A stretch of DNA of 64,000 nt from Caldicellulosiruptor saccharolyticus DSM 8903 (GTDB lineage: Bacteria > Bacillota > Thermoanaerobacteria > Caldicellulosiruptorales > Caldicellulosiruptoraceae). Made by a program: the position numbers and the translations under genes. Position 1 is the stretch's first letter, and each line of letters starts with the position of its first letter. Below are positions 1-64,000 of this stretch, in pieces. Location of the stretch: NCBI RefSeq assembly GCF_000016545.1, contig NC_009437.1, positions 661,501 through 725,500 on the forward strand, in the 5' to 3' direction. The notes beneath the pieces are model-generated. The model ran no database searches. It was not told the origin of the DNA and was given only the letters and a program-made list of their open reading frames with translations.

Positions 1-204
1 TTGAGTAGCTGGACTGGAAAAATGGACGATGCGACTGTAAATGCAATCAAGAAGTTCCAAAAAGATAATAAGCTTTCACTAAATGGAGTACTTGATATAA
101 CAACTCAAAAGAAGTTAAATGAAAGGTTTACAGAGTTTTTAAAATCAAAGTATGTTGACAAGCAGCTACAAAGAGCTATTCAGTACTTTAAGCAAGGGAA
201 GTAA
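1..204 (+). CDS. C-terminal end of a peptidoglycan-binding protein, probably S41 carboxyl-terminal processing peptidase (partial)
   Basis: Only the last 67 codons are in the window, so the reading frame enters from outside and the first TTG is not necessarily a start. The visible part reads like a PG_binding_1 domain: an alternating helix pattern with DDATVNAIKKFQKDN and a later NGVLDITTQKKL segment, followed by about 25 charged residues. In Firmicutes this domain commonly closes secreted S41 (CtpA-type) peptidases, and a ctp gene near mbl/flagellar genes would not be surprising. The peptidase domain itself is not visible, so the enzyme identity is inference. A strong hairpin terminator follows 11 bases after the stop. 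Confidence 0.6.
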   Translation: MSSWTGKMDDATVNAIKKFQKDNKLSLNGVLDITTQKKLNERFTEFLKSKYVDKQLQRAIQYFKQGK

Positions 205-214
205 AAATTGGAAA

Positions 215-254
215 GGGACCTTCTTTGGCAGAATCCTGAGAAGGTCCCTTTTTT
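215..254 (+). terminator. Rho-independent terminator after the partial peptidase gene
   Basis: A perfect 10-bp stem (GGGACCTTCT at 215-224 with AGAAGGTCCC at 239-248), a 14-nt loop and a run of six T at 249-254. It separates the upstream gene from the mbl operon. Confidence 0.9.
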
Positions 255-361
255 GATTTTAAAATTTGTTAATAAAATTGATTGAAAATATCTAAATTAA
301 AAATTAAAATATTGTTAAGGTAATATAACAAAAATAAAGAGAGGAAAGGATAGGTCTTAAT

Positions 362-1381
362 ATGGCATTTGGAACAGATATAGGAATCGATTTGGGGACA
401 GCAACAGTTTTAGTGTATGTCAAGGGCAAGGGTATAGTTTTGAGAGAACCGTCTGTTGTTGCAATAGAGCAGACAAGGAAACAGATTTTAGCAGTTGGGG
501 AAGAAGCAAGGCGAATGATAGGAAGAACTCCTGGGAACATTGTGGCGGTAAGGCCACTCAGAGATGGTGTTATATCAGACTATGAAGTGACAGAAGCAAT
601 GTTAAAGTATTTTCTTGGGAAAGTACTTGGCAGGCGTGTGTTTTTCAAGCCGAGGGTTGTTGTGTGTGTCCCCTCAGGTGTAACAGAGGTTGAAAAAAGG
701 GCTGTTTTGGATGCTACATATGAAGCAGGAGCAAAGCAGACATTCTTGATTGAAGAGCCAATTGCAGCAGCAATTGGTGCAGGTCTTGATATTTCAAGGC
801 CGATGGGATGTATGGTAATAGACATTGGTGGAGGTACAACAGACATTGCAGTAATTTCGCTTGGTGGAGCGGTTGTGAGTGAGTCAATTAAAGTTGCAGG
901 GGATAAATTTGACGAGGCAATTATCCGATATATAAGAAAGAAGCACAGTGTTGCAATTGGTGAAAGAACAGCAGAAGAACTCAAGATAAACATAGGATGT
1001 GCATACAAAAAACCAAAGGTAGAATCTATGGAGGTCCGCGGACGAAGCTTACTTACTGGTCTTCCAAAGACAATTACTGTCACATCAGACGAGATGTTGC
1101 AGGCCTTAGAAGAACCAGTGTCGGCTATAATTGAAGCTGTTCACAGGGTACTTGAAAACACACCACCTGAACTTGCAGCAGATATTACCTCAACAGGGAT
1201 TGTCATGACAGGTGGAGGAAGTCTTTTATGGGGTTTGGACAAGCTGATTGTTGAAAAGACAGGTATTCCAACCAGAATTGCAGATGACCCAATTTCATGT
1301 GTTGCGCTGGGTACAGGAAAGGCGTTAGAAGCACTTGATCAACTGGAATCAAGTTTGATAAAGGACTCAAGAGTAAGGTAA
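362..1381 (+). CDS. mbl: MreB-family actin-like protein Mbl
   Basis: 339-residue bacterial actin homologue that would polymerise under the membrane and guide lateral cell-wall synthesis. The N-terminal phosphate-1 motif (GIDLGTATV), the second phosphate loop ([13 protein letters not shown], about residues 158-170) and the C-terminal adenosine-binding [10 protein letters not shown] segment (about 290-300) are all visible, and the length is normal. MreB and Mbl are hard to separate by sequence alone; Mbl is chosen because the gene sits directly upstream of two flagellar rod genes, the arrangement mbl-flhO-flhP known from Bacillus subtilis. A purine-rich AGAGAGGAAAGGA precedes the ATG. The next gene follows after 19 bases, suggesting one transcript. 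Confidence 0.9.
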
Positions 1382-1400
1382 AAAAAGGGGATTTTATAAA

Positions 1401-2174
1401 ATGATTAGAGGAATTTACACATCTGCATCAGGGATGATTCTAAACCAAAAACTCATGGATTTGACTGCTAACAATATTGCAAATGTCAGTACAACTGGGT
1501 TTAAAAGAGATATTGCCCAGGTTGAAAGCTTTAGAAGGATGATGACCCACAAGATATACGATGACTCTTCAAATAGTATCGACAATGCAATTGGGTATAT
1601 GTCACTCGGAGCAGACGTTTCAAGGATTGTTAGCGATTTTTCTCAGGGGCTTTACATAAAGACAGACGAACCTTTGAACTTGGCGATAAGAGGAAGTGGA
1701 TTTTTTGCTGTAGAAAAAGTTGATCCTCAAACAGGTCAAGCTCAGGTTTACTATACAAGAAATGGTGCATTTACACTAAATTCAAATGGTGAGCTTGTGA
1801 CACTTGAAGGTTTTCGCGTCCTTGGACAAAACGGAAGGATTGTACTGCAAAATCAGGGACAAATCAGGATTGATGAGCAGGGTAACATCTATCAAGACGG
1901 CAGATTTGTTGACCGTTTGAGACTTGTCGATTTCCAAGACAAAACTCTTTTGCGTAAAATCGGCAATAATCTTTTTGAAGCAGATGCACAAAGTCAGCAG
2001 ATAGCTTTTAGTGGAAGGGTGTTACAAGGATATTTGGAAGGGTCAAATGTAAATTCTGTCCAAGAGATGGTCAATATGATAAATGTTTTGAGAGCGTATG
2101 AGGCTAACCAAAAGGCTTTTATTGCACAGGATGAGACTTTGCAGAAGGCTGTGAATGAGATTGCGAGAAAGTAG
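1401..2174 (+). CDS. flhO: Flagellar basal-body rod protein, FlgF/FlhO type
   Basis: 257-residue axial flagellar protein. The N-terminal rod signature (GIYTSASGM followed by LTANNIANVSTTGFKRD) and the C-terminal module (GYLEGSNVNSVQEMVNMI, then RAYEANQKA) are those of the FlgE/F/G family, exported without a cleaved signal by the flagellar type III system. The middle contains the usual EPLNLAIRGSGFFAV element. It lies between mbl and a second rod gene, as flhO does in Bacillus. Ribosome binding site AAAAGGGG lies just upstream of the ATG. Assignment to FlgF-like rather than FlgG-like rests mainly on gene order. Confidence 0.87.
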   Translation: MIRGIYTSASGMILNQKLMDLTANNIANVSTTGFKRDIAQVESFRRMMTHKIYDDSSNSIDNAIGYMSLGADVSRIVSDFSQGLYIKTDEPLNLAIRGSGFFAVEKVDPQTGQAQVYYTRNGAFTLNSNGELVTLEGFRVLGQNGRIVLQNQGQIRIDEQGNIYQDGRFVDRLRLVDFQDKTLLRKIGNNLFEADAQSQQIAFSGRVLQGYLEGSNVNSVQEMVNMINVLRAYEANQKAFIAQDETLQKAVNEIARK

Positions 2175-2231
2175 TCAAGATGTAATCTTGCAAAGAGAAT
2201 AAGAAAGGAAAAAAGGAGGAAAAAGAACAAG

Positions 2232-3035
2232 ATGATGAGAGCTCTTTATTCTGCTGCCTTAGGTATGAAAGCGCAGCAGACAAACGTTGATATCATATCC
2301 AACAACCTCGCAAATGTGAACACAACAGCTTTCAAAAAAGATAAGGCTGAATTTAAAGACCTTTTGTATGAGACTTTGTCGCGAGCAGATGTTATTGCAG
2401 GTGATGGAAAGCCTGTAAGTCTCCAAATAGGTCATGGTGTGACAATATCTGCTATCACAAAGAGCTTTTCAGAAGGTAACTTGGAGAGGACTGAAAACCC
2501 GCTTGATTTGGCAATTCAGGGGGAAGGATTTTTTGTGGTATCAACCCCTAATGGTCCAAGGTATACAAGGGATGGAAGTTTCAAGGTTTCCAACGTTGAA
2601 GGACAGATAAAACTTGTGACCTCAGATGGATATCCTGTCTTGGCAGAGGGCGACACTGAGATTGTTCTTCCGGAAACTGCAATATCAAGTATCACAATAG
2701 ATGAAACAGGAAGGATAACTTACAAGGACGCAGAAGGTCAAATCCAGGATTCAGGATTCAAAATCAAGATAGTAAGGTTTATAAATCCTCAAGGACTTTT
2801 GGCAGAAGGTAAGAACTTATATAACGTCTCTGCTGCATCTGGCGACCCTGTTTCTGAAGAGGAGATAGAAGGTCCAAAGAGCAGAATACTTCAAGGATTC
2901 CTCGAGATGTCAAACGTTCAGGTTGTTGATGAGATGGTAAAGCTTATTATTGCTCAAAGAGCGTATGAGATCAATTCCAAAGCTATCCAAACAGCTGACG
3001 ATATGCTCTCTATGGCAAACAACCTGAAGAGATAA
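2232..3035 (+). CDS. flhP: Flagellar distal-rod protein, FlgG/FlhP type
   Basis: 267-residue paralogue of the preceding gene. It starts with ALYSAALGMKAQQTNVD and SNNLANVNTTAFKKDKAEF, contains ENPLDLAIQGEGFFVV and ends with the conserved GFLEMSNVQVVDEMVKLI and QRAYEINSKAIQTADDM blocks, which fit FlgG closely. FlgG subunits form the distal rod crossing the cell wall. A strong AAAAGGAGG precedes the start. It is followed after 24 bases by a rod-binding protein gene, so the four genes from mbl probably form one operon closed by the terminator at 3417. Confidence 0.9.
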   Translation: MMRALYSAALGMKAQQTNVDIISNNLANVNTTAFKKDKAEFKDLLYETLSRADVIAGDGKPVSLQIGHGVTISAITKSFSEGNLERTENPLDLAIQGEGFFVVSTPNGPRYTRDGSFKVSNVEGQIKLVTSDGYPVLAEGDTEIVLPETAISSITIDETGRITYKDAEGQIQDSGFKIKIVRFINPQGLLAEGKNLYNVSAASGDPVSEEEIEGPKSRILQGFLEMSNVQVVDEMVKLIIAQRAYEINSKAIQTADDMLSMANNLKR

Positions 3036-3059
3036 AAGAATAGGGGCAGGTAGTTATCA

Positions 3060-3410
3060 ATGAACGGGCTACCGAATATTAATATTCAGGCAGGTTATCA
3101 GCAGGGGATAGATAATTCTGTAATAGACAAGCTTGAAAAAGCGTATTCTGAGAAAGACAAACAAAAACTAAAAGAGGCTTGTGAGGAATTTGAAGCTGTC
3201 ATGTTGTCGGCCATTTTTAAGCAGATGCAAAAGTCAATTCCCAAAGGTGGTCTTTTTCAAGAAAGTATTGCAGATGATATTTTTAACGACATGTTTGTTG
3301 ACGAGGTTTCAAAAAAGGCTTCAAAACAAGGTGGAATTGGCCTTTCCAAACTTTTGTATGATTCTATGATTAAGAAAATTGAAAATGCGTATAAATTCAA
3401 AGAAGAATAG
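3060..3410 (+). CDS. Rod-binding protein (FlgJ N-terminal domain type)
   Basis: 116-residue protein matching the stand-alone rod-binding domain: LKEACEEFEAVMLSAIFKQMQKSI, then an Asp-rich ADDIFNDMFVDEVSKKASKQGGIG and LSKLLYDSM. In proteobacteria this domain is the N-terminal half of FlgJ, the rod cap; the peptidoglycan-hydrolase half is absent here, as is common in Gram-positive bacteria. It is the last gene of the mbl-rod operon and is followed at once by a terminator. Confidence 0.82.
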   Translation: MNGLPNINIQAGYQQGIDNSVIDKLEKAYSEKDKQKLKEACEEFEAVMLSAIFKQMQKSIPKGGLFQESIADDIFNDMFVDEVSKKASKQGGIGLSKLLYDSMIKKIENAYKFKEE

Positions 3411-3416
3411 AAAATG

Positions 3417-3447
3417 GCTGGCATAATTTTGCCAGCTTATTTTTTTT
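3417..3447 (+). terminator. Terminator of the mbl-flagellar rod operon
   Basis: GCTGGCA (3417-3423) pairs with TGCCAGC (3430-3436) around a 6-nt loop and is followed by TTAT and a T8 tract ending at 3447. The T tract is part of the target site duplicated by the adjacent IS481-like element, so the element landed directly on the terminator tail without destroying the hairpin. Confidence 0.85.
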
Positions 3448-4546
3448 GGTTTTGGTACGTGGTGAAGACATATTTACCACCAAATTTATTACAGAACAGA
3501 GAATAGAAGGTGCCTACTTTTTTCATAATATCCTCAAGAAGTAATGTAGGAAATTGAAATATATGGGAGGAGACCAGAGATTTTGAAGCTATGAATTTTT
3601 CGAATGGTGTCCTCCCGTTCATTCCTTTACCATTATGAGGTCTGAAAAAGTTCCATGTATCTTGCCATTTCTGGGCTCTTTGAATAAATTCATCTTTTGT
3701 TTTACATCTTTCAGCATGAATCATTAAAAAATACTCATCATCAGCTCTATGTGAATTTTCAATTATACCCATTAAATGCTTTGCTTTTGGTGGAATAGGA
3801 TTTAGTTCTACACCCAAAAATGACAGCATCTCATTCCACTGCTTTAACTTTCTTTCGCTTCCTCCACAAAATTCTGCTCCATTGTCTAATCGGATCTTTA
3901 TTATATTTCTTACATTATGAGTTCTTAACCATAATGCAACTAAGGATATGAACATAAATCCAAAAGCGGATGAAAGTTCGTAAGAATAGGCTGTAAATCT
4001 TGTTCTTGTTGCAACATCTATTATGTTCCACTCATAGCAAGGCAAATTGTATCTTTTCATATGTTCATATACCTCCTTGGGAAGACTTTCTTTGTCTAAA
4101 AGATGTTTTGTATCAAGCTGAAATTCAGAAAATGGGATAAGAGTTTCATAATCGTATAGACTTCTTTCACCTTTTTTTGTTCTTTTTGTTTTTCGAGCTA
4201 CAGAGTTTCTTCTAAGAATTGACTTTATTGTGTTTTCACTTATTTTGATACCATATTTTCTGAGAAGATAAAAAGACAAACGTCTATATCTAAAACCAGT
4301 TTTTTTAGACTCTTCGACAATAAAATTTTCGAGTTCAGAAGAAAGCTTTTTGGGAGAAGATTTAGGTTTTTTTGATTTATCTTCAAGAGGACCGTAGACA
4401 GCTCTTCTTACGGTATGTCTTGATACACCTAATATTTTAGCAGTTTTTGATACGTTTTTGTTATTTGATTCAAAGACTTTTCGAACTAATTCTCTAGCTT
4501 TTTGAGGGGATATTTTTCTTAGTTCGTGGTATGATATAATATTCAT
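3437..4546 (-). CDS. IS481-family DDE transposase (copy 1); stop codon supplied by flanking DNA
   Basis: A helix-turn-helix region (KNVSKTAKILGVSRHTVRRA) is followed by an rve-type DDE core: the Asp of EFQLDTKHL, the Asp of RLDNGAEF, and the Glu of GIIENSHRADDEYF 35 or so residues later. The preferred start is the ATG at 4546, preceded by GGGAGGAC; an ATG six codons upstream lacks a good ribosome site. The frame runs through the element end without a stop: the last element-encoded residues are VFTTY, and QNQKK plus the TAA come from the target DNA. Recognised family, high confidence in function. Confidence 0.9.
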   Translation of the reverse strand: MNIISYHELRKISPQKARELVRKVFESNNKNVSKTAKILGVSRHTVRRAVYGPLEDKSKKPKSSPKKLSSELENFIVEESKKTGFRYRRLSFYLLRKYGIKISENTIKSILRRNSVARKTKRTKKGERSLYDYETLIPFSEFQLDTKHLLDKESLPKEVYEHMKRYNLPCYEWNIIDVATRTRFTAYSYELSSAFGFMFISLVALWLRTHNVRNIIKIRLDNGAEFCGGSERKLKQWNEMLSFLGVELNPIPPKAKHLMGIIENSHRADDEYFLMIHAERCKTKDEFIQRAQKWQDTWNFFRPHNGKGMNGRTPFEKFIASKSLVSSHIFQFPTLLLEDIMKKVGTFYSLFCNKFGGKYVFTTYQNQKK

Positions 4547-4711
4547 AGTAGGCTGTCCTCCCATCCTGGTAGTTTTTCTATTTTTCTTTTGAATATTAGA
4601 TTACACTTTTTAATTATATCAAACAGGAGGGAGGCAGCCTCAACTCTTTTTATGAAATTTTCTTCTTCGTACATTCTTTCGCTGTGGTAAATATCTCTAC
4701 ACCTATTCGAG
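3454..4711 (-). mobile_element. IS481-like insertion sequence, copy 1 (1258 bp)
   Basis: Boundaries come from comparison with the second copy at 25157-26414: the shared segment is 1258 bp in both and appears identical. It is flanked by a perfect 15-bp direct repeat, ATTTTTTTTGGTTTT, at 3439-3453 and 4712-4726, taken as the target-site duplication. Imperfect terminal inverted repeats (18 of 20 positions: 3461-3480 against 4684-4703) start 7-8 bp inside the ends, and both copies share these extra tips. The single gene is a DDE transposase on the minus strand. Long duplications fit the IS481 family, for which up to 15 bp is known. Confidence 0.9.
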
Positions 4712-4881
4712 ATTTTTTTTGGTTTTATTGTTGAAAATGAAAATCAATAAGTGTAAAATATATTTAAAAACACATAAAAACAAAAAATTTTTCTTAATCC
4801 CAATTTTTTAACCGTTTTCATCTTGACATTTTAGTTGGAATTTGTGCAAAATGGAATTTGAATAAGGAGGCGCAAAAGAAA

Positions 4882-5697
4882 GTGTATGAATTTATATTCT
4901 CAGCATTTGGGGATGAGATAGCAAGCAATTTGGACGAGCAAATAGAGGTTTTGCAAAGACATGGTATTGAATATTTAGAGTTTCGTTCTGCAAATGGCAA
5001 AAGCGTTGCTGACTATACTGAAAATGAAGCAAAGCAGGTTTTAAAAAAGTTAAAAGACAGTGGTATAAAGGTTTCGGCAATAGGGTCTCCAATCGGCAAG
5101 GTTGATGTAAACTGCGACTTTGAAAAGTATCTTGAGCTTTTCAAGCACATCGTTGAGCTTGCACACATCCTTGAGACAAGGTACATACGCATTTTTTCGT
5201 TTTATGTTCCAGAGGGTGAAGAAGAAAAGTATACAGATGTCGTCATAGAAAGGCTTTCAAAGTTTACTGAGATTGCCAAGAAAGAAAATCTTGTTCTTCT
5301 TCACGAGAACGAAAAGGAGATATATGGAAGCAGTGCCGAAAGGTGTTTTAAAATCCTCTCCACAATCAACTCACCCAATTTGAGAGCAACATTTGACCCA
5401 GCAAATTTTGTTCAGTGCAAAGTAGAGGTCTATCCACACGCATTTGAGCTTCTAAAAGATTATATTGAGTACGTGCACGTAAAAGACGCAAAATTTTCAG
5501 ACGGAAGCGTCACCGTTGCAGGTGATGGTGATGGAAGGATAAAAGACGTGATAGCTGCACTAAAGAGGAGAGGTTTTTGCGGCTTTTTGTCGATAGAGCC
5601 TCATCTTAACAATAACCTTCCTGGTGGTGGACCTGAAAACTTTACAAAGGCTTTTAGAGCGATTAAAAAGATTATAGATGAGGAAGGAGAGGTTTAA
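4882..5697 (+). CDS. Sugar phosphate isomerase/epimerase-like TIM-barrel protein
   Basis: About 271 residues of the AP-endonuclease-2/xylose-isomerase-like TIM barrel superfamily. It starts YEFIFSAFGDEI, contains RYIRIFSFYVPEG and LLHENEKEIYG, the ATFDPANFVQC metal-site strand, EYVHVKDAK, and a late SIEPHL motif; His and acidic residues in these strands normally bind a divalent metal. The GTG at 4882 is chosen because AAGGAGG sits 11 bases before it; a longer frame from a TTG at 4858 would put the ribosome site inside the gene. The substrate cannot be read from sequence. It precedes a Gfo/Idh/MocA dehydrogenase by 2 bases, pointing to joint catabolism of a sugar or polyol. Confidence 0.8.
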   Translation: MYEFIFSAFGDEIASNLDEQIEVLQRHGIEYLEFRSANGKSVADYTENEAKQVLKKLKDSGIKVSAIGSPIGKVDVNCDFEKYLELFKHIVELAHILETRYIRIFSFYVPEGEEEKYTDVVIERLSKFTEIAKKENLVLLHENEKEIYGSSAERCFKILSTINSPNLRATFDPANFVQCKVEVYPHAFELLKDYIEYVHVKDAKFSDGSVTVAGDGDGRIKDVIAALKRRGFCGFLSIEPHLNNNLPGGGPENFTKAFRAIKKIIDEEGEV

Positions 5698-5699
5698 AA

Positions 5700-6800
5700 A
5701 TGTCAAAGCTTAAGTTTGGCATTGTTGGCTGTGGGGTTATATCAAAGACACATGCAACTGCTATTTCAGCTCTTTCAAGCGATGCAGAGCTTGTTGCTGT
5801 GTGCGACGTCATAGAAGACAGAGCCAGAAAACTTGCTCAAGATTTTGGTGTAAAAAAGATATATACTGACTATGAAAAGATGCTTCTTGATCCTGAGATT
5901 GATGTTATCTCTGTCTGCACACCCTCTGGTATGCATGCTGACATGGCAGTCTTGGCAGCAGACGCAAAAAAACATGTGATTGTTGAAAAGCCAATGGATA
6001 TAACGTTATCTAAAGCTGACAAAATAATAGAAGCTCAAAACAGAAACAACGTGGTGATTTCTATAATTTCACAGCACAGGTACAGCGATTGTATGCAGCT
6101 TTTAAAAAGACTCACAGCAGAAGGAAAGTTTGGAAACATTGTTTTAGCAACAAGCTATACTAAATGGTACAGGTCTCAGGAATATTATGACAGCGGAGAT
6201 TGGCGTGGGACATGGAGCTTGGACGGTGGAGGTGCCCTAATGAACCAGTCGATTCATTACATAGACATGCTCCAGTGGATTGTGGGGAAGGTTTCAGAAG
6301 TTTTTGCATACTGTGTAACCCGGGCGCACAAGCGTATTGAGGTTGAAGATGGAGCTGTTGCAGCTGTCAAGTTTGAAAATGGGGCGATAGGCGAGATAGT
6401 TGGAACAACAAGTGCATATCCAGGTTTTGAAACAAGGCTTGAGATTTTTGGTGAAAATGGTTCTGCAATAGCTATTAACACCCGGCTTAAAAGTCTTTAC
6501 TTCAAAGATGGTTCTGAAAAGGAGTATTTGAAGAGCTACAAAAAAGAGGAAGATGGCCCTGCTGGTGCATCTTCTGCTGCCATCAAAGAAGAAGGACATG
6601 TAAGACAGTATAGAGATGTAATAAATGCTATAAAAACCGGGACAAAACCACTTATTCCTGCTGAGGAAGGAAGACATCCTGTTGAAATAATACTTGCCAT
6701 TTACCTCTCAAGCCTGACAGGGAAACCTGTAAAGCTCCCTCTTGAAAGTGATGAGGAGGTCTTAAAGGAGATTGAAAAGATAAAAGGAAAAGGATTCTAA
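5700..6800 (+). CDS. Gfo/Idh/MocA-family NAD(P)-dependent oxidoreductase
   Basis: 366 residues. The N-terminal Rossmann fold shows GIVGCGVISKTHATAI, the conserved EKPMDITLSKAD (Glu-Lys-Pro catalytic/cofactor motif, about residues 97-108), and a C-terminal alpha/beta domain with DWRGTWSLDGGGALMNQSIH and HYIDM, typical of this family. Members oxidise or reduce sugars, inositols or their derivatives. It is translationally adjacent to the isomerase upstream (2-base gap) and followed by a hairpin terminator. Substrate unknown. Confidence 0.85.
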   Translation: MSKLKFGIVGCGVISKTHATAISALSSDAELVAVCDVIEDRARKLAQDFGVKKIYTDYEKMLLDPEIDVISVCTPSGMHADMAVLAADAKKHVIVEKPMDITLSKADKIIEAQNRNNVVISIISQHRYSDCMQLLKRLTAEGKFGNIVLATSYTKWYRSQEYYDSGDWRGTWSLDGGGALMNQSIHYIDMLQWIVGKVSEVFAYCVTRAHKRIEVEDGAVAAVKFENGAIGEIVGTTSAYPGFETRLEIFGENGSAIAINTRLKSLYFKDGSEKEYLKSYKKEEDGPAGASSAAIKEEGHVRQYRDVINAIKTGTKPLIPAEEGRHPVEIILAIYLSSLTGKPVKLPLESDEEVLKEIEKIKGKGF

Positions 6801-6810
6801 ATAGGAAAAA

Positions 6811-6846
6811 AAGGGGCTTGTACAGAATTTGTGCTAAAAGCCCCTT
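6811..6846. terminator. Bidirectional terminator between convergent sugar genes
   Basis: AAGGGGCTT (6811-6819) pairs with AAGCCCCTT (6838-6846), 9 bp with an 18-nt loop. On the minus strand the stem is followed by a T6 run (complement of the A tract at 6805-6812), so it serves the gene ending at 6883 well; on the plus strand the T tract is weaker. Confidence 0.75.
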
Positions 6847-6882
6847 GATTGTTCTTATCTTATCTATGTTTGAAAGGCTTTT

Positions 6883-7650
6883 TTACTTTACATAATTTTT
6901 CGTTAAGAAGTCTAAGCTAAGTTTCAAACTTTCAAAAGGACTTTTTTGACAGATATCCTGCTCAATTATATACCACTGAACACCTGATTCATTGCAAGCT
7001 TCTATTATTCCATCCCAGTCTAAATTTCCAAAACCTACTTCAAACATACCTTGCTTAAAATCTTCAAGCATTCCCATGTCTTTTAAATGAACAAGTGGAA
7101 TTCGACCTTTTAGTTTTCGTATCCACTTTTCAGGACTTGCTCCAGCAAACTGAACCCAGTAAGTATCAATTTCAAACATTAATACTTCTGGGTCAGAATT
7201 TTCAATTAAAATCTCAAGCCATGTTTTACTGTCATATCTTTTAAGCTCAAAACTGTGGTTGTGATAAGAAAGCAATATATTTTTTTCTTTCAATTTTTTT
7301 CCAATTTCATTGCACTCTTTTGCAAATTCAAGTGCTCCTTCAAAACTTCTAAATTTGTTTGGAGCAGAGGGGATTACAATATGATAACAGCCTAATATCT
7401 TATGCTCTTCGATTACAGATTCAATTTCATTTTTCAGCCTTTCAAAAGGGGTATGTGTTGCACAAACTGTTAATGAAAGTTCGTCAAGCATGTTTTTTAA
7501 CTTACAAGTATCAATCTTAGCCATGCCTGAGATTTGTACGGCTCTAAAACCAATTTCGCTAACCTTTTTTAAGGTGTTATATATATCTTCTTCAGTTTTT
7601 AAAAACTCACGCAGTGTGTAAAGCTGAGCTGCTATTTGTTCTTGCTTCAT
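6883..7650 (-). CDS. Sugar phosphate isomerase/epimerase-like TIM-barrel protein
   Basis: 255 residues of the same superfamily as the product of 4882-5697 but only distantly similar. Visible strands include IAAQLYTLREFLKTEEDI at the N terminus, ATHTPFERL, LLSYHNHSFEL, MFEIDTYWVQFAG, VHLKDMG and a late WYIIEQD; the Glu/Asp/His residues fit the metal site. Convergent to the dehydrogenase gene and sharing its terminator. It may act on the same sugar, but the separate orientation leaves this open. Symbol withheld because substrate is unknown. Confidence 0.78.
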   Translation of the reverse strand: MKQEQIAAQLYTLREFLKTEEDIYNTLKKVSEIGFRAVQISGMAKIDTCKLKNMLDELSLTVCATHTPFERLKNEIESVIEEHKILGCYHIVIPSAPNKFRSFEGALEFAKECNEIGKKLKEKNILLSYHNHSFELKRYDSKTWLEILIENSDPEVLMFEIDTYWVQFAGASPEKWIRKLKGRIPLVHLKDMGMLEDFKQGMFEVGFGNLDWDGIIEACNESGVQWYIIEQDICQKSPFESLKLSLDFLTKNYVK

Positions 7651-8138
7651 TTGAATTTAACACCACTTTTCTTTTTTATTTGTAAGATTTATTTAATTAT
7701 ACCACAAAAACTTTACTCTTTAATAGCCCCAAAAAATGTTATCACGAATAGACAAAAGAACGGAGATGACCTTATTATCAAGATGTTGTAGTTTAGAAGG
7801 AAAAATTACAAAACCTTGATATTTTGTTATAAACAACTGCTGAAAAATTTAATACACCCTGCAATATTTATGCTGCTCTTTTTCTTCATCCAGGGCGGAT
7901 GGTGCTGGTCTGCCAAAACACGAAAATGGCTTGTTACCAATTTTAAAATCATTCCAATCTAAAAGCCCAAAGATGTTTCCAAGACCAATAAAGCCCATGC
8001 ACCGTTTTAAGACTTATGAGTTGCCCCAGTTGTCAGTATGGTGACAATCAAATATTGTCTACCAAATGAAATTTTTGATGGTATAATAATTTGAAAACTG
8101 TCCTTTTTTGCAAATAGAAGTTTTAAAGGGGGCAAAAA
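7651..8138. other. Intergenic stretch with one possible small remnant ORF
   Basis: No substantial gene. On the minus strand 7849-7998 encodes a 49-residue frame (starts MGFIGLGNIFGLLDW, ends HKYCRVY) without a clear ribosome site. The local composition is coding-like, so it may be the decayed end of a larger gene, but I recognise no family. An AT-rich segment at 8080-8100 (TATAATAA) may hold the promoter of the transporter gene that follows. Confidence 0.3.
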
Positions 8139-9092
8139 ATGTTGTTGTATACATTTTTAAATGCCATTCAGGGAGTACTGGTGATTTTATTTGTTCTCAT
8201 GCTCGGGTATTTTCTTGCAAAGTACAGATGGTTTGACTCAAAAGTATCAGACCTTTTTGCAAAGGTTGTTGTAAATGTGTCACTGCCGCTTTATATGATA
8301 GCAAACCTTACTTCCACCTTTACAAAAAATGAGCTTGCACATTCAGCAAGAGGGCTTTTGATTCCGTTTTTGTCAATCCTGCTTTCTTATAGCGTGGCTG
8401 TTATAATAGCAAAAGTTGCAAATGTAAAGGCTCACAGAAGAGGCCTTTTTGCAGCCATATTTTCGCTTTCAAATTCGATATTTGTAGGGCTTCCTATGTC
8501 TCTTGCGCTTTTTGGAGATGTCGCAACACCTTATACACTGCTGTATTACATGGCAAACACTACTATATGGTGGACATTGGGTGTATATGGGATTATCCGA
8601 GACAACAAAACCGAAAATCAAAAGGTTTTGAATATAGATACTCTAAAGCGCATATTTAACCCGCCTTTGATTGGATTTTTGATAGGAGTTGGTCTTGTAC
8701 TTTTGCAGATAAAGCTTCCAAAATTTATATTTGACAGTTTTAAAATGGTAGGAGGGCTTACCACCCCCCTTTCCATCTTCTGTGTAGGTATAACAATGTA
8801 CGAGATGGGATTTAAAAATTTCAGGTTAGATAAAGATAGCATTTTAGTATTTGCAGGAAGATTTCTTGTCACACCTTTTATCACATGGCTTCTTTCACAT
8901 TTTATTCCCGTTCCTAAACTCATGCGAGATGTATTTATCATAATGTCTGCAATGCCTGTGATGGTAAATTCAGCTATAATTTCAAGGGTATATAATGGTG
9001 ACTATGAATTTGCTACTGCTATGATTACATATTCCACTGTGTTTTCGGTTGTAATAATGCCGTTTTTGATGGTGCTGATTAAGATTATTTAG
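8139..9092 (+). CDS. AEC-family (auxin efflux carrier) transporter
   Basis: 317 residues with about ten hydrophobic segments. The N-terminal GVLVILFVLMLGYFLAK, the VNVSLPLYMIANL break in helix 2, the SNSIFVGLPM motif and the C-terminal half repeat (VVMPF-like end) are characteristic of AEC permeases such as malate or auxin-type carriers. Start preceded by AAAGGGGGC. The end overlaps the 3' end of the convergent MFS gene by 8 bp, with no terminator between them. Substrate not predictable. Confidence 0.83.
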   Translation: MLLYTFLNAIQGVLVILFVLMLGYFLAKYRWFDSKVSDLFAKVVVNVSLPLYMIANLTSTFTKNELAHSARGLLIPFLSILLSYSVAVIIAKVANVKAHRRGLFAAIFSLSNSIFVGLPMSLALFGDVATPYTLLYYMANTTIWWTLGVYGIIRDNKTENQKVLNIDTLKRIFNPPLIGFLIGVGLVLLQIKLPKFIFDSFKMVGGLTTPLSIFCVGITMYEMGFKNFRLDKDSILVFAGRFLVTPFITWLLSHFIPVPKLMRDVFIIMSAMPVMVNSAIISRVYNGDYEFATAMITYSTVFSVVIMPFLMVLIKII

Positions 9093-10316
9093 TTTTTTCA
9101 AGGTTCCTTTTCTTAAAGGTGGTGATAAGAACGATTGTGGTCAAACCTATAGTAACCAGACCAGATATATAAAACCCAGCCCAGGGAGAGATTTTTTGCG
9201 AAATTGTTCCTGTAAATAGATTGCCAATCGGTGTTGTTCCGGCATTGCAAAGAAAGTAAATGCTTAGCACCCTTGCTCTGAACTCGTCGCTTGATGAAAG
9301 TTGCAAAAGTGCGTTTGCACTTGTGTTAAAGCTTATTGCAAGAAGCCCCACAAGTACAAACAGCACACAAGCGACTGCATAGCTTTTGTTCAGACCAAGA
9401 AAAATGTAAACTATTGACACAGAAAGAATGAACTTAAAAAGTAGATTTAAATTAATCTTTTCTTTTCTTCTTGTAGCTGTCAAAAATGCGCCTATAAGTG
9501 ATCCAATTCCCATCGATGACATCAAAAGCCCAAAACCTGTTTCATTTCTGCCCAGAGCAAGTTTTCATACACAGGGATAAGAACGTTAAAATTGAGTATG
9601 AATGTGCCCATGATTAAAACAAGCGATATTGCTCTCAGAAGCACTTTGGTCATATATACATACTTGAGCCCTTCTATCACCTCTGCAAAAACACTTTTAC
9701 CATTTTCCTCTTTTTGAGGCTCTTTGGCGTCAATTAGAAATACGCCTATAATGACTGGCACAAAACTTATAGCGTTTGCCAAAAAACACATCTCAATTCC
9801 AACTGTTGATATTACCAAGCTTGCGGCAGCAGGGCCTATAATTCTTGCAAGGTTGAAAATCATAGAGTTAAGTCCAACAGCATTTGGCAGGTCATCTTTT
9901 CCGACGAGAGTTATCATATAAGATTGCCTTGCAGGATTATCAAATGTTGTAACAACTCCTCTAATAAGGGCTAAAACAACTAAGTGCCAGTACTGAACAA
10001 CATGTGTATATGTAATCAAAAACAGAAGAAATGCAAATATTAAAAGAAGGCTCTGGGTAACCAGAATTACTCTTTTTTTCTGCTTTCTGTCCAAGATTGC
10101 ACCGGCAAAAAGGGAAAGAATCATAACAGGGACCTGCTCTATAGCTGTGACAATACTTAGAAGCAGTGCTGAATTTGTAAGCTCTAAAGCCAGCCATTGC
10201 ATTGCCATGTTCTGCATCCATGAACCAATTACCGATATTGCCTGCCCAAACCAGTAATACCTATAGTTTTTGTGCCGGAGGGCTCTGAAAGGTCTTGACG
10301 TTAAAACAAGTTGCAT
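9085..10316 (-). pseudogene. MFS exporter (MFS_3/EntS-like), frameshifted
   Basis: Two overlapping frames together make one 12-helix major-facilitator protein. The upstream part (from 10316) has the N-terminal FRALRHKNYRYYWFGQ signature and helices 1-7, then derails after LIPVY. The second frame resumes with TGFGLLMSSMGIGSLIGAF, exactly where family members continue. Adding one base in the short A run (TTTT on the plus strand, 9562-9565) restores continuous reading through KLALGRNETGFGLL. Either a true single-base deletion or an assembly error in a homopolymer. Intact homologues export drugs or siderophores. Confidence 0.8.
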
Positions 10317-10757
10317 CCATTTTCCACCTTCTTGTAGATATTATGAGGAATATATTTGATTCTTGTGGGGAAAATCTTACACTCCTTTTGATATTGAATT
10401 TTGATATAACACCTCTTGAAATTATTATAACATCTGAACTAATCACAATCAAATTAGCTTTTTAAAAATGGTTAATATGCACAAATTTAATTGGGTATTG
10501 TGCACAAAGACAGGTTTTTAAAGAAGAAGTCGGGAAGAATTCAATGACAATATGTAAAGAAATATTGTGTTATTGTGTTGAATAGTTTTGAGATAGAAGA
10601 TGGACAAATGTATAAAGAAAGTTTCAAGATTTGAAGCAAAAGTTAAGATTAAAAAGATATTTGAGGATTTTGTGGCACCAATAGTAAAAATAATGTGCTA
10701 TAATAGCATTAAAATAAGTCAAAGGAAAACAACACAACTTTGGGGGCATAGATTAAA
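10317..10757. other. Intergenic region upstream of the McrBC-like operon
   Basis: No gene seen. Contains a dyad TGCACAA (10478-10484) and TTGTGCA (10498-10504) separated by 13 bases, which could be an operator, and a TATAAT at 10699-10704 in GTGCTATAATAGC that could be the -10 box for the downstream restriction genes; no good -35 box is at the right distance. A purine-rich GGGGGC before 10758 is the ribosome site. Confidence 0.35.
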
Positions 10758-13109
10758 ATGAAGATTGAAGATGTGAAAGGAAAGCTTTTCCAAGATAATT
10801 ATATAGATATAGCTGTGGAGGAGTATTTAAAATTTAAAGAAAGTAACGAATATGGAGAAAAATACAAAGAGCTGGTTTTGAAAAAACTCAATGATTATTT
10901 AAACAACAAAAGAATTACAGCAGGAAATGTCTTGGAAGTTATCAAAGAATTTCAAAATCAAAATCCCCCAAGCGGAAGCTTTGTTCATTGGAAATGTTTG
11001 TTTGATTTGCTCAATTTTGTAACGCAAGACCCTTTTAAAGTGGCTGAGCTTTTAAACTTTTTATATGAAGACTCTGGAAATTTGAATCTGAGAATAAAAA
11101 GGTTTATAGATAGCGCTAAAGATTACAACCCCAGGGGCAGTTTTGGTACTCCACTTGTTGGATATTTATTGGCAGGATACGATATGCGTAGATATCCTTT
11201 GTATAAGGATGATGCTTTTAAAGATTTTCTTAAGTCATTTGGAATTGATGAATTTTCAAAAGATGTCGCTGAGAAGTATTACAATTACTACTTAATATGT
11301 AAAATTTTGATAGATTACTTTGAAAAAAAAGGCTATATAAAAAACCCTTCTATGTTAGATGCTCAAGATTTTATCTTTTGTATCACATCTTATAAAGAAC
11401 TGATGTGTAAGATAGCTGTCAAGTATCTATATGGCCATGCAAAGATGCTTCATACTTTTGAAGAAGATATTACAGAATTTATTGATTACATTAATAATCT
11501 TCCAAAAGATTATATCGTACACTTAAAAAATAAATATTCAGAAGATAAAAAAGTAAATCTCATAAGATTCAAAATTGCTGAAATGCTTTTACAAAACAGG
11601 AAGATAACAGTTAAAGATTTTGAAGAGCTAAAAAATGACGTTCAAAACAAATCAGAGAAAAATATCTTAAAACCTTGGTCTGATTTTGGAATTTTATTTC
11701 CTTTCTATTATGATAGATTTAAAGAAAAAGTTAATATTGAGTTAAAGAAAATTTACAATGCTGTAAAGTCAATAGAACACTTTTCTGATTTTGAATTCAA
11801 AGAAAACAAATACATCTGCGACTTTGAAGGACCGGCTAATTTTGGATCTTCAATATGTGGGATTGCTTTGTATCCTAAGGATAAAGAGACGCACAAAACA
11901 TCAGCACAACTGCTTTTTGATGTGAGTGCAGAAGGAGTGAGATATGGCCTTTATGTTGGTTCAGAATTGCAACTAAGAATAAATGGGAAAACAGAGGATA
12001 TTGAGATTATTACAAATATAGAAGATTTTTCTTTTTCAAAGGTTGAAGAAAAGCTTGTTGATGTTTTTGATAGATTCAAAGAGCTTAATTATTCGGAACA
12101 ACACAATGAAGTGAGTACTCATGAAGGAAAGAAGCTAGAAATAAGTGTTGATTTTGACAAGACCCTAAGAATAGAAAATTTATTTTTTGAAGATGAAGAG
12201 GTTTTACTCAAAAGAATCTCCACAGCACTAAAATCTGGTAAACATATTATCTTGATTGGTCCACCTGGTACAGGCAAAACAAAATTGGCAAAAGAAATAT
12301 GCAAAAGTTATGGTGTTGAGTATGAAATGGTTACAGCTATGTCGGATTGGTCAACATATGATACAATTGGCGGATATAAGCCTGACATTGATGGAAGTCT
12401 GTTCTTTGATGAAGGAGTATTCTTGAGGCTTTTTAAAGACAAAAATAGTAAGACACTTACCAATAAATGGCTAATCATTGATGAAATTAACAGAGCAGAT
12501 ATAGACAAGGCATTTGGCGCTCTTTTTTCAGTGATAACAGGTCAAAGGGTAATTCTGAGTTTTAAGACCAAGGAAGGAGAAAACATAATTGTAAGGCCTC
12601 AAGAGGGTGATGACGATATCTATCCCAAAGACCATGAATATATAGTGCCGAGAGATTTTAGAATAATTGGGACAATGAATACATTTGACAAAACTTCTCT
12701 TTATGAGATGAGCTATGCATTCATGAGAAGATTTGCCTTCATTCCTGTTACCATTCCCAAAAACATTGATGGTGAACTTGTAGAGAAGTATTTAAGAATT
12801 TGGGGAATAGAAGACAGGAGCATTAACAACATTAGCTTAAAAGAGGGTTTAGCAAAGGTTTGGGAAATCACTAATAGATATCGAAAAATTGGGCCAGGAA
12901 TTATTGAAGATGTAGCAAGATATGTAAGCATTGAAGGGGATTATACTTCTGCAGTAATTTTGTATACTTTACCACAGTTTGAAGGACTTTTAGAAAATGA
13001 GATAAAAAACTTTGTGGAAGAATTATGTCAAAGTGAAGTCGATGATTTTGCAAAGCAGAAAGAAAAGTTAAAAGATTTTGTAAGTGATTTTTTTGGTATT
13101 AGCTTTTGA
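10758..13109 (+). CDS. McrB-like AAA+ GTPase subunit of a modification-dependent restriction system
   Basis: 783 residues. The C-terminal half is an AAA+ motor of the McrB/dynein-related class: Walker A GPPGTGKTKLAKE (about residue 500), Walker B LIIDEINRADIDKAFG, a sensor GTMNTFDKTSLYEMSYAFMRRF with the arginine finger. The N-terminal 480 residues are the variable target-recognition part; they contain a segment (AQLLFDVSAEGVRYGLYVG) resembling DNA-binding domains of other McrB proteins, but the recognised modification cannot be read. The partner nuclease gene starts 15 bases downstream. In McrBC the motor translocates DNA and activates cleavage by McrC. Symbol withheld because the specificity may differ from E. 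coli McrB. Confidence 0.85.
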   Translation: MKIEDVKGKLFQDNYIDIAVEEYLKFKESNEYGEKYKELVLKKLNDYLNNKRITAGNVLEVIKEFQNQNPPSGSFVHWKCLFDLLNFVTQDPFKVAELLNFLYEDSGNLNLRIKRFIDSAKDYNPRGSFGTPLVGYLLAGYDMRRYPLYKDDAFKDFLKSFGIDEFSKDVAEKYYNYYLICKILIDYFEKKGYIKNPSMLDAQDFIFCITSYKELMCKIAVKYLYGHAKMLHTFEEDITEFIDYINNLPKDYIVHLKNKYSEDKKVNLIRFKIAEMLLQNRKITVKDFEELKNDVQNKSEKNILKPWSDFGILFPFYYDRFKEKVNIELKKIYNAVKSIEHFSDFEFKENKYICDFEGPANFGSSICGIALYPKDKETHKTSAQLLFDVSAEGVRYGLYVGSELQLRINGKTEDIEIITNIEDFSFSKVEEKLVDVFDRFKELNYSEQHNEVSTHEGKKLEISVDFDKTLRIENLFFEDEEVLLKRISTALKSGKHIILIGPPGTGKTKLAKEICKSYGVEYEMVTAMSDWSTYDTIGGYKPDIDGSLFFDEGVFLRLFKDKNSKTLTNKWLIIDEINRADIDKAFGALFSVITGQRVILSFKTKEGENIIVRPQEGDDDIYPKDHEYIVPRDFRIIGTMNTFDKTSLYEMSYAFMRRFAFIPVTIPKNIDGELVEKYLRIWGIEDRSINNISLKEGLAKVWEITNRYRKIGPGIIEDVARYVSIEGDYTSAVILYTLPQFEGLLENEIKNFVEELCQSEVDDFAKQKEKLKDFVSDFFGISF

Positions 13110-13124
13110 CAATGGGTGATAGTT

Positions 13125-14480
13125 ATGAAAACACCAAAGGAAGTACTTTATGAAGCCATTAAAGACCATTTGATTATTTACCTCAAATCCGGCAAATTGT
13201 CACTGTTTACTTTTTTAAACAAATTGAATTTGAATATTCATAGGATAGAAGACCTATTAAGAATTCATTTTTTACTAAAATCAGAAGTAAGAGATTTTGT
13301 ATTAAATCTTCCAAGTATGCTAAGAAAGTTAAAAGTCTCAACCATTCTAAGTGAAGAAACAAATCATGTTCAAGTTAAAGGTCAGATAAATTGGCAGAAG
13401 ACACTTATAAAAAGATTTAACCAAAATTGTAAAGATTCAACACTCTTGTGTTGCAATCAGACAAATAAACTGTATAGTACAAAGGAAAACCTTGTTTTGA
13501 AGGAATTCGTAAGAGTATTGTATGAAACTATATTTCTGGATATTGGTATGGAAAGGTTTACCAAATTTGAATGGTATGAAAAGGGAAAAGAGATAAATAA
13601 AATTGTTAAGGAACTGTATGAAAAAAATTCATACTTAAGTAAGATAGACCTTAACCATGCAAAGATAACGGATAGAATGATTGAAATGGTTTCAAAGCAC
13701 AGAAATAATTTATATAGTCAAGCTGCAAAGCTTTTAAGAGAATATAGAAGAGTTGTGCGGCTTGATTTAGAAGAGGAAGAAATAAAAAATCTATTTGAGA
13801 AAACTTTTATTGAAGTGGCTGATGAGAGTACGTTGTTTGAACTCTACTGGATAATTAGAATTTTGCGAGATAACGCTTCAGATGAAAAGTTATTTGTTGT
13901 AGATGGGAAAAATAATAAAATTGCTATGTGGGAAGATGAGGTATTTGAGTATCATCTTTATCACAATGTTTCTAATTTAAAAGACATTATGTTTAAAGTG
14001 GGGTTTGAAGAGGTGGAAGATGTAGATAATGAGTATTTCAAAAGATATACAAATGCAAGGAAAATGGCTAAACAACTGGCTCTTTGTATTTTTGGCAACA
14101 GAGATATTTCTGATGACAGTTTTTGGAGTGGTAGGCCTGATATTCTAATAGAAATTCGCAATAAAGACAATGGCGAATTGGTGAAATTGGTAATTGGAGA
14201 GGTGAAATATACTACAGATAGGGAATACATGGTGGAAGGCCTTTGCCAGTTATTGGAATACATCTATTTTGTGAAACAAAACGGTAAATATCTCTTTAAC
14301 AATCAGAAAAATAGAGTTGAACTTCAAGGTATTCTTTTTGTTGATAACATTGAATTTGTACCTCTTGAAAAAAACTACTGGATTAAAATTTATACTCCAC
14401 ACTCCAGTAAAGTTATTCTTTGCCCAAAGAACCAACTAAATAAATGTTCACATTGTTATTTTTCGAACATAGGTATATAA
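13125..14480 (+). CDS. McrC-like nuclease subunit
   Basis: About 451 residues. An N-terminal alpha/beta region is followed by the family pattern around STKENLVLKEFVRVLYET and a C-terminal PD-(D/E)XK nuclease: GRPDILIEIRNKDN with the first Asp, then LVIGEVKYTTDREYM with the E-x-K, and QLLEYIYFVKQ. The ATG at 13125, with GGGTGAT 5 bases before it, is preferred to a GTG at 13116. Coupled to the McrB-like gene, it should be the DNA-cleaving partner. A terminal Cys cluster (C..N.LNKCSHC) is unusual and could bind metal. Confidence 0.8.
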   Translation: MKTPKEVLYEAIKDHLIIYLKSGKLSLFTFLNKLNLNIHRIEDLLRIHFLLKSEVRDFVLNLPSMLRKLKVSTILSEETNHVQVKGQINWQKTLIKRFNQNCKDSTLLCCNQTNKLYSTKENLVLKEFVRVLYETIFLDIGMERFTKFEWYEKGKEINKIVKELYEKNSYLSKIDLNHAKITDRMIEMVSKHRNNLYSQAAKLLREYRRVVRLDLEEEEIKNLFEKTFIEVADESTLFELYWIIRILRDNASDEKLFVVDGKNNKIAMWEDEVFEYHLYHNVSNLKDIMFKVGFEEVEDVDNEYFKRYTNARKMAKQLALCIFGNRDISDDSFWSGRPDILIEIRNKDNGELVKLVIGEVKYTTDREYMVEGLCQLLEYIYFVKQNGKYLFNNQKNRVELQGILFVDNIEFVPLEKNYWIKIYTPHSSKVILCPKNQLNKCSHCYFSNIGI

Positions 14481-14523
14481 TAGATAAAGTAATAAATCAC
14501 TTTCATATGAAAGGGGGACGAGA

Positions 14524-15873
14524 ATGGGAAAACTTTTTGGGACAGATGGTGTGAGAGGCGTTGCAAATAAAGAACTTACATGCGAACTTGCGTTTGACTT
14601 AGGAAGAGCTGGAGCGTATGTGCTCACTGAAACCAAGCAAAAGCCCAAAATTTTAATCGGCAAGGACACAAGAATCTCATGTGATATGCTGGAAGCTGCC
14701 CTTTGTGCCGGACTTACATCTGTCGGAGCAGATGTGTATTTGGCAGGAGTTATTACAACACCTGCAATAGCTCACTTGGTAAAATCCCACGGGTTTGATG
14801 CAGGGATTATGATCTCCGCATCACACAATCCTTATGAATTCAACGGTATTAAGTTTTTTAATTCTCAGGGCTTCAAGCTTTCTGACCAGATTGAAGAAAA
14901 AATTGAGGACATTATTTTAAACAAAAAATGGGATGAGGTTCCACACGCTCAATTTGATGCGATAGGAAGGATAAATAGAGTTGAGCTTAAAAAGGACTAT
15001 CAAGAATACTTAAAATCAACGTTGAATGCTGCAAGCTTCAAAGGATTTAAGATTGTCATTGACTGTGCAAATGGTGCAGCCTCTGCAATAGCACCAGAAG
15101 TTTTTGAAGATCTTGGAGCAGAGGTCGTGGTAATAAACAATCAGCCAGATGGTACAAACATTAACAAAAACTGTGGGTCTACTCACCTCCAAGCTTTGCA
15201 AGAGGAAGTTGTTAAAAACAAAGCTGACTTTGGCATTGCATATGATGGTGATGCAGACAGAACGCTTTTTGTTGATGAAGAGGGCAATACTGTTGATGGG
15301 GACAAAATAATGCTTCTTTTAGCACAAAACCTAAAACAGCAGGGAAGACTTAAGCGCAATACCCTGGTTGTGACAGTCATGAGCAACATGGGACTTTTTG
15401 TTGCAGCAAAAGAACTTGGCATCAACCTGGAAGTTACAAAAGTTGGAGACAGGTATGTTCTTGAAAAGTTGCTTGAAGGCGGATATTCAATTGGCGGCGA
15501 GCAGTCAGGCCACATAATACTTTTAGACTATGCAACAACAGGCGATGGAATTTTAACCAGCCTTCAGCTGACAAAGCTTATTAGAGAAAGCGGTAAGAAG
15601 CTTTCTGAGCTTGGAAAGATCATGAAGGTATATCCTCAAGTGCTTGTAAACGCTAAGGTTGAAAATGGAAAGAAAGACCTTTATTCAAAAGACCCTGTAA
15701 TTTTAGAGGCAATCAAGAAGGTTGAAGAAAAGCTAAACGGCAAAGGAAGAGTCTTGATAAGACCATCTGGCACAGAGCCTTTAATCAGGGTAATGATTGA
15801 AGGCGAGGATTATGAAGAGATTAAAAAAGATGCAGATAATCTTGCAAGCTTGATTGAGTCAAGGCTTTCATAA
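14524..15873 (+). CDS. glmM: Phosphoglucosamine mutase GlmM
   Basis: 449 residues, normal length. Interconverts glucosamine-6-phosphate and glucosamine-1-phosphate on the route to UDP-GlcNAc. Motifs: N-terminal GKLFGTDGVRGVAN; phosphoserine loop ISASHNPYEFNGIKFF (Ser about residue 100); Mg site DGDADR (about 243-248); sugar-binding GGEQSGHII; C-terminal phosphate-binding RPSGTEPLIRVM. Preceded by AAAGGGGG. It is directly upstream of the glmS ribozyme and glmS, so the two steps of hexosamine synthesis are encoded side by side. Confidence 0.96.
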   Translation: MGKLFGTDGVRGVANKELTCELAFDLGRAGAYVLTETKQKPKILIGKDTRISCDMLEAALCAGLTSVGADVYLAGVITTPAIAHLVKSHGFDAGIMISASHNPYEFNGIKFFNSQGFKLSDQIEEKIEDIILNKKWDEVPHAQFDAIGRINRVELKKDYQEYLKSTLNAASFKGFKIVIDCANGAASAIAPEVFEDLGAEVVVINNQPDGTNINKNCGSTHLQALQEEVVKNKADFGIAYDGDADRTLFVDEEGNTVDGDKIMLLLAQNLKQQGRLKRNTLVVTVMSNMGLFVAAKELGINLEVTKVGDRYVLEKLLEGGYSIGGEQSGHIILLDYATTGDGILTSLQLTKLIRESGKKLSELGKIMKVYPQVLVNAKVENGKKDLYSKDPVILEAIKKVEEKLNGKGRVLIRPSGTEPLIRVMIEGEDYEEIKKDADNLASLIESRLS

Positions 15874-15888
15874 AAGTTTCTAAGCTAA

Positions 15889-15911
15889 GTTAAAAAAAGG
15901 CCTTTTTTAAC
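15889..15911. terminator. Palindrome between glmM and the glmS ribozyme
   Basis: GTTAAAAAAAGG followed at once by CCTTTTTTAAC, an almost perfect palindrome without a loop. It might act as a weak terminator or attenuator of glmM transcription, but a loopless AT-rich stem is not a standard terminator. Confidence 0.35.
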
Positions 15912-15927
15912 AAAAGGTTTTTTCAAA

Positions 15928-16104
15928 GCGCCAGGACCTCTGGAAATTATAGCGCTATTGCCTTTGCGCATTTTTTCCAGAGGTTGACGAGGACTGGGGA
16001 GAATCGAGGTTTTCGGCGGGTGCCCCAGCGGGGTTTTGCCTTTTTCCCTCGCAACTTTCTGCTACAAACCCCGGAAGGCAACTTCTGGGACAAAGGCAGA
16101 AAGA
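15928..16104 (+). ncRNA. glmS self-cleaving ribozyme/riboswitch
   Basis: The segment carries the known core elements in order: AAAGCGCCAGGACC with the cleavage site expected between A15927 and G15928, a P2 stem (GACCTCTGG with CCAGAGGTTGACGAGG), GGGGAGAATCGAGG, TTCGGCGGGTGCCCC and a downstream P3-P4 region ending near GGCAGAAAG. It lies in the 5' leader of glmS, about 85 bases before the start codon. Known function: binds glucosamine-6-phosphate, uses it as cofactor to cut the glmS mRNA and lowers GlmS synthesis. An open frame across this region is a by-product of the RNA sequence. Confidence 0.95.
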
Positions 16105-16188
16105 AAAAAGGCTTATATCCTTGTATTGGCTATGAGAAAATAGCAGCTTGGAAATTAAATATAAAGCTCAAAAGGAGGACAAAAACAA

Positions 16189-18024
16189 ATGTGCGGAATT
16201 GTTGGCTATGTTGGCACAAAAAACTGTGTCCCTATTTTGCTCTCTGGGCTTAAAAGACTTGAGTACAGGGGATACGATTCTGCCGGTGTGGCAGTTATCG
16301 ATATAGATAAATCAAAGATTGACATAGTAAAGACAAAAGGAAGGCTTACCATTTTGGAAGAGAAGCTAAATCAGAATCCAATTGAAGGTTTTGTTGGGAT
16401 TGGTCATACAAGATGGGCAACACACGGTGAGCCGTCTGATGAGAACTCACATCCGCATGTGAGCCAGAACGGCAAGGTTGCAATTGTCCACAACGGAATC
16501 ATAGAAAACTATTTGAAGCTGAAAGAATTTCTCATAAAGAAAGGTTACACTTTTGCATCAGATACAGACACTGAGGTTGTTGCTCATCTTATAGAGTATT
16601 ACTATGATGGTGACATTTTAGATGCATTTATAAAGACTCTTGAAAAGATACAGGGCTCATATGCGCTTGGTGTTCTTTGTCTTGACAGACCGGATATGAT
16701 ACTTGCAGCAAGAAAAGACAGTCCATTAATTGTGGGACTTGGCCAGGGTGAAAACTTCATAGCATCAGATATCCCAGCTATACTGGAGTACACAAGAGAT
16801 ACCTATATTCTTGAAGAAAATGAGATTGCCATTGTGACAAAAGATAAGGTAGAGATTGTAAATACCGAAAAAGAGCCAGTTAAAAAAGAGGTATTTCATG
16901 TTACATGGGATGTATCAAGTGCAGAAAAGGGCGGCTATGAACATTTCATGATAAAAGAGATAATGGAGCAGCCCAAGGCTATCAGAGATACCTTGACAGG
17001 TAGGCTTCCAGACAGTGGTTTTGAAGTGAACCTTGATGGAATTAAGATTACCAAAGAAGATTTGCAAAAACTCAACAAGATATTTATCGTTGCATGTGGT
17101 ACAGCATACCATGCGGGGATTGTTGGAAAACATGTCATTGAAAAGCTCACAAGAATTCCTGTTGAGGTTGACATAGCAAGTGAGTTCAGATACAGAGACC
17201 CAATCGTAGATGAGAATACATTAACAATTGTGATTTCCCAGTCTGGTGAGACAATAGACACACTTGTTGCAATGAGAGAGGCAAAGGCAAGAGGTTCAAG
17301 AACGCTTGGGATTGTCAATGTTGTTGGCTCCTCAATTGCAAGAGAAGTAGATGACTGTCTTTATACATGGGCAGGACCAGAGATTGCTGTTGCATCAACA
17401 AAAGCTTACACAACACAGCTAATATGCCTGTATCTTATTGCACTTGACTTTGCGACAAAGCTTGGAACAATTTCTTATGAAGACTTTGCAAAAATCAGAG
17501 ATGAGATCAAACGACTTCCTGAAAAGGTTGAATATGTTTTGACACACAGGGAAAATATACAAAAGTATGCGTCTGAGCATTTCAATGCAAAGGACATCTT
17601 TTATTTGGGAAGAGGCTTGGACTTTGCAGTTGCAATGGAAGGGTCTTTAAAACTCAAAGAGATTTCGTACATTCACTCAGAAGCATATGCAGCAGGTGAG
17701 CTAAAACATGGAACAATTGCACTGATTGAAGACGGAACATTTGTAATTGCGCTGGCAACACAGGAAAAGCTTTTTGAAAAGATGGTAAGCAACATAAAAG
17801 AGGTAAAATCACGTGGTGCTGTTGTACTTTCTGTTGCTCAGGAGGGAAATACCGACATAGAAAATGTATCAGACCATGTTTTGTATATTCCAAGGACACT
17901 TGACATTTTAGCACCAGTTTTGACAGTTGTGCCACTGCAGCTTTTTGCATACTACACAGCAGTCCAGAGAGGCTGCGATGTTGACAAGCCAAGGAACTTG
18001 GCAAAGAGTGTGACTGTGGAGTGA
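16189..18024 (+). CDS. glmS: Glutamine-fructose-6-phosphate aminotransferase GlmS
   Basis: 611 residues, full length. The N-terminal glutaminase starts MCGIVGYVG with Cys at position 2 as nucleophile, plus HTRWATHGEPSDENSHPH and the NGIIENY loop. Two SIS isomerase domains follow (SQSGETIDTLVAMREAKARG, about residues 345-365; and the second with YLGRGLDFAVAMEGSLKLKE). The C terminus DKPRNLAKSVTVE is the conserved lid end. Makes glucosamine-6-phosphate from fructose-6-phosphate and glutamine. AAAAGGAGGAC precedes the ATG. Controlled by the upstream ribozyme and ended by the hairpin at 18046. Confidence 0.97.
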   Translation: MCGIVGYVGTKNCVPILLSGLKRLEYRGYDSAGVAVIDIDKSKIDIVKTKGRLTILEEKLNQNPIEGFVGIGHTRWATHGEPSDENSHPHVSQNGKVAIVHNGIIENYLKLKEFLIKKGYTFASDTDTEVVAHLIEYYYDGDILDAFIKTLEKIQGSYALGVLCLDRPDMILAARKDSPLIVGLGQGENFIASDIPAILEYTRDTYILEENEIAIVTKDKVEIVNTEKEPVKKEVFHVTWDVSSAEKGGYEHFMIKEIMEQPKAIRDTLTGRLPDSGFEVNLDGIKITKEDLQKLNKIFIVACGTAYHAGIVGKHVIEKLTRIPVEVDIASEFRYRDPIVDENTLTIVISQSGETIDTLVAMREAKARGSRTLGIVNVVGSSIAREVDDCLYTWAGPEIAVASTKAYTTQLICLYLIALDFATKLGTISYEDFAKIRDEIKRLPEKVEYVLTHRENIQKYASEHFNAKDIFYLGRGLDFAVAMEGSLKLKEISYIHSEAYAAGELKHGTIALIEDGTFVIALATQEKLFEKMVSNIKEVKSRGAVVLSVAQEGNTDIENVSDHVLYIPRTLDILAPVLTVVPLQLFAYYTAVQRGCDVDKPRNLAKSVTVE

Positions 18025-18045
18025 TTTGAAAAAATTCAACAAAAT

Positions 18046-18107
18046 AGGGATAAGTGGTTACAGCAATATCAAAAAAAGATGTACCACTTATCCCTTAATT
18101 TTTTTAT
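18046..18107. terminator. Terminator shared by glmS and the HxlR-type gene
   Basis: A perfect 13-bp stem, AGGGATAAGTGGT (18046-18058) with ACCACTTATCCCT (18083-18095), 24-nt loop, then TAA and a T7 tract. The stop codon of the convergent regulator lies in the right arm. Confidence 0.85.
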
Positions 18108-18417
18108 ACCTCTCTCCCCACTCATACATAGCATCAAGAATGGGTTTTAAGCTAAGCCCAAGCTCTGTGAGCGTATACTCAACCTTTGGCGGAACTTCTG
18201 GGTAAACCTTTCTAATAACAAGTCCATCTTTTTCCATTGAACGCAGCTGCTGTGTGAGAACTTTCTGGCTAATGCCATTTATGCACTTTAGAAGTTGATT
18301 AAACCTTTTTGTACCGTGCAAGAGCTCTCTCAAAATAAGGATTTTCCATTTACTACCTATCAAAGCTAACGTAATTTCCACAGGACAGAGTGGCACATTA
18401 TCATTTGAGTTTTTCAA
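18088..18417 (-). CDS. HxlR-family winged-helix transcriptional regulator
   Basis: 109 residues: CPVEITLALIGSKWKILILRELLHG, the recognition region TKRFNQLLKCINGISQKVLTQQLRSME, and the wing KVYPEVPPKVEYTLTELG are diagnostic. The Cys near residue 11 is the conserved position used for redox or electrophile sensing in several relatives. It is divergent from an FMN-dependent reductase gene, a common arrangement for HxlR regulators that control a neighbouring oxidoreductase. Confidence 0.9.
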   Translation of the reverse strand: MKNSNDNVPLCPVEITLALIGSKWKILILRELLHGTKRFNQLLKCINGISQKVLTQQLRSMEKDGLVIRKVYPEVPPKVEYTLTELGLSLKPILDAMYEWGERYKKIKG

Positions 18418-18458
18418 AGTTCATAACCCCTTTTTTTTCTTTAAGGTTACCTAAAGTA

Positions 18459-18499
18459 TAGTATATCACAAAAAAGTACCTACTTGCAATTATATACTA
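18459..18499. promoter_or_regulatory. Dyad in the divergent HxlR/reductase promoter region
   Basis: TAGTATAT (18459-18466) and ATATACTA (18492-18499) form an inverted repeat, with an inner AAGTACCTACTTG between them. This is the place expected for HxlR operator sites between the divergent genes. Binding is inference. Confidence 0.5.
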
Positions 18500-18548
18500 A
18501 CAGTGAATAATATATTATTTGTAATCAGTGGGAAGGAGGGATTCCAAA

Positions 18549-19103
18549 GTGAAGGTAATAGGAATTATTGGCAGTCCGCGCAAAGGTGGCAATACCGAAA
18601 TTTTGGTTGAAAAAATCTTAAGCGGTGCAAAAGAAGCAGGGCTTGATGTGGAAATATTTAAATTGAATGAGCTGAATATTCATCCCTGCCAGGGATGTAA
18701 TTTTTGCCAAGAAAACGGCAGGTGCCAACAGCAAGACGACATGCAAAAAATATATAATGCGCTGTATGCTGCCGATGCACTGGTTGTTGGCTCTCCAATT
18801 TACATGAGCTATGTTACAGCCCAGACCAAGCTTTTTTTAGACAGACTGTATGCGCTTTTAAAGATTGGAGAAGGTTCAAGAATACCTGCTGGCAAAAAGT
18901 GTGTTCTTGTATATACTCAAGGTGCTGGCACAGATGGAGAGAAGATAATGAACGAAATAGCTGGATTTTTTAAATGGGCATTTAATATGGAGATAAAAGC
19001 TATAATAGGTAGTAATAACCTAAATCCTGCAGGCGAAGTGACAAATAGAAAAGAATTACTTGAAAGAGCTTTTGAGGTGGGAAAAGAGATTGTAAAAGGA
19101 TAA
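18549..19103 (+). CDS. NADPH-dependent FMN reductase / iron-sulfur flavoprotein-like oxidoreductase
   Basis: 184 residues in a flavodoxin-like fold: KVIGIIGSPRKGGNTEIL is the FMN phosphate loop, followed by the cluster motif HPCQGCNFCQENGRC (C-x2-C-x2-C-x4-C pattern), then GSPIYMSYVTAQTKLFLDR. The GTG at 18549 is chosen because AAGGAGG lies 9 bases upstream; a longer frame from 18528 would start inside that site. Such proteins reduce quinones, nitro compounds or act as electron carriers. Probably controlled by the divergent HxlR regulator. Confidence 0.82.
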   Translation: MKVIGIIGSPRKGGNTEILVEKILSGAKEAGLDVEIFKLNELNIHPCQGCNFCQENGRCQQQDDMQKIYNALYAADALVVGSPIYMSYVTAQTKLFLDRLYALLKIGEGSRIPAGKKCVLVYTQGAGTDGEKIMNEIAGFFKWAFNMEIKAIIGSNNLNPAGEVTNRKELLERAFEVGKEIVKG

Positions 19104-19351
19104 TATAATAAAATTTAAAAATTGAAGATAGAAGTTAATAATTACAGTAAATAATTACAATAGGGATAAGTGCAATTGTTGAAAATAAAGTGTTCAAGTT
19201 TCTACTTTTCCATAGATTCTTAGTGTAAAATATTTATAGGATATTGAATGGAAAAAGCTCCCTCCTCTTGGTAGAAGAGAAAAAATGATGTAGAATATAA
19301 GGTTGAAAAAACTAAAGAGAAAAGGAAAAGCAAACCAAAGGAAGGAGCAAA

Positions 19352-19639
19352 ATGAGTAAAGATATTGTAACAAAAATAAAAGAACTTTTAAAGACTTTTG
19401 AGGACGGATTGGAGAAGATAGTGCGAAGGGAGAAGGATTTAACAGAATATTCAATTGAGCTTAAGAAGCAATTGGACCAGATAGGTAAGGGGATAATAGA
19501 GGAGGCATGTAAATTTATAGATGAATCAGTAAAAGAAAACAAAGAGAGGAAGAAGAGGTATAAGGTTGTAAGGAAAGATAAGAGAAGTTTAAAGACAATA
19601 TTTGGGGATATTGAATATGAGAGGAGGGAGTTAAAATAA
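19352..19639 (+). pseudogene. N-terminal fragment of an ISLre2/UPF0236-type transposase
   Basis: 95 residues: a charged coiled-coil start (IKELLKTFEDGLEKIVRREK) and the segment YKVVRKDKRSLKTIFGDIEYERRELK, which is the family's conserved N-terminal motif. Full-length members have more than 450 residues; the rest is missing and replaced by an IS256-like remnant that begins within a few bases. The start has a good GGAAGGAG site. Confidence 0.7.
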
Positions 19640-19697
19640 AATTGTGTCCACTGTATAATTTAGTATTGAAATAATCATCAAAGGGGGACTACTTAAA

Positions 19698-20863
19698 ATG
19701 AATAAAAACGAAATTTTCGAAACTACTAAAAACATGGCCCAAGAAGCAAGTATTAAATATGTATTGCTTCCTGTGATGGCTCTATCCGCCCAGCTCTAAA
19801 GCAACTACAAGTAAAACTTGCAACACCTGCCTTGTGTCTTGAAATCTCTGTCCCTCGAACACGCCTTTAGAATTTCCGACCTTCTATCCTCTTCTTTTTC
19901 GCTACAAAAGAGTTGATAGTTCGTACACCGATCTTCTTATATCGCAAGTATGTCAATGGTTATTCTTTAGCGTTCCCTTGTCCAGACTTTGAAAAACTTA
20001 AATCTCCCTTATTCCGAAAACAAAATCCTAAAAATCAAAGAAGACCTCAAAAAATGAACTTCAATTATTCAAACAAAAAGAATTGCCCACAAGTGCTTTT
20101 GCTTCTTTTCATCGATGGTTATTCAGAAGTGAAGTTAAGGATAATTCTAAGATAAAACTTGCTACTTGCAATGCCAGCCTCGGTATCGACTCAAAAAAGA
20201 TAAAAAAGACATTTTCGGTATTCTGCTCTTTCTTCGGAAAAGAAAATAAGGCTGATTGGATGAAAGTATTTAAAGACTTAATTACAAGAGGTTTTAAAGA
20301 AGTTTTAATTGTTATAAGCGATGATTTTCCTGGTATTATAGATGCTGTCAAACTTGCTTACCCTCTTGCTGAGCTTGAGCTTGCTTTTGTCCACCTTGAG
20401 CAAAATAGCTGAAAAAATATATGACAAAATTATAGAGCTTTCAGCTTTTAACAAGAGTTTAGAAAGATTTAGAATTTCTTTCTCCGATTTTGACAAAGCT
20501 GCAGCAAAATTTAAAGAACTTTGCGATGGATACCTTTCAAAATATCCTCGATTTGTTAAAACAATATCAGAAAAAGCAGAGTTTTATCTTGCCCATATGA
20601 AATACCCTGAAGAATTAAGAAAGCATATTTATACCACAAGCGCCGTTGGAAGTGTAAATAGCATGATTGAAAAGTAAAGAAGTAAAATTCAGGTGGATAT
20701 ATCAAGACTGCCAAAGTCTTAGAAATTAATATTTACTTACAGCAAGAAACCTTACGCCGTACAAAATGGAAAAATAGAGCTTTTCAGTATTAGAAAATAC
20801 ATCAATAACATAACCCAACTTTACAACTTGCGTTATAAATTGGAAACACAAAATTCTTGACAA
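19698..20863 (+). pseudogene. Decayed IS256 (mutator)-type transposase
   Basis: Several frames add up to one mutator transposase: MNKNEIFETTKNMAQEASIK with an AAGGGGG site at 19688; then ADWMKVFKDLITRGFKEVLI and ISDDFPGIIDAVKLAYP (containing the family Asp); then SVNSMIEK-like VGSVNSMIE and the terminal region TKVLEINIYLQQETLRR. At least four frameshifts or stops intervene. Near the ends, AAAATTGTGT occurs at 19638-19647 and 20887-20896. This may be a remnant target duplication or fortuitous. Confidence 0.75.
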
Positions 20864-21006
20864 GTCTCGAAGTTAGTTAATTAAAGAAAATTGTGTTGTT
20901 AGTACTTTCATAAACGGTAAGATTTTATTAAAATAAAATTAATTAATATCAAAATTTGCTGTTATTATATTGAAGTCGACTTTTATAATAAGAGAGGTTA
21001 ATTAAT

Positions 21007-21651
21007 ATGGCTTTATGGGGAATTTTTATCAGTGCGTTTTTAATAGGCTTTTCAGGAGCAATGATGCCAGGGCCAATGTTAGGGGTCACGATTGACGGCA
21101 GTCTAAAAAAAGGGTGGACAGCAGGACCTTTGACAGTATTAGGACACGGAATGCTGGAACTTATATTAATTGTCATCATGACATTCGGGCTTAAAGATTT
21201 TTTTACTAATCCGACAGTTGCAGGATTTGTTGGACTATTTGGCGGTGCTTTCCTTGCATGGATGGGGTATGGAATGATAAAGTCCGGCATAAACAAGTCA
21301 GTTTCTCTGGAAAATCAAATAACGGGAAATAGTGCAGGCATGAGAAATCTTGTATTGGCAGGAGCACTTGTAAGCGCTACTAATCCTTACTTCATTCTCT
21401 GGTGGGCGTCTACGGGGATGGAATTAATACGCCAGTCTTATACTTTAGGGTTAATTGGCGTTTTGTTCTTTTTTATAGGACATATTTTATCGGACTTTGT
21501 GTGGTATTCAGCAATTTCCATGGCACTTTCCAGAGGAAAAAAACTGATAAGTGATGTTGTATATCGCTGGATTATTTTGTTGTTAGGCATATTTATTTTA
21601 GCATTTTCAATCTATTTTATAAATAGTGGTTGGAAAATGCTTCAAACCTGA
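21007..21651 (+). CDS. LysE-family transporter
   Basis: 214 residues with six hydrophobic segments. The first, FLIGFSGAMMPGPMLGVTI, carries the family's G-x-x-x-x-P-G-P motif; a second conserved spot is LVSATNPYFILWWASTG. LysE/RhtB proteins export amino acids or related small molecules. Preceded by AGAGAGG. Free-standing gene between the decayed transposases and the convergent toxin operon. Confidence 0.85.
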   Translation: MALWGIFISAFLIGFSGAMMPGPMLGVTIDGSLKKGWTAGPLTVLGHGMLELILIVIMTFGLKDFFTNPTVAGFVGLFGGAFLAWMGYGMIKSGINKSVSLENQITGNSAGMRNLVLAGALVSATNPYFILWWASTGMELIRQSYTLGLIGVLFFFIGHILSDFVWYSAISMALSRGKKLISDVVYRWIILLLGIFILAFSIYFINSGWKMLQT

Positions 21652-21759
21652 TGATATAATTTCAAGAGGGACCTAATGAAAAAAGGTACTATTGCCTTGT
21701 AATAGATTTAAAATTTAAACTGGAGGGCAAGCTCTATGAAATCAATTAATATATACCAC

Positions 21760-22218
21760 TCATTCTCCTTGGAAACCTGAATTTTCTTTGTCTTTTTTTT
21801 CTTGTTCTTTAATAAAATTAACCACATTTATCACGGGCAAAATAAGAGGATTAATATTAGCTGCTTTTGTTATATCTGAAACAGTTGAACGTAAATAAGG
21901 AAATAAAATTGCTGTACCGTTATATTTAGTTAATTCAATAAATTTTTCTCGTTCTATGTTCTCACTTCCTCTAAAATAACCTGTTAATGAAATTTCTAAA
22001 CTAAAAGGAAAATTATTCTCTTCTGCGTTTCCAAATATGTTACACTTTAATGTAACGGTCGATTTTTTTTCTTCTTCTCTTACATTTATGTTGACAGCTA
22101 AAGAAAATCTTACTTCTATTGGCTTATTTTCTAATTTTGCTTGATGATTATAATTATAATGAATATAATCAACCACATAATTTTCAAATCTGAAATACGG
22201 AGCACTAACTTCTTTCAT
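21760..22218 (-). CDS. SecB-like chaperone of a toxin-antitoxin-chaperone module (CmdC-like)
   Basis: About 152 residues. The C-terminal segment NGTAILFPYLRSTVSDITK followed by ANINPLILPVINVVNF matches the conserved end of SecB-type chaperones (GxxxLFPYxR and PPxxLPPxNF-like motifs); the N-terminal part is a beta-rich SecB fold with alternating hydrophobic strands. It is the third gene of a tight three-gene operon; the upstream stop TAG overlaps the possible GTG start, and the ATG 3 bases later has AAGGTGG 7 bases before it. In known systems such chaperones stabilise the antitoxin, and loss of that interaction frees the toxin. Confidence 0.75.
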   Translation of the reverse strand: MKEVSAPYFRFENYVVDYIHYNYNHQAKLENKPIEVRFSLAVNINVREEEKKSTVTLKCNIFGNAEENNFPFSLEISLTGYFRGSENIEREKFIELTKYNGTAILFPYLRSTVSDITKAANINPLILPVINVVNFIKEQEKKDKENSGFQGE

Positions 22219-22220
22219 CA

Positions 22221-22538
22221 CTAAGCCACCTTTTGCCCTATATTTAAATCCTCTATATTTATATTAATTTCTTCATTATTCTCAAAAACATAATATGGAT
22301 AAGTGGAGTACCACATATCTCCCTTTAAGCTCAAGTTATCAATGTAATCGTTATTTTCAATCTTACTTGTATTAACCCCTACTGGATAAGCTATTTCGAA
22401 ATCATAGTAAAGTTCTTCTATAGACTCTTCTTTGCTATTCTCAATTTCTTCTAATAACCGTAATAATTCTTCATCGGTCATGTTATCTATCTGTTTATTG
22501 ATATAATCAAAATATTCCTTAACAGTAATAGGTCTCAT
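22221..22538 (-). CDS. Small acidic protein, probable antitoxin (CmdA-like position)
   Basis: 105 residues, rich in Glu, Asp and Asn, no family recognised with certainty. It starts MRPITVKEYFDYINKQ and ends INIEDLNIGQKVA. The start at 22538 is chosen because GAGGAGG lies 9 bases upstream; an ATG at 22556 has no such site. The gene overlaps the toxin-like gene by 20 bases and abuts the SecB-like gene, so all three are translationally coupled. By position and size it is the antitoxin; a C-terminal tail that binds the chaperone is expected but not provable here. Confidence 0.55.
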   Translation of the reverse strand: MRPITVKEYFDYINKQIDNMTDEELLRLLEEIENSKEESIEELYYDFEIAYPVGVNTSKIENNDYIDNLSLKGDMWYSTYPYYVFENNEEININIEDLNIGQKVA

Positions 22539-23055
22539 TGATATATACCTCCTCAATGCTTTTTATGCATTCAATATTTTTCACACATACTTGAACCTGT
22601 ATAGGATATATGTTAGTGCCTGATATTGGTTTGCTGCTGGGAACTATATATGCAGCTCTGACAACATCAAAAGGACAAAGTCTATACATTAAATCTATTA
22701 CATGCAACTCTCTCCACCTAAATTTATTATTCCCCTTATTATCAATTCTATTCTTAATTTTATGAACAAGTGCTTTAAACAATTCAAATGTTTCCAAATC
22801 ACACAAATCCAACAGAGTATCAGCTTCTATTCGACTTTTTATTATTACCCAGTCGCGATATTTTCTTGCCTTGGTACACCAATTATAAGCCTGCTTTAAA
22901 TCATTTTCAAAAAAATAAACACCTTCACCTAACCACTGCTTTTTACCCCTCGATATCAAAAATTTTTTGCTTGCTAATATTTTTATAGCACTTTCACGAG
23001 TTGTTCCATGATAGCCTGTACAGGAATAAGGTCTTATTAATTTAAGTTTTTCCAT
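22519..23055 (-). CDS. ADP-ribosyltransferase-like protein, probable toxin (CmdT-like)
   Basis: 178 residues. The start YSCTGYHGTTRESAIKIL and the WLGEGVYFFENDLKQAYNWC block give the H...Y pair of the H-Y-E class of ADP-ribosyltransferase folds (HGT loop; GVYF strand followed by an alpha-helix with A-x-x-W). A later RIEADTLLDL or the GTNIYPIQVQVCV strand may give the third residue. With a small gene and a SecB-like gene behind it, the arrangement equals the CmdTAC phage-defence module, where the ART modifies mRNA. Fold call is by motif only. The nearest ribosome site (AAGGGAG) lies an unusually long 15 bases before the ATG. Confidence 0.6.
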   Translation of the reverse strand: MEKLKLIRPYSCTGYHGTTRESAIKILASKKFLISRGKKQWLGEGVYFFENDLKQAYNWCTKARKYRDWVIIKSRIEADTLLDLCDLETFELFKALVHKIKNRIDNKGNNKFRWRELHVIDLMYRLCPFDVVRAAYIVPSSKPISGTNIYPIQVQVCVKNIECIKSIEEVYINETYYC

Positions 23056-23119
23056 ATCAATGATATGTATCTCCCTTTGTTAGCTTATTTTAAAATTTCA
23101 CAATTAACATTCTAACGAC

Positions 23120-23147
23120 ATTATAACACTTGAAGAAAAAAAGTGAA
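23120..23147 (-). promoter_or_regulatory. Putative promoter of the toxin-antitoxin-chaperone operon
   Basis: On the minus strand TTCACT (23142-23147) and TATAAT (23120-23125) are separated by 16 bases. The -10 box is perfect, the -35 box weak. It lies 65 bases before the first gene. Confidence 0.45.
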
Positions 23148-23199
23148 GTATAAAATTTGGAAATTTTCCTTGTCAGTTCTAAGTCAAATATGTTATTAA

Positions 23200-23350
23200 A
23201 TAAAGTTATTGATGCCACATCTTTATAGATAAAGATAGTTTCAATCAAGTTTATAGCCACTGTCTGCTAATAACATTCTTAGGTTTGTTGTCTAATATCT
23301 CCTACACAGGATCAAGATGTTCTGGAATTGTTGAATAAAAAATGTTATCT
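23200..23350 (-). pseudogene. Short transposase remnant
   Basis: Within 23056-23434, minus-strand translation gives the fragment LLADSGYK, typical of DDE transposases around the second catalytic Asp, next to VHEITFFIQQF in the flanking sequence. Frames change and stops interrupt. The rest of this stretch holds nothing recognisable apart from the promoter near 23120-23147. Confidence 0.4.
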
Positions 23351-23434
23351 CATGCACAGCTTTAGCAGGGTTTAACCCGCCTCTGAGACTACCGTGGATA
23401 AATGTACATAAGCTTAGAGAGATGAAACATAAAA

Positions 23435-23683
23435 CTATGTAAATTCCACAAACCACCTATTCTCATCACAAAAAAGATACAGTACTTTTGAGCGGACAAG
23501 GATTTTATATCTTATGCCTTGTCCGCCTGCTTTTAAAGAGGCAGCATTTCTTTTTTCTATAATTTTGTCAATCTCATATGTTTTCCCATCAACCCAGACA
23601 AACGAAATTGGAGTTATTTCTCCTTCCTTTGAAAAATGAGCATAAACTTCTACAAATATTTTTCTCATTTTAAAAACCCTCAC
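23435..23683 (-). CDS. Small conserved protein linked to dinB (DUF6504-like)
   Basis: 82 residues. The core PISFVWVDGKTYEIDKII, then a variable loop, then YKILVRSKVLYLF and ENRWFVEF gives a short beta-rich protein resembling DUF6504, a family often encoded next to Y-family polymerase genes. It follows dinB by 30 bases on the same strand and is probably co-transcribed. Function unknown; the association hints at a role with the polymerase. Confidence 0.55.
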   Translation of the reverse strand: MRVFKMRKIFVEVYAHFSKEGEITPISFVWVDGKTYEIDKIIEKRNAASLKAGGQGIRYKILVRSKVLYLFCDENRWFVEFT

Positions 23684-23713
23684 CCTCTCATGTTTGTTTT
23701 GAAAAACAAAATT

Positions 23714-24949
23714 TTATTTGAAAAATGCAACAGGATGAATTTTGTTGTGCAGAGGAATCTCGCAAGGCAAGTCAGATTTAGTCAAAAGTATAGCTGGCAA
23801 AACTGCGCTCTGCCCAAACCTTCTTCGAATTTGGTCAATAGCTTTTTCAAGCTGTTCTAATTTGAGCTTTTTCAAACTGTCAAACTCAAGCTGATAAAAT
23901 GAGTTTGCACAAACAAGATCTAAAGCTCTTACGCCAAGCGACCTTATGCTATTTTTAAAGTTCCAGTGTTTTTTAAATATTTCAAAAGCTTTTTGAGAGA
24001 TTTCTCTTGCCAGAAAAGTGGGTGTTTGGAGTTTTTCTTGCCTTGTTATTGAAAAAAGGAAGCTATCTCTTATCCAAACTTGGACTGTATAACATTTTAA
24101 ATACTGCTGACGAAGCCTCTGCGCAACAGATTCAGAAAGCATTCTAATAACATATTCTGCATCTTCATAGCAAGTCAAATCTCTTGGCAGTGTTATGCTA
24201 TTGCCAATTCCCTTGATGTTGTCTTCAAAAAGTGGGGGAGTAACAGGTGTTGTGTCAAGCCCGTTTGCAAATATCCAGAGTACCTCACCCCATTTGCCAA
24301 GGATTCTTTTAAGATATTCAGGTGAGCTTTTGGCTATATCACCTATTGTATAAATTGCCCTTGAACTGAGCTTCTTTTCTGTTGCGCTACCGACATACAA
24401 GAGGTCTTTTGCAGGCAGCGGCCAGACAATTTGTTTGAAATTTTCTTTTGTGATAACTGTTACAGCATCGGGCTTTTTATAGTCGCTTCCAAGCTTTGCA
24501 AATACTTTGTTAAATGATACTCCAACAGATACCGTCAGACCAAGCTCAGTTTTTATTCTTTCTTTGATTTCATAAGCAATCTTTCTGCCACTTCCTAAAA
24601 TTTTTGTAGACTCTGTCACATCAAGCCAGCACTCGTCAATTCCAAAAGGCTCTATCAAATCTGTATACTCAGAGTAAATTTGTTGCACAAGCTTTGAAAA
24701 TCGGATATAAAGAGGAAAATTAGGCTTTAAAATTACAAGGTTTGGACATTTTTTAAGTGCCTGCCATATAACATCGCCTGTTTGAATACCATATGATTTT
24801 GCAATCTGATTTTTTGCAAGAACTATTCCATGTCGAAGCTCACTTTCACCACAAACAGCAACAGGTTTGTTTTTCAGCTCAGGCCGATAAAGGCATTCAA
24901 CAGACGCATAGAAGTTATTAAGGTCACAGTGCAAAATCACCCTGCCCAC
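23714..24949 (-). CDS. dinB: DNA polymerase IV (Y family)
   Basis: 411 residues. Catalytic acidic residues appear in ILHCDLNNFYASVE (first Asp and steric-gate region) and IEPFGIDECWLDVT (Asp-Glu pair, about residues 101-114). The thumb helix-hairpin-helix follows (YTIGDIAKSSPEYLKRILG), and the little-finger domain runs to the end. Error-prone translesion synthesis is the known role. The terminal region lacks an obvious clamp-binding motif such as QLxLF. Second gene of the pair is the small protein downstream. Confidence 0.92.
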   Translation of the reverse strand: MGRVILHCDLNNFYASVECLYRPELKNKPVAVCGESELRHGIVLAKNQIAKSYGIQTGDVIWQALKKCPNLVILKPNFPLYIRFSKLVQQIYSEYTDLIEPFGIDECWLDVTESTKILGSGRKIAYEIKERIKTELGLTVSVGVSFNKVFAKLGSDYKKPDAVTVITKENFKQIVWPLPAKDLLYVGSATEKKLSSRAIYTIGDIAKSSPEYLKRILGKWGEVLWIFANGLDTTPVTPPLFEDNIKGIGNSITLPRDLTCYEDAEYVIRMLSESVAQRLRQQYLKCYTVQVWIRDSFLFSITRQEKLQTPTFLAREISQKAFEIFKKHWNFKNSIRSLGVRALDLVCANSFYQLEFDSLKKLKLEQLEKAIDQIRRRFGQSAVLPAILLTKSDLPCEIPLHNKIHPVAFFK

Positions 24950-25079
24950 TTTTTCTCACCTATAGAACATAAGTTTGTATATACATTATAACACCGAAAA
25001 TATGTTTGATAAATAGAAATATTAGGCAATTTCAAAAAAAGCTATTCAGATTTATTCCATACCCGAAATATATAGCCAT

Positions 25080-26249
25080 TTAATACTGAAATAAGATTTG
25101 CAGGGAGAAAAAGTTTAATAAAGGAATGACGGCAAGGAACTGTTTTGTTACCGCTAGGTACGTGGTGAAGACATATTTACCACCAAATTTATTACAGAAC
25201 AGAGAATAGAAGGTGCCTACTTTTTTCATAATATCCTCAAGAAGTAATGTAGGAAATTGAAATATATGGGAGGAGACCAGAGATTTTGAAGCTATGAATT
25301 TTTCGAATGGTGTCCTCCCGTTCATTCCTTTACCATTATGAGGTCTGAAAAAGTTCCATGTATCTTGCCATTTCTGGGCTCTTTGAATAAATTCATCTTT
25401 TGTTTTACATCTTTCAGCATGAATCATTAAAAAATACTCATCATCAGCTCTATGTGAATTTTCAATTATACCCATTAAATGCTTTGCTTTTGGTGGAATA
25501 GGATTTAGTTCTACACCCAAAAATGACAGCATCTCATTCCACTGCTTTAACTTTCTTTCGCTTCCTCCACAAAATTCTGCTCCATTGTCTAATCGGATCT
25601 TTATTATATTTCTTACATTATGAGTTCTTAACCATAATGCAACTAAGGATATGAACATAAATCCAAAAGCGGATGAAAGTTCGTAAGAATAGGCTGTAAA
25701 TCTTGTTCTTGTTGCAACATCTATTATGTTCCACTCATAGCAAGGCAAATTGTATCTTTTCATATGTTCATATACCTCCTTGGGAAGACTTTCTTTGTCT
25801 AAAAGATGTTTTGTATCAAGCTGAAATTCAGAAAATGGGATAAGAGTTTCATAATCGTATAGACTTCTTTCACCTTTTTTTGTTCTTTTTGTTTTTCGAG
25901 CTACAGAGTTTCTTCTAAGAATTGACTTTATTGTGTTTTCACTTATTTTGATACCATATTTTCTGAGAAGATAAAAAGACAAACGTCTATATCTAAAACC
26001 AGTTTTTTTAGACTCTTCGACAATAAAATTTTCGAGTTCAGAAGAAAGCTTTTTGGGAGAAGATTTAGGTTTTTTTGATTTATCTTCAAGAGGACCGTAG
26101 ACAGCTCTTCTTACGGTATGTCTTGATACACCTAATATTTTAGCAGTTTTTGATACGTTTTTGTTATTTGATTCAAAGACTTTTCGAACTAATTCTCTAG
26201 CTTTTTGAGGGGATATTTTTCTTAGTTCGTGGTATGATATAATATTCAT
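25080..26249 (-). CDS. IS481-family DDE transposase (copy 2) with host-encoded C-terminal extension
   Basis: Identical to copy 1 up to the VFTTY encoded at the element end, then continues for about 20 residues (LAVTKQFLAVIPL...) encoded by flanking DNA until a stop at 25080. Start chosen at 26249 with GGGAGGAC upstream. Catalytic residues as in copy 1. The different C-terminal tails of the two copies show that the element lacks its own stop codon. Confidence 0.88.
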   Translation of the reverse strand: MNIISYHELRKISPQKARELVRKVFESNNKNVSKTAKILGVSRHTVRRAVYGPLEDKSKKPKSSPKKLSSELENFIVEESKKTGFRYRRLSFYLLRKYGIKISENTIKSILRRNSVARKTKRTKKGERSLYDYETLIPFSEFQLDTKHLLDKESLPKEVYEHMKRYNLPCYEWNIIDVATRTRFTAYSYELSSAFGFMFISLVALWLRTHNVRNIIKIRLDNGAEFCGGSERKLKQWNEMLSFLGVELNPIPPKAKHLMGIIENSHRADDEYFLMIHAERCKTKDEFIQRAQKWQDTWNFFRPHNGKGMNGRTPFEKFIASKSLVSSHIFQFPTLLLEDIMKKVGTFYSLFCNKFGGKYVFTTYLAVTKQFLAVIPLLNFFSLQILFQY

Positions 26250-26414
26250 AGTAGGCTGTCCTCCCATCCTGGTAGTTTTTCTATTTTTCTTTTGAATATT
26301 AGATTACACTTTTTAATTATATCAAACAGGAGGGAGGCAGCCTCAACTCTTTTTATGAAATTTTCTTCTTCGTACATTCTTTCGCTGTGGTAAATATCTC
26401 TACACCTATTCGAG
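25157..26414 (-). mobile_element. IS481-like insertion sequence, copy 2 (1258 bp)
   Basis: Same 1258-bp unit as at 3454-4711, apparently identical in sequence. Flanked by a perfect 14-bp direct repeat TTTTGTTACCGCTA at 25143-25156 and 26415-26428; one further G upstream could make it 15. The right end lies 18 bases before the -35 box of the electron-transfer operon. Identity of the two copies implies recent transposition. Confidence 0.9.
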
Positions 26415-26430
26415 TTTTGTTACCGCTAAA

Positions 26431-26461
26431 CATTGTGCAATGTGAAAAAATGATTTATAAT
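26431..26461 (+). promoter_or_regulatory. Promoter with overlapping palindrome for the NuoE/F/G-like operon
   Basis: TTGTGC (26433-26438), 17 bases, TATAAT (26456-26461): a good sigma-A-type promoter about 70 bases before the first gene. The -35 box is embedded in the palindrome CATTGTGCAATG (26431-26442), a possible operator. The IS481-like copy 2 ends only 16 bases upstream of this palindrome, so any regulatory site further upstream was displaced. Confidence 0.65.
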
Positions 26462-26530
26462 AAATTAATAACTAACTATGAAAGACTTATCATACTTTTG
26501 ATTTTTTAGATACAGGAAGGGATGATGTAT

Positions 26531-27055
26531 ATGAGTTGCCCTGAATGTGAAAACAGATTAGCCTCTAATTTTAAAAACCAGAAAGTAGATCTTTCTTTGC
26601 TTGACCCTGTTTTGGATGAATACAAAGGAGAAAAAAGTAACATTATAGCGATTTTACAAAAAACACAAGAGATTTATAGATTTCTGCCATTAGATGCACT
26701 AAATTACATCTCAGAAAAAACAGGTGTAAAAAAGGCTAAGATATATGGAATTGCAACCTTTTATGCTCAATTTAGGTTAAAGCCAGTTGGGAAATATGTG
26801 ATCTTACAATGCCAAGGGACTGCATGCCATGTGAATGGGTCTGAAGAGATTAAGAATGCCTTGTGTGATGAATTGAATATAAAGCCAGGTGATACAACAG
26901 AAGACGGGATGTTCACCTTAGAAGAGGTTGCATGTCTTGGTTGCTGTAGTCTTGCACCTGTTATGATGATAAATGGTGAAACGTATGGAAAACTTACACC
27001 TGATAAGGCAAGGGAGATTATACGTAGGATATATGAAAGAGAGAAAAATGTATAG
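26531..27055 (+). CDS. NuoE/HydC-like [2Fe-2S] subunit
   Basis: About 174 residues of the 24-kDa thioredoxin-like ferredoxin family. The cluster ligands are in LQCQGTACHVNGS (C-x4-C) and EEVACLGCCSLAPV (C-x3-C). An N-terminal helical part (SNIIAILQKTQEIYRFLP) precedes. The ATG at 26531 has AGGAAGGG 9 bases upstream; earlier in-frame ATGs lie too close to that site. First gene of a three-gene operon; in relatives this subunit passes electrons to or from the flavin subunit. Confidence 0.88.
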   Translation: MSCPECENRLASNFKNQKVDLSLLDPVLDEYKGEKSNIIAILQKTQEIYRFLPLDALNYISEKTGVKKAKIYGIATFYAQFRLKPVGKYVILQCQGTACHVNGSEEIKNALCDELNIKPGDTTEDGMFTLEEVACLGCCSLAPVMMINGETYGKLTPDKAREIIRRIYEREKNV

Positions 27056-27069
27056 AAGAGGTGGCAGAG

Positions 27070-28824
27070 ATGAAAATTCGAGTGGGACTTGGCAGCTGTG
27101 GTATGGCGGCAGGCGGGAACAAGGTCATGGAATGTATACAACAGGAGTTACGCTCCAGAAACCTTGATATTCCAGTGGAACCAACAGGTTGTATTGGTCT
27201 TTGCTTTTTTGAGCCACTTGTTGATGTCATAGATGGTGATGATGTATACACCTATGGCAATGTTACGCCTGAGATGATACCCAAGATAATTGAAAGCCAT
27301 GTCATAGGCAAAAAACCGCTTGATGAATTTATTGTATCTACCTCTTTCGAACCGTACCCGATGTTGAAGTCGCAGGTAAGAATTGCACTAAAAAATTGTG
27401 GCCGAATAAATCCTGAAGATATCGATGATTATATAAAGAATGGTGGTTATGAAGCGCTTAAAAAAGTGCTAACGTCAATGACGCCTGAAGAGGTTATTGA
27501 AGAGATAAAGATTTCAGGATTACGCGGTAGAGGCGGCGCAGGATTTCCGACATGGTTTAAGTGGGATGCTGCAAGAAAAGCAAGTGGAGATATAAAATAT
27601 GTGGTTTGTAATGCTGATGAGGGTGACCCTGGTGCTTTTATGGACAGGAGTATTCTTGAAGGTGATCCTCATGCAGTTTTAGAGGGAATGACTATTGCTG
27701 CATATGCTATTGGTGCAAAGGAAGGGTACATTTATGTTCGTGCTGAATATCCACTTGCAATAAAGCGTCTGGAGATAGCAATAGAGCAGGCAAGAAATAG
27801 AAACCTGCTTGGGAATAATATTCTAAATACCAATTTTAGCTTTGATATAAAGCTAAAAAAAGGTGCAGGGGCATTTGTATGTGGTGAAGAAACTGCACTT
27901 ATTGCGTCTATAGAAGGCGAAAGAGGTATGCCAAGACTAAAACCGCCATTTCCGGCTCAATCAGGGCTATGGGGTAGGCCTACAAATATAAACAATGTTG
28001 AGACATATGCAAATGTACCATGGATAATCACAAATGGAGGCAAGGCTTTTGCAAGCTTAGGAACAGAAAAAAGTAAGGGAACAAAAGTGTTTGCACTTGC
28101 TGGTAAGATAAAAAGAGGTGGATTGGTTGAAGTTCCTATGGGCATGTCACTACGCGAGGTTATATACAACATAGGTGGCGGTATTAAAGACGACAAAGCA
28201 TTTAAAGCAGTGCAGATGGGCGGACCTTCTGGTGGATGCATTCCGGCCGACCTTATAGATACTCCAGTTGACTACGAAAGCATAACAAAAACTGGTGCTA
28301 TAATGGGTTCTGGTGGAATGATAGTAATGGACGAAACTACCTGTATGGTTGATATAGCAAGATTCTTCTTAGAATTTACTTGTAAAGAATCCTGCGGTAA
28401 ATGTACTTATTGTCGTGTCGGTACAAGACGTATGCTGGAGATTTTAGATAGGATATGCAATGGCGAGGGTAGGGATGGCGACTTAGAATTGCTTGAAGAG
28501 CTGGCAGTTAGTGTTAAAGACGGTTCACTGTGTGGACTTGGACAGACTGCTCCAAACCCAGTCCTTACAACTCTTAGATATTTTAAAGATGAGTATATAG
28601 CACATATAAGAGATAAAAAGTGTCCTGCAAAGCAATGTAAAGCGCTAATAACCTACTCTATATTGCCTGAAAAATGTACAGGTTGTGGACTTTGTGCAAG
28701 AAAATGTCCAACTAAAGCAATAACAGGTGAGCGATTAAAACCACATGTTATTGATCAGAGCAAATGCACAAAGTGTGGAACGTGTATGAATGTTTGCAGA
28801 TTTGGTGCTGTCAATGTTGAATAA
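27070..28824 (+). CDS. NuoF/HydB-like NADH- and FMN-binding subunit
   Basis: 584 residues. In order: an N-terminal thioredoxin-like [2Fe-2S] domain (VGLGSCGMAAGG ... TGCIGLC), the FMN loop GLRGRGGAGFPTWFKW (about 150-165), NADH-binding NADEGDPGAFMDRS, a SLBB part, the [4Fe-4S] motif ESCGKCTYCRVGTRRM with a distant Cys in SLCGLGQTAPNP, and two C-terminal [4Fe-4S] clusters (CTGCGLCARKCPTKAI and CTKCGTCMNVCRFGAV). The ATG at 27070 with AGAGGTGG upstream is preferred over GTG 27061. This is the flavin core found in HydABC hydrogenases and other electron-bifurcating complexes. Confidence 0.9.
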   Translation: MKIRVGLGSCGMAAGGNKVMECIQQELRSRNLDIPVEPTGCIGLCFFEPLVDVIDGDDVYTYGNVTPEMIPKIIESHVIGKKPLDEFIVSTSFEPYPMLKSQVRIALKNCGRINPEDIDDYIKNGGYEALKKVLTSMTPEEVIEEIKISGLRGRGGAGFPTWFKWDAARKASGDIKYVVCNADEGDPGAFMDRSILEGDPHAVLEGMTIAAYAIGAKEGYIYVRAEYPLAIKRLEIAIEQARNRNLLGNNILNTNFSFDIKLKKGAGAFVCGEETALIASIEGERGMPRLKPPFPAQSGLWGRPTNINNVETYANVPWIITNGGKAFASLGTEKSKGTKVFALAGKIKRGGLVEVPMGMSLREVIYNIGGGIKDDKAFKAVQMGGPSGGCIPADLIDTPVDYESITKTGAIMGSGGMIVMDETTCMVDIARFFLEFTCKESCGKCTYCRVGTRRMLEILDRICNGEGRDGDLELLEELAVSVKDGSLCGLGQTAPNPVLTTLRYFKDEYIAHIRDKKCPAKQCKALITYSILPEKCTGCGLCARKCPTKAITGERLKPHVIDQSKCTKCGTCMNVCRFGAVNVE

Positions 28825-28841
28825 AGAGGGAGAGGATGTTT

Positions 28842-31800
28842 ATGCGACTTGTAAGGGTGAACATTGACAACAAAGAGATATTTGCCGAGGAAGGGAAAAC
28901 AATCTTAGAAGTAGCACATGAGAATAATATAGAAATTCCCCATCTTTGCTATGATAAAAGGTTAAAACCTTACGGTGCATGTGGGCTCTGCGTTGTAGAA
29001 ATAGAAGGCTCACCTAAATTGGCAAGAGCATGTTCAACATATGTTACTGATAAAATGGTTATAAAAACAGATTCACCACGTGTCAGAAATGCACGCAAGA
29101 TGGCTTTAGAGCTTTTGTTATCCGAGCACAGAGGAGATTGTAGACCTCCCTGTGTCCTGGCTTGCCCTGCTCATACCGATTGCCAAGGGTATGTGGGACT
29201 TATTGCAAATGGTCAGTTTAGAGAAGCGGTTGCGCTCATAAAAGAACAGTTGCCGTTTCCTGCAAGTATAGGTAGAGTGTGCCCACACCCTTGTGAGGAA
29301 GCATGCAGAAGAAATATGGTGGACCAACCTATTGCTATTGCCGAGCTCAAAAGATTTGTAGGGGACATTGACCTTTTGGACGATGGCTATATACCGCCGA
29401 TAAAACCAAAGACAGGTAAAAAGGTTGCTATTGTTGGTGGTGGGCCGGCTGGGCTTACATGTGCGTTTTTCTTGGCAAAAGAAGGTCATGACATAGTTGT
29501 TTATGAGGCTATGCCAAAAGCTGGTGGTATGTTAAGATACGGTATACCTGAGTACAGACTTCCAAAAGGGATATTGGATAAAGAAATTGAGCTAATTGAA
29601 AAAATGGGCGTTCAAATTAAGACTAATATGCGGCTTGGTGTTGATATTTCTTTAGAGTATCTTCGCAAAAACTATGATGCAGTTTTCTTAGCAGTTGGTG
29701 CTTGGAAAAGCTCAACACTGGGATGTCCAGGAGACAGTGCAGAAGGTGTTATAGGTGGGATTGAGTTTTTGCGAAAGGTTTCTATGAACCAGCCAGTAAA
29801 TCTTGGACAGCGTGTTCTTGTAGTTGGCGGTGGTAACACTGCTATGGATGCTGCAAGAACAGCAATAAGACTTGGTGCAAAAGAGGTTACAGTGCTTTAT
29901 CGTAGAACGCGTGAAGAGATGCCTGCCGAGGATATAGAAGTAAATGAAGCGGAAGAGGAAGGAGTAAAGTTCCAGTTCCTTGTTGCACCTATTGAGGTAA
30001 TAACTGATGGAGGCAGGGTCAGGGCGCTTAAGTGTCAGAGGATGCGACTTGGTGATATGGATGAATCAGGAAGAAGAAGACCTGTGCCAATAGAGGGTGC
30101 TGAGGTTATTTTTGAAGCTGATACAATTATATCTGCAATTGGTCAGAAAGTAAGAGTGGAAGATGTAGAAGGGTTGGAGCTTACAAGACATGGTACAATA
30201 AAGGTTGATGAAGGCACATATCAAACAAGTCTTGAGGGTGTATTTGCAGGTGGTGATGCTGTAACAGGTCCAAAGATTGCAATAGAAGCTATAGCACAAG
30301 GGAAAAACGCAGCAAGGGTTATTGATAGCTATCTTAGGGGCAAGTTAGAGCCAATTAAAGAACCATATTATGTAAAGCAAGAAGACCTTACGCCAGAGGA
30401 CTTTAAAGATAGAGAGAGAAAACCAAGGGTACCATTAAAGGTAGCAAATGCCGAAGAAAGAAAGAATAACTTCAGAGAGATAACATCAACAATGACAGAA
30501 AAAGAGGCAATTGCAGAAGCATCAAGGTGTCTTGAGTGTGGATGCATGGATTACTTTGAGTGCCAGCTTTATAAATATGTTAACCAGTACGATGTAGATC
30601 CTCAGCGGCTTTCAGGTTACAAGCACAAAAGATATGAGCCTCAGAAGCATCCGTTTATTGAAAGAAATCCCGACAAATGTATTTTGTGCGGTCTTTGCAT
30701 AAGAGTTTGTGAAGAGGTAGTTGGAGTTTGCGCGCTTGGATTTGTGAACCGCGGCTTTGAAACAATAGTCAAACCAGAGTTTGGTTTGCCGTTAGAAGAG
30801 ACAAGCTGTATATCCTGTGGACAGTGTGCTGACATATGCCCAACAGGCGCATGCATTGGCAAACAACCTGTTGCAAAGCAAGTACCAGTTAATACTGTCG
30901 CTACAAAAACTGTATGTACTTTCTGTGGCATGGGCTGTGAAATGCTGGTAGAGACAAAGGGGAATTTGATATTTGATGTATCACCAGTTCAATCAAATGA
31001 GGGCATGCTTTGTGCTTTTGGCAGGTTTGGTATAAAGTATGTAAACGACAAAGACAGAATTTTAGCACCTTTGATTAAAGTAAATGGAGAACTATCTAAA
31101 ACCACTTTTGACCAAGCACTGATTGAGACTGCTAAAAAACTTCAAGCAATTAGAGCATCATATGGTAAGGATAGTATAGCAATAATTGCATCACAGAGGT
31201 TGACAAATGAGGAAGCTTTACTTCTTACAAAACTGGCACAAAAACTTGACACTACTGTGATAGGTTCTTTCGACTTGAGGGAGTCTGTACTCGATAGAAT
31301 ATTTGGTTTGAACGCTTCAACTAATAGTTTTGATGAAATTTACTCTACTGACCTTATTGTAGCTGTTGGCAAGGTAGCAGAAAACCATGCAGTAATGGGT
31401 GCTAAACTGAAAAAAGCAGTTGAATTGGGTGCAAAACTGGTTACAATAAACAATGGAGAGACAAGGGCAGACGAGAGGGCGATTGCAACATACAAGATAG
31501 ATAATACAGCCTTTTTCAAGGCAACAATAAAAGCTTTATTCGAAATGAAGGCTGTCGATGAAGATTATGTATCTAAAATAGCAGTTAATTTAGATGAACT
31601 AAAAGATGATGTAAAGAATGTTGAAGTTACAGATGAAGCAAGTGAGTTTGCAAAAATCATAGCTGGTGCGAAAACTGCTATGGTGATTGTAGACGAAGAG
31701 AGTGTATCAGACACAACAATTGGACAACTTGCTAATATATTAACATTGACACAAAAAATTGGAAGACCACGCTGTGGTATAATTAAAGTAACTGGCCTTG

Positions 31801-32378
31801 GCAATACTCAAGGTGCTTGGGATATGGGTATTAGAATGAGCAAAGAAGGAATAGTAAAGCTGATTAATGAAGGGAAGGTCAAGGCTGCGTTCATAGTAAG
31901 TGAGGATCCACAAGCTGCAGATAAGAACCTGGGAGAAGTTTTAGACAAACTTGAATGTTTGATTGTTGCTGATGTATTTTTGACAGAAACGGGCAAGAGA
32001 GCCGATGTTGTTCTTCCACTTGTCAGCCATGTTGAGAGCACAGGAACTGTGACAAGAGCTGACGGAAAGATACAAAATCTGAACTTGGTACTAAAGCCAA
32101 AGAATGGGCTTTCTAATTTGGATTTGTTGCTGAAATTGGCTGAACTATTTGGTTTGCAATATAACTTAGAGAAACTAAACCGCGAAATGGTTGAATTGCT
32201 CCAAAATGAGAACAAGTATAATCAGCAAATACTTTACACAGAAGGGTTTGCAACTCCAGATAAAACTGTACACTTATTTGTATCGAAGGATGCACCTGCT
32301 TTTGTAGAAAAAGCAGTATTTGACACAGTGAAAAATCGATTTGAAAAATACTTACAAGATAAGCATTTGAAATACTAA
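28842..32378 (+). CDS. Large NuoG/GltD/molybdopterin-like fusion subunit of an electron-transfer complex
   Basis: About 1178 residues. Order: N-terminal [2Fe-2S] ferredoxin (CYDKRLKPYGACGLCVVEIEG); a Cys-rich GltD N-terminal part (CVLACPAHTDCQGYVGLI); FAD site VGGGPAGLTCAFFLA (about 198) and pyridine-nucleotide site VVGGGNTAMDAARTA (about 330); two [4Fe-4S] clusters (CILCGLCIRVCEE, CISCGQCADICPTGACIG); a molybdopterin-oxidoreductase-type cluster CTFCGMGCEM with a following domain of about 490 residues. No [FeFe] H-cluster motif is present, so it is not a hydrogenase. The GltD module suggests NADP(H). Probably a bifurcating NADH/NADP(H)/ferredoxin complex of the NuoEFG-based (Bfu/NfnABC-like) type; a formate dehydrogenase is the alternative. 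Confidence 0.75.
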   Translation: MRLVRVNIDNKEIFAEEGKTILEVAHENNIEIPHLCYDKRLKPYGACGLCVVEIEGSPKLARACSTYVTDKMVIKTDSPRVRNARKMALELLLSEHRGDCRPPCVLACPAHTDCQGYVGLIANGQFREAVALIKEQLPFPASIGRVCPHPCEEACRRNMVDQPIAIAELKRFVGDIDLLDDGYIPPIKPKTGKKVAIVGGGPAGLTCAFFLAKEGHDIVVYEAMPKAGGMLRYGIPEYRLPKGILDKEIELIEKMGVQIKTNMRLGVDISLEYLRKNYDAVFLAVGAWKSSTLGCPGDSAEGVIGGIEFLRKVSMNQPVNLGQRVLVVGGGNTAMDAARTAIRLGAKEVTVLYRRTREEMPAEDIEVNEAEEEGVKFQFLVAPIEVITDGGRVRALKCQRMRLGDMDESGRRRPVPIEGAEVIFEADTIISAIGQKVRVEDVEGLELTRHGTIKVDEGTYQTSLEGVFAGGDAVTGPKIAIEAIAQGKNAARVIDSYLRGKLEPIKEPYYVKQEDLTPEDFKDRERKPRVPLKVANAEERKNNFREITSTMTEKEAIAEASRCLECGCMDYFECQLYKYVNQYDVDPQRLSGYKHKRYEPQKHPFIERNPDKCILCGLCIRVCEEVVGVCALGFVNRGFETIVKPEFGLPLEETSCISCGQCADICPTGACIGKQPVAKQVPVNTVATKTVCTFCGMGCEMLVETKGNLIFDVSPVQSNEGMLCAFGRFGIKYVNDKDRILAPLIKVNGELSKTTFDQALIETAKKLQAIRASYGKDSIAIIASQRLTNEEALLLTKLAQKLDTTVIGSFDLRESVLDRIFGLNASTNSFDEIYSTDLIVAVGKVAENHAVMGAKLKKAVELGAKLVTINNGETRADERAIATYKIDNTAFFKATIKALFEMKAVDEDYVSKIAVNLDELKDDVKNVEVTDEASEFAKIIAGAKTAMVIVDEESVSDTTIGQLANILTLTQKIGRPRCGIIKVTGLGNTQGAWDMGIRMSKEGIVKLINEGKVKAAFIVSEDPQAADKNLGEVLDKLECLIVADVFLTETGKRADVVLPLVSHVESTGTVTRADGKIQNLNLVLKPKNGLSNLDLLLKLAELFGLQYNLEKLNREMVELLQNENKYNQQILYTEGFATPDKTVHLFVSKDAPAFVEKAVFDTVKNRFEKYLQDKHLKY

Positions 32379-32409
32379 AAATAGGCTCTCTTTTATGAGA
32401 GCCTATTTT
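32377..32409 (+). terminator. Terminator of the electron-transfer operon
   Basis: AAAATAGGCTCTC (32377-32389 region) and GAGAGCCTATTTT (32397-32409) form a 13-bp stem with a 6-nt loop; T-rich sequence follows. It separates the operon from the alcohol dehydrogenase gene, which has its own promoter. Confidence 0.85.
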
Positions 32410-32427
32410 GATTTTTAATATTTTTGA

Positions 32428-32457
32428 TTGACAAAAAACAAACAATGTTTATATAAT
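32428..32457 (+). promoter_or_regulatory. Promoter of the alcohol dehydrogenase gene
   Basis: TTGACA (32428-32433), 18 bases, TATAAT (32452-32457); both boxes are consensus. Start codon 40 bases downstream with AGGAGG in between. Confidence 0.85.
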
Positions 32458-32497
32458 AATAATTGGAATGTTAATTTTTTAACAGGAGGTAATTTGT

Positions 32498-33709
32498 ATG
32501 TGGGAAACTAAAATAAATCCTTTCAAGGTATTTGAACTTAGGTGTAAAAACACAACATATTTCGGAATTGGTGCTATTAATAAAATAGGCGACATTTTGG
32601 AGGATTTGAAGAAGAGGGGAATAAATAAAGTTATACTTATAACTGGCAAAAGCTCGTACAAAATAAGTGGAGCTTGGGATGTTGTAAGGCCTGCACTGGA
32701 AGAAAAGAAAGTTGACTTTTGTATTTATGACAAAGTTGGGCCAAATCCAACTGTTGATATGATCGAAGAAGCGGTTGAAATGGCTAAAAGTTTTGGTGCA
32801 CAAGCAGTTATTGGTATCGGTGGAGGAAGTCCAATTGATACTGCAAAAAGCGTTGCTGTACTTCTTGAATACAAAGACAGGAATGCAAGAGAACTTTACG
32901 AGCAAAAGTTTGCTCCTGAAAAAGCTGTTCCAATAATAGCTATAAACTTGACACATGGTACAGGTACAGAAGTTGATAGATTTGCTGTTGCAACTATACC
33001 TGAGAAAAATTACAAGCCTGCAATTGCATATGATTGTATCTATCCATTATACTCAATAGATGATCCTCAGCTTATGACAAAACTTGATAAAACACAAACT
33101 GTTGCAGTTACAGTAGACGCGCTCAATCACGTTACAGAAGCCTCAACAACATTGGTAGCATCCCCATACAGTATTTTAACCGCACAGGAGACTGTAAGGC
33201 TTATAGCAAAATATCTACCTGTTGCAATAAATGAGCCACAAAACCTTATTGCAAGGTATTACCTTTTGTATGCATCAGCATTAGCAGGTATCTCGTTTGA
33301 TAACGGACTTTTACATCTTACACATGCTCTTGAACACCCGCTAAGTGCTGTAAAGCCTGAACTTCCACATGGCTTGGGACTTGGAGCACTTCTTCCTGCT
33401 ATAGTCAAGACAATTTATCCATATCAGGCTGAAGTTTTGGCATCTGTTTATGAGCCAATTGTTCCTAACTTAAAAGGAGTGCCTTCAGAGGCAGAATTTG
33501 CAGCTAAGAAAGTGGAAGAGTGGTTGTTTGAAATGGGGTGCGATAAGAAACTTTCTGACTTTGGATTTAGCCAGAGCGACGTTGATAATCTTGTGGACTT
33601 GGCACTTGAGACACCGTCTTTAGGGTTACTCCTTTCAATGTCTCCAGTCAAGGCAACCAAAGAAGTAATTAAGAAGATTTACGAAGAATCATTGTACCCA
33701 ATGAAGTGA
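32498..33709 (+). CDS. Iron-dependent (group III) alcohol dehydrogenase
   Basis: 403 residues. NAD(P)-binding GIGGGSPIDTAKSVAVL (about 106-122) and the metal region with Asp and His in VDALNHVTEAS, His in LTHALEHPLSA and His in LPHGLGLGALLP match Fe-ADH family members. Reduces aldehydes such as acetaldehyde at the expense of NAD(P)H, or the reverse. Strong promoter and AACAGGAGG site. Its position behind the electron-transfer operon fits a role in reoxidising NAD(P)H during fermentation; coenzyme preference is not readable. A neighbouring hairpin lies behind the gene at 33767. Confidence 0.92.
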   Translation: MWETKINPFKVFELRCKNTTYFGIGAINKIGDILEDLKKRGINKVILITGKSSYKISGAWDVVRPALEEKKVDFCIYDKVGPNPTVDMIEEAVEMAKSFGAQAVIGIGGGSPIDTAKSVAVLLEYKDRNARELYEQKFAPEKAVPIIAINLTHGTGTEVDRFAVATIPEKNYKPAIAYDCIYPLYSIDDPQLMTKLDKTQTVAVTVDALNHVTEASTTLVASPYSILTAQETVRLIAKYLPVAINEPQNLIARYYLLYASALAGISFDNGLLHLTHALEHPLSAVKPELPHGLGLGALLPAIVKTIYPYQAEVLASVYEPIVPNLKGVPSEAEFAAKKVEEWLFEMGCDKKLSDFGFSQSDVDNLVDLALETPSLGLLLSMSPVKATKEVIKKIYEESLYPMK

Positions 33710-34145
33710 GATTTTGATTGTGGCAGATAAGAGTAAATATTTGTGACTTTTCTATAGTGAGCAATAGTTGGGGTGGGTATTTTTTAGTACCACCCCAACA
33801 TTATTAATAAACACTTTAGGATTTCTTGTCTTTCTCTTAACTTGTCAGAAGAGCATCCTTTCAGGCTTACCCCCAAGCTTTTTTTGTCCTCACAAAGGCT
33901 AAACTCACATTCTACTCAGCACATCATAAAAGAGACGGACGCTAAAATGTTGATGTGCAATTTAGGAAATTTTAAATTTAGCAAGTGTATGGTATAATTA
34001 GAGATAAGTACTATGAATAGTGTAGATATTTATATAACAGCTAAACTTTCACTACTTCTAATTGATGTACATACTGTAAAAGAAAATAAAACAATTAAAT
34101 CAAAAAGTATATTGAAAGCTTTAGCCTGAAAGGTGGTCAATAAAG
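33710..34145. other. Intergenic stretch with one hairpin
   Basis: GTTGGGGTGG (33767-33776) pairs with the CCACCCCAAC-like arm ending at 33799 with one bulge; no T tract follows, so it is a weak terminator or an mRNA-end structure for the alcohol dehydrogenase gene. The segment 33830-33960 has coding-like character on the minus strand (LKGCSSDKLRERQEI) but no start or recognisable family. GGTATAATTAG near 33990 may be a -10 box for the next small gene. Confidence 0.4.
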
Positions 34146-34349
34146 ATGAAATTTGGTATGAGAAAACCAAGCATAAGAAAAAGCATAGCTGCAAGGACAA
34201 GTATCAAAAGGTTTATCAGGCATAGTTTAGGCTTGAAAGCACCGAGGGGCTATGGATGGATAACAAATCCTAAAAAATACATGTACAACAAAATCTATAA
34301 CAGAACAACTTTTAGCATATTTTCACTTTTTAAGAAGTTATTCAAATGA
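34146..34349 (+). CDS. Small basic conserved protein, copy 1
   Basis: 67 residues, very Lys/Arg-rich: MKFGMRKPSIRKSIAARTS, a central GLKAPRGYGWITNPKKYMY and an amphipathic end FSLFKKLF. Nearly identical to the product of 37895-38098, with a third truncated copy at 36845. Similar short proteins (MKxxxRKPSxKKSxxARTT...NPKKxxYNKxYxxT) occur on phages, plasmids and in accessory regions of Firmicutes; function unknown, nucleic-acid binding is plausible from charge. AAAGGTGG lies before the ATG. Confidence 0.65.
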   Translation: MKFGMRKPSIRKSIAARTSIKRFIRHSLGLKAPRGYGWITNPKKYMYNKIYNRTTFSIFSLFKKLFK

Positions 34350-34448
34350 GGATCTATATGAAGTGAAAGTTTTAATAGGGAAAAGGCAATATATAATCTT
34401 TGCCTATGGTGAGACACTTTTATTTTTGCAAGAGTGTACTTCTAAGTT

Positions 34449-34663
34449 ATGGACACTTCGCAATTGTTATTGATATGGCACAAAATTTGAGGGCATGTGA
34501 GAAGATTTTCCTATTTGCTCAAAGCTACATGCCCGCTCAAGATATACACATCCTAAAAAACCCGGCAGATGAAAATGACAATCCATGGTATTCAGTAAAT
34601 TTTGAGGACATTTTAGTAACGGCAGAGTGGCAGTTCAAAAAGGGGTACGTTTATAGGTTTTAG
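34449..34663 (+). pseudogene. C-terminal fragment of a DUF4846 protein
   Basis: The frame GHFAIVIDMAQN, LFAQSYMPAQDIHILKNPAD, NPWYSVNFEDILVTAEWQF matches the last 70 residues of the complete protein at 38112-39050. The preceding 240 residues are missing; a deletion joined this end to DNA 100 bases behind the small basic gene. So the pair small basic gene plus DUF4846 gene once existed here in full. Confidence 0.8.
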
Positions 34664-34739
34664 TGAGTAAAAACTTATGTGTAACCTGTTTAGTGTGTAT
34701 TAGTTTCAAATGACTAACAAAAGATTTGTAAAAATTTTG

Positions 34740-34769
34740 TTGACAAATATAACTTATAAGTTATATAAT
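34740..34769 (+). promoter_or_regulatory. Promoter and operator of the broken toxin-antitoxin-chaperone operon
   Basis: TTGACA (34740-34745), 18 bases, TATAAT (34764-34769), both consensus. The perfect 12-bp palindrome AACTTATAAGTT (34751-34762) fills the spacer, an ideal place for autorepression by the XRE-type antitoxin. Confidence 0.7.
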
Positions 34770-34782
34770 TAAGGTGTCAAGG

Positions 34783-35122
34783 ATGGAATTTAACAAAGTG
34801 GAAAATATAATTTATCCAGAGGGGTTTATTTCAAACTATATTTATTGTCATTCAGGGCTTAATAGTGACTTAGAAGAGATTATAGATAAAAGTGGTGAAA
34901 AAGCCCAGTTTGGTCGGAAATTTAGAAAAGCACTTAAGTTTTTAGAAGCTCTCAAGAAAAGTTGTACTAATCAATCTCAGATTTTTGAGAAATTAAAGAG
35001 GGAAGAAAAGCCCAGCCAAACAGAAAAATCCAAAAAGTTATTCTTATGCAATTGAAAAAGCGAAAGAACGTCTTGAGGAGCTCAAATCTACATATCCTGA
35101 TTTAAAACTGGTTACTACTTAG
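34783..35122 (+). pseudogene. HigB/Gp49-like toxin remnant
   Basis: The first 80 residues (YPEGFISNYIYCHSGLNSD, EEIIDKSGEKAQFGRKFRKAL) resemble the start of phage-derived Gp49/HigB-type RelE toxins. The frame then ends early, but shifting the frame near 35020 continues as NPKSYSYAIEKAKERLEELK, which resembles the family's C-terminal KTPKxxIEKAKRR helix. The segment between, which in relatives carries the catalytic beta-strands, is missing. So the toxin looks inactivated by an internal deletion plus frameshift, while the antitoxin and chaperone genes remain intact. Assignment is by pattern and position. Confidence 0.55.
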
Positions 35123-35209
35123 TTTTTGCTATTAAATCGCAAGGGTTAGTAGAGTAAATAAGTGGATATAATATTATAGAAGAAATTTTGTTTTTAGAGG
35201 TGAACGTAA

Positions 35210-35584
35210 ATGAATGAACTAATTAAGTTGGAATCTCCATATAAAATAGTGGAGAAATATGTAAGTGAAGAAGATAAAAAATATTTTGAATTAGATGATA
35301 TTCTAGTGAATATCGCATTAAGCTTGATAAATTACAGAATAAAAAATAATCTAACCCAAAAAGAATTAGCTCAAAAGCTTGGTATGACGCAGGCAATGGT
35401 TTCAAAGCTTGAAAGTGGAGAGTATAATCCTACTGTAAAAATGCTTTATGAGATATCAAAAGCTCTTGGTTTAGAATTTAAAGTCGAGTTGAGAGAAAAG
35501 ACAGAACCTATGGAACAGTGGATTGAATGTAGTGAGTCTTTTATTGACGTGGGAAGTAGCAACAGAGTAGGTGATGCGGCTTGA
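35210..35584 (+). CDS. XRE-family antitoxin (HigA-like) with C-terminal extension
   Basis: 124 residues. The helix-turn-helix spans NLTQKELAQKLGMTQAMVSKLESGEYNPTV (about 47-76). After the repressor domain a tail of about 30 residues (EPMEQWIECSESFIDVGS) could be the chaperone-addiction region known from antitoxins of SecB-linked systems; its aromatic and hydrophobic residues fit. The gene overlaps the SecB-like gene start. Probably binds the palindrome at 34751. AGAGGTG site 9 bases before ATG. Confidence 0.75.
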   Translation: MNELIKLESPYKIVEKYVSEEDKKYFELDDILVNIALSLINYRIKNNLTQKELAQKLGMTQAMVSKLESGEYNPTVKMLYEISKALGLEFKVELREKTEPMEQWIECSESFIDVGSSNRVGDAA

Positions 35585-36039
35585 TAGATATAGATATGAT
35601 AAAGGCTGATTTTCAAATTATTTCTAGTAGAGTTGTAAAATTTGAGCTTGAAACAAGGGATTGGAACGAAGAGAAGGAAAATATTAGTGTAAGCAATAAC
35701 TATGATTATGAAATTATAAAACTTGAAGAAAATGAACAGTTGTATTATGGGGTTCTCCACTTCAAATCGTATTTTACTGCTAAGGTTAAAAATAAACTTT
35801 TGTTTAAAGTTAATATTATATATGAAGGTGCATTTATAGGCAAAAAAGAAAAATTAGGTATGCAAGATTTCAAGAATATGTTAGAATTAAATGGAATAGT
35901 GACGTTAGCTCACTTGACACGGGCATATGTGATTTCTTGTACAGCCCTGGCAGGCTTTAATCCTCCTGTAAGATTACCCTTGATAAACATACATAAGTTA
36001 AAGGAAATGAAGGAGCAGACCATGACGCAAAAACAATGA
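35581..36039 (+). CDS. SecB-like chaperone of a toxin-antitoxin-chaperone module
   Basis: 152 residues. The C-terminal pattern LNGIVTLAHLTRAYVISCTA and GFNPPVRLPLINIHKL corresponds to the SecB signature (LxxxLFPYxR ... PPxLLPPxNF), and the N-terminal part is beta-rich. The TTG at 35581 overlaps the antitoxin stop; AGGTG lies 7 bases before it, so translation is coupled. Only remotely similar to the other SecB-like protein at 21760, so the two modules are independent acquisitions. Confidence 0.75.
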   Translation: MIDIDMIKADFQIISSRVVKFELETRDWNEEKENISVSNNYDYEIIKLEENEQLYYGVLHFKSYFTAKVKNKLLFKVNIIYEGAFIGKKEKLGMQDFKNMLELNGIVTLAHLTRAYVISCTALAGFNPPVRLPLINIHKLKEMKEQTMTQKQ

Positions 36040-36311
36040 GTTGGCAATGTTTGGGAAAACTTGTACTTTATTTGACTACAACTATTGATAGATAAAAAAT
36101 TATTAAAACAGAACTGGATTCATGGAAATGAGTATGATGAATATTGGACACAGGTAATTTATAAAAGAAAAACTCTATAATCCAATCAGGCAAAATTATG
36201 TGCATATTCCTAAGAACTTCAATTGAAGAAACTTTAGCAAAAACACCCTTTTAAAAAATTGTTATTAACTTACTTGCGACTGTTTTGAAAGAGAAGGTGG
36301 AAGCAAAAAGG

Positions 36312-36557
36312 ATGATAAATATGCTTTTTGATATGGGGCAGATTAACAGAGGGAAGGAAATTGTAAATACTGGCATAGTCACCCTAATTCTTCTCTTATT
36401 TGGAGATTTTATTATTAACTTAACATCTCTCGGTATTAACGAAGAATTAATAAAAAAGATTGTGTTTAATGGAATAGTTTTTATTAATATACTTTTATTT
36501 ACTGACTTTCTGATAAGAAGAATGGACTATCAATATTGGATAATTGAAAATTGGTGA
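36312..36557 (+). CDS. Small membrane protein of unknown function
   Basis: About 81 residues with two hydrophobic helices (IVTLILLLFGDFIINL and KIVFNGIVFINILLFTDFLI). No family recognised. The start could be 36312 or 36321; AAAAAGG lies before both. It stands alone between the chaperone gene and a region without genes. The 36040-36284 stretch before it contains only short disjointed frames. Confidence 0.45.
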   Translation: MINMLFDMGQINRGKEIVNTGIVTLILLLFGDFIINLTSLGINEELIKKIVFNGIVFINILLFTDFLIRRMDYQYWIIENW

Positions 36558-37037
36558 GAAAATAGGATGTTGCTATCGTTCAGAGGCTTTTGTTGAGTGA
36601 CTTAGTAGATTTGTTTTAAAAGATTCCTTGAAGAAAGCGGCTGTAGTAGAGAATAAAATAACTAGTTAGGATGAAAATCTACCCAAATTACATTTTTAGC
36701 AAATGCTATATTTTCAAAGGGCAGGCTGTGTAAAAGCTCTGCTCTTTTTTTGTCATTTTACTTGAAAAAATTTTATAAAAAAGTTATATTGTTGTTAAGA
36801 AGAATAATAGTGAGCAAGTGTTTGGTTGGAGAGCAAGTGGAAAGATGAAATTTGGCATGAGAAAACCAAGTATAAGGAAAAGTATAGCTGCAAGGACAAG
36901 CGTCAAAAGGTTTATCAGGCATAATTGAAGAAGCTAAAGACTCTTATGAGTTAGTGGTGTTGGTCAAAGAATTTGTTGTTAAGAAAGTTGAATTTTAAAT
37001 CAAAGAAAAATTATATGAAAAGGAGATGATTTTTTAA
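36558..37037. other. Intergenic stretch with a truncated third copy of the small basic gene
   Basis: 36718-36752 holds a weak hairpin (GGGCAG...CTGCTC followed by T7) that could be a terminator. 36845-36928 is the third small-basic copy (27 codons, listed separately). Directly fused to it, 36929-36998 reads EEAKDSYELVVLVKEF, which looks like the last helix of another gene (HEPN-like helices have this style), so a deletion junction lies near 36922. Confidence 0.45.
36845..36928 (+). pseudogene. Small basic conserved protein, truncated copy 3
   Basis: 27 codons, MKFGMRKPSIRKSIAARTSV followed by KRFIRHN and a stop, identical in protein to the N-terminal third of copies at 34146 and 37895 apart from conservative changes. 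The remaining 40 residues are absent. Shows that this unit was repeatedly duplicated or used as a recombination point. Confidence 0.75.
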
Positions 37038-37334
37038 ATGGAAACAAGCAAATTTGAATTCGAACTTCCTAAGGAAATTATTAATTATTTACCAAGTGAT
37101 AATGAAGAGTTTTTAAAGAAAATTAAGGAACTTATAGTTTACACATTAGTAAAAGAAGAAAGGATTTCATTTGGTAAGGCAGCTGAAATACTTGGAATGA
37201 ATAAAATAGATTATTTGGCTGACTTAGGTGCCTTAGGCATAAGCTATTTTGACCAAACCATTGAAGAAGTAATTGAAGATAAAAAGAATTTGGATAAGTT
37301 GTTGGAGGATCACAAAAGTGATAGTAGTTTCTAA
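37038..37334 (+). CDS. UPF0175-family antitoxin
   Basis: 98 residues. The core ISFGKAAEILGMNKIDYLAD and LGALGISYFDQTIEEVIED matches the UPF0175 family of DNA-binding antitoxins. An AAAAGGAGATG site precedes it. The downstream PIN-like gene starts within its last codons. The pair forms a VapBC-like addiction module in which this protein would bind both toxin and promoter. Confidence 0.8.
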   Translation: METSKFEFELPKEIINYLPSDNEEFLKKIKELIVYTLVKEERISFGKAAEILGMNKIDYLADLGALGISYFDQTIEEVIEDKKNLDKLLEDHKSDSSF

Positions 37335-37812
37335 CACAACTCCAATTATTGCTTTAGCAAAGATAAATAAGTTGGAGATTTTAGAGTATTTATTTGGAAG
37401 AATTTATATTTCAGAAGGAGTTTACAAAGAACTTATATCTAATAAAAAGTTCATCTTCGAGATTGAACAGATAACCAAGAGTAGTTTTATAATTACAAAA
37501 GAAGTCAAAAATCGATTAGCAGTAGAATTAGTTCAAAAAATGCATGGTTTAAACATAGGTGAAAGTGAATCAATAATATTATTTAAGGAGCTAGGTGGAG
37601 ACCTTTTAATCATGGATGAAAAGAAAGGTAGGAAAGTGGCATCTTCTCTGGATATAAAACTTACAGGAACATTAGGTATTTTATTGAAGGCAAAACAGGA
37701 AGGTATAATCATTGAGTTAAAACCCTTATTAGAAAAGTTAATCGAATCAAATATCAGGATAAGCCATAAGCTATATAAGGAAATTTTGAAAAGTGCTAAC
37801 GAAGTATTCTAA
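37318..37812 (+). CDS. DUF3368 PIN-like toxin
   Basis: About 164 residues. The GTG at 37318 (GGAGG 9 bases upstream) gives VIVVSNTTPIIALAKINKL, the typical start of DUF3368 proteins in which the first PIN Asp is replaced by Ser-Asn. Further acidic positions: GLNIGESESIILFKE and LLIMDEKKGRKVA, then TGTLGILLKAK. Predicted ribonuclease toxin. Overlaps the antitoxin gene by 17 bases. An upstream in-frame ATG at 37273 would lie deep in the antitoxin gene and lacks a ribosome site. Confidence 0.8.
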   Translation: MIVVSNTTPIIALAKINKLEILEYLFGRIYISEGVYKELISNKKFIFEIEQITKSSFIITKEVKNRLAVELVQKMHGLNIGESESIILFKELGGDLLIMDEKKGRKVASSLDIKLTGTLGILLKAKQEGIIIELKPLLEKLIESNIRISHKLYKEILKSANEVF

Positions 37813-37894
37813 TTTAAATGTTTCAAGAAACTTTTTAAATCAAATGATATGATTAAGAATATGATAGAAAATAATCCGAAAGGTGGTCGATAAA

Positions 37895-38098
37895 ATGAAA
37901 TTTGGTATAAGAAAACCAAATATAAGGAAAAGCATAGCTGCAAGAACAAGCGTCAAAAGGTTTATCAGGCATAATTTGGGCTTGAAAGCACCAAGAGGAT
38001 ATGGGTGGATGACAAATCCTAAAAAATACATGTACAACAAAATCTACAACAGAACCACTTTTAGCATATTTTCACTTTTGAAAAAGCTGTTTAAATGA
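37895..38098 (+). CDS. Small basic conserved protein, copy 2
   Basis: 67 residues from the ATG at 37895 (AAAGGTGG 7 bases upstream). Differs from copy 1 at only a handful of positions (for example MRKPS to IRKPN) and ends FSIFSLLKKLF. It directly precedes the complete DUF4846 gene, 13 bases away, showing the original unit organisation. Function unknown. Confidence 0.65.
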   Translation: MKFGIRKPNIRKSIAARTSVKRFIRHNLGLKAPRGYGWMTNPKKYMYNKIYNRTTFSIFSLLKKLFK

Positions 38099-38111
38099 GG
38101 AGCTGACTAAG

Positions 38112-39050
38112 ATGCCGATGATAAGAAAGCTGATATATTTAGCAACAGCAGCTATTTTTATTTTTTCTTTAATGGTTGGTTGTACAACTGAACAATCTCA
38201 ATTGGAAAAAACTGAAATTGCAAAAAAGCCAAAATTAAAAGAAAAGGATGGTATTACTTTTCCCACTAATAAATCAGAACAGAGTTACAAGGAAAGTCTG
38301 ATAAATAGCCATGGCAAAACGATAAGTGAAAGAATAAAAGTACCAGAAGGATATCAAAGAGTTGAAGTTCCAAGAGGATCTTTTGCTGAGTTTTTAAGGA
38401 ATCTACCTCTCAAACCCCATGGCACAAAGGTAAAGTACTATAATGGTGAAGAAAAACCAAACGACGTATATGTTGCAGTAGTTGATATGGATGTTGGCAC
38501 AAGAGATTTGCAGCAGTGTGCAGATGCTGTCATAAGGCTTTATTCAGAGTATCTTTATAAGAACAGGCAATATGGCAAAATTCATTTTAACTTCACAAAT
38601 GGCTTTAGAGCTGATTTTAAAAAGTGGATGCAAGGTTATAGAATAAGAGTTGAAGGCAACAAAGCTTATTGGATAAAAGCTGCTGGATATGATGATAGTT
38701 ATGAATGTTTTAGAAAATATCTTGACATGGTATTTGCATATGCTGGAACACTGTCACTTTCTCAAGAAATGAAAAGAGTACCACTGAATGATTTGCAAAT
38801 TGGAGATGTATTTTTAAAAGGAAGCGACCCTGGACATTGCGTTATTGTAGTTGATATGGCCCAAAATCCGAAGACGGGTGAGAAGATATTCTTGCTTGCA
38901 CAAAGCTATATGCCAGCCCAAGACATTCACATCTTAAAAAACCCAGCAAACGAAGATGGCAATCCATGGTATTCAGTAAGCTTTGGTGATGTTTTAGTAA
39001 CACCAGAATGGCAGTTTACAAAAGATCAGGTGTATAGGTTTGGGGAGTAA
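38112..39050 (+). CDS. DUF4846 lipoprotein
   Basis: 312 residues. The N terminus RKLIYLATAAIFIFSLMVGC is a lipoprotein signal with VGC as lipobox. The mature part contains YNGEEKPNDVYVAVVDMDVG, a QQCADAVIRLYSEYLY helix and the C-terminal LQIGDVFLKGSDPGHCVIVV and LAQSYMPAQDIHILKNP motifs of DUF4846. His and Asp/Cys in GHCVIVVD are reminiscent of NlpC/CHAP-like hydrolases, but no activity is established to my knowledge. Linked to the small basic gene in both copies in this window. Confidence 0.75.
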   Translation: MPMIRKLIYLATAAIFIFSLMVGCTTEQSQLEKTEIAKKPKLKEKDGITFPTNKSEQSYKESLINSHGKTISERIKVPEGYQRVEVPRGSFAEFLRNLPLKPHGTKVKYYNGEEKPNDVYVAVVDMDVGTRDLQQCADAVIRLYSEYLYKNRQYGKIHFNFTNGFRADFKKWMQGYRIRVEGNKAYWIKAAGYDDSYECFRKYLDMVFAYAGTLSLSQEMKRVPLNDLQIGDVFLKGSDPGHCVIVVDMAQNPKTGEKIFLLAQSYMPAQDIHILKNPANEDGNPWYSVSFGDVLVTPEWQFTKDQVYRFGE

Positions 39051-39182
39051 AATTAAGGGGGAGTGAGGAGAGGTGAAAATATAGTGATTTTCGACAGTAT
39101 TCGACAAATTTTAATTCAAGTAATACGTTATAATAAAAGCCAAATATAACAAATCTAATACTTAGAAAGGAGAGGTATTCAA

Positions 39183-40928
39183 GTGTATATTAGTAAGATG
39201 AGAATAAGGAATTATAAATCATTTTTAGATTCAGGGGAGATAATGTTGGACGAAAAAATTTTTGCATTTATTGGACAAAATAATACTGGAAAATCCACTA
39301 TATTAGATGCTATAAAAATATTTTTTCCCAACTATAAAAAACAAGTTGACAGGAAGGATATTCATAGAGGTATTAATGATAACATTATTATTGAAATGTG
39401 GTTAGGCAGAGTAGGGTCTTTTTTTGAAAATACTCGTACAGATGAAGTTGATAGACAGGTAGAGAAATTGTTAAGTAAAGCTGATGACAACTCTCTATAT
39501 ATAAAGTTAGTATTAAATATTGAAGACAGTACCAACAAAAATATTAGAAAATATTTCGACAAAGACGAAGAAGAGATAAAAGAAGCTGCTTTAAAAAAAT
39601 TACTTCCTGAGCTAGTAGTAATACCTGCCATACGAGATCCAGAAAAAGAAAGTACAGCTGACCGTAAATCATATTTGAGGAGTTTAATTGATATCTTAGA
39701 TAGTGAATATGAAACTGATATTTTAATAAAAGATGAAGGTGTAGAAAAAAGAGTTAATTACAGTCAATTGAATAATATTCTTACTAAAGAAGCAAGAAAA
39801 AGGTGTGAAAGTTTGTCACAAAAAATAACAGAATATTATAACAGTACATTAGGAAACAACAATTTTAGAATAAATTTAGAACCAACAGTGGATATATATA
39901 GCGCAACAAAATATAACACTAGCATAGTGGAGATAATAGGGAATGAAAAAATAGAAAATGACATCTTAAATTTTGGAACGGGTTATCAAAGTGTACTTAT
40001 TCTTTCTATACTACAGACGTATGTGGAAATAGCCCGTAGCGTGGGAAAGTATATATTTGTAATTGAAGAACCAGAAATTTATTTACACCCAAATCTTCAG
40101 AGAAAAATGATTGAAACATTAATGAATATTTCAGAGAGAAATCAAGTAATTTTTACCTCACATTCGCCTATAACAATCAGTAATCTACCAAAGAAGAATG
40201 TAAAACTTGTCATAAGAGAAAAAGAAAAATCAATTGTTAAAGAGATAAATCCCCAAGAGGTTATAAATGAATTAGGAATTAAAGCTGATGATTTTCTCGG
40301 TAGCAAAGGGATCATCTTTGTTGAAGGTAAAGATGATTTTGAAGTTGTGCGAGAATTAATTTGTAAACTTGACGATAACTTATTAAACATGATTAACGTA
40401 ATTCCTGTAAATTCATGTTGTAATCTAAAATTCTTTGCAAATGCAGAATTATTTCTCAATAAATATTTTGAAATACCTGTTGTTATAATAAGAGATGCTG
40501 ATACAAATGATCCTGAAAAGCTTAAAAGTGATTTTTTAAAAGAAATGTTTGAATTTATTAAGCAATATCAATTTGCTGATTCGGAAATTGTTGAGAAAAA
40601 GAAAAAATTAGTGCAAAATACATATATTCTTCAGCATTATTCGATAGAATATTATTTTCTTAATGAGCTTTTTTTAAAAGATTATTATGATTATTATCGT
40701 GATAACCCGAAAAGCTTAGAAATAGCAATTACCTGTTATAAGTGTAACTACAATCTATTAATAGATAAAGTCCGTAAAAATCAAATGAGTAAAGAAGAAT
40801 TTGCTAAATTATATCAACCAAAAAGATTTTTAAGAGGGTTTCTGGATAAAAATACTAATGAAAGAGAAAGATACGAGATGTATTTTAAAGAAAAATGGGA
40901 AAAATTGTTTGATAGTTGTGCTTGTTAA
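39183..40928 (+). CDS. OLD-family ATP-dependent endonuclease (AAA ATPase plus TOPRIM)
   Basis: 581 residues. The N-terminal ABC-type ATPase has Walker A IGQNNTGKSTILDAI (about residue 31-45), a signature-like NFGTGYQSVLIL, Walker B YIFVIEEPEIYLHPNLQR and the H-loop VIFTSHSPITISN. The C-terminal TOPRIM shows GIIFVEGKDDFEVV (Glu) and VVIIRDADTND (Asp-x-Asp). The layout and length resemble GajA of Gabija systems, but no UvrD-like GajB gene is adjacent, so a single-gene OLD defence nuclease is the better description. Confidence 0.85.
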   Translation: MYISKMRIRNYKSFLDSGEIMLDEKIFAFIGQNNTGKSTILDAIKIFFPNYKKQVDRKDIHRGINDNIIIEMWLGRVGSFFENTRTDEVDRQVEKLLSKADDNSLYIKLVLNIEDSTNKNIRKYFDKDEEEIKEAALKKLLPELVVIPAIRDPEKESTADRKSYLRSLIDILDSEYETDILIKDEGVEKRVNYSQLNNILTKEARKRCESLSQKITEYYNSTLGNNNFRINLEPTVDIYSATKYNTSIVEIIGNEKIENDILNFGTGYQSVLILSILQTYVEIARSVGKYIFVIEEPEIYLHPNLQRKMIETLMNISERNQVIFTSHSPITISNLPKKNVKLVIREKEKSIVKEINPQEVINELGIKADDFLGSKGIIFVEGKDDFEVVRELICKLDDNLLNMINVIPVNSCCNLKFFANAELFLNKYFEIPVVIIRDADTNDPEKLKSDFLKEMFEFIKQYQFADSEIVEKKKKLVQNTYILQHYSIEYYFLNELFLKDYYDYYRDNPKSLEIAITCYKCNYNLLIDKVRKNQMSKEEFAKLYQPKRFLRGFLDKNTNERERYEMYFKEKWEKLFDSCAC

Positions 40929-41142
40929 GGATGTTGATGAAAGAAAAAATAATTTCTTCAAAGTGAGAGATAATATTATCCAGAACATATCAATTAAAAG
41001 AGAAGGTGAAAAGTCAACCTTTTATACTGATGTTTTAAGGAAACATCATTTGCAGGAATTAGAAATGACGGAACTTAACGAAATAATTCAGATACTTAAG
41101 AATTTTGTTAATACATTAATCAAAAATAATAACAAAAGTTAG
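40918..41142 (+). CDS. Short ORF overlapping the OLD gene end (possible frameshifted tail)
   Basis: 74 residues from a GTG at 40918 (VLVKDVDERKNNFFKVRDN ... LRKHHLQELEMTELNEII). No ribosome site is visible and it lies in the +1 frame relative to the OLD gene, overlapping its last 11 bases. It may be a C-terminal extension of the nuclease lost by frameshift, or an independent small gene. No family recognised. Confidence 0.35.
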   Translation: MLVKDVDERKNNFFKVRDNIIQNISIKREGEKSTFYTDVLRKHHLQELEMTELNEIIQILKNFVNTLIKNNNKS

Positions 41143-41366
41143 TTTGTAGTTAGTTTGTAGTTATCACTGCTAATTATAAGAAAAGTAACTAATATTGCTT
41201 TTAATTACCTTTTATGAATATCTTACAGTTAGACAATATATTTGAGTGTCAGAATACATGAAAGGATTAGCAAATTACTTAAAGTTTTTTCCGGCACTTT
41301 AAAAGATAAGAAATGAAATGTTTTTATCATACACTTAATAGAAGAGTAAGCGAAGATATATTTTCC

Positions 41367-41395
41367 TTGCACACCAAACAAATGTATGGTATAAT
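41367..41395 (+). promoter_or_regulatory. Promoter of the dam-type methyltransferase gene
   Basis: TTGCAC (41367-41372), 17 bases, TATAAT (41390-41395). Because it lies inside the upstream extension of the reading frame, it supports translation from the ATG at 41436. Confidence 0.7.
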
Positions 41396-41435
41396 CAAAT
41401 CAATAGTTAATTTAAATCTGGAGTATGGTTTTGCA

Positions 41436-42308
41436 ATGAGGACTCAAATTACTTTTTTTCACCAAAAGGTTGTGCCTATAGTGAAATGGGCGGGTGGTAA
41501 GAGGCAGATAATAAAAAGTTTGCTTGAAAAGCTGCCAAGCCATTTTTCCACATATTTTGAACCTTTTTTGGGTGGCGGAGCACTTTTGATAGAACTTTAC
41601 AATAAAGGAATTTTGAAAAATGCTGTCGTTTCAGATATTAATCTTGAACTCATAAACCTTTACACTGCGATTAAAAATTGTCCAGATGAGGTAGTTTACT
41701 ATATTAAAAATTTAGATTTTAAAAACGCTGAAGATGATTACTATAAGGCAAGAGAACTTTACAATTCTATTAAAATAAAAAATATGGGTACAATTGAAAA
41801 TGAAAACTTACTCAAAGCAGTGTTATTGCTCTATTTGAACAGACACTGTTACAATGGGCTTTACAGGGTGAATTCCAAAGGCGAATTCAATGTTCCTTTT
41901 GGAAGATATAAAAATCCTAAAATGCCAACCAGTGAAGAAATATTTGCCTTTTCAGAAATGCTACAATCTGTTGAAATTTTACATGCAGACTTTGAAGAAG
42001 CGGTGAAAAAGGCTTCTGAGTTTGATTTTGTATATTTCGATCCTCCATACATGCCTGTGTCCAAAACAGCTAATTTTACTGACTACACAGTCGCAGGTTT
42101 TTCAAAAGTGGAACAAGTAAGGCTGAAAAATGTTTGTGATAACCTGAGTAAAAAGGGTTGTTTTGTTATGATAAGCAACTCAGATTCAGAGTTTATAAGA
42201 GATCTTTATAGAAATTACAACATTGAGGTAATAGAGGCAAAAAGACTCATTAATTCAACTGCAGAGAAAAGGACTGGTCATAAAGAAGTCATTATAACTA
42301 ATTATTAA
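41436..42308 (+). CDS. Dam-family (DpnM-like) adenine-N6 DNA methyltransferase
   Basis: 290 residues from the chosen ATG. SAM-binding PIVKWAGGKRQIIKSLL and FEPFLGGGALLIEL, catalytic FDFVYFDPPYMPVS (DPPY), and the target region with TAEKRTGHKEVIITNY at the end are typical of group-alpha Dam/DpnM enzymes, most of which modify GATC. A longer frame from 41313 is rejected because the promoter lies within it. The next gene, 14 bases on, encodes a PD-(D/E)XK nuclease, making a type II restriction-modification pair likely. Confidence 0.85.
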   Translation: MRTQITFFHQKVVPIVKWAGGKRQIIKSLLEKLPSHFSTYFEPFLGGGALLIELYNKGILKNAVVSDINLELINLYTAIKNCPDEVVYYIKNLDFKNAEDDYYKARELYNSIKIKNMGTIENENLLKAVLLLYLNRHCYNGLYRVNSKGEFNVPFGRYKNPKMPTSEEIFAFSEMLQSVEILHADFEEAVKKASEFDFVYFDPPYMPVSKTANFTDYTVAGFSKVEQVRLKNVCDNLSKKGCFVMISNSDSEFIRDLYRNYNIEVIEAKRLINSTAEKRTGHKEVIITNY

Positions 42309-42322
42309 AAAGAGGTGTTATT

Positions 42323-42748
42323 GTGTCACCTGGTGGAAGAGGTACTCGGACAGGGAAGGTTCATGAAAAGTTGATTCAACAAGCATTGTTAGAAAATTAC
42401 CCTGGTGCGTTTAAGGAACAAGTTGTGGTTGGCAATGATCTCTTTGGGAATAAATATAAAGCTGATTTTGTTTTAAATGATGAGATAATTATAAGTGCTA
42501 AGTGGCAGCAAACACACGGGACCGCAGAGCAAAAAATAGTTTATGAGATAATCACCTTGGTTAAAATTTTAAAGGAAAATCCAAAGTATAAAAAAGCTTA
42601 TATTATAATCAGTGGAACAGGATATACTAAGAAAGCAAAAGATTTCTATTTAAATCAAAAACATGTTGAGTATATAAAAGAGGGGAACTTGATAGAAATA
42701 ATATCTTTTGAAGATTTTGTCAAAAGATCAAATTTAAAATTACTGTAA
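42323..42748 (+). CDS. PD-(D/E)XK nuclease, probable restriction partner of the Dam-like enzyme
   Basis: 141 residues from GTG (AGAGGTG upstream). YKADFVLNDEIIISAKWQQT shows the Asp ... (D/E)-x-K pattern (with Ser-Ala-Lys as the variant), followed by HGTAEQKIVYEIITLVKIL and YIIISGTGYTKKAKDFY, a layout known from small restriction-type nucleases. Short for a type II enzyme; it may dimerise. Sequence specificity is presumably that of the neighbouring methyltransferase. Confidence 0.65.
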   Translation: MSPGGRGTRTGKVHEKLIQQALLENYPGAFKEQVVVGNDLFGNKYKADFVLNDEIIISAKWQQTHGTAEQKIVYEIITLVKILKENPKYKKAYIIISGTGYTKKAKDFYLNQKHVEYIKEGNLIEIISFEDFVKRSNLKLL

Positions 42749-42775
42749 AAGTAGAAAGATATTAGAAAACTCAGA

Positions 42776-42813
42776 AGGGCTAAGCGCAAATCTGCCACTG
42801 CCTTAGCCCTTTT
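42776..42813. terminator. Bidirectional terminator between nuclease and DUF815 genes
   Basis: AGGGCTAAG (42776-42784) and CTTAGCCCT (42802-42810), 9 bp with a 17-nt loop and TTTT at the plus-strand end. The DUF815 stop codon lies in the right arm. Confidence 0.7.
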
Positions 42814-44125
42814 CCATTTTAACCTGTGCCTCATACCAGTCAACAAATTGCTTAGCTGTTCTTGCTGAGCGGCCGTTGTAGTTCATTTCCCACTGCAGAG
42901 CAAGCCTGTGAAGCTTTTCTGTAATTTCAATTCCCCTTTTCTTTGCAATCTCATCAACAATTGCAAGGTATTCCTGCTGGGTTGGGGATGGGTATGTGAC
43001 TACTATTCCAAACCTGTCAGCAAGAGAAAGTTTTTCTTCTAAAGTATCTCTGAAGTGTACTTCATCATCAGAAAGACCATTTCTGTCGCTAAACCTTTCT
43101 TTTACCAAGTGTCTTCTGTTTGAGGTTGCATATATAACAACATTTTGAGGCATTGCCTCTAAAGATCCTTCTAAAATGGCTTTTAGTTTGGTATAGTTTA
43201 CCTCAATATCTTCAAAAGACAAATCATCTACAAAGATTATGAACTTAAGCGGGACATCTCTTAAGATTCTTACTAATTTTGGAAAAGTGTAAAGCTGGTC
43301 TTTGTACACCTCAACAACTCTCAAACCCATGTGAGAAAACTCGTTCAAAATTGCTTTTACAGTTGATGACTTGCCAGTTCCTCTGCTGCCATAAAGCAGG
43401 ATATTGTTAACCCTTTGGCCATTTAAAAACGCCAAAGTGTTTTCAACAACAATCTTTTTCTGCCTGTCAATATTTACAAGGCTATCTAATCTTATTGGGT
43501 CTAAATTTTCAATACCCACAAGATTATTTCCGTCCCATGAAAAGCCTTTGTACCTTGCAAAGATTCCAAAGCCATTTTGCTTGTGGAATTCTACAAGCTC
43601 CTCAATTAAACTACTCCAAGGACTTGTATCCAAGAACTTCTCAATGATATTTTTGACAGTATTGTCAAGGGTGGTGTGCGATAAGGCATTTGTGCTTTCA
43701 CTCACTAAAAAATTTTCAGCCGAAAAGTTTGGGAAGTTATCCAAGCTTTTCAAATATTTTTCAATATCTTTTCCTGAAAAGTTTGATATAAACTCAAGAC
43801 AGTCTAAATCATGGGCTGCAGCTTTTTTTAGACTCTCATCTACTGCTATATTGTTAATACCTTTTGCTGATAATTTTGCGAAGGCATTTTCACTAAAAAG
43901 AATTTTCTCAATAATGTATTCTTTCAAACTACACCCTGTGCTGGCTTCTAAAAGATTGTAATAAACTGTACTGTAAAGATTTATAACTTTTTTAAAATCC
44001 TGATTTCCATCGTCAATATAGCAGATAAGATTATACAGCTTTTCAAGAACACTATCATGAAGAAGGCTTCGATAGACTTTTAAACTTTCAAAACAGAGTC
44101 TATAGAGCCTTATTTTCTCCTCCAT
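42803..44125 (-). CDS. DUF815-family AAA ATPase
   Basis: About 440 residues. N-terminal 200 residues helical and unassigned; then NNILLYGSRGTGKSSTVKAI (Walker A, about residue 240), KFIIFVDDLSFEDIEVNY (Walker B with Asp-Asp), and VVIYATSNRRHLVKERFSDR (sensor) in the order typical of DUF815 proteins. Ends with an RSARTAKQFVDWYEA motif. The start at 44125 is preferred because AAAGGAG lies 10 bases upstream; role unknown, sometimes called predicted ATPase of the AAA+ superfamily. No partner gene is obvious. Confidence 0.8.
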   Translation of the reverse strand: MEEKIRLYRLCFESLKVYRSLLHDSVLEKLYNLICYIDDGNQDFKKVINLYSTVYYNLLEASTGCSLKEYIIEKILFSENAFAKLSAKGINNIAVDESLKKAAAHDLDCLEFISNFSGKDIEKYLKSLDNFPNFSAENFLVSESTNALSHTTLDNTVKNIIEKFLDTSPWSSLIEELVEFHKQNGFGIFARYKGFSWDGNNLVGIENLDPIRLDSLVNIDRQKKIVVENTLAFLNGQRVNNILLYGSRGTGKSSTVKAILNEFSHMGLRVVEVYKDQLYTFPKLVRILRDVPLKFIIFVDDLSFEDIEVNYTKLKAILEGSLEAMPQNVVIYATSNRRHLVKERFSDRNGLSDDEVHFRDTLEEKLSLADRFGIVVTYPSPTQQEYLAIVDEIAKKRGIEITEKLHRLALQWEMNYNGRSARTAKQFVDWYEAQVKMEKG

Positions 44126-44220
44126 TGTAGCATATCTCCTTTGCACAAAAATTAAAATCTTTTGTAATAAAAGTTTTAATCAACTTTCCCTTGATTTTTA
44201 ACCGAAAAGCCATAAGCTAC

Positions 44221-44347
44221 TTAAGGATTTTCCAAACACTCAATGGTATCTATCTCACAACCAGTTCCAATTTCAACAATTTTTCCTTTTACAATCTTTG
44301 CTTTTGTGTTCTCAAGATATATTTCATCACCTTCAATTAATTCTGCT
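44221..44347 (-). pseudogene. C-terminal remnant, polymer-forming cytoskeletal-like protein
   Basis: Minus-strand frame EGDEIYLENTKAKIVKGKIV and EIGTGCEIDTIE, ending ECLENP, has the repeated beta-helix style of bactofilin-like/polymer-forming proteins (pattern D-x-I-x-L-E-N-T-x-A-x-V-V). Only about 42 residues remain; the upstream part is absent. Confidence 0.5.
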
Positions 44348-44533
44348 TAAAGGAATGGAAAAAACCTTTAAAGATAGTTGATAAAAGTGGTATTCTCTTT
44401 GTCTATACATTTATTTTAGAACACCCAGTCTCTTTTGAAAAGTCTCTACTATTAAATTCATAATTTTTATTGACAAACTGTTAACAATCTGATAGTGTAT
44501 TATTAAATTCAAATATACTCATACAAGGGTAGA

Positions 44534-44887
44534 GTGGAAGGTATGAATCTTGATGAAATTTTCAAGGCCTTGGGTGACCAAAATAGGCTTAGGATTTTAA
44601 ATCTTCTTTTAGAAAATGAGCTTTGTGTGTGTGAAATTGAAAAGGTCTTAGGCCTTACTCAGTCGAATGTCTCAAGGCATCTTCATGAGCTAAAGAACAA
44701 GAGAATTGTTTCTTGCAGAAAAACATCACAGTGGGTTTACTATCGCGTATCTGATGAGTTTTGCAAAGAGTATGGTGAGTTTTGTGAGTTTTTGAAAACA
44801 AAACTTTCTTCGCAGGAACCTTTTAAAAGCGATTTGGCAAGGTGTGAAGAAAAGAAAAAAGGGTTTAGCTGCGAGAAAACTAAATAA
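44534..44887 (+). CDS. arsR: ArsR-family metalloregulator
   Basis: 117 residues: FKALGDQNRLRILNLLLENELCVCEIEKVL with the ELCVCE metal-binding helix for As(III), and the recognition helix LTQSNVSRHLHELKN. Represses ars genes until arsenite binds. A GTG at 44534 or ATG at 44543 may be the start. Precedes arsC by 52 bases. A TTGACA at 44471-44476 with downstream TATT-rich sequence is a plausible promoter. Confidence 0.9.
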   Translation: MEGMNLDEIFKALGDQNRLRILNLLLENELCVCEIEKVLGLTQSNVSRHLHELKNKRIVSCRKTSQWVYYRVSDEFCKEYGEFCEFLKTKLSSQEPFKSDLARCEEKKKGFSCEKTK

Positions 44888-44939
44888 AAAACAAGGGGAT
44901 TTTTACAAAAGGTTAAAAAGAAGAAAGGGGATGTTTTGC

Positions 44940-45341
44940 ATGAAACCCAAAGTTGCTTTTGTGTGTGTTGGAAATTCCTGCCGAAGCCAGATGGCAGAAG
45001 GTTTTGTACGTTACTATGGCAAAGACTTAATTGAAGTCTACAGTGCAGGTACAGAGATAGCAGATAAAGTCAATCCTCTGGCAATTGAGGTTATGAAAGA
45101 AAAGGGAATTGACATCTCAAGCCACTATCCAAAGACAATTTTTGATATTCCAAAAGAAGTAGATTATTTAATCACAATGGGCTGTGGAGTTGAATGTCCA
45201 CGCCTACCTTGCAAACACAAAGAAGACTGGGGCTTGAGTGACCCTGCAGGAAAGCCTATCGAAGAGTTTAGAAAAATCAGGGATGAGATAGAAAAGAAGG
45301 TTTTGGATTTGATTGAGAGGATTAAAAAACAGTATTATTGA
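44940..45341 (+). CDS. arsC: Arsenate reductase, low-molecular-weight phosphatase type
   Basis: 133 residues from the ATG at 44940 (AAAGGGG 9 bases upstream). VAFVCVGNSCRSQMAEGF carries the C-x5-R phosphate loop, and the redox cysteines are in ITMGCGVECPRLPCKHKEDW (positions near 80-90), the thioredoxin-coupled type. WGLSDPAGKPIEEF is the family's Asp loop. Reduces arsenate to arsenite, which an efflux pump should export, but the pump gene behind it is a remnant. Confidence 0.92.
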   Translation: MKPKVAFVCVGNSCRSQMAEGFVRYYGKDLIEVYSAGTEIADKVNPLAIEVMKEKGIDISSHYPKTIFDIPKEVDYLITMGCGVECPRLPCKHKEDWGLSDPAGKPIEEFRKIRDEIEKKVLDLIERIKKQYY

Positions 45342-45511
45342 CTTTGAGCTTGCAATTACGGTTGCTGTTTCAACATTTGGTTTGGGGGCAGAAGAAGCTT
45401 TTGCAACTTGTAATTGGACTGCTGATTGAAGTGCCTGTCAAACTTGTACTTGTCAACGTGGCGATGTATTTAAAGAGATTTTATAAAATAGTAAATAATG
45501 TCTTAAAGTAA
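45340..45511 (+). pseudogene. C-terminal remnant of an ACR3-type arsenite permease
   Basis: Directly after arsC the sequence reads FELAITVAVSTFGLGAEEAF in one frame and VIGLLIEVPVKLVLVNVAMY in the next frame, both typical of the last two helices of ACR3 (FELAIAVAI...G.....ATVVGPLIEVPVL). About 300 upstream residues are missing and one frameshift separates the two parts. The deletion joint lies at the end of arsC. Confidence 0.75.
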
Positions 45512-45629
45512 GGTTAAGAAATGCTCTTTTTTATTTTAAAGTCCTCAATTAATCTTCAAAGTATTGATTCAATAACTTGTATTTGATATAATAAAAAAAT
45601 AGTAAATTAAGGAAGCGAAGTGAAGAAGA

Positions 45630-46340
45630 TTGAAAGAAAAGAAAGTTAAAAGAAGTTTTTCATTGATAATAGTCGTAGCTATAAGCTTGATATCCTTTTC
45701 TAAAGTTTTCTCAGCAGATATTTGGACAGAATGTGGACAAAAAATAAAAAAAATACAGCAGTCAGAAGACAATAGAGTTGTAGCAGTGGTAAATGGCGAG
45801 AAGATTTATAAAAAGGATTTAGAGATTGTGTATGCATTAGAACAAGCAAGCTATTTATCTCAAAAAGAATCTTATCAAAAGCTTTTAAAAAAATACAAGG
45901 CAAGCTTTCTAAAGCCACCTGTGCAAAAGACAAAGAAAGATGTTTTAAACAGCATGATAGAAAATCTTCTTTTGCTTCAGGCTGCTAAAAAAGAAGGGTG
46001 TATAGTCTCAGAAAAAGAAGCAAAAGACTACTATGAAAAAACAAAGAAGACAATACAAGACGTAATAAGTGGAAAAATTTCAGGTGATGTGGAAAGTGTA
46101 AAGTTTGCAAATGATGTAATTGAGAAGCTCATCAAAAGATGGGGAATAACAAGAGAGGAGTATGACAAAAAAGTTATTGAACAGACAAGAAATATGCTTT
46201 CTATTCAGAAACTACTTAATGCAAAATTTGAAGAGTTAAGGCTCAAATCTAAGAATTTGGTAATTGAGGACTTTAGAAAGGAATATATAAATTCATTAAA
46301 GAAAAGAGCTAAAATAGCAATATATGAAAAGAGTATTTAA
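45630..46340 (+). CDS. Secreted SurA-N-like protein
   Basis: 236 residues. The N terminus RSFSLIIVVAISLISFSKVFS is a signal peptide. The rest shows the SurA N-terminal domain: RVVAVVNGEKIYKKDLEIVY, KKDVLNSMIENLLLLQAAKKEG and the helix pairs near WGITREEYDKKVI. The parvulin isomerase domain is absent, so it is a chaperone-like or lipoprotein-related protein of unknown partner. A TTG at 45630 is the only start consistent with the signal peptide. Confidence 0.65.
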   Translation: MKEKKVKRSFSLIIVVAISLISFSKVFSADIWTECGQKIKKIQQSEDNRVVAVVNGEKIYKKDLEIVYALEQASYLSQKESYQKLLKKYKASFLKPPVQKTKKDVLNSMIENLLLLQAAKKEGCIVSEKEAKDYYEKTKKTIQDVISGKISGDVESVKFANDVIEKLIKRWGITREEYDKKVIEQTRNMLSIQKLLNAKFEELRLKSKNLVIEDFRKEYINSLKKRAKIAIYEKSI

Positions 46341-46360
46341 AAGTGGAATTTATATAGAAA

Positions 46361-46400
46361 AAGGCCACAGGCTTGAAAAGTCTGTGGTTTTTATTTTTTT
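46361..46400 (+). terminator. Terminator of the SurA-like gene
   Basis: CCACAG (46365-46370) with CTGTGG (46382-46387) around an 11-nt loop, flanked by an A-rich left side and T-rich TTTTTATTTTTTT right side. Confidence 0.75.
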
Positions 46401-46573
46401 AACTTCGCATAAAATTTGAACTTTTTTAGAAAAGTGTTTTGAATATAATAAAAAATTAGCTGCTTGCTACTAAACAAGATTGGCTGGGAAGGAGGGAATA
46501 AAAAAAGAACGCAAAAAGTACAGCAAATAGCTTTAAGGCTTTAAAATAAACATTGAAGAAAGGATGTGATTTT

Positions 46574-46858
46574 TTGAGCCAGAACTGGTTGTTTGAAGAA
46601 GCAACAAGACTGGCTCATGAATATGGCTTTAGAGTGTATAAAGTTACACAAACGGTTGTGAGAATTAGAACAATTTGCGACGAGTGGCTGATACAGTATG
46701 TTGAGGGTTCGAAAAAACCGTTTTACCTGTACCACTACAAGCAAAAGCCTCATCTTCAGAGAAAGTTCTATGATCTGCCTTTCTTGTTCAAGTCAGTTTG
46801 GCAGCATGACAGATTTGTCTTAAACGGACGTAGTACAGTTCCTATCGGAGTATATTAA
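46574..46858 (+). CDS. Conserved small protein of unknown function
   Basis: 94 residues from a TTG at 46574 (AAAGGATGTGAT about 9 bases upstream). Contains WLFEEATRLAHEYGFRVYKV, WLIQYVEGSKKPFYLYH and a basic, aromatic-rich end. The alternation of basic and aromatic residues suggests a compact alpha/beta fold; no family recognised. Confidence 0.5.
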   Translation: MSQNWLFEEATRLAHEYGFRVYKVTQTVVRIRTICDEWLIQYVEGSKKPFYLYHYKQKPHLQRKFYDLPFLFKSVWQHDRFVLNGRSTVPIGVY

Positions 46859-47006
46859 AATCCCTGCGAAAATTAAAAATAACACAAAAGAAAGGAGGTG
46901 AGTTTAATAAAATGTAAGTAAGTATTTCTAGAAAAAGCTGAAATAAAATTTAAAGTAACAGCATGAATATTTGTGATATAATTAAATTTCAAAGGAGTGT
47001 GATAGT

Positions 47007-47372
47007 TTGGCAAGTGTATTTTATTTTTTTCTGGGGTTCGTAGGGGGAATAATAAGTGTTCTTTTGTATCTGAAATTTCATTTTCCAAAAGTGTCAAAAA
47101 AATCTTCCATCAAACTTGGACCGACTGTAAGGTCATTTGATGAGCTAAAAGAGATGTTCAGCTCTACAAAAGAAGATGTAGAAAATGAGCTAAACAGCTA
47201 TTTAGAGTTTTCCACAATTGAAAAGGGAAAAAAACTTGCTGAGAGAGTATTTTGCCATGTGACAGTTTGTTTGGGAATACTTGCCTCATTGGAGAGATTT
47301 GGTGTAAATCCAAGTGAAGTTTTTGAAAAGTTAAAGAATGAAAATGCAGTTCAAGAAGATTGCAGAAAATAA
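47007..47372 (+). CDS. Small membrane-anchored protein
   Basis: 121 residues from a TTG at 47007 (AAGGAG 9 bases upstream). One N-terminal hydrophobic helix (FYFFLGFVGGIISVLLYL) followed by a helical cytoplasmic part with VRSFDELKEMFSS and CHVTVCLGILASL. Function unknown. Followed by a terminator. Confidence 0.55.
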   Translation: MASVFYFFLGFVGGIISVLLYLKFHFPKVSKKSSIKLGPTVRSFDELKEMFSSTKEDVENELNSYLEFSTIEKGKKLAERVFCHVTVCLGILASLERFGVNPSEVFEKLKNENAVQEDCRK

Positions 47373-47401
47373 ATGAAATATAACCTTAACAATTAAACTA
47401 T

Positions 47402-47433
47402 TCCTTGGTGGTTATTGCCATCGAGGATTTTTT
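47402..47433 (+). terminator. Terminator of the small membrane protein gene
   Basis: TCCTTGGTGG (47402-47411) pairs with CCATCGAGGA (47418-47427) with two G-U pairs, 6-nt loop, then T6. Confidence 0.75.
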
Positions 47434-47501
47434 GTTATAAAATGTTTTTAATTGAGGGGTTATAAGATACAATTTTTAAAATTTGCAAGGGGGATTTTTA
47501 A

Positions 47502-49133
47502 ATGGTTTGGATTAGAATATTGGGTCTGGATTTGGCATGTATTGCATTATACATTATTATTATGCATATTATCAAAAATTACATTATATTAAGCTTTCAA
47601 AACAGTAAGAACAAAGAGGAAGCAGCTGCAAAGCTAAATACCTTTTTTATTTGGTCAATATTTGTAGTTAGCACTGCAATAGGAGCGTTAGCTGGATTTT
47701 CGGTGGCAGCGATACTCAAGGTAAAGGGATTGCGTGAATTTACTTTGTTCATGATATTGTTAGCTTTTGAAATTTATGTTGTAATAATGTTTTTTACAAA
47801 TAAAATTCATGAAAAAATTTTTGATCAAAAGTTAAAAAGTTTATTTGTAATAAGGCAGTTTGTGGTTGTTTCCTTGGGTTTAATTGTTATGCTTTTTATA
47901 GTTTTAATACCTATTTTAGCCAATTTAAAAACTGATGATTATAAATATACCTATCTTTTACCCATTTCTATTTTTATAGGGTTTTATTTATTTTGGTTAA
48001 TATTTTTGAATCTGCAATATCCTAAGAAGGAACTAAAAATAGATGAATATCCTTTCATCAAAGAAGTTTTAAAAAAGTTTAATTTTGAAGATATAAAAGT
48101 TATTCTTCTTGAAACAATGGGACAAAAGTTTGCAAATCTTTTTGCAGCAGGTGTTTTTAAACCTCAGCTTTTAATCACTTCATATGCTTTAGAAAATTTA
48201 AAAGAAGACCAGCTTGCGGCAATTATGGTTCATGAAATAGGACATATAAAAAGAAACCATGTAAGAAAAATACTTTTGGGCTGGATTATAGCTGTATTTT
48301 ATTATTTAGCCTTTGTTTTTGGACTTGAAAGTTTAACCAGTTATTTTGTAAAAAGCAACGTATCTTTTGTTCTTTTCATATTAGCTATCTTATTGGTAGG
48401 TACTACCCAATTTTTCATGTTAGTAAGTTATATTAGTCGAATTGCCGAAATTGAGGCAGACATATTTGTACTAAAAAGTGGTGTGGATAAAGAAATTTAT
48501 GAGAACGCTCTGAAATCTATTTATGCGCTTAACTACATAAAAAGTGATGTTTCAAAACCACTTGAGAAGATTCAGTCCCACCCTTCACTTAAAAAGAGAA
48601 TTCAGATATTGACTGATGCTGAAAAAACACAATATAAAGAATATTACCTACCTTTCAAAAAGGTTTATAGTATGTTGCTGGCAGCAATAGTAGTGCTCTT
48701 TAGTAGTTATATAACATTTGGTATACTACTGCCAAACAATAATTTGATTAAAGACTCCGCAAATATTGAAAAGATAAAATTGATAAAATATGTTCCAGCG
48801 CCGTCTGAAGGTAGTGGAAACGGCAATAAGGTTAATTTACGTGTGGAAAAAAACATCACTGACATAAAAGAAATACAAAGTATTTTAAGATGCATTAGCA
48901 AGACAAAAACTAAATCTGATTTTGCCAATACTCTATTTAAAAGGGATTATGAAATTGAAATATACAAAAAGAGTAGCCAGCCTACAATTTATTCTTTTTC
49001 ATCAAGTTCAGGTGTGATTATGAAATATGTTTTAGCGGAAAATTTTGTAAAAGAGGGAAGTAGGCCATGGGTAGGAGTTAATAAAGGGCTTGGGAAAGTT
49101 ATTTCAAAATATTTCAATAACATCGAAAATTAA
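47502..49133 (+). CDS. M48-family membrane metallopeptidase
   Basis: 543 residues. Four N-terminal hydrophobic segments, then the zinc motif AAIMVHEIGHIKRNH (HExxH about residue 245) and a downstream EIEADIFVLKSG with the third ligand Glu/Asp. Further membrane helices flank. A C-terminal domain of about 130 residues after another helix (LLAAIVVLFSSYITFGIL) is presumably extracellular and unassigned. Resembles Ste24/HtpX-type proteases. AAGGGGG before the start. Confidence 0.8.
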   Translation: MVWIRILGLDLACIALYIIIMHIIKNYIILSFQNSKNKEEAAAKLNTFFIWSIFVVSTAIGALAGFSVAAILKVKGLREFTLFMILLAFEIYVVIMFFTNKIHEKIFDQKLKSLFVIRQFVVVSLGLIVMLFIVLIPILANLKTDDYKYTYLLPISIFIGFYLFWLIFLNLQYPKKELKIDEYPFIKEVLKKFNFEDIKVILLETMGQKFANLFAAGVFKPQLLITSYALENLKEDQLAAIMVHEIGHIKRNHVRKILLGWIIAVFYYLAFVFGLESLTSYFVKSNVSFVLFILAILLVGTTQFFMLVSYISRIAEIEADIFVLKSGVDKEIYENALKSIYALNYIKSDVSKPLEKIQSHPSLKKRIQILTDAEKTQYKEYYLPFKKVYSMLLAAIVVLFSSYITFGILLPNNNLIKDSANIEKIKLIKYVPAPSEGSGNGNKVNLRVEKNITDIKEIQSILRCISKTKTKSDFANTLFKRDYEIEIYKKSSQPTIYSFSSSSGVIMKYVLAENFVKEGSRPWVGVNKGLGKVISKYFNNIEN

Positions 49134-49274
49134 AGAGATTCACGCTTGGTATTGCAGATTAGAAAATAAAAGTAATAAAATTATGATAAAAATAAGTTGT
49201 TAATTTTCAATAAATGGAATGTTTTAAATGGATAGGGTGATTATCTAATAATTACTATTAACAGAGAAAAGTGT

Positions 49275-49442
49275 ATGAGCTGCTATAAGCGTATACGTGT
49301 ATATTATGTGCAGTTTGCTAATATCATTACTAATATCATTAATGAAGAATATATTGAACCAGACAATGATTTTTGCACCAAGTGTGGAAGGTGTGTAAAA
49401 CACTGTGAACATGAAACAAGAGGATTTGTAAAGGGTTTTTGA
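49275..49442 (+). pseudogene. Decayed 4Fe-4S N-terminal domain
   Basis: 55-codon frame. It aligns with the N-terminal dicluster domain of clostridial PAS or chemotaxis proteins: VIITINREKCMSCYKRIRVYY against CxGCNKCIRVCPV, then a second motif CTKCGRCVKHCEHETRGFV (intact C-x2-C-x2-C-x3-C). The first cluster has lost two cysteines and the protein ends early. A vestige rather than a working gene. Confidence 0.5.
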
Positions 49443-49576
49443 TAAGCTAAAAGAAGAGCTGAAAAATCAGGAAAGAGAAAACCATTAGCTTTGATGCTAA
49501 TAAAAATGTAAAGGCCTTTGCTAACAAAGTTGGCAAAGGCCAATTTGTTTAATTTTTATATACAGTATATTCTCGC

Positions 49577-51726
49577 TTAGTTGATATCCAAAACAAAACC
49601 ATACTTTTGTGATGAAGATTTTATTTTGATACAGCCAATTCGCCAAAGCAAATTTTCGTCGTCTTCTATAAATTCATTTATTGCATCTACAATAACTTTT
49701 CCTTTTGAATCCATAAGTCCAATATTTTTATCTTTCTTTAAAATGTACAGGTCTGTATAGGGCAAAATGGTAATATTATCGTAAGTGGGCTTGACTATGA
49801 ACTTTCCACTTTTATCAATAAATCCCCATTTGCCATTTTTTTTCACCACAAATGTTGTTTTATAAAACTCCATTACTGCCTCAAACTGAGGTTTTATAAT
49901 CATCTTTCCACTTTTATCAATAAAGCCCCATAGTTTGTCTTTCTTAACAGCAGCAATACCATTTGAAAATGAAAAAACTTGATTGAACTGAGGTTGTATA
50001 ACAAGCTTTCCATATTTATTTACGAATCCCCATTTGCCTTTAAGCTTTACTGCACACATTTGGTCAGGAAGCTCCTGGATATCTTCATAAATCGGTTTTA
50101 TAATTATTTTTCCATTTTTATCAATCAAACCCCATTTTTTATTTGACTTAACACATGCCGTGTTATTGTTAAAATAACCGATAAGATCAAATTGGGGTTT
50201 CACAACAAGTTTTCCGTTTATATCAACAAGACCTACCTTTCCACCTGCTTTAACTTTAACCATTCCGTCATAGAAATATACATCCACTTCATCAAACTGA
50301 AAAGGAAGCAAAACTTTGCCGTCTGTGCTAATAAACGGCCATTTGTTGTTTTTCTTAACAGCTGCTAAGATTGTAGGAGATTTTGTATTTGAGTTTGGCA
50401 GATAATATTTCGAATAGAATATTATACTGTCAAATTGAGGTTCAACTACGATGTTTTTATATATTATTCCTCTTTTGCTGCCAAGTGATGTCATGAGAGC
50501 ATCTTCCCTGTTATAACCTGAAAAGTTTGAACCGATATAGTCATACTTTGGGGGAGTATTACTTTTGTATCTTTGCTAATAAAGCCAACTTTTTTACCAC
50601 TGTAAATTCGATAGTAATAATCATCTGAGCTGTAATAGTCTCTTTCAATTTTGTCAAACAAAAAATTACAGATGGGTATGCCATCTTTATTTATAAGGAA
50701 ATATTTTCCATCTTTTTTGGCTACTAAAACTCCACTGCTATTGAATGGTGCAAGTTCGTCATAGACTGGTTGGGCAGTAAACTTTCCTGTCAAATCAATA
50801 ATACCGTATTTTCTCGCTAAAGAAACTATAAATGTTTTTCCATCGATAGAAAAAATATCATCAAATTTGGGTACAACAAGAACATTGTCATTTTGATCAG
50901 CTATTCCCCACTTGCCGTTTTGCTTTATTTCTACAATTTTATTTTCTTCTATCTTTATATCTTCATATTTAGGTTCGATAAAAATTGAAAAGTCTGTTGA
51001 CAAAACTCCGTATTTATTGTCTTTTTTTAATTTTAGATAATTAAGAGCACCTACAACTGTACAGCCATATGATTTATCCTCAAATCCTATTGGCTGCTCA
51101 ATTTTATCATATGATGCTTCAATAGCTTTATTTTGTTCGACAGATACCAGATAACTCTTATTTTCCTTTGCTACTAAATAGACATTTGTAGAACCAACTT
51201 CATAAATTTGGTCATAAACTGGTTGAAGTTCTAATTTACAATCTTGTCTTAAAAGTCCAAACTTCCCATTTTGCTTGACTTTAAAATAATTTTCACTATA
51301 GAAAAAGCTATATACACCCTCAAAAACGGGCTGAGAAAACTTACCTGAGGCTATATTAACAACTCCCCATTTGTTCTCAACTAAATAAGCATAAAGAGTA
51401 TCAGTTAGTGCTTCAATTTTATCAAATTGAGGTTTTAAAATTAGCCTTTGGTTTTTTGAAAATATTCCCCATTTGTTATTCTTCATAATAAGAAATGCTC
51501 TTTCGTCCTTTTTATCAAACTCACGAGGATATGCCAAATCGGCACTTGATACAGGTACTATATTTTCAAATTCTGGTTTTATATATATAAGTTGATTTTT
51601 GGGGAACTTTATAAAATCAATATTTGTTTGAGAAAAAGTTGTTGTGGGATGCGAAATGGCTATAAAAAAGTTAACAACAAGGAAAAAGTCTAAAATTTTT
51701 AAAAATTTTCTCAACTTTAAATTCAC
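49577..51726 (-). pseudogene. Secreted WG-repeat protein, frameshifted
   Basis: Signal-like N terminus (FLKILDFFLVVNFFIAISH) followed by about 14 repeats of the type NKWGxxxxxGKxxIxPxFD. The reading frame from 51726 runs to 50491 and the second from 50494 to 49577. Adding one base in the G5 run at 50550-50554 (C run on the coding strand) gives VILPPKYDYIGSNFSGYN and joins both into one protein of about 715 residues. Single-base homopolymer deletion or assembly error. WG-repeat proteins are extracellular and of unknown role. Confidence 0.75.
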
Positions 51727-51784
51727 TCCTATTTGCTATTTTTTACTATATTATATCACATAGATACAACTAAATAAATTTTTC

Positions 51785-51813
51785 TTTACATCACATGACC
51801 AGTAAGTCATAAT
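51785..51813 (+). promoter_or_regulatory. Promoter and operator of the TetR gene
   Basis: TTTACA (51785-51790), 17 bases, CATAAT (51808-51813). The palindrome ATGACCAGTAAGTCAT (51795-51810) covers the spacer and -10 box. The same half-sites (ATGAC...GTCAT) recur at 52478-52509, so this is very likely the regulator's own operator. Confidence 0.75.
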
Positions 51814-51831
51814 AATCTTGAGGTGAGTTTT

Positions 51832-52467
51832 ATGCCAAAAAAGACATTTTTGAACCTTCCAGAAGAGAAAAGAAATCTTATAACAGATACATTAATAAAA
51901 TACTTTTCCCAAAAACCTTATCATAAGGTTGATATATCAGATGTAGCAAAAGAGTGCAATGTTGCAAAAGGGAGTATGTACCAGTATTTTGAAAACAAGA
52001 AAGATATGTACTTTTACGCAATAGGGGTCTCTTACCAGAGATTTTTGAAACTTTTTGAAAAGCTTGATATGGTACATGTAAATCTATTTGATTACTATGA
52101 AAATTCAATAGAGACTACTTGGGTCGCAATGAAAGATCTCAAGAGTGAGTACCTGCTTTTGGAAAGAGCGTTTTTTTCACAAGACTCACCCTTTAAAGAT
52201 GAGGTAAATGAGAAATTTTTGAAGCAGTCGAGAGAGTTTTTAGTAAAAATTATAAAGTACAATCAGCAAAAAGGATATATAAGGGATGATATTGATCCTG
52301 TTATAATTTCTATTTTCTTAGAAGGTGCAAGTTTTTATATGAAAAAATTTGTAATCGAAGAAGCACTAAGCAGAACATCAACAACACTTGATCTTGACAT
52401 AAGTTATTTTAAAGATGCACTGTCTCAATTTATAAAACTTTTAAAAGAAGGAATAGGGAAAAAATAA
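51832..52467 (+). CDS. TetR/AcrR-family repressor
   Basis: About 211 residues. The N-terminal helix-turn-helix spans KRNLITDTLIKYFSQKPYHK and VDISDVAKECNVAKGSMYQYF, the typical TetR signature. The C-terminal ligand domain is variable. The ATG at 51832 has TGAGGTGA 7 bases upstream. The identical operator half-sites before this gene and before the ABC ATPase show self-regulation and control of the transporter. Confidence 0.87.
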   Translation: MPKKTFLNLPEEKRNLITDTLIKYFSQKPYHKVDISDVAKECNVAKGSMYQYFENKKDMYFYAIGVSYQRFLKLFEKLDMVHVNLFDYYENSIETTWVAMKDLKSEYLLLERAFFSQDSPFKDEVNEKFLKQSREFLVKIIKYNQQKGYIRDDIDPVIISIFLEGASFYMKKFVIEEALSRTSTTLDLDISYFKDALSQFIKLLKEGIGKK

Positions 52468-52477
52468 ATTTTATATT

Positions 52478-52512
52478 ATGACTTGACAGTCATATGACCA
52501 GTGAGTCATAAT
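52478..52512 (+). promoter_or_regulatory. Promoter with two tandem TetR operators
   Basis: Two abutting 16-bp palindromes, ATGACTTGACAGTCAT (52478-52493) and ATGACCAGTGAGTCAT (52494-52509), cover TTGACA (52483-52488) and CATAAT (52507-52512; 18-base spacer). Both share ATGAC-N6-GTCAT with the operator at 51795. Confidence 0.82.
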
Positions 52513-52549
52513 ATATTGTACAAGTGAAAAGTAAAGGAGAGGATTTGAT

Positions 52550-53248
52550 GTGTTTGTGAAGGTTGAGAATCTTTCAAAAGTCTACAGGATGGGTCAAAAT
52601 ACAATCAAGGCGCTCGATGAAGTTAGTTTTGAGCTCGAAAAAGGAAAAATCTACACTGTGATAGGGCCATCTGGGTCGGGTAAAACCACGCTTTTTAACA
52701 TCCTTGGTGGGCTTGACAGGGCAGATGGAGGCAGAGTTTTTGTTGATGGCAAAGAGATAACTGCAATGGACCAAAAAAGGCTTTCTGAGTACAGGCGCGA
52801 CTATGTGGGTTTTGTATTTCAGTTTTTTAACCTCATAAATGGTCTCACTGTTTATGAAAATGTGCTCTCAAGTGCACATCTTAGCAAAGATCCACTGGAT
52901 GTTGATATGGTATTAAAAATGATGGATGTCTATTCTGAAAAGGACAAATTTCCTTTTGAACTGTCTGGCGGACAGCAGCAAAGGGTGGCAATTGCAAGAG
53001 CAGTTGTCAAAAACCCTGCATTGATTTTGTGCGATGAGCCCACAGGTGCACTTGACTATGACAGCAGCAAACTTGTGTTAAAACTTTTAGAAGATGTAAA
53101 TAAAAAGTTTGGTACAACCATTTTGATAATTACACACAATCTTGCAATTTCTAAAATGGCAAATGCTACATTGAGGCTGAGGTCAGGTAGACTTGTAGAA
53201 TTTTTGAAAAATCCTCAAAAGATTTCTGCTCAAGAGGTGACATGGTGA
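52550..53248 (+). CDS. ABC transporter ATPase, MacB/LolD type
   Basis: 232 residues. Walker [19 protein letters not shown], signature [16 protein letters not shown], Walker [14 protein letters not shown]-loop ITHNL. GTG start (GGAGAGGA upstream). Together with the FtsX-type permease it would form a MacB/YtrE-like exporter, of the sort that transports lipoproteins, antibiotics or peptides. Under TetR control. Confidence 0.9.
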
Positions 53249-55479
53249 TGGTCATCAAAAAAATTCCCCTGCGAGTAATCAAGAGAGAGTTTTTACAGTT
53301 CTTTTCTATAATGCTGCTTGTTGCTATTGCCACAATGACATATACACTTTTTGCTGTGTCAATGCAGGATATAGATTATAACTATGAAATGTTCAAAAAC
53401 AAATACAATCAGGAAGATGGGAATTTTATTACTGCAAAAGAGGTTGATATAAAACTTCTACAAGAAAAATTTAAAATTAATGTAGAACAAAGGCTATTTA
53501 CTAATGTCCAAGATGACCATTTTACACTAAGAGTTTTTTCAGTGCCAAAAGAAATAAACAAACCATATGTCGAAAAAGGCAGAATGCCATCAAAAGGCGA
53601 AATACTCATAGACCCTGCTTTTTACAAAAAACATAAGCTCAAAATAGGGTCAGTGCTGACTGTCGGTAGAGAAAATTTTAAGGTTTCAGGCATTGCTTAT
53701 CTTCCAGATTATATTTACATCATTAAAAATGACCAAGACTTACTTCCTGACCCTGAGCATTTTGGTTTTGCTCTTATGAATGAAGATGAGATGAGAAGAC
53801 TTTTCAACATTTTTCCTGTTCATTATTATTGTTTCAAAGGCAAAGTTGAAAACATTGACAAGTTTAAAGAGTTTTTAAATAGCAACTGGGGGCTTTTGAA
53901 ATTTGTACAAAGAGACCAGAATCCACGAATAATGTATACAGAGATAAAAGTTAAAAATGCAAAGAACTTAACTTTGCCACTCAGTCTTTTTATAATTCTT
54001 GTATCATCTTTTATACTCTTTATTGTCATGCGAAGGGTAATAAATACTATGCATGCTGAAATTGGTACAATCTATTCAATGGGATATACACAAAAAGATG
54101 TACTAAAAGTCTTCATGAGGTTTCCACTTTATATTTGGCTTTTTGGTTCCATCTTCGGTGTTGTACTTGGGGTTATTGAAGCATCTCCTTTTGCACAGTT
54201 TTACAGGTCATATTTTACATTACCAAAGATAAAGTCAATTTTGCCTTGGCAGCACATATTTGTTGCGATACTTCTCCCAGCCATATTTATATTTCTTTCA
54301 GGTTACCTTGCAATCAAGAACTTTTTCAAGCTCACAATTGTTCAAATGCTTCACGGCGTTGATGAAATAAAATTTGGCAAGCTTCCTTCAATAAAGTTTT
54401 TTGACAGATTTGAGTTTGGAACAAGGATTATGCTAAAATATGGCTGGCGTCATGTTGGCAGGGAGCTGATTTTGGCAGTTGGTATAATCTTTTCAACAAT
54501 CCTTATGATGTATGGTATGACTGCAAAGGATTCAATTATAACTGCAATAGAAAGAGCATATGAGAAGAATTTTAAATACAACTATCTTTATCTATTAAAT
54601 TCTGTCTCCACACACCCTGAGATTAAACTCCAAAGCGCAGCTGAGCCATACAACCTTTTGTCTTTTGGCATTTAAGGAACTAAGCTTAGTATTATGATTT
54701 ACGGTATTAAAAGTAACTCAGATATGATAAAGCTGTATGATGAAAAAGGAAAAGAAATCTCTGTGTCAAGTGAACTTATCATAACCAAACCTCTTGCAAG
54801 CAAACTCGGTATTGGCGAAGGAGATAAGATTAAACTAAAAAACAAATTCACAGGCAAAGAATATACTTTAAAAGTAAAAAAAGTTGCCAACCTTCCTGTT
54901 GGGAACAATGGGTATATGGAACTCGAAAGTTTTAATAAGCTTTTTGGATATAGCAGTGGAGAGTATATTGGTATATTCTCAAAAGAAAAGTTGGAAATTC
55001 CACAGAGCTTAATTTTTGAAAGTTATACAAAATCTGAACATTTAAATACAATAAAGGCATCTGCTGGCGATTTATCAAAGACTATAGGTGTGATGGCGCT
55101 AATTGCTGCTGTGCTTGCTCTTTTGATTGTGTATGTTCTGTCTACTTTGACTTTAAATGAAAACAAGAAAAATATAGGAATTTTAAAAATGCTGGGGCAC
55201 AGTGAAAGAAGTATTTTTAAAATGATTCTCGGTTTTAACTACATTTCGTTTTTTATAGGATTTGTTGCAGGAATTCCACTATCTAAAATTACAATGGATG
55301 GGCTTATGAGCACAGTGACAAAAGACACAGATTTTGCAATGAGCCTTGATTTGAGCGTGCAGAGTGTATTGTCTACATTTGTAATACTTCTTTTAGTCTT
55401 TCTGATTTCAAGGTTTTTAGCAAGGCAGAAAATAGCAAGGGTAATGCCGGTTGAAATATTAAAAGGGCAGCTTGATTGA
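53242..55479 (+). pseudogene. FtsX-type ABC permease with an in-frame stop
   Basis: Two consecutive frames of 477 and 261 residues are in the same frame and separated only by the TAA at 54673-54675 and five codons. Read through, they form one permease of about 745 residues with a large extracellular domain after helix 1 (IMLLVAIATMTYTLFAV), the first FtsX domain (LFIILVSSFILFIVM, GSIFGVVLGV) and the second (VMALIAAVLALLIVYVL, IGILKMLGHSERS). A single nonsense mutation explains the break. Start ATG 53242 or 53248. Overlaps the ATPase stop. Confidence 0.8.
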
Positions 55480-55483
55480 TGTC

Positions 55484-55525
55484 AAAAGGGCTGGCTTGCA
55501 AGAGAAAAAAAGCTCAGCCCTTTTT
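55484..55525 (+). terminator. Terminator of the ABC transporter operon
   Basis: AAAAGGGCTG (55484-55493) and CAGCCCTTTT (55515-55524) with a T5 end; partial pairing continues inside the loop. Confidence 0.8.
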
Positions 55526-55596
55526 GTTATGTTAAGTCCTTTTTGTCAACCCTTTTACCAGACAATTTTATTTTAACATTCTGCTCCAAATTAAAA

Positions 55597-55720
55597 TTTA
55601 ACAAATATTTTACATGATTTTTATTTAGATTTAAAACCTGTTTGCTATTATATATAGGCGAAAGAAAAAATGGTAGAGAAGAAATAATTAAAAATAGGTT
55701 TTTTCTACTGTGTACCTTAA
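55597..55720 (+). repeat. Promoter/leader repeat, copy D1
   Basis: About 120 bases that recur at 56415-56531 with strong similarity. Contains TTTACA (55609-55614), 17 bases, TAAAAC (55632-55637) and the block TTTGCTAT...ATATAGG followed by GAAAGAAAAAAT and TTTTTCTACTGT. In copy D2 the same unit leads straight into a precursor peptide gene; here similarity ends near 55716 without a peptide gene, suggesting loss or replacement. Confidence 0.65.
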
Positions 55721-55859
55721 AATGAAATTTAAATTTAACTATATTTAATAGCCACAATTTGCAAATTTACCTTTGTTATAAACCAAAGAAAATTGAAGAA
55801 ATTTTAAGCTATTTAAAGAAAAGTGTATTCTGAGCTCAAAATTTAGTTGAAAATTGGCT

Positions 55860-55910
55860 AAAAAAAAAAAAAAAAACGGGATTGACAGAGTGAAAATGTA
55901 TAAGATAAAA
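55860..55910 (+). promoter_or_regulatory. A17 tract followed by a promoter
   Basis: An uninterrupted run of 17 A (55860-55876) precedes TTGACA (55882-55887) and GATAAA (55904-55909; 16-base spacer). A/T tracts just upstream of the -35 box can act as UP elements and may change length by slippage. It may drive transcription of the peptide genes from 56022 on. Confidence 0.5.
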
Positions 55911-56021
55911 TTTGCATAGAAATTCCAAGAAGAAGTTTACAGAAAAAATAGTTCAAGTACAAAATAGCCTAAATAAGAGAATAAAGAAGGCAACATACTA
56001 AAAATCAAGTGGGATGAAGAG

Positions 56022-56111
56022 ATGAGGAAAAGATACTATTGTGTAAAGCAGCATGATATAACAGATTGTGCAGCAGCGAGCTTAGCAACAATTTGCTTGC
56101 AATATAGATAA
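56022..56111 (+). pseudogene. N-terminal fragment of a C39-peptidase bacteriocin transporter
   Basis: 29 codons: RYYCVKQHDITDCAAASLAT, ICLQY. This is the start of the C39 peptidase domain of peptidase-containing ABC transporters (YxCVKQHDxTDCGxACL), with the catalytic Cys of TDC present. The frame stops at 56111, exactly where repeat A (56104) starts, so the rest was removed by recombination at that repeat. Confidence 0.7.
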
Positions 56112-56210
56112 ATTTTACACTATGTATGAGGAGGAAGTGAGATCTTTTTGAAAATTTTAAAAAGCTTGATAACGCTCATATGAGCGTTTATGCAAAAGAC
56201 TATATAGATT
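56104..56210 (+). repeat. Hairpin repeat module A
   Basis: About 107 bases shared with modules B (57088-57187) and C (62972-63087): GATAAATTTTACACTAT, GAGGAAG, then CTTGATAACGCTCA and TGAGCGTTT. The central AACGCTCATATGAGCGTT (56171-56188) is a perfect palindrome. It lies 50 bases before precursor peptide 1. Confidence 0.6.
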
Positions 56211-56234
56211 CGAGTAGAAAGGAGGTGAAGAAAG

Positions 56235-56369
56235 ATGTTGGCAAAAAAGAACACAAAGGTGGGTTGTACACATATTAATATTAAGATTTTTGCCCTCGAC
56301 ATAGGATATACAAGGACAGTGACTGAAAAAAGAGGTAACAAGACCATTACCACTACTATTAAGGCCTAA
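56235..56369 (+). CDS. Cys-containing precursor peptide 1 (divergent)
   Basis: 44 codons, GAAAGGAGGTGAAG site, start MLAKKNTKVGCTHINIKI. It shares the short basic N terminus and the GC motif with peptides 2-4 but not the second cysteine, and has a longer C terminus ending ITTTIKA. Probably a related but altered member. Behind it, at 56386-56400, GACAAGCCCCTCTTTTG resembles one arm of the hairpin at 57492, as if a hairpin once followed here too. Confidence 0.5.
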   Translation: MLAKKNTKVGCTHINIKIFALDIGYTRTVTEKRGNKTITTTIKA

Positions 56370-56414
56370 GAATTGATACTCCAAGGACAAGCCCCTCTTT
56401 TGTTTCCAATAAAT

Positions 56415-56531
56415 ATTTAACAAATATTTTACATAATTTTCATTTAGATTTAAAATCTATTTGCTATATATATAGGTGAAAAAAGAAATAACAGAAAAAA
56501 AGCAATTAAATAGGTTTTTCTACTGTACACC
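56415..56531 (+). repeat. Promoter/leader repeat, copy D2
   Basis: Second copy of the repeat at 55597. TTTACA (56428-56433), 17 bases, TAAAAT (56451-56456) is a good promoter. The unit leads into precursor peptide 2 at 56570 with a GGGAGGTGA site. Repetition suggests that the peptide genes are individually equipped with a promoter and leader and were duplicated as cassettes. Confidence 0.7.
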
Positions 56532-56569
56532 GGGAGAAGTAATTTAAAAGAGGGAAGGGAGGTGAAATA

Positions 56570-56686
56570 ATGAATATAAAAAAATTAAATAAAAATAAAC
56601 AAGGATGCATAAAGATAGGTGCACTTGGTCTTTGTGCAACTGTTGGAGCAATTGTGAAAATGAATGGAATTAATGTGAGAGTATAA
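56570..56686 (+). CDS. Cys-containing precursor peptide 2
   Basis: 38 codons with AGGGAGGTGAA site. Start MNIKKLNKNKQ, then GCIKIGALGLCATVGAIV and a short tail. Two cysteines spaced C-x8-C; the first sits in the shared motif K-x-G-C-I-x-I-G. The short Lys-rich leader and glycine/hydrophobic core resemble small RiPP precursors such as subtilosin (short leader, KGC core). A mature product cannot be defined from sequence. Confidence 0.6.
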   Translation: MNIKKLNKNKQGCIKIGALGLCATVGAIVKMNGINVRV

Positions 56687-56814
56687 AAATAAATTAAGTA
56701 TTGTTCTGATGTTTGAGGAAATTAACTCTCTTGGTGTACAGTTTGTGATATGGACTCATAACATCATAGCAAATTGTGTAAATTCAAGTTATTTAATTAT
56801 TGCAAGATAATTAA

Positions 56815-57054
56815 TTAAGAAATTGAAAGTACATTTTGCAAAATAAAAACACAAAGTATAGATTCTAAAGAGAAATCTCTATGTTTACCGAAATATTGGT
56901 AATAAGTTTTGTAGAAGGATTGAGGAATGAATTTAGAAAGGTCGATGAAGTTGTTGAAGTAGCCAAGGAGCGAATGAGGGTTATTGAGAGCAACGTTTTT
57001 AATGTGCTCATAGAGTTCAAAGAATGAAAGTTGTTTATGATGATTTTTGAACAT
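56815..57054 (-). pseudogene. N-terminal fragment of a DDE transposase
   Basis: 79 codons from the ATG at 57054 (MFKNHHKQLSFFELYEH ... FSLESILCVFILQNVLSI). The style (FSLESxLxxxILQxxLxI) fits N-terminal regions of several clostridial DDE transposases. The catalytic domain is absent. A longer decayed copy of the same protein lies at 62110-62948. Both lie beside a hairpin repeat module. Confidence 0.6.
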
Positions 57055-57087
57055 TTTATCTTCCTCCTCATAGAAAGTATGTTTTAT

Positions 57088-57187
57088 ATAGATAAATTTT
57101 ACACTATCTATAATGAGGAAGGAAGACTTTTTTAAAAAATTTAAAAGGCTTGATAACGCTCATTTTGAGCGTTTCTGCAAAAGGCTA
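57088..57187 (+). repeat. Hairpin repeat module B
   Basis: Second copy of the module (A 56104, C 62972). Hairpin AACGCTCA-TTT-TGAGCGTT at 57155-57173. In this copy the frame from ATG 57113 (MRKEDFFKKFKRLDNAHFER) stays open into peptide 3, but it has no ribosome site. TATGTTTTATATA directly upstream (57078-57090) is also present upstream of module C. Confidence 0.6.
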
Positions 57188-57217
57188 AAGAAATTGAAAA
57201 GAAAGGAGGTGAAAATT

Positions 57218-57334
57218 ATGCTGACAGTTAAATCTAATAAGAGGAAATCAGGGTGTATATATATAGGAGCGACATTTATTGGTTGTAAAACAATTGGGGC
57301 ATATGTAGGTACAATTCAAAAAATAAGAATATAA
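57218..57334 (+). CDS. Cys-containing precursor peptide 3
   Basis: 38 codons, AAAGGAGGTG site 6 bases before the ATG. Starts MLTVKSNKRKS, then GCIYIGATFIGCKTIGAYV. The two cysteines are C-x8-C with the shared GCIxIG motif. The frame is open further upstream to 57113, but the strong ribosome site favours the short form, as for peptides 2 and 4. Followed 36 bases later by peptide 4. Confidence 0.6.
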   Translation: MLTVKSNKRKSGCIYIGATFIGCKTIGAYVGTIQKIRI

Positions 57335-57370
57335 TTTCAATCGATAAAAAGAAAGAAGGAGGTAAAAAGT

Positions 57371-57490
57371 ATGTTGTTGGCAAAAAAGAGAACAAAAAAG
57401 AGTGGTTGTATTGAGATTGGAGTAAACGGTATATGTAAATCAGTTGGTAAAACAATTGCTGTTGTTTGGGGAATTCCAATAAAATTATAA
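57371..57490 (+). CDS. Cys-containing precursor peptide 4
   Basis: 39 codons, GAAGGAGGTA site. Starts MLLAKKRTKKS, then GCIEIGVNGICKSVGKTIAV, then VWGIPIKL. Cysteines C-x7-C and a conserved (V/I)G after the second Cys. Its leader closely resembles that of peptide 1. A strong hairpin lies right behind it, before the maturase gene; such hairpins often limit maturase expression relative to precursor. Confidence 0.6.
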   Translation: MLLAKKRTKKSGCIEIGVNGICKSVGKTIAVVWGIPIKL

Positions 57491-57491
57491 T

Positions 57492-57534
57492 TTTTCTAAA
57501 GACAAGCCCCACTAAGGGGCTTGTCTTTAGAAAA
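57492..57534 (+). promoter_or_regulatory. Strong hairpin between precursor peptides and maturase gene
   Basis: TTCTAAAGACAAGCCCC (57494-57510), loop ACTAA, GGGGCTTGTCTTTAGAA (57516-57532), extended by A-T pairs: about 19 bp perfect stem. No T tract follows on the plus strand except TTTT in AAAATTTTGG, so it is probably an attenuator or RNA-stabilising element. The ribosome site of the maturase (GGAGGTG) follows 7 bases later. Confidence 0.7.
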
Positions 57535-57846
57535 TTTTGGAGGTGTTATTATGGAAGTTTTTAAAATCTCTGAAAATTCACTTATATACTTTGTTGATAA
57601 TATACCCTTTGTTGGTAATTTTGAGTTGGGCAGTGTTATAGCGTTCAATCATAAGGGTTACGATTTTTTTAAAAAGGTTTTGAAAAAGGATACAATAAGT
57701 TTTGATGAATTTTCTCAAGAGGAGAAGAATTGGTTTTCTGCTTTGATGGAATGTGAAATTCTCAAAAATCTTAAAAGTAGTTCTACCCATATCCCAAACA
57801 ATGAAATAGATGCTATATATCTACATTTCACAAATAATTGTAATAT

Positions 57847-58963
57847 TAGCTTGTTGAATAAAACAGATTAACAGAAAAGACAATAAATAGATATATATAA
57901 AAAGCCATCCTCCTTAAGGTAAAATTATAGCAAGAGAAGACTAAAAACACGTAACTAAGGAGGATGGCAATGACTAATTTTATTAAAACACAAAAACAAA
58001 AATTTTTAAAGATACTTATGACAATTGAGAAAGTAATAAAAGCCTTGGGATTAAAGATAAAAAGTAGCAGGAGAGGAAGACCGAAGAAATTTAAGCTAAG
58101 CCATATAATAGCTTGTTTTGTTTACAAAGTCAAAAACAAGATAAACAGTTTCAGGGAATTAGAATACAAGATAAATGAAGATGAAGAATTTAAAAAGGCT
58201 ATAGGGATAGAAAAGAGCCCCGATCATACATATTTTTCGAAATGGGCAAAAGTAATTGAAGAAGAATATATAGAAGGGATAGCAAGAATTTTAGTGAGAG
58301 AAATAGATCCGCAGACAAAAGTTTGTGCTATAGATTCTACACCTTTGAGAAGCTCGAGGGGTGACAAAGAGGCAGAAGTAGGAGTATGTGTTAGTTTAGG
58401 TTTTTACAATGGGTATAAATTACATGTGTTAGCAACAGTTGAAAGCGAGGTTATACCTATAGTATGGTGGTTGACATGTGCAAATATCCATGACAGTAAA
58501 GTAGTAGAACTTTTGTATGAAGCTAAGATATTTGGACCTGAAGTGATATTGGCAGATGCAGGTTATGATTGTGCGAAATGGTTTGAGGTGTCAGATAGAC
58601 TTGGGATGAAGTTTGTAGCGGCGGTAAATAAGAGAAATAGTAAGGATTTCAGTAATGTAAAAAATATTTTGAGGATAAAAAATATGGAATTTTTAAGAAG
58701 CGAAGAAGGACAAAAGTTATATAAGCAGAGGACAAAAATAGAAAGATTATTTGGTAAGTTAAAAGGAGAATACAATTTAGAACAAGTAAGGTTAAGAGGT
58801 TTTAGAACATATAAGAAGCATGTAGACTGGATTATGATTACTTATTTGATAGAGGTCTATATTCAAAAAATTGAAAACTGTAAATTTTCTTTTAAATACA
58901 CGTGGAATAATTTATAGTTCTATATAGTAACATTAATGGTATAATTATTTATTCAACAACTTG
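57847..58963 (+). mobile_element. IS4/IS5-like insertion sequence, copy 1 (1117 bp)
   Basis: Bounded by the direct repeat ATTGTAATAT (57837-57846 and 58964-58973), 10 bp. The ends carry imperfect inverted repeats with core TTGTTGAATAAA (starting about 57851) and TTTATTCAACAA (ending about 58959). Identical to the second copy at 59002-60118. One DDE transposase gene. Inserted between the first and second cysteine codons of the radical SAM motif. Confidence 0.88.
57970..58917 (+). CDS. DDE transposase, IS4/IS5-like (copy 1)
   Basis: About 315 residues. Catalytic residues in VCAIDSTPLRSS (Asp), VILADAGYDCAKW (Asp) and KIERLFGKLKGEYNLEQVRL (Glu, inside the typical R-x-x-I-E-R-x-F motif). N terminus basic (SSRRGRPKKFKLSHI). 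ATG at 57970 with AAGGAGG upstream is preferred over 57964. The assignment to IS4 versus IS5/IS1182 needs a database search. Confidence 0.85.
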   Translation: MTNFIKTQKQKFLKILMTIEKVIKALGLKIKSSRRGRPKKFKLSHIIACFVYKVKNKINSFRELEYKINEDEEFKKAIGIEKSPDHTYFSKWAKVIEEEYIEGIARILVREIDPQTKVCAIDSTPLRSSRGDKEAEVGVCVSLGFYNGYKLHVLATVESEVIPIVWWLTCANIHDSKVVELLYEAKIFGPEVILADAGYDCAKWFEVSDRLGMKFVAAVNKRNSKDFSNVKNILRIKNMEFLRSEEGQKLYKQRTKIERLFGKLKGEYNLEQVRLRGFRTYKKHVDWIMITYLIEVYIQKIENCKFSFKYTWNNL

Positions 58964-59001
58964 ATTGTAATATATATTGCAAAGGGTGTTATTCATATAA
59001 T

Positions 59002-60118
59002 TAGCTTGTTGAATAAAACAGATTAACAGAAAAGACAATAAATAGATATATATAAAAAGCCATCCTCCTTAAGGTAAAATTATAGCAAGAGAAGACTAAA
59101 AACACGTAACTAAGGAGGATGGCAATGACTAATTTTATTAAAACACAAAAACAAAAATTTTTAAAGATACTTATGACAATTGAGAAAGTAATAAAAGCCT
59201 TGGGATTAAAGATAAAAAGTAGCAGGAGAGGAAGACCGAAGAAATTTAAGCTAAGCCATATAATAGCTTGTTTTGTTTACAAAGTCAAAAACAAGATAAA
59301 CAGTTTCAGGGAATTAGAATACAAGATAAATGAAGATGAAGAATTTAAAAAGGCTATAGGGATAGAAAAGAGCCCCGATCATACATATTTTTCGAAATGG
59401 GCAAAAGTAATTGAAGAAGAATATATAGAAGGGATAGCAAGAATTTTAGTGAGAGAAATAGATCCGCAGACAAAAGTTTGTGCTATAGATTCTACACCTT
59501 TGAGAAGCTCGAGGGGTGACAAAGAGGCAGAAGTAGGAGTATGTGTTAGTTTAGGTTTTTACAATGGGTATAAATTACATGTGTTAGCAACAGTTGAAAG
59601 CGAGGTTATACCTATAGTATGGTGGTTGACATGTGCAAATATCCATGACAGTAAAGTAGTAGAACTTTTGTATGAAGCTAAGATATTTGGACCTGAAGTG
59701 ATATTGGCAGATGCAGGTTATGATTGTGCGAAATGGTTTGAGGTGTCAGATAGACTTGGGATGAAGTTTGTAGCGGCGGTAAATAAGAGAAATAGTAAGG
59801 ATTTCAGTAATGTAAAAAATATTTTGAGGATAAAAAATATGGAATTTTTAAGAAGCGAAGAAGGACAAAAGTTATATAAGCAGAGGACAAAAATAGAAAG
59901 ATTATTTGGTAAGTTAAAAGGAGAATACAATTTAGAACAAGTAAGGTTAAGAGGTTTTAGAACATATAAGAAGCATGTAGACTGGATTATGATTACTTAT
60001 TTGATAGAGGTCTATATTCAAAAAATTGAAAACTGTAAATTTTCTTTTAAATACACGTGGAATAATTTATAGTTCTATATAGTAACATTAATGGTATAAT
60101 TATTTATTCAACAACTTG
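59002..60118 (+). mobile_element. IS4/IS5-like insertion sequence, copy 2 (1117 bp)
   Basis: Same length and apparently identical sequence as copy 1. Flanked by ATATAAT (58995-59001 and 60119-60125), 7 bp. It lies only 28 bp of original gene after the end of copy 1's duplicated target. The duplication length differs from the 10 bp of copy 1, which is unusual for one element. Confidence 0.85.
59125..60072 (+). CDS. DDE transposase, IS4/IS5-like (copy 2)
   Basis: Protein sequence identical to that of copy 1 (57970-58917) with all three catalytic acidic residues. Start chosen as in copy 1. Two identical intact transposases side by side imply recent activity and could promote further rearrangement or loss of the region between them. 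Confidence 0.85.
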   Translation: MTNFIKTQKQKFLKILMTIEKVIKALGLKIKSSRRGRPKKFKLSHIIACFVYKVKNKINSFRELEYKINEDEEFKKAIGIEKSPDHTYFSKWAKVIEEEYIEGIARILVREIDPQTKVCAIDSTPLRSSRGDKEAEVGVCVSLGFYNGYKLHVLATVESEVIPIVWWLTCANIHDSKVVELLYEAKIFGPEVILADAGYDCAKWFEVSDRLGMKFVAAVNKRNSKDFSNVKNILRIKNMEFLRSEEGQKLYKQRTKIERLFGKLKGEYNLEQVRLRGFRTYKKHVDWIMITYLIEVYIQKIENCKFSFKYTWNNL

Positions 60119-61077
60119 ATATAATGAGTATAGAAACAAAAAAAATTTGGATCTACCTGTGGACGTTTTCATATATAGCATTAAACAATTAAAGAACTAT
60201 GGACTTAATAAAATTATTATATCTGGTGGTGAACCTACATTAAGGGATGATTTGGAATTTTTACTAAGAGAAATAAAAGAAAATATATCAATTGAATATG
60301 TGTGTTTAATAACAAATGGTATTCACTTTCCAGAAAAACTTATAAATGTTGTTAAGAAGTATGTAGATGAAGTTTCAGTTTCAATTGATGGATACAATGA
60401 AAATATAAGTTTTATAAGACCAGCAGGTATATATAGCAGTGTGATTGACACAGTAAGAGTTTTAAAAGAAAACGAAATTAATGTAAGTATGATAGTAACA
60501 TTACATAAACAAAATATGGAGGTTATGAATGAATATAAATTATTAAGTGAAAAATTAGAAGTTCCTTTTAGTTATAGCATTCTTGTTTGTAATAATAAAA
60601 ATAGAGACGAATGTAAAGAATTCGAATTTGATGATAATTCATTAAATAAAATCAAGTGGGATCAAGATATTGAAAATACAAAAATAGAAAATTTCGAATT
60701 TGCAACCAGATTAAGTTGTGAAGCAGGTAGAAGGCTATTGAGCATTGCTGCAAACGGAGATGTGTTTCCATGCCATATGCTTCACGACGAATGCTTAAAG
60801 TTTGGAAATATAAATGACATGTCAATACCGGAGATTCTTATTTCCCCCAAGAGGTTATTGTTTAAATTTATTACTGTTGACTTTATCAAAGAATGTAGTG
60901 CATGTAAATTTAGATATTTATGTGGAGGAGGATGTCGTGCTAATGCTTACTATAAGAATGGTGATTTATTAAGCAAAGATCCATATTGTTTAATGTATTA
61001 TAATTTTTATAATACAATACTTGATTTATTAAAACAGCAAAATTTAGCCTACAAAAATATTTCGAGGGAGGAATTAA

Positions 61078-61755
61078 ATGAGAAACAAATTACCTAATAT
61101 ACGAAAAATAAAGCAACTATATCCAATGTATCTTTATTTATACATTGAAATATGTGGTCTTATATTTATACCATTTATACTTTATATAGGTTGGTTAATG
61201 ATATTGACCATAGTTGCTAATAAACCATTTACAGAAGAAATGAATTATTCAAGTTTAAAGGATTTAGTGTTTCAGTATTCAATTCCTTTTTCTGTATTCT
61301 TTGGTATATTACCAGTGTTTTATGTCCTTTTTTTTAAAAGGTTGAAACTAAAAGAAATAAATATATTACCAAGTAAAAATAAGAGGTACATTTTTTCAGT
61401 CTTATTATTAATAATAATTTTCACTTTTGTAATAATATACGCTAAACAAAAACTATCTACTGAGCTTTTCTTAGTTTTAGTTATACATAATTTTTTCGTA
61501 GCATTTACTGAGGAGTTGTTAGCAAGAGGCGTAATTCTTTCACTGTTATTAAAAGCAATGGGGCCATTGGCAAGTATAATACTGAATGGAGTAATATTTG
61601 CTTGTGTTTTTCACAGCGCAGCAGATTTTGTTATTAATTTGATATTAAGACTTCCACTAGGAATATTATTAGCATTTCTTTCGTATTGGACAAGAAGCAT
61701 ACATTCTTCAGTGTTATTTCATTGGTTGTATAATGTTGTGGTAGAGTTTTTATAA
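61078..61755 (+). CDS. CPBP-family membrane metalloprotease
   Basis: 225 residues with about seven hydrophobic segments. Motif 1 is AFTEELLARGVIL (EExxxR), motif 2 FACVFHSAADF (FxxxH), motif 3 SSVLFHWLYN (H-x3-N-like). CPBP proteins are Rce1-like proteases often placed in bacteriocin loci for maturation or self-immunity. GGGAGGA precedes ATG 61078, and the gene overlaps the maturase stop by 20 bases, so it belongs to the same operon. In its present state its translation depends on transcription past the two elements. Confidence 0.8.
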   Translation: MRNKLPNIRKIKQLYPMYLYLYIEICGLIFIPFILYIGWLMILTIVANKPFTEEMNYSSLKDLVFQYSIPFSVFFGILPVFYVLFFKRLKLKEINILPSKNKRYIFSVLLLIIIFTFVIIYAKQKLSTELFLVLVIHNFFVAFTEELLARGVILSLLLKAMGPLASIILNGVIFACVFHSAADFVINLILRLPLGILLAFLSYWTRSIHSSVLFHWLYNVVVEFL

Positions 61756-62971
61756 ACATAGAAATTTAAATATTTATAATTTTTGGTGTTTATTAATCGT
61801 TTTAAAATAGGTGGTGATTAAAGGTGTAGGGCAAAATAACAGATTGCAATAACATCAAAAAATAGTACAAAAGTAAAATTATAGCAATATATTATAAATA
61901 TAAACAGGAATATACAATTACAATTGTACAATATAAAAACTTCAAAAAAAGCGAATAACATTCTGAACTTTTTAAACTCATAGTTTAGCAGGTTAAAAAA
62001 AGTAAAACCCAAATTTTTGAAGGTCCATAATTTGTTAAAGTTACAGTTTTAGCAATTAAATTTATTGAATTTGTTAAGTTTTTTGATAGTTAATTTAAAA
62101 CAATTGAGTTTAATTTTGTAAACAAGAATTAATAAGAGCGAAAAAAGTAATGGAGGATAGCAAGAAATCAGAAAAAATAGAAATATGCTTCTTAATACAG
62201 CTACTGACAGAGCCCATATCCGATTTTAGGTGATGAATGATTTGCACCACGAAGACACGTTTTTTGTAAAGGTAACAAAACACTTGAGAATTTCTGTGGA
62301 CAACAAGGAAAGAACAAGGATTATCTTTAGGTAAGCATATGCTATGGTCCATGATTTAGAATTGGTGCAAAGCTGGGGACAAGAGTAATTGTTTTTACCA
62401 TGCATTGCAATATACTTTAAGCAAGTCCATTTAAAGCGCAGTGGCTATTTTTGCCTTGATATTTGCCTTCAAGATTTAAAAGTTTTTTTACTTTTTTAGA
62501 TGGGGAGACTATCTTCAGAAATGACAATGTTAGGCTTTATTGTGGGTATATTATTTTTAGAAGCTCTTGTATTTAGTAAGGATAACAATTTTGTAGAAGT
62601 GGAAAGAATTTTTTAAAGTATGGTGTATATGAATCCAGATTGCTATTGGCGATAAAGGCAGAAAAATCCTTGAAGTTCATAGTAGTTAAGAAGTACAGCA
62701 CGAAACTGAGTAAAAGTATTAAGTTTGGGTAATTTTTGAACAAATAAGCACAGGAACTGAGATTCTAAGGAAAACCACCTTTACTTGCCAAAATGGTAAG
62801 CATTGTAGAGGGAAGAAGAAATATAGTTTGGTAAGTTGATGAATTTATCGAACAAGTCCAAATAGTTTTCTAGCTTTTAGAAAGCCGAAGCCTTTATGTA
62901 GAAATAGAAGTCTGTGAAAGAAAGTTGTTTAAATTTGGTGTTGAGCATTTGAGTTCTCCCCGTAGTAGAAA
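61756..62971. other. AT-rich stretch with a decayed DDE transposase on the minus strand
   Basis: 61756-62109 has no recognisable gene. From 62948 down to about 62110 the minus strand carries the remnant of a transposase related to the fragment at 56815: MLNTKFKQLSFTDFYFYIK, LFDKFINLPNYISSSLYNAY, then RWFSLESQ, broken by many stops and frameshifts. The region separates the maturase/CPBP genes from the ABC exporter gene. Confidence 0.55.
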
Positions 62972-63087
62972 ATATGTTTTATATACACATATTTTTCTAC
63001 AACTATGAGAAGGAAGATGAATCTTTTTTTAATCTTCTAAAAATTGGTGACTCTCATTTTGAGCATTTTTACAAATGGCTATATAGT
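62972..63087 (+). repeat. Hairpin repeat module C
   Basis: Third, most diverged copy: TATGTTTTATATACACATA, GAGAAGGAAG, TTGGTGACTCTCATTTTGAGCATTTT. The stem is shortened to CTCA-TTT-TGAG. It lies directly before the ABC exporter gene, in the same position as modules A and B before precursor peptides. Confidence 0.5.
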
Positions 63088-63114
63088 ATTATCTTACTTG
63101 GAGGAGAAAATAAA

Positions 63115-64000
63115 GTGAAACAGGACATTATGTGGTTGATTAGCAAACAAAAGAAATTTTGGAAATTAAGTTTACTTTGCATCGTAGGCGAAATATTTTA
63201 TATTGCATTAATAGAGATAGCACCAATTGTTTCTATGATGTTAATAGAAGCTTTAATACATAAAGCTCAAAGTCATATTATTTATAAAAGTCTAATTTTT
63301 TTCACATTAGTATGGATATTGCAGCCAATTATGTGGTATATGGTGATTGTTTTAGCTATAAGTTTAAGTGAAAATATAAAAGAAAGCTTAAGAAATAATT
63401 GCTTTGAAAGCTTCATATTTTCATCAACGACTAATTTTCTTCAAAATAATTCAATGGGCACAATGGTAACTAGAATATTAGAGGACGTAGATGAAATTGG
63501 AAATTTTGCACAAAATTTGATTTTAAATTTTACAAAGAATTTACTTATAGCGACTATTTCTATGATAATTATGTTATCAATGGCTCCGGCACTTACAATA
63601 ATATTTATTGTAATATTTGGCATTTTATTCCTGTTCATTCTAAAAAAATCAAATCAACTTGGTGATTTACAAAATGAACTTCAGAGAGTTATTGACAAAA
63701 TGAATTCATTTTTACCAAACATAATAAGAAACATTATTACGATAAAAGTTTGTAATGCACAGTCTCTTATAAATGAGGAATTTCAAGTTACAAACAAAGA
63801 AATAAAAAGGAAAACAATAAAATTACTGAAAATATTGACACTAATAAGTATGTATGCATCTGCTGTTGCTGTGCTGGTAATTGTTATAATTTATGCTGGG
63901 GGTTCAATTTATATTCTTAGTGGGAAAGGGACGGTTGGAATATTAGTTGCGTTGACGATGTATTTTCAGAATTTTGTTGGTGCTGTGAATGAATTATTTG
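63115..64000 (+). CDS. ABC exporter, transmembrane part (partial, runs off the window)
   Basis: 295 codons are visible from a GTG at 63115 (TTGGAGGAG, 8 bases upstream). The N-terminal segments (LCIVGEIFYIALIEIAPIV, WILQPIMWYMVIVLAISL, LLIATISMIIMLSMAPALTI) fit ABC_membrane exporters (type I, six helices), with NNSMGTMVTRILEDVDEIGN as the coupling-helix motif and KVCNAQSLINEEF as the family's K-x-x-x-A-E/Q region. The ATPase domain should follow beyond the window. It would export the modified peptides. Confidence 0.8.
   Translation, partial: MKQDIMWLISKQKKFWKLSLLCIVGEIFYIALIEIAPIVSMMLIEALIHKAQSHIIYKSLIFFTLVWILQPIMWYMVIVLAISLSENIKESLRNNCFESFIFSSTTNFLQNNSMGTMVTRILEDVDEIGNFAQNLILNFTKNLLIATISMIIMLSMAPALTIIFIVIFGILFLFILKKSNQLGDLQNELQRVIDKMNSFLPNIIRNIITIKVCNAQSLINEEFQVTNKEIKRKTIKLLKILTLISMYASAVAVLVIVIIYAGGSIYILSGKGTVGILVALTMYFQNFVGAVNELF

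Follow-up and report, generated by a model that had tools for sequence, protein, structure and literature searches.

Short Cys peptides beside a radical SAM/SPASM maturase in Caldicellulosiruptor saccharolyticus: probable precursors of an apparently undescribed RiPP family

Introduction

Do four short Cys-containing open reading frames of Caldicellulosiruptor saccharolyticus DSM 8903, located next to the remains of a radical SAM gene, encode RiPP precursors, and do these belong to a family already described? The window analyzed here is the whole stretch of 64,000 nucleotides at positions 661,501 to 725,500 of contig NC_009437.1, and all coordinates refer to it unless a locus is named. A first-pass annotation, made from the letters of the window, had read these frames as a candidate undescribed RiPP. 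This reading was supported by our analysis, as the precursors pair with a dedicated maturase in two phyla. We consider it quite probable that the four peptides serve as precursors in a family of radical-SAM-modified RiPPs that is apparently undescribed and bears two unnested Cys rings, which would be closed by thioethers.

Results and Discussion

Four Precursor Genes and a Broken Maturase Gene

The four frames are the following:

56235 to 56369, plus strand: precursor peptide 1, 44 aa, one Cys, Thr-rich C-terminal tail, MLAKKNTKVGCTHINIKIFALDIGYTRTVTEKRGNKTITTTIKA
56570 to 56686, plus strand: precursor peptide 2, 38 aa, CIKIG-ALGL-CATVG, MNIKKLNKNKQGCIKIGALGLCATVGAIVKMNGINVRV
57218 to 57334, plus strand: precursor peptide 3, 38 aa, CIYIG-ATFIG-CKTIG, MLTVKSNKRKSGCIYIGATFIGCKTIGAYVGTIQKIRI
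57371 to 57490, plus strand: precursor peptide 4, 39 aa, CIEIG-VNGI-CKSVG, MLLAKKRTKKSGCIEIGVNGICKSVGKTIAVVWGIPIKL

The annotation had announced four genes of 38–44 codons with strong ribosome sites. Both positions and sites were confirmed, a GGAGGTGA-like ribosome site being present directly 5' of all four frames. In peptides 2–4 the first Cys occupies position 13 and the second lies 8–9 residues further, and not 7–8 as initially stated. In peptide 1, an Ala replaces the Cys of the second unit; the orthologue of this peptide is the sole precursor in locus L040, where it adjoins an intact maturase. A 12-row family profile (A3) detected four precursor sites in the 2.97-Mb single-contig genome (E about 1e-18 to 1e-13) and no further match below E 0.6. 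Also, pS reached 0.32 vs. a pN of 0.09 when 14 close homologue pairs of precursor ORFs were pooled, therefore these frames evolve as coding sequence, under selection at the protein level.

The radical SAM/SPASM, CPBP and ABC genes reported from the same locus are all present, the maturase gene being broken:

57489 to 57537, plus strand: strong stem-loop that follows precursor peptide 4 and precedes the maturase, at -31.5 kcal/mol (z -7.4)
57551 to 57846, plus strand: N-terminal piece of the maturase, RRE-like region, ending at the first IS insertion
57847 to 58963, no strand assigned: IS copy 1, transposase ORF 57964-58917 (DDE_Tnp_1)
57837 to 57846 and 58964 to 58973: target duplication of IS copy 1, ATTGTAATAT
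58964 to 59001, plus strand: middle piece of the maturase (38 bp) between the IS copies, CxxxCxxC codons
59002 to 60118, no strand assigned: IS copy 2, transposase ORF 59119-60072
60119 to 61097, plus strand: C-terminal piece of the maturase, remaining radical SAM domain and SPASM domain
61078 to 61755, plus strand: CPBP (Rce1-like) intramembrane protease, proposed leader peptidase
62974 to 64000 and past the window end, plus strand: ABC transporter with transmembrane region, proposed exporter (623 aa in L038)

The two IS copies, identical over 1119 bp and associated with the target duplications ATTGTAATAT and ATATAAT, leave the maturase in three pieces. This disruption is probably a recent event, because the IS copies are identical and the precursors intact. 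With its maturase broken twice, the cluster is probably inactive in this genome, so that the four precursors would remain unmodified. Stem-loops 3' of the precursor were also found in L039, L040, L042 and L148 (z -3.4 to -7.4 over the five loci folded), and such a structure would suit a high precursor-to-enzyme ratio.

Close Relatives of the Cluster

In a search of 41 genomes with the C-terminal maturase piece as query, close orthologues turned up at 85% and 58% in two Caldicellulosiruptor and at 44–45% in two Thermoanaerobacter, and a scan of the genome collection added the maturase of an Eggerthellaceae MAG (31%). All five are intact and all have adjoining family peptides. There are three precursors in L039 and one in L040, one in each Thermoanaerobacter (MLFAFAGGNKKAGCISVGVVFCVNIGYNYNNWSI and a variant with one residue changed), and two in the MAG (MLFLSSGNAGCVNVGFVLCVSLGYDPLNL and MLFFSKALSAGCMSLGVGLCLTWGASNGTWTG). 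The family is present in 3 of the 12 Caldicellulosiruptor genomes searched, and CPBP protease and ABC genes accompany it in the Firmicutes-type loci and in the MAG.

A plasmid of Streptococcus salivarius (NZ_CP018188.1; L055 5870-8843) encodes an unannotated one-Cys member (MLKFSTKKTKKAGCVSVGALVSVSIGHYIKEVKSTV), with Ser in place of the second Cys, together with a CPBP gene. ISSag10, together with lnu(C), interrupts its maturase, into which mobile DNA has thus been inserted independently of the case in the window. In the Thermoanaerobacter relative G022, a transposase-like gene is inserted in the locus, no maturase is left there and the precursor loses its frame after CVSIGAVF; judging from these sequences, precursor decay accompanies maturase loss. 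A motif scan of the first 104 loci (~0.98 Mb, mostly other radical SAM loci) matched only known family loci, from which the motif was derived, so that only the absence of matches elsewhere is informative.

A Large Group of Members in Coriobacteriia

When 398 Coriobacteriia genomes were searched with a maturase profile built from five sequences (A2), near-full-length relatives were detected in 67 of them, nearly all at E 1e-81 to 1e-118; the maturase of the Eggerthellaceae MAG itself scored E 6e-196. We analyzed 71 maturase loci (L139-L209), the MAG not being counted, and in 66 of these a short precursor, itself intact, lies no more than ~1.2 kb away, in most cases directly downstream. The absence of the peptides beside maturases of related genomes, which would have spoken against the initial reading, was therefore not observed. 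The precursor begins with MLF in 63/71 loci, and with a GTG codon in L183 and L186 (VQFICIPQDIVPCVQLGFGDAPCLIIGA, first residue read as Met), and that of L207, with ~65 aa, is above the first length limit of the scan. Of the other five loci, L206 has a frameshifted precursor and L195 is cut off by the contig end; L156, L167 and L185 (3/71) yielded no recognizable precursor. As a control, the same scan was applied to 1.5 Mb of sequence from the same loci and gave 8 matches, of which 7 lacked the motif and were chance-like and one (MLFHSEAQMMSLCFAIGILEIGY in L153) was family-like; the precursors of L183, L186, L206 and L207 were picked by eye after the scan and stand outside this control.

The family is common in Coriobacteriia, including gut bacteria such as Eggerthella. 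Genome G492, taken as the type strain of the human-gut species Eggerthella lenta, carries the precursor MLFYSDAEPLSVCYPIGFNGSCFAVGF behind a perfect ribosome site. The usual operon consists of the maturase, the precursor and a four-helix DUF2975 membrane protein, with an HTH_26 regulator in about a third of the cases. A DUF2975-like protein was found near the precursor in 56/71 loci and HTH_26 in 25/71, and no conserved protease or exporter was detected within 6 kb. The structure model of the DUF2975 protein, with its four helices, had no significant PDB match, and the fold yields no function. Several genomes (G633, G667, G458, G642) possess two or three maturase loci of different clades, the precursors of which differ where recognized.

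Viral contigs and phages contained only distant radical SAM relatives, and the motif scan of the viral loci gave no match. Plasmids provided one true relative, that of S. salivarius; the other five matches were more distant, and no family peptide was found in the four of them that were motif-scanned. Beyond the known Caldicellulosiruptor loci, a sample of 398 Bacillota genomes contained 12 more distant relatives, in which most of the N-terminal domain is missing and no family peptide occurs within ~1.5 kb on either side. The 13 matching genomes among 396 Actinomycetota were all already in the Coriobacteriia set.

The Maturase and Its Link to the Precursors

The CxxxCxxC motif, seven SPASM Cys and a SPASM Gly, eleven positions in all that include every Fe-S ligand Cys, are invariant in 76/76 maturases. 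The SPASM pattern reads C-X12-G-X4-C, C-X2-C-X5-C-X3-C, C, and the Pfam SPASM and Radical_SAM models both scored above cut-off. Based on this Cys pattern, the enzyme qualifies as a putative radical SAM/SPASM peptide maturase. The AF2 model of the 85% orthologue (mean pLDDT 91) had CteB (5wgg) as its best PDB match (Z 27.9, 369 residues aligned), with further high matches to anSME, ChlB, SuiB, SkfB and TigE. The N-terminal domain of the model is made of a strand and two helices. The alignment with CteB spans residues 11-413 and superposes at least 35 residues of this domain, which supports its assignment as RRE-like.

Precursors and maturases also vary together. The Cys-class labels (one-Cys, two-Cys, none) required 10 changes on the tree of the 76 maturases vs. 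26 when shuffled, and none of 200 shuffles was as low. For the two-Cys loci, maturase and precursor distances were correlated (Mantel r 0.73, permutation maximum 0.32), a value that partly reflects shared descent. The adjacency of precursor and maturase is kept across genomes, and by this feature the loci may be classed as RiPP gene clusters.

Anatomy of the Precursors

The two-Cys precursors follow the layout (12 residues)-C-x-x-[IV]-G-(3-5)-C-x-x-Φ-G-x, in which residue 13 is almost always the first Cys and the linker between the two C-x-x-Φ-G units varies by 1–2 residues. Among these two-Cys precursors, Gly was found at +4 of both Cys in 38/38 scored, a set from which four members with deviating Cys arrangements were left out. 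Position +3 varies among Ile, Val, Pro and other residues, Pro being present in seven second units. The GCIxIG...C motif described initially is refined here to a C-x-x-Φ-G unit present twice, the second Cys being replaceable. The one-Cys precursors (n = 21) have a second unit without its Cys, Ile, Val or Phe at +3, a variable +4, and a Gly at +9, the penultimate residue, in every case, for a total length of 21 to 25. The first Cys is retained in every precursor found.

Nearly all Coriobacteriia precursors (L139-L209) start with M-L-F. They mostly measure 21–28 aa, most being within 21–38 aa, and those of L207, L208 and L209 have longer C-terminal tails. The previously noted short leader followed by a Gly/hydrophobic core holds across the two phyla. 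The MLF start, if formylated, corresponds to fMLF, the classical ligand of formyl-peptide receptors, which may be a coincidence.

Proposed Biosynthesis

We propose that the leader, M-L-F or Lys-rich, is bound by the RRE-like domain at the N-terminus of the maturase, and that the radical SAM centre would then join each Cys through an S-C thioether to a residue within the same unit. The acceptor would most likely be the Gly at +4, the best guess given its invariance and the variability of +3, and two small unnested rings would result, or one ring in one-Cys members. In the latter, where +4 is variable and the fixed Gly stands at +9, a different or larger ring is possible, closed at +9 or at +3/+4. 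As their position suggests, the CPBP protease could trim the leader and the ABC transporter could export the product in Firmicutes and in the Eggerthellaceae MAG. A function of the Coriobacteriia DUF2975 protein in immunity or sensing would be a guess.

Such a Cys-Gly (i to i+4) thioether, if true, is a ring type absent from the literature examined. The strict spacing of the two units provides a concrete and cheaply testable prediction of ring size, and the intact maturase-precursor pairs can be expressed in E. coli. Genetic tools now exist for E. lenta, according to PMC9734109, thus the role of the peptide in vivo can be addressed directly in this human-gut species. The shortness of the precursors makes them likely to be missed by gene callers, as illustrated by the unannotated S. 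salivarius peptide.

Alternative Readings

The rings could also be nested as in subtilosin, in a hairpin where the second Cys is joined to an inner residue and the first to the core's C-terminal end. The one-Cys peptides lend themselves to such a fold, their sole invariant Gly lying nine residues off at the C-terminus (21/21), and the peptides show a superficial N-K-x-G-C resemblance to subtilosin. The AlbA model also matches two maturases, at 91 and 67 bits, but its cut-off is 850 bits, and each Cys sits in its own fixed-spacing C-x-x-Φ-G unit with a linker that varies by 1–2 residues, hence nesting seems unlikely to us. As SPASM enzymes catalyze several non-thioether reactions, the peptides might instead undergo epimerisation, C-C bond formation or Gly/Ile conversion, the Cys being used otherwise. 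The I/V-G pairs are indeed conserved as strongly as the Cys, and WgkB, on some maturases, scores equal to StsB. However, the first Cys is kept in all precursors found, the thioether maturase CteB gives the best structural match, and the peptides lack conserved partners of the kind used by C-C linkers (aromatic residues or Lys), which makes this chemistry improbable. The small ORFs are short and hydrophobic, as chance frames or unmodified membrane peptides unrelated to the maturase would be; yet the 66/71 pairing, the purifying selection, the fixed spacing and the covariation with maturase clades leave this explanation with almost no credit, and chance ORFs were rejected on the basis of selection, spacing and the control scans.

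The role of the product in Coriobacteriia is a distinct matter, since an intracellular or membrane signal, or a cofactor, is compatible with thioether chemistry. Precursors mostly of 21–28 aa beside DUF2975 and HTH_26 genes, of a length similar to that of mycofactocin or PQQ precursors, and the lack of a conserved exporter or protease within 6 kb are consistent with such a role, whereas the Firmicutes relatives and the Eggerthellaceae MAG do have protease and exporter genes; we regard it as conceivable, though rather doubtful. Only tentatively, then, do we suggest that the Coriobacteriia precursors carry the Cys-Gly (i to i+4) thioether and act as intracellular or membrane signals with DUF2975/HTH_26, and not as exported bacteriocins. 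For the family as a whole, we retain the reading of radical-SAM-modified RiPPs with two unnested rings.

Comparison with Known Systems

The precursors, tested against NCBIfam, Pfam and PHROGs, matched no family at cut-off, and assignment to a curated peptide family was rejected. A match to a known non-RiPP family, which would also have contradicted the initial reading, was accordingly not obtained. The nearest NCBIfam maturase models, including StsB and WgkB, were far below their cut-offs.

Streptosactin (GggA/GggB, the maturase being also named StsB) of streptococci likewise combines a small precursor with a radical SAM-SPASM maturase, and has two unnested Cys rings per precursor, a topology that is proposed for the present family. 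StsB was the top NCBIfam match of one Coriobacteriia maturase and the second for two Firmicutes maturases, but the scores with this model (NF045574) were 101.7, 131 and 121.8 bits for a cut-off of 625. In streptosactin, each Cys is paired with the +3 residue (C25-S28 and C31-G34) (PMC8172795). The C-x-x-S/G acceptor at +3 thus differs from the invariant Gly at +4 found here, and the cluster context differs as well. Subtilosin A (SboA/AlbA) has a short leader, a Gly/hydrophobic core and a radical SAM/SPASM maturase in common with our family. Its three thioethers form a nested hairpin, whereas nearly all of our precursors have two or one core Cys, and the AlbA model (NF012164) gave 91.1 and 67.3 bits vs. 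its cut-off of 850. The first-pass annotation had compared the layout with subtilosin while noting that motif and Cys count differ. The likeness and the differences are both borne out, but by spacing the unnested streptosactin is closer than the nested subtilosin, and by analogy the family would be streptosactin-like in topology without being a member of it.

Ranthipeptides (PapA/PapB, C-x3-D/E) share a Cys with a candidate partner four residues on, but this partner is Asp/Glu, while our peptides have Gly (C-x3-G); the PapB model (NF047865) gave 72.8, 98.8 and 80.1 bits for a cut-off of 340. In SCIFF peptides, about 45 residues contain six Cys. Their maturase CteB is the best solved structural match, but TIGR03974 stayed well below cut-off for the present family. 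Thuricin CD-like clusters have been described in Caldicellulosiruptor kristjanssonii (Calkr_0220-0226) and Thermoanaerobacter mathranii (PMC3132745). They share with ours the genera, small Cys peptides, radical SAM genes and an ABC gene, but have two radical SAM enzymes and a precursor GG site at Gly14, and are therefore a distinct cluster (PMC3132745).

The annotators had known of no described family with this motif. Neither the curated models nor the open literature searched contains it, although a prior listing is possible, for instance in connection with PMC9062424, a paper that lists 22 unreported pathways. Within these bounds, the peptides add a RiPP family absent from both.

Other Features of the Cluster Surroundings

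The same regulator/ABC/permease set precedes the cluster in the window (51823-55479) and in L040 (13100-16756, genome G008), and the cluster is at a different genomic place in G004. The window permease is split at 54675/54694; it is a single 745-aa frame in L040. On the minus strand, the product of the ORF at 50491-51726 contains five WG_beta repeats (Pfam E 1.6e-21); a similar-looking repeat-rich ORF adjoins it at 49577-50494.

A ~110-nt repeat is located 5' of peptides 1 and 3 (56102-56210 and 57086-57195), and its G004 copy is directly upstream of the ABC gene of that genome. It carries the palindrome AACGCTCA-N2-4-TGAGCGTT, imperfectly matched in one copy. This palindrome occurred at 1–24 copies per genome in 12/12 Caldicellulosiruptor (reversed control, 0), and such dispersion led us to reject it as a cluster-specific regulator.

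At 56022-56111, a 29-codon ORF (VKQHDITDCAAASLATIC) is similar to the beginning of a C39 peptidase, with a Pfam E of 0.012 that does not reach the cut-off. It may be the remnant of a peptidase-ABC exporter, and is also present in L040. Finally, the minus-strand ORF at 56815-57054, between peptides 2 and 3, had no Pfam hit; it resembles the N-terminus of a 482-aa ORF of L038 (11588-13036, minus strand) and is probably a transposase fragment.
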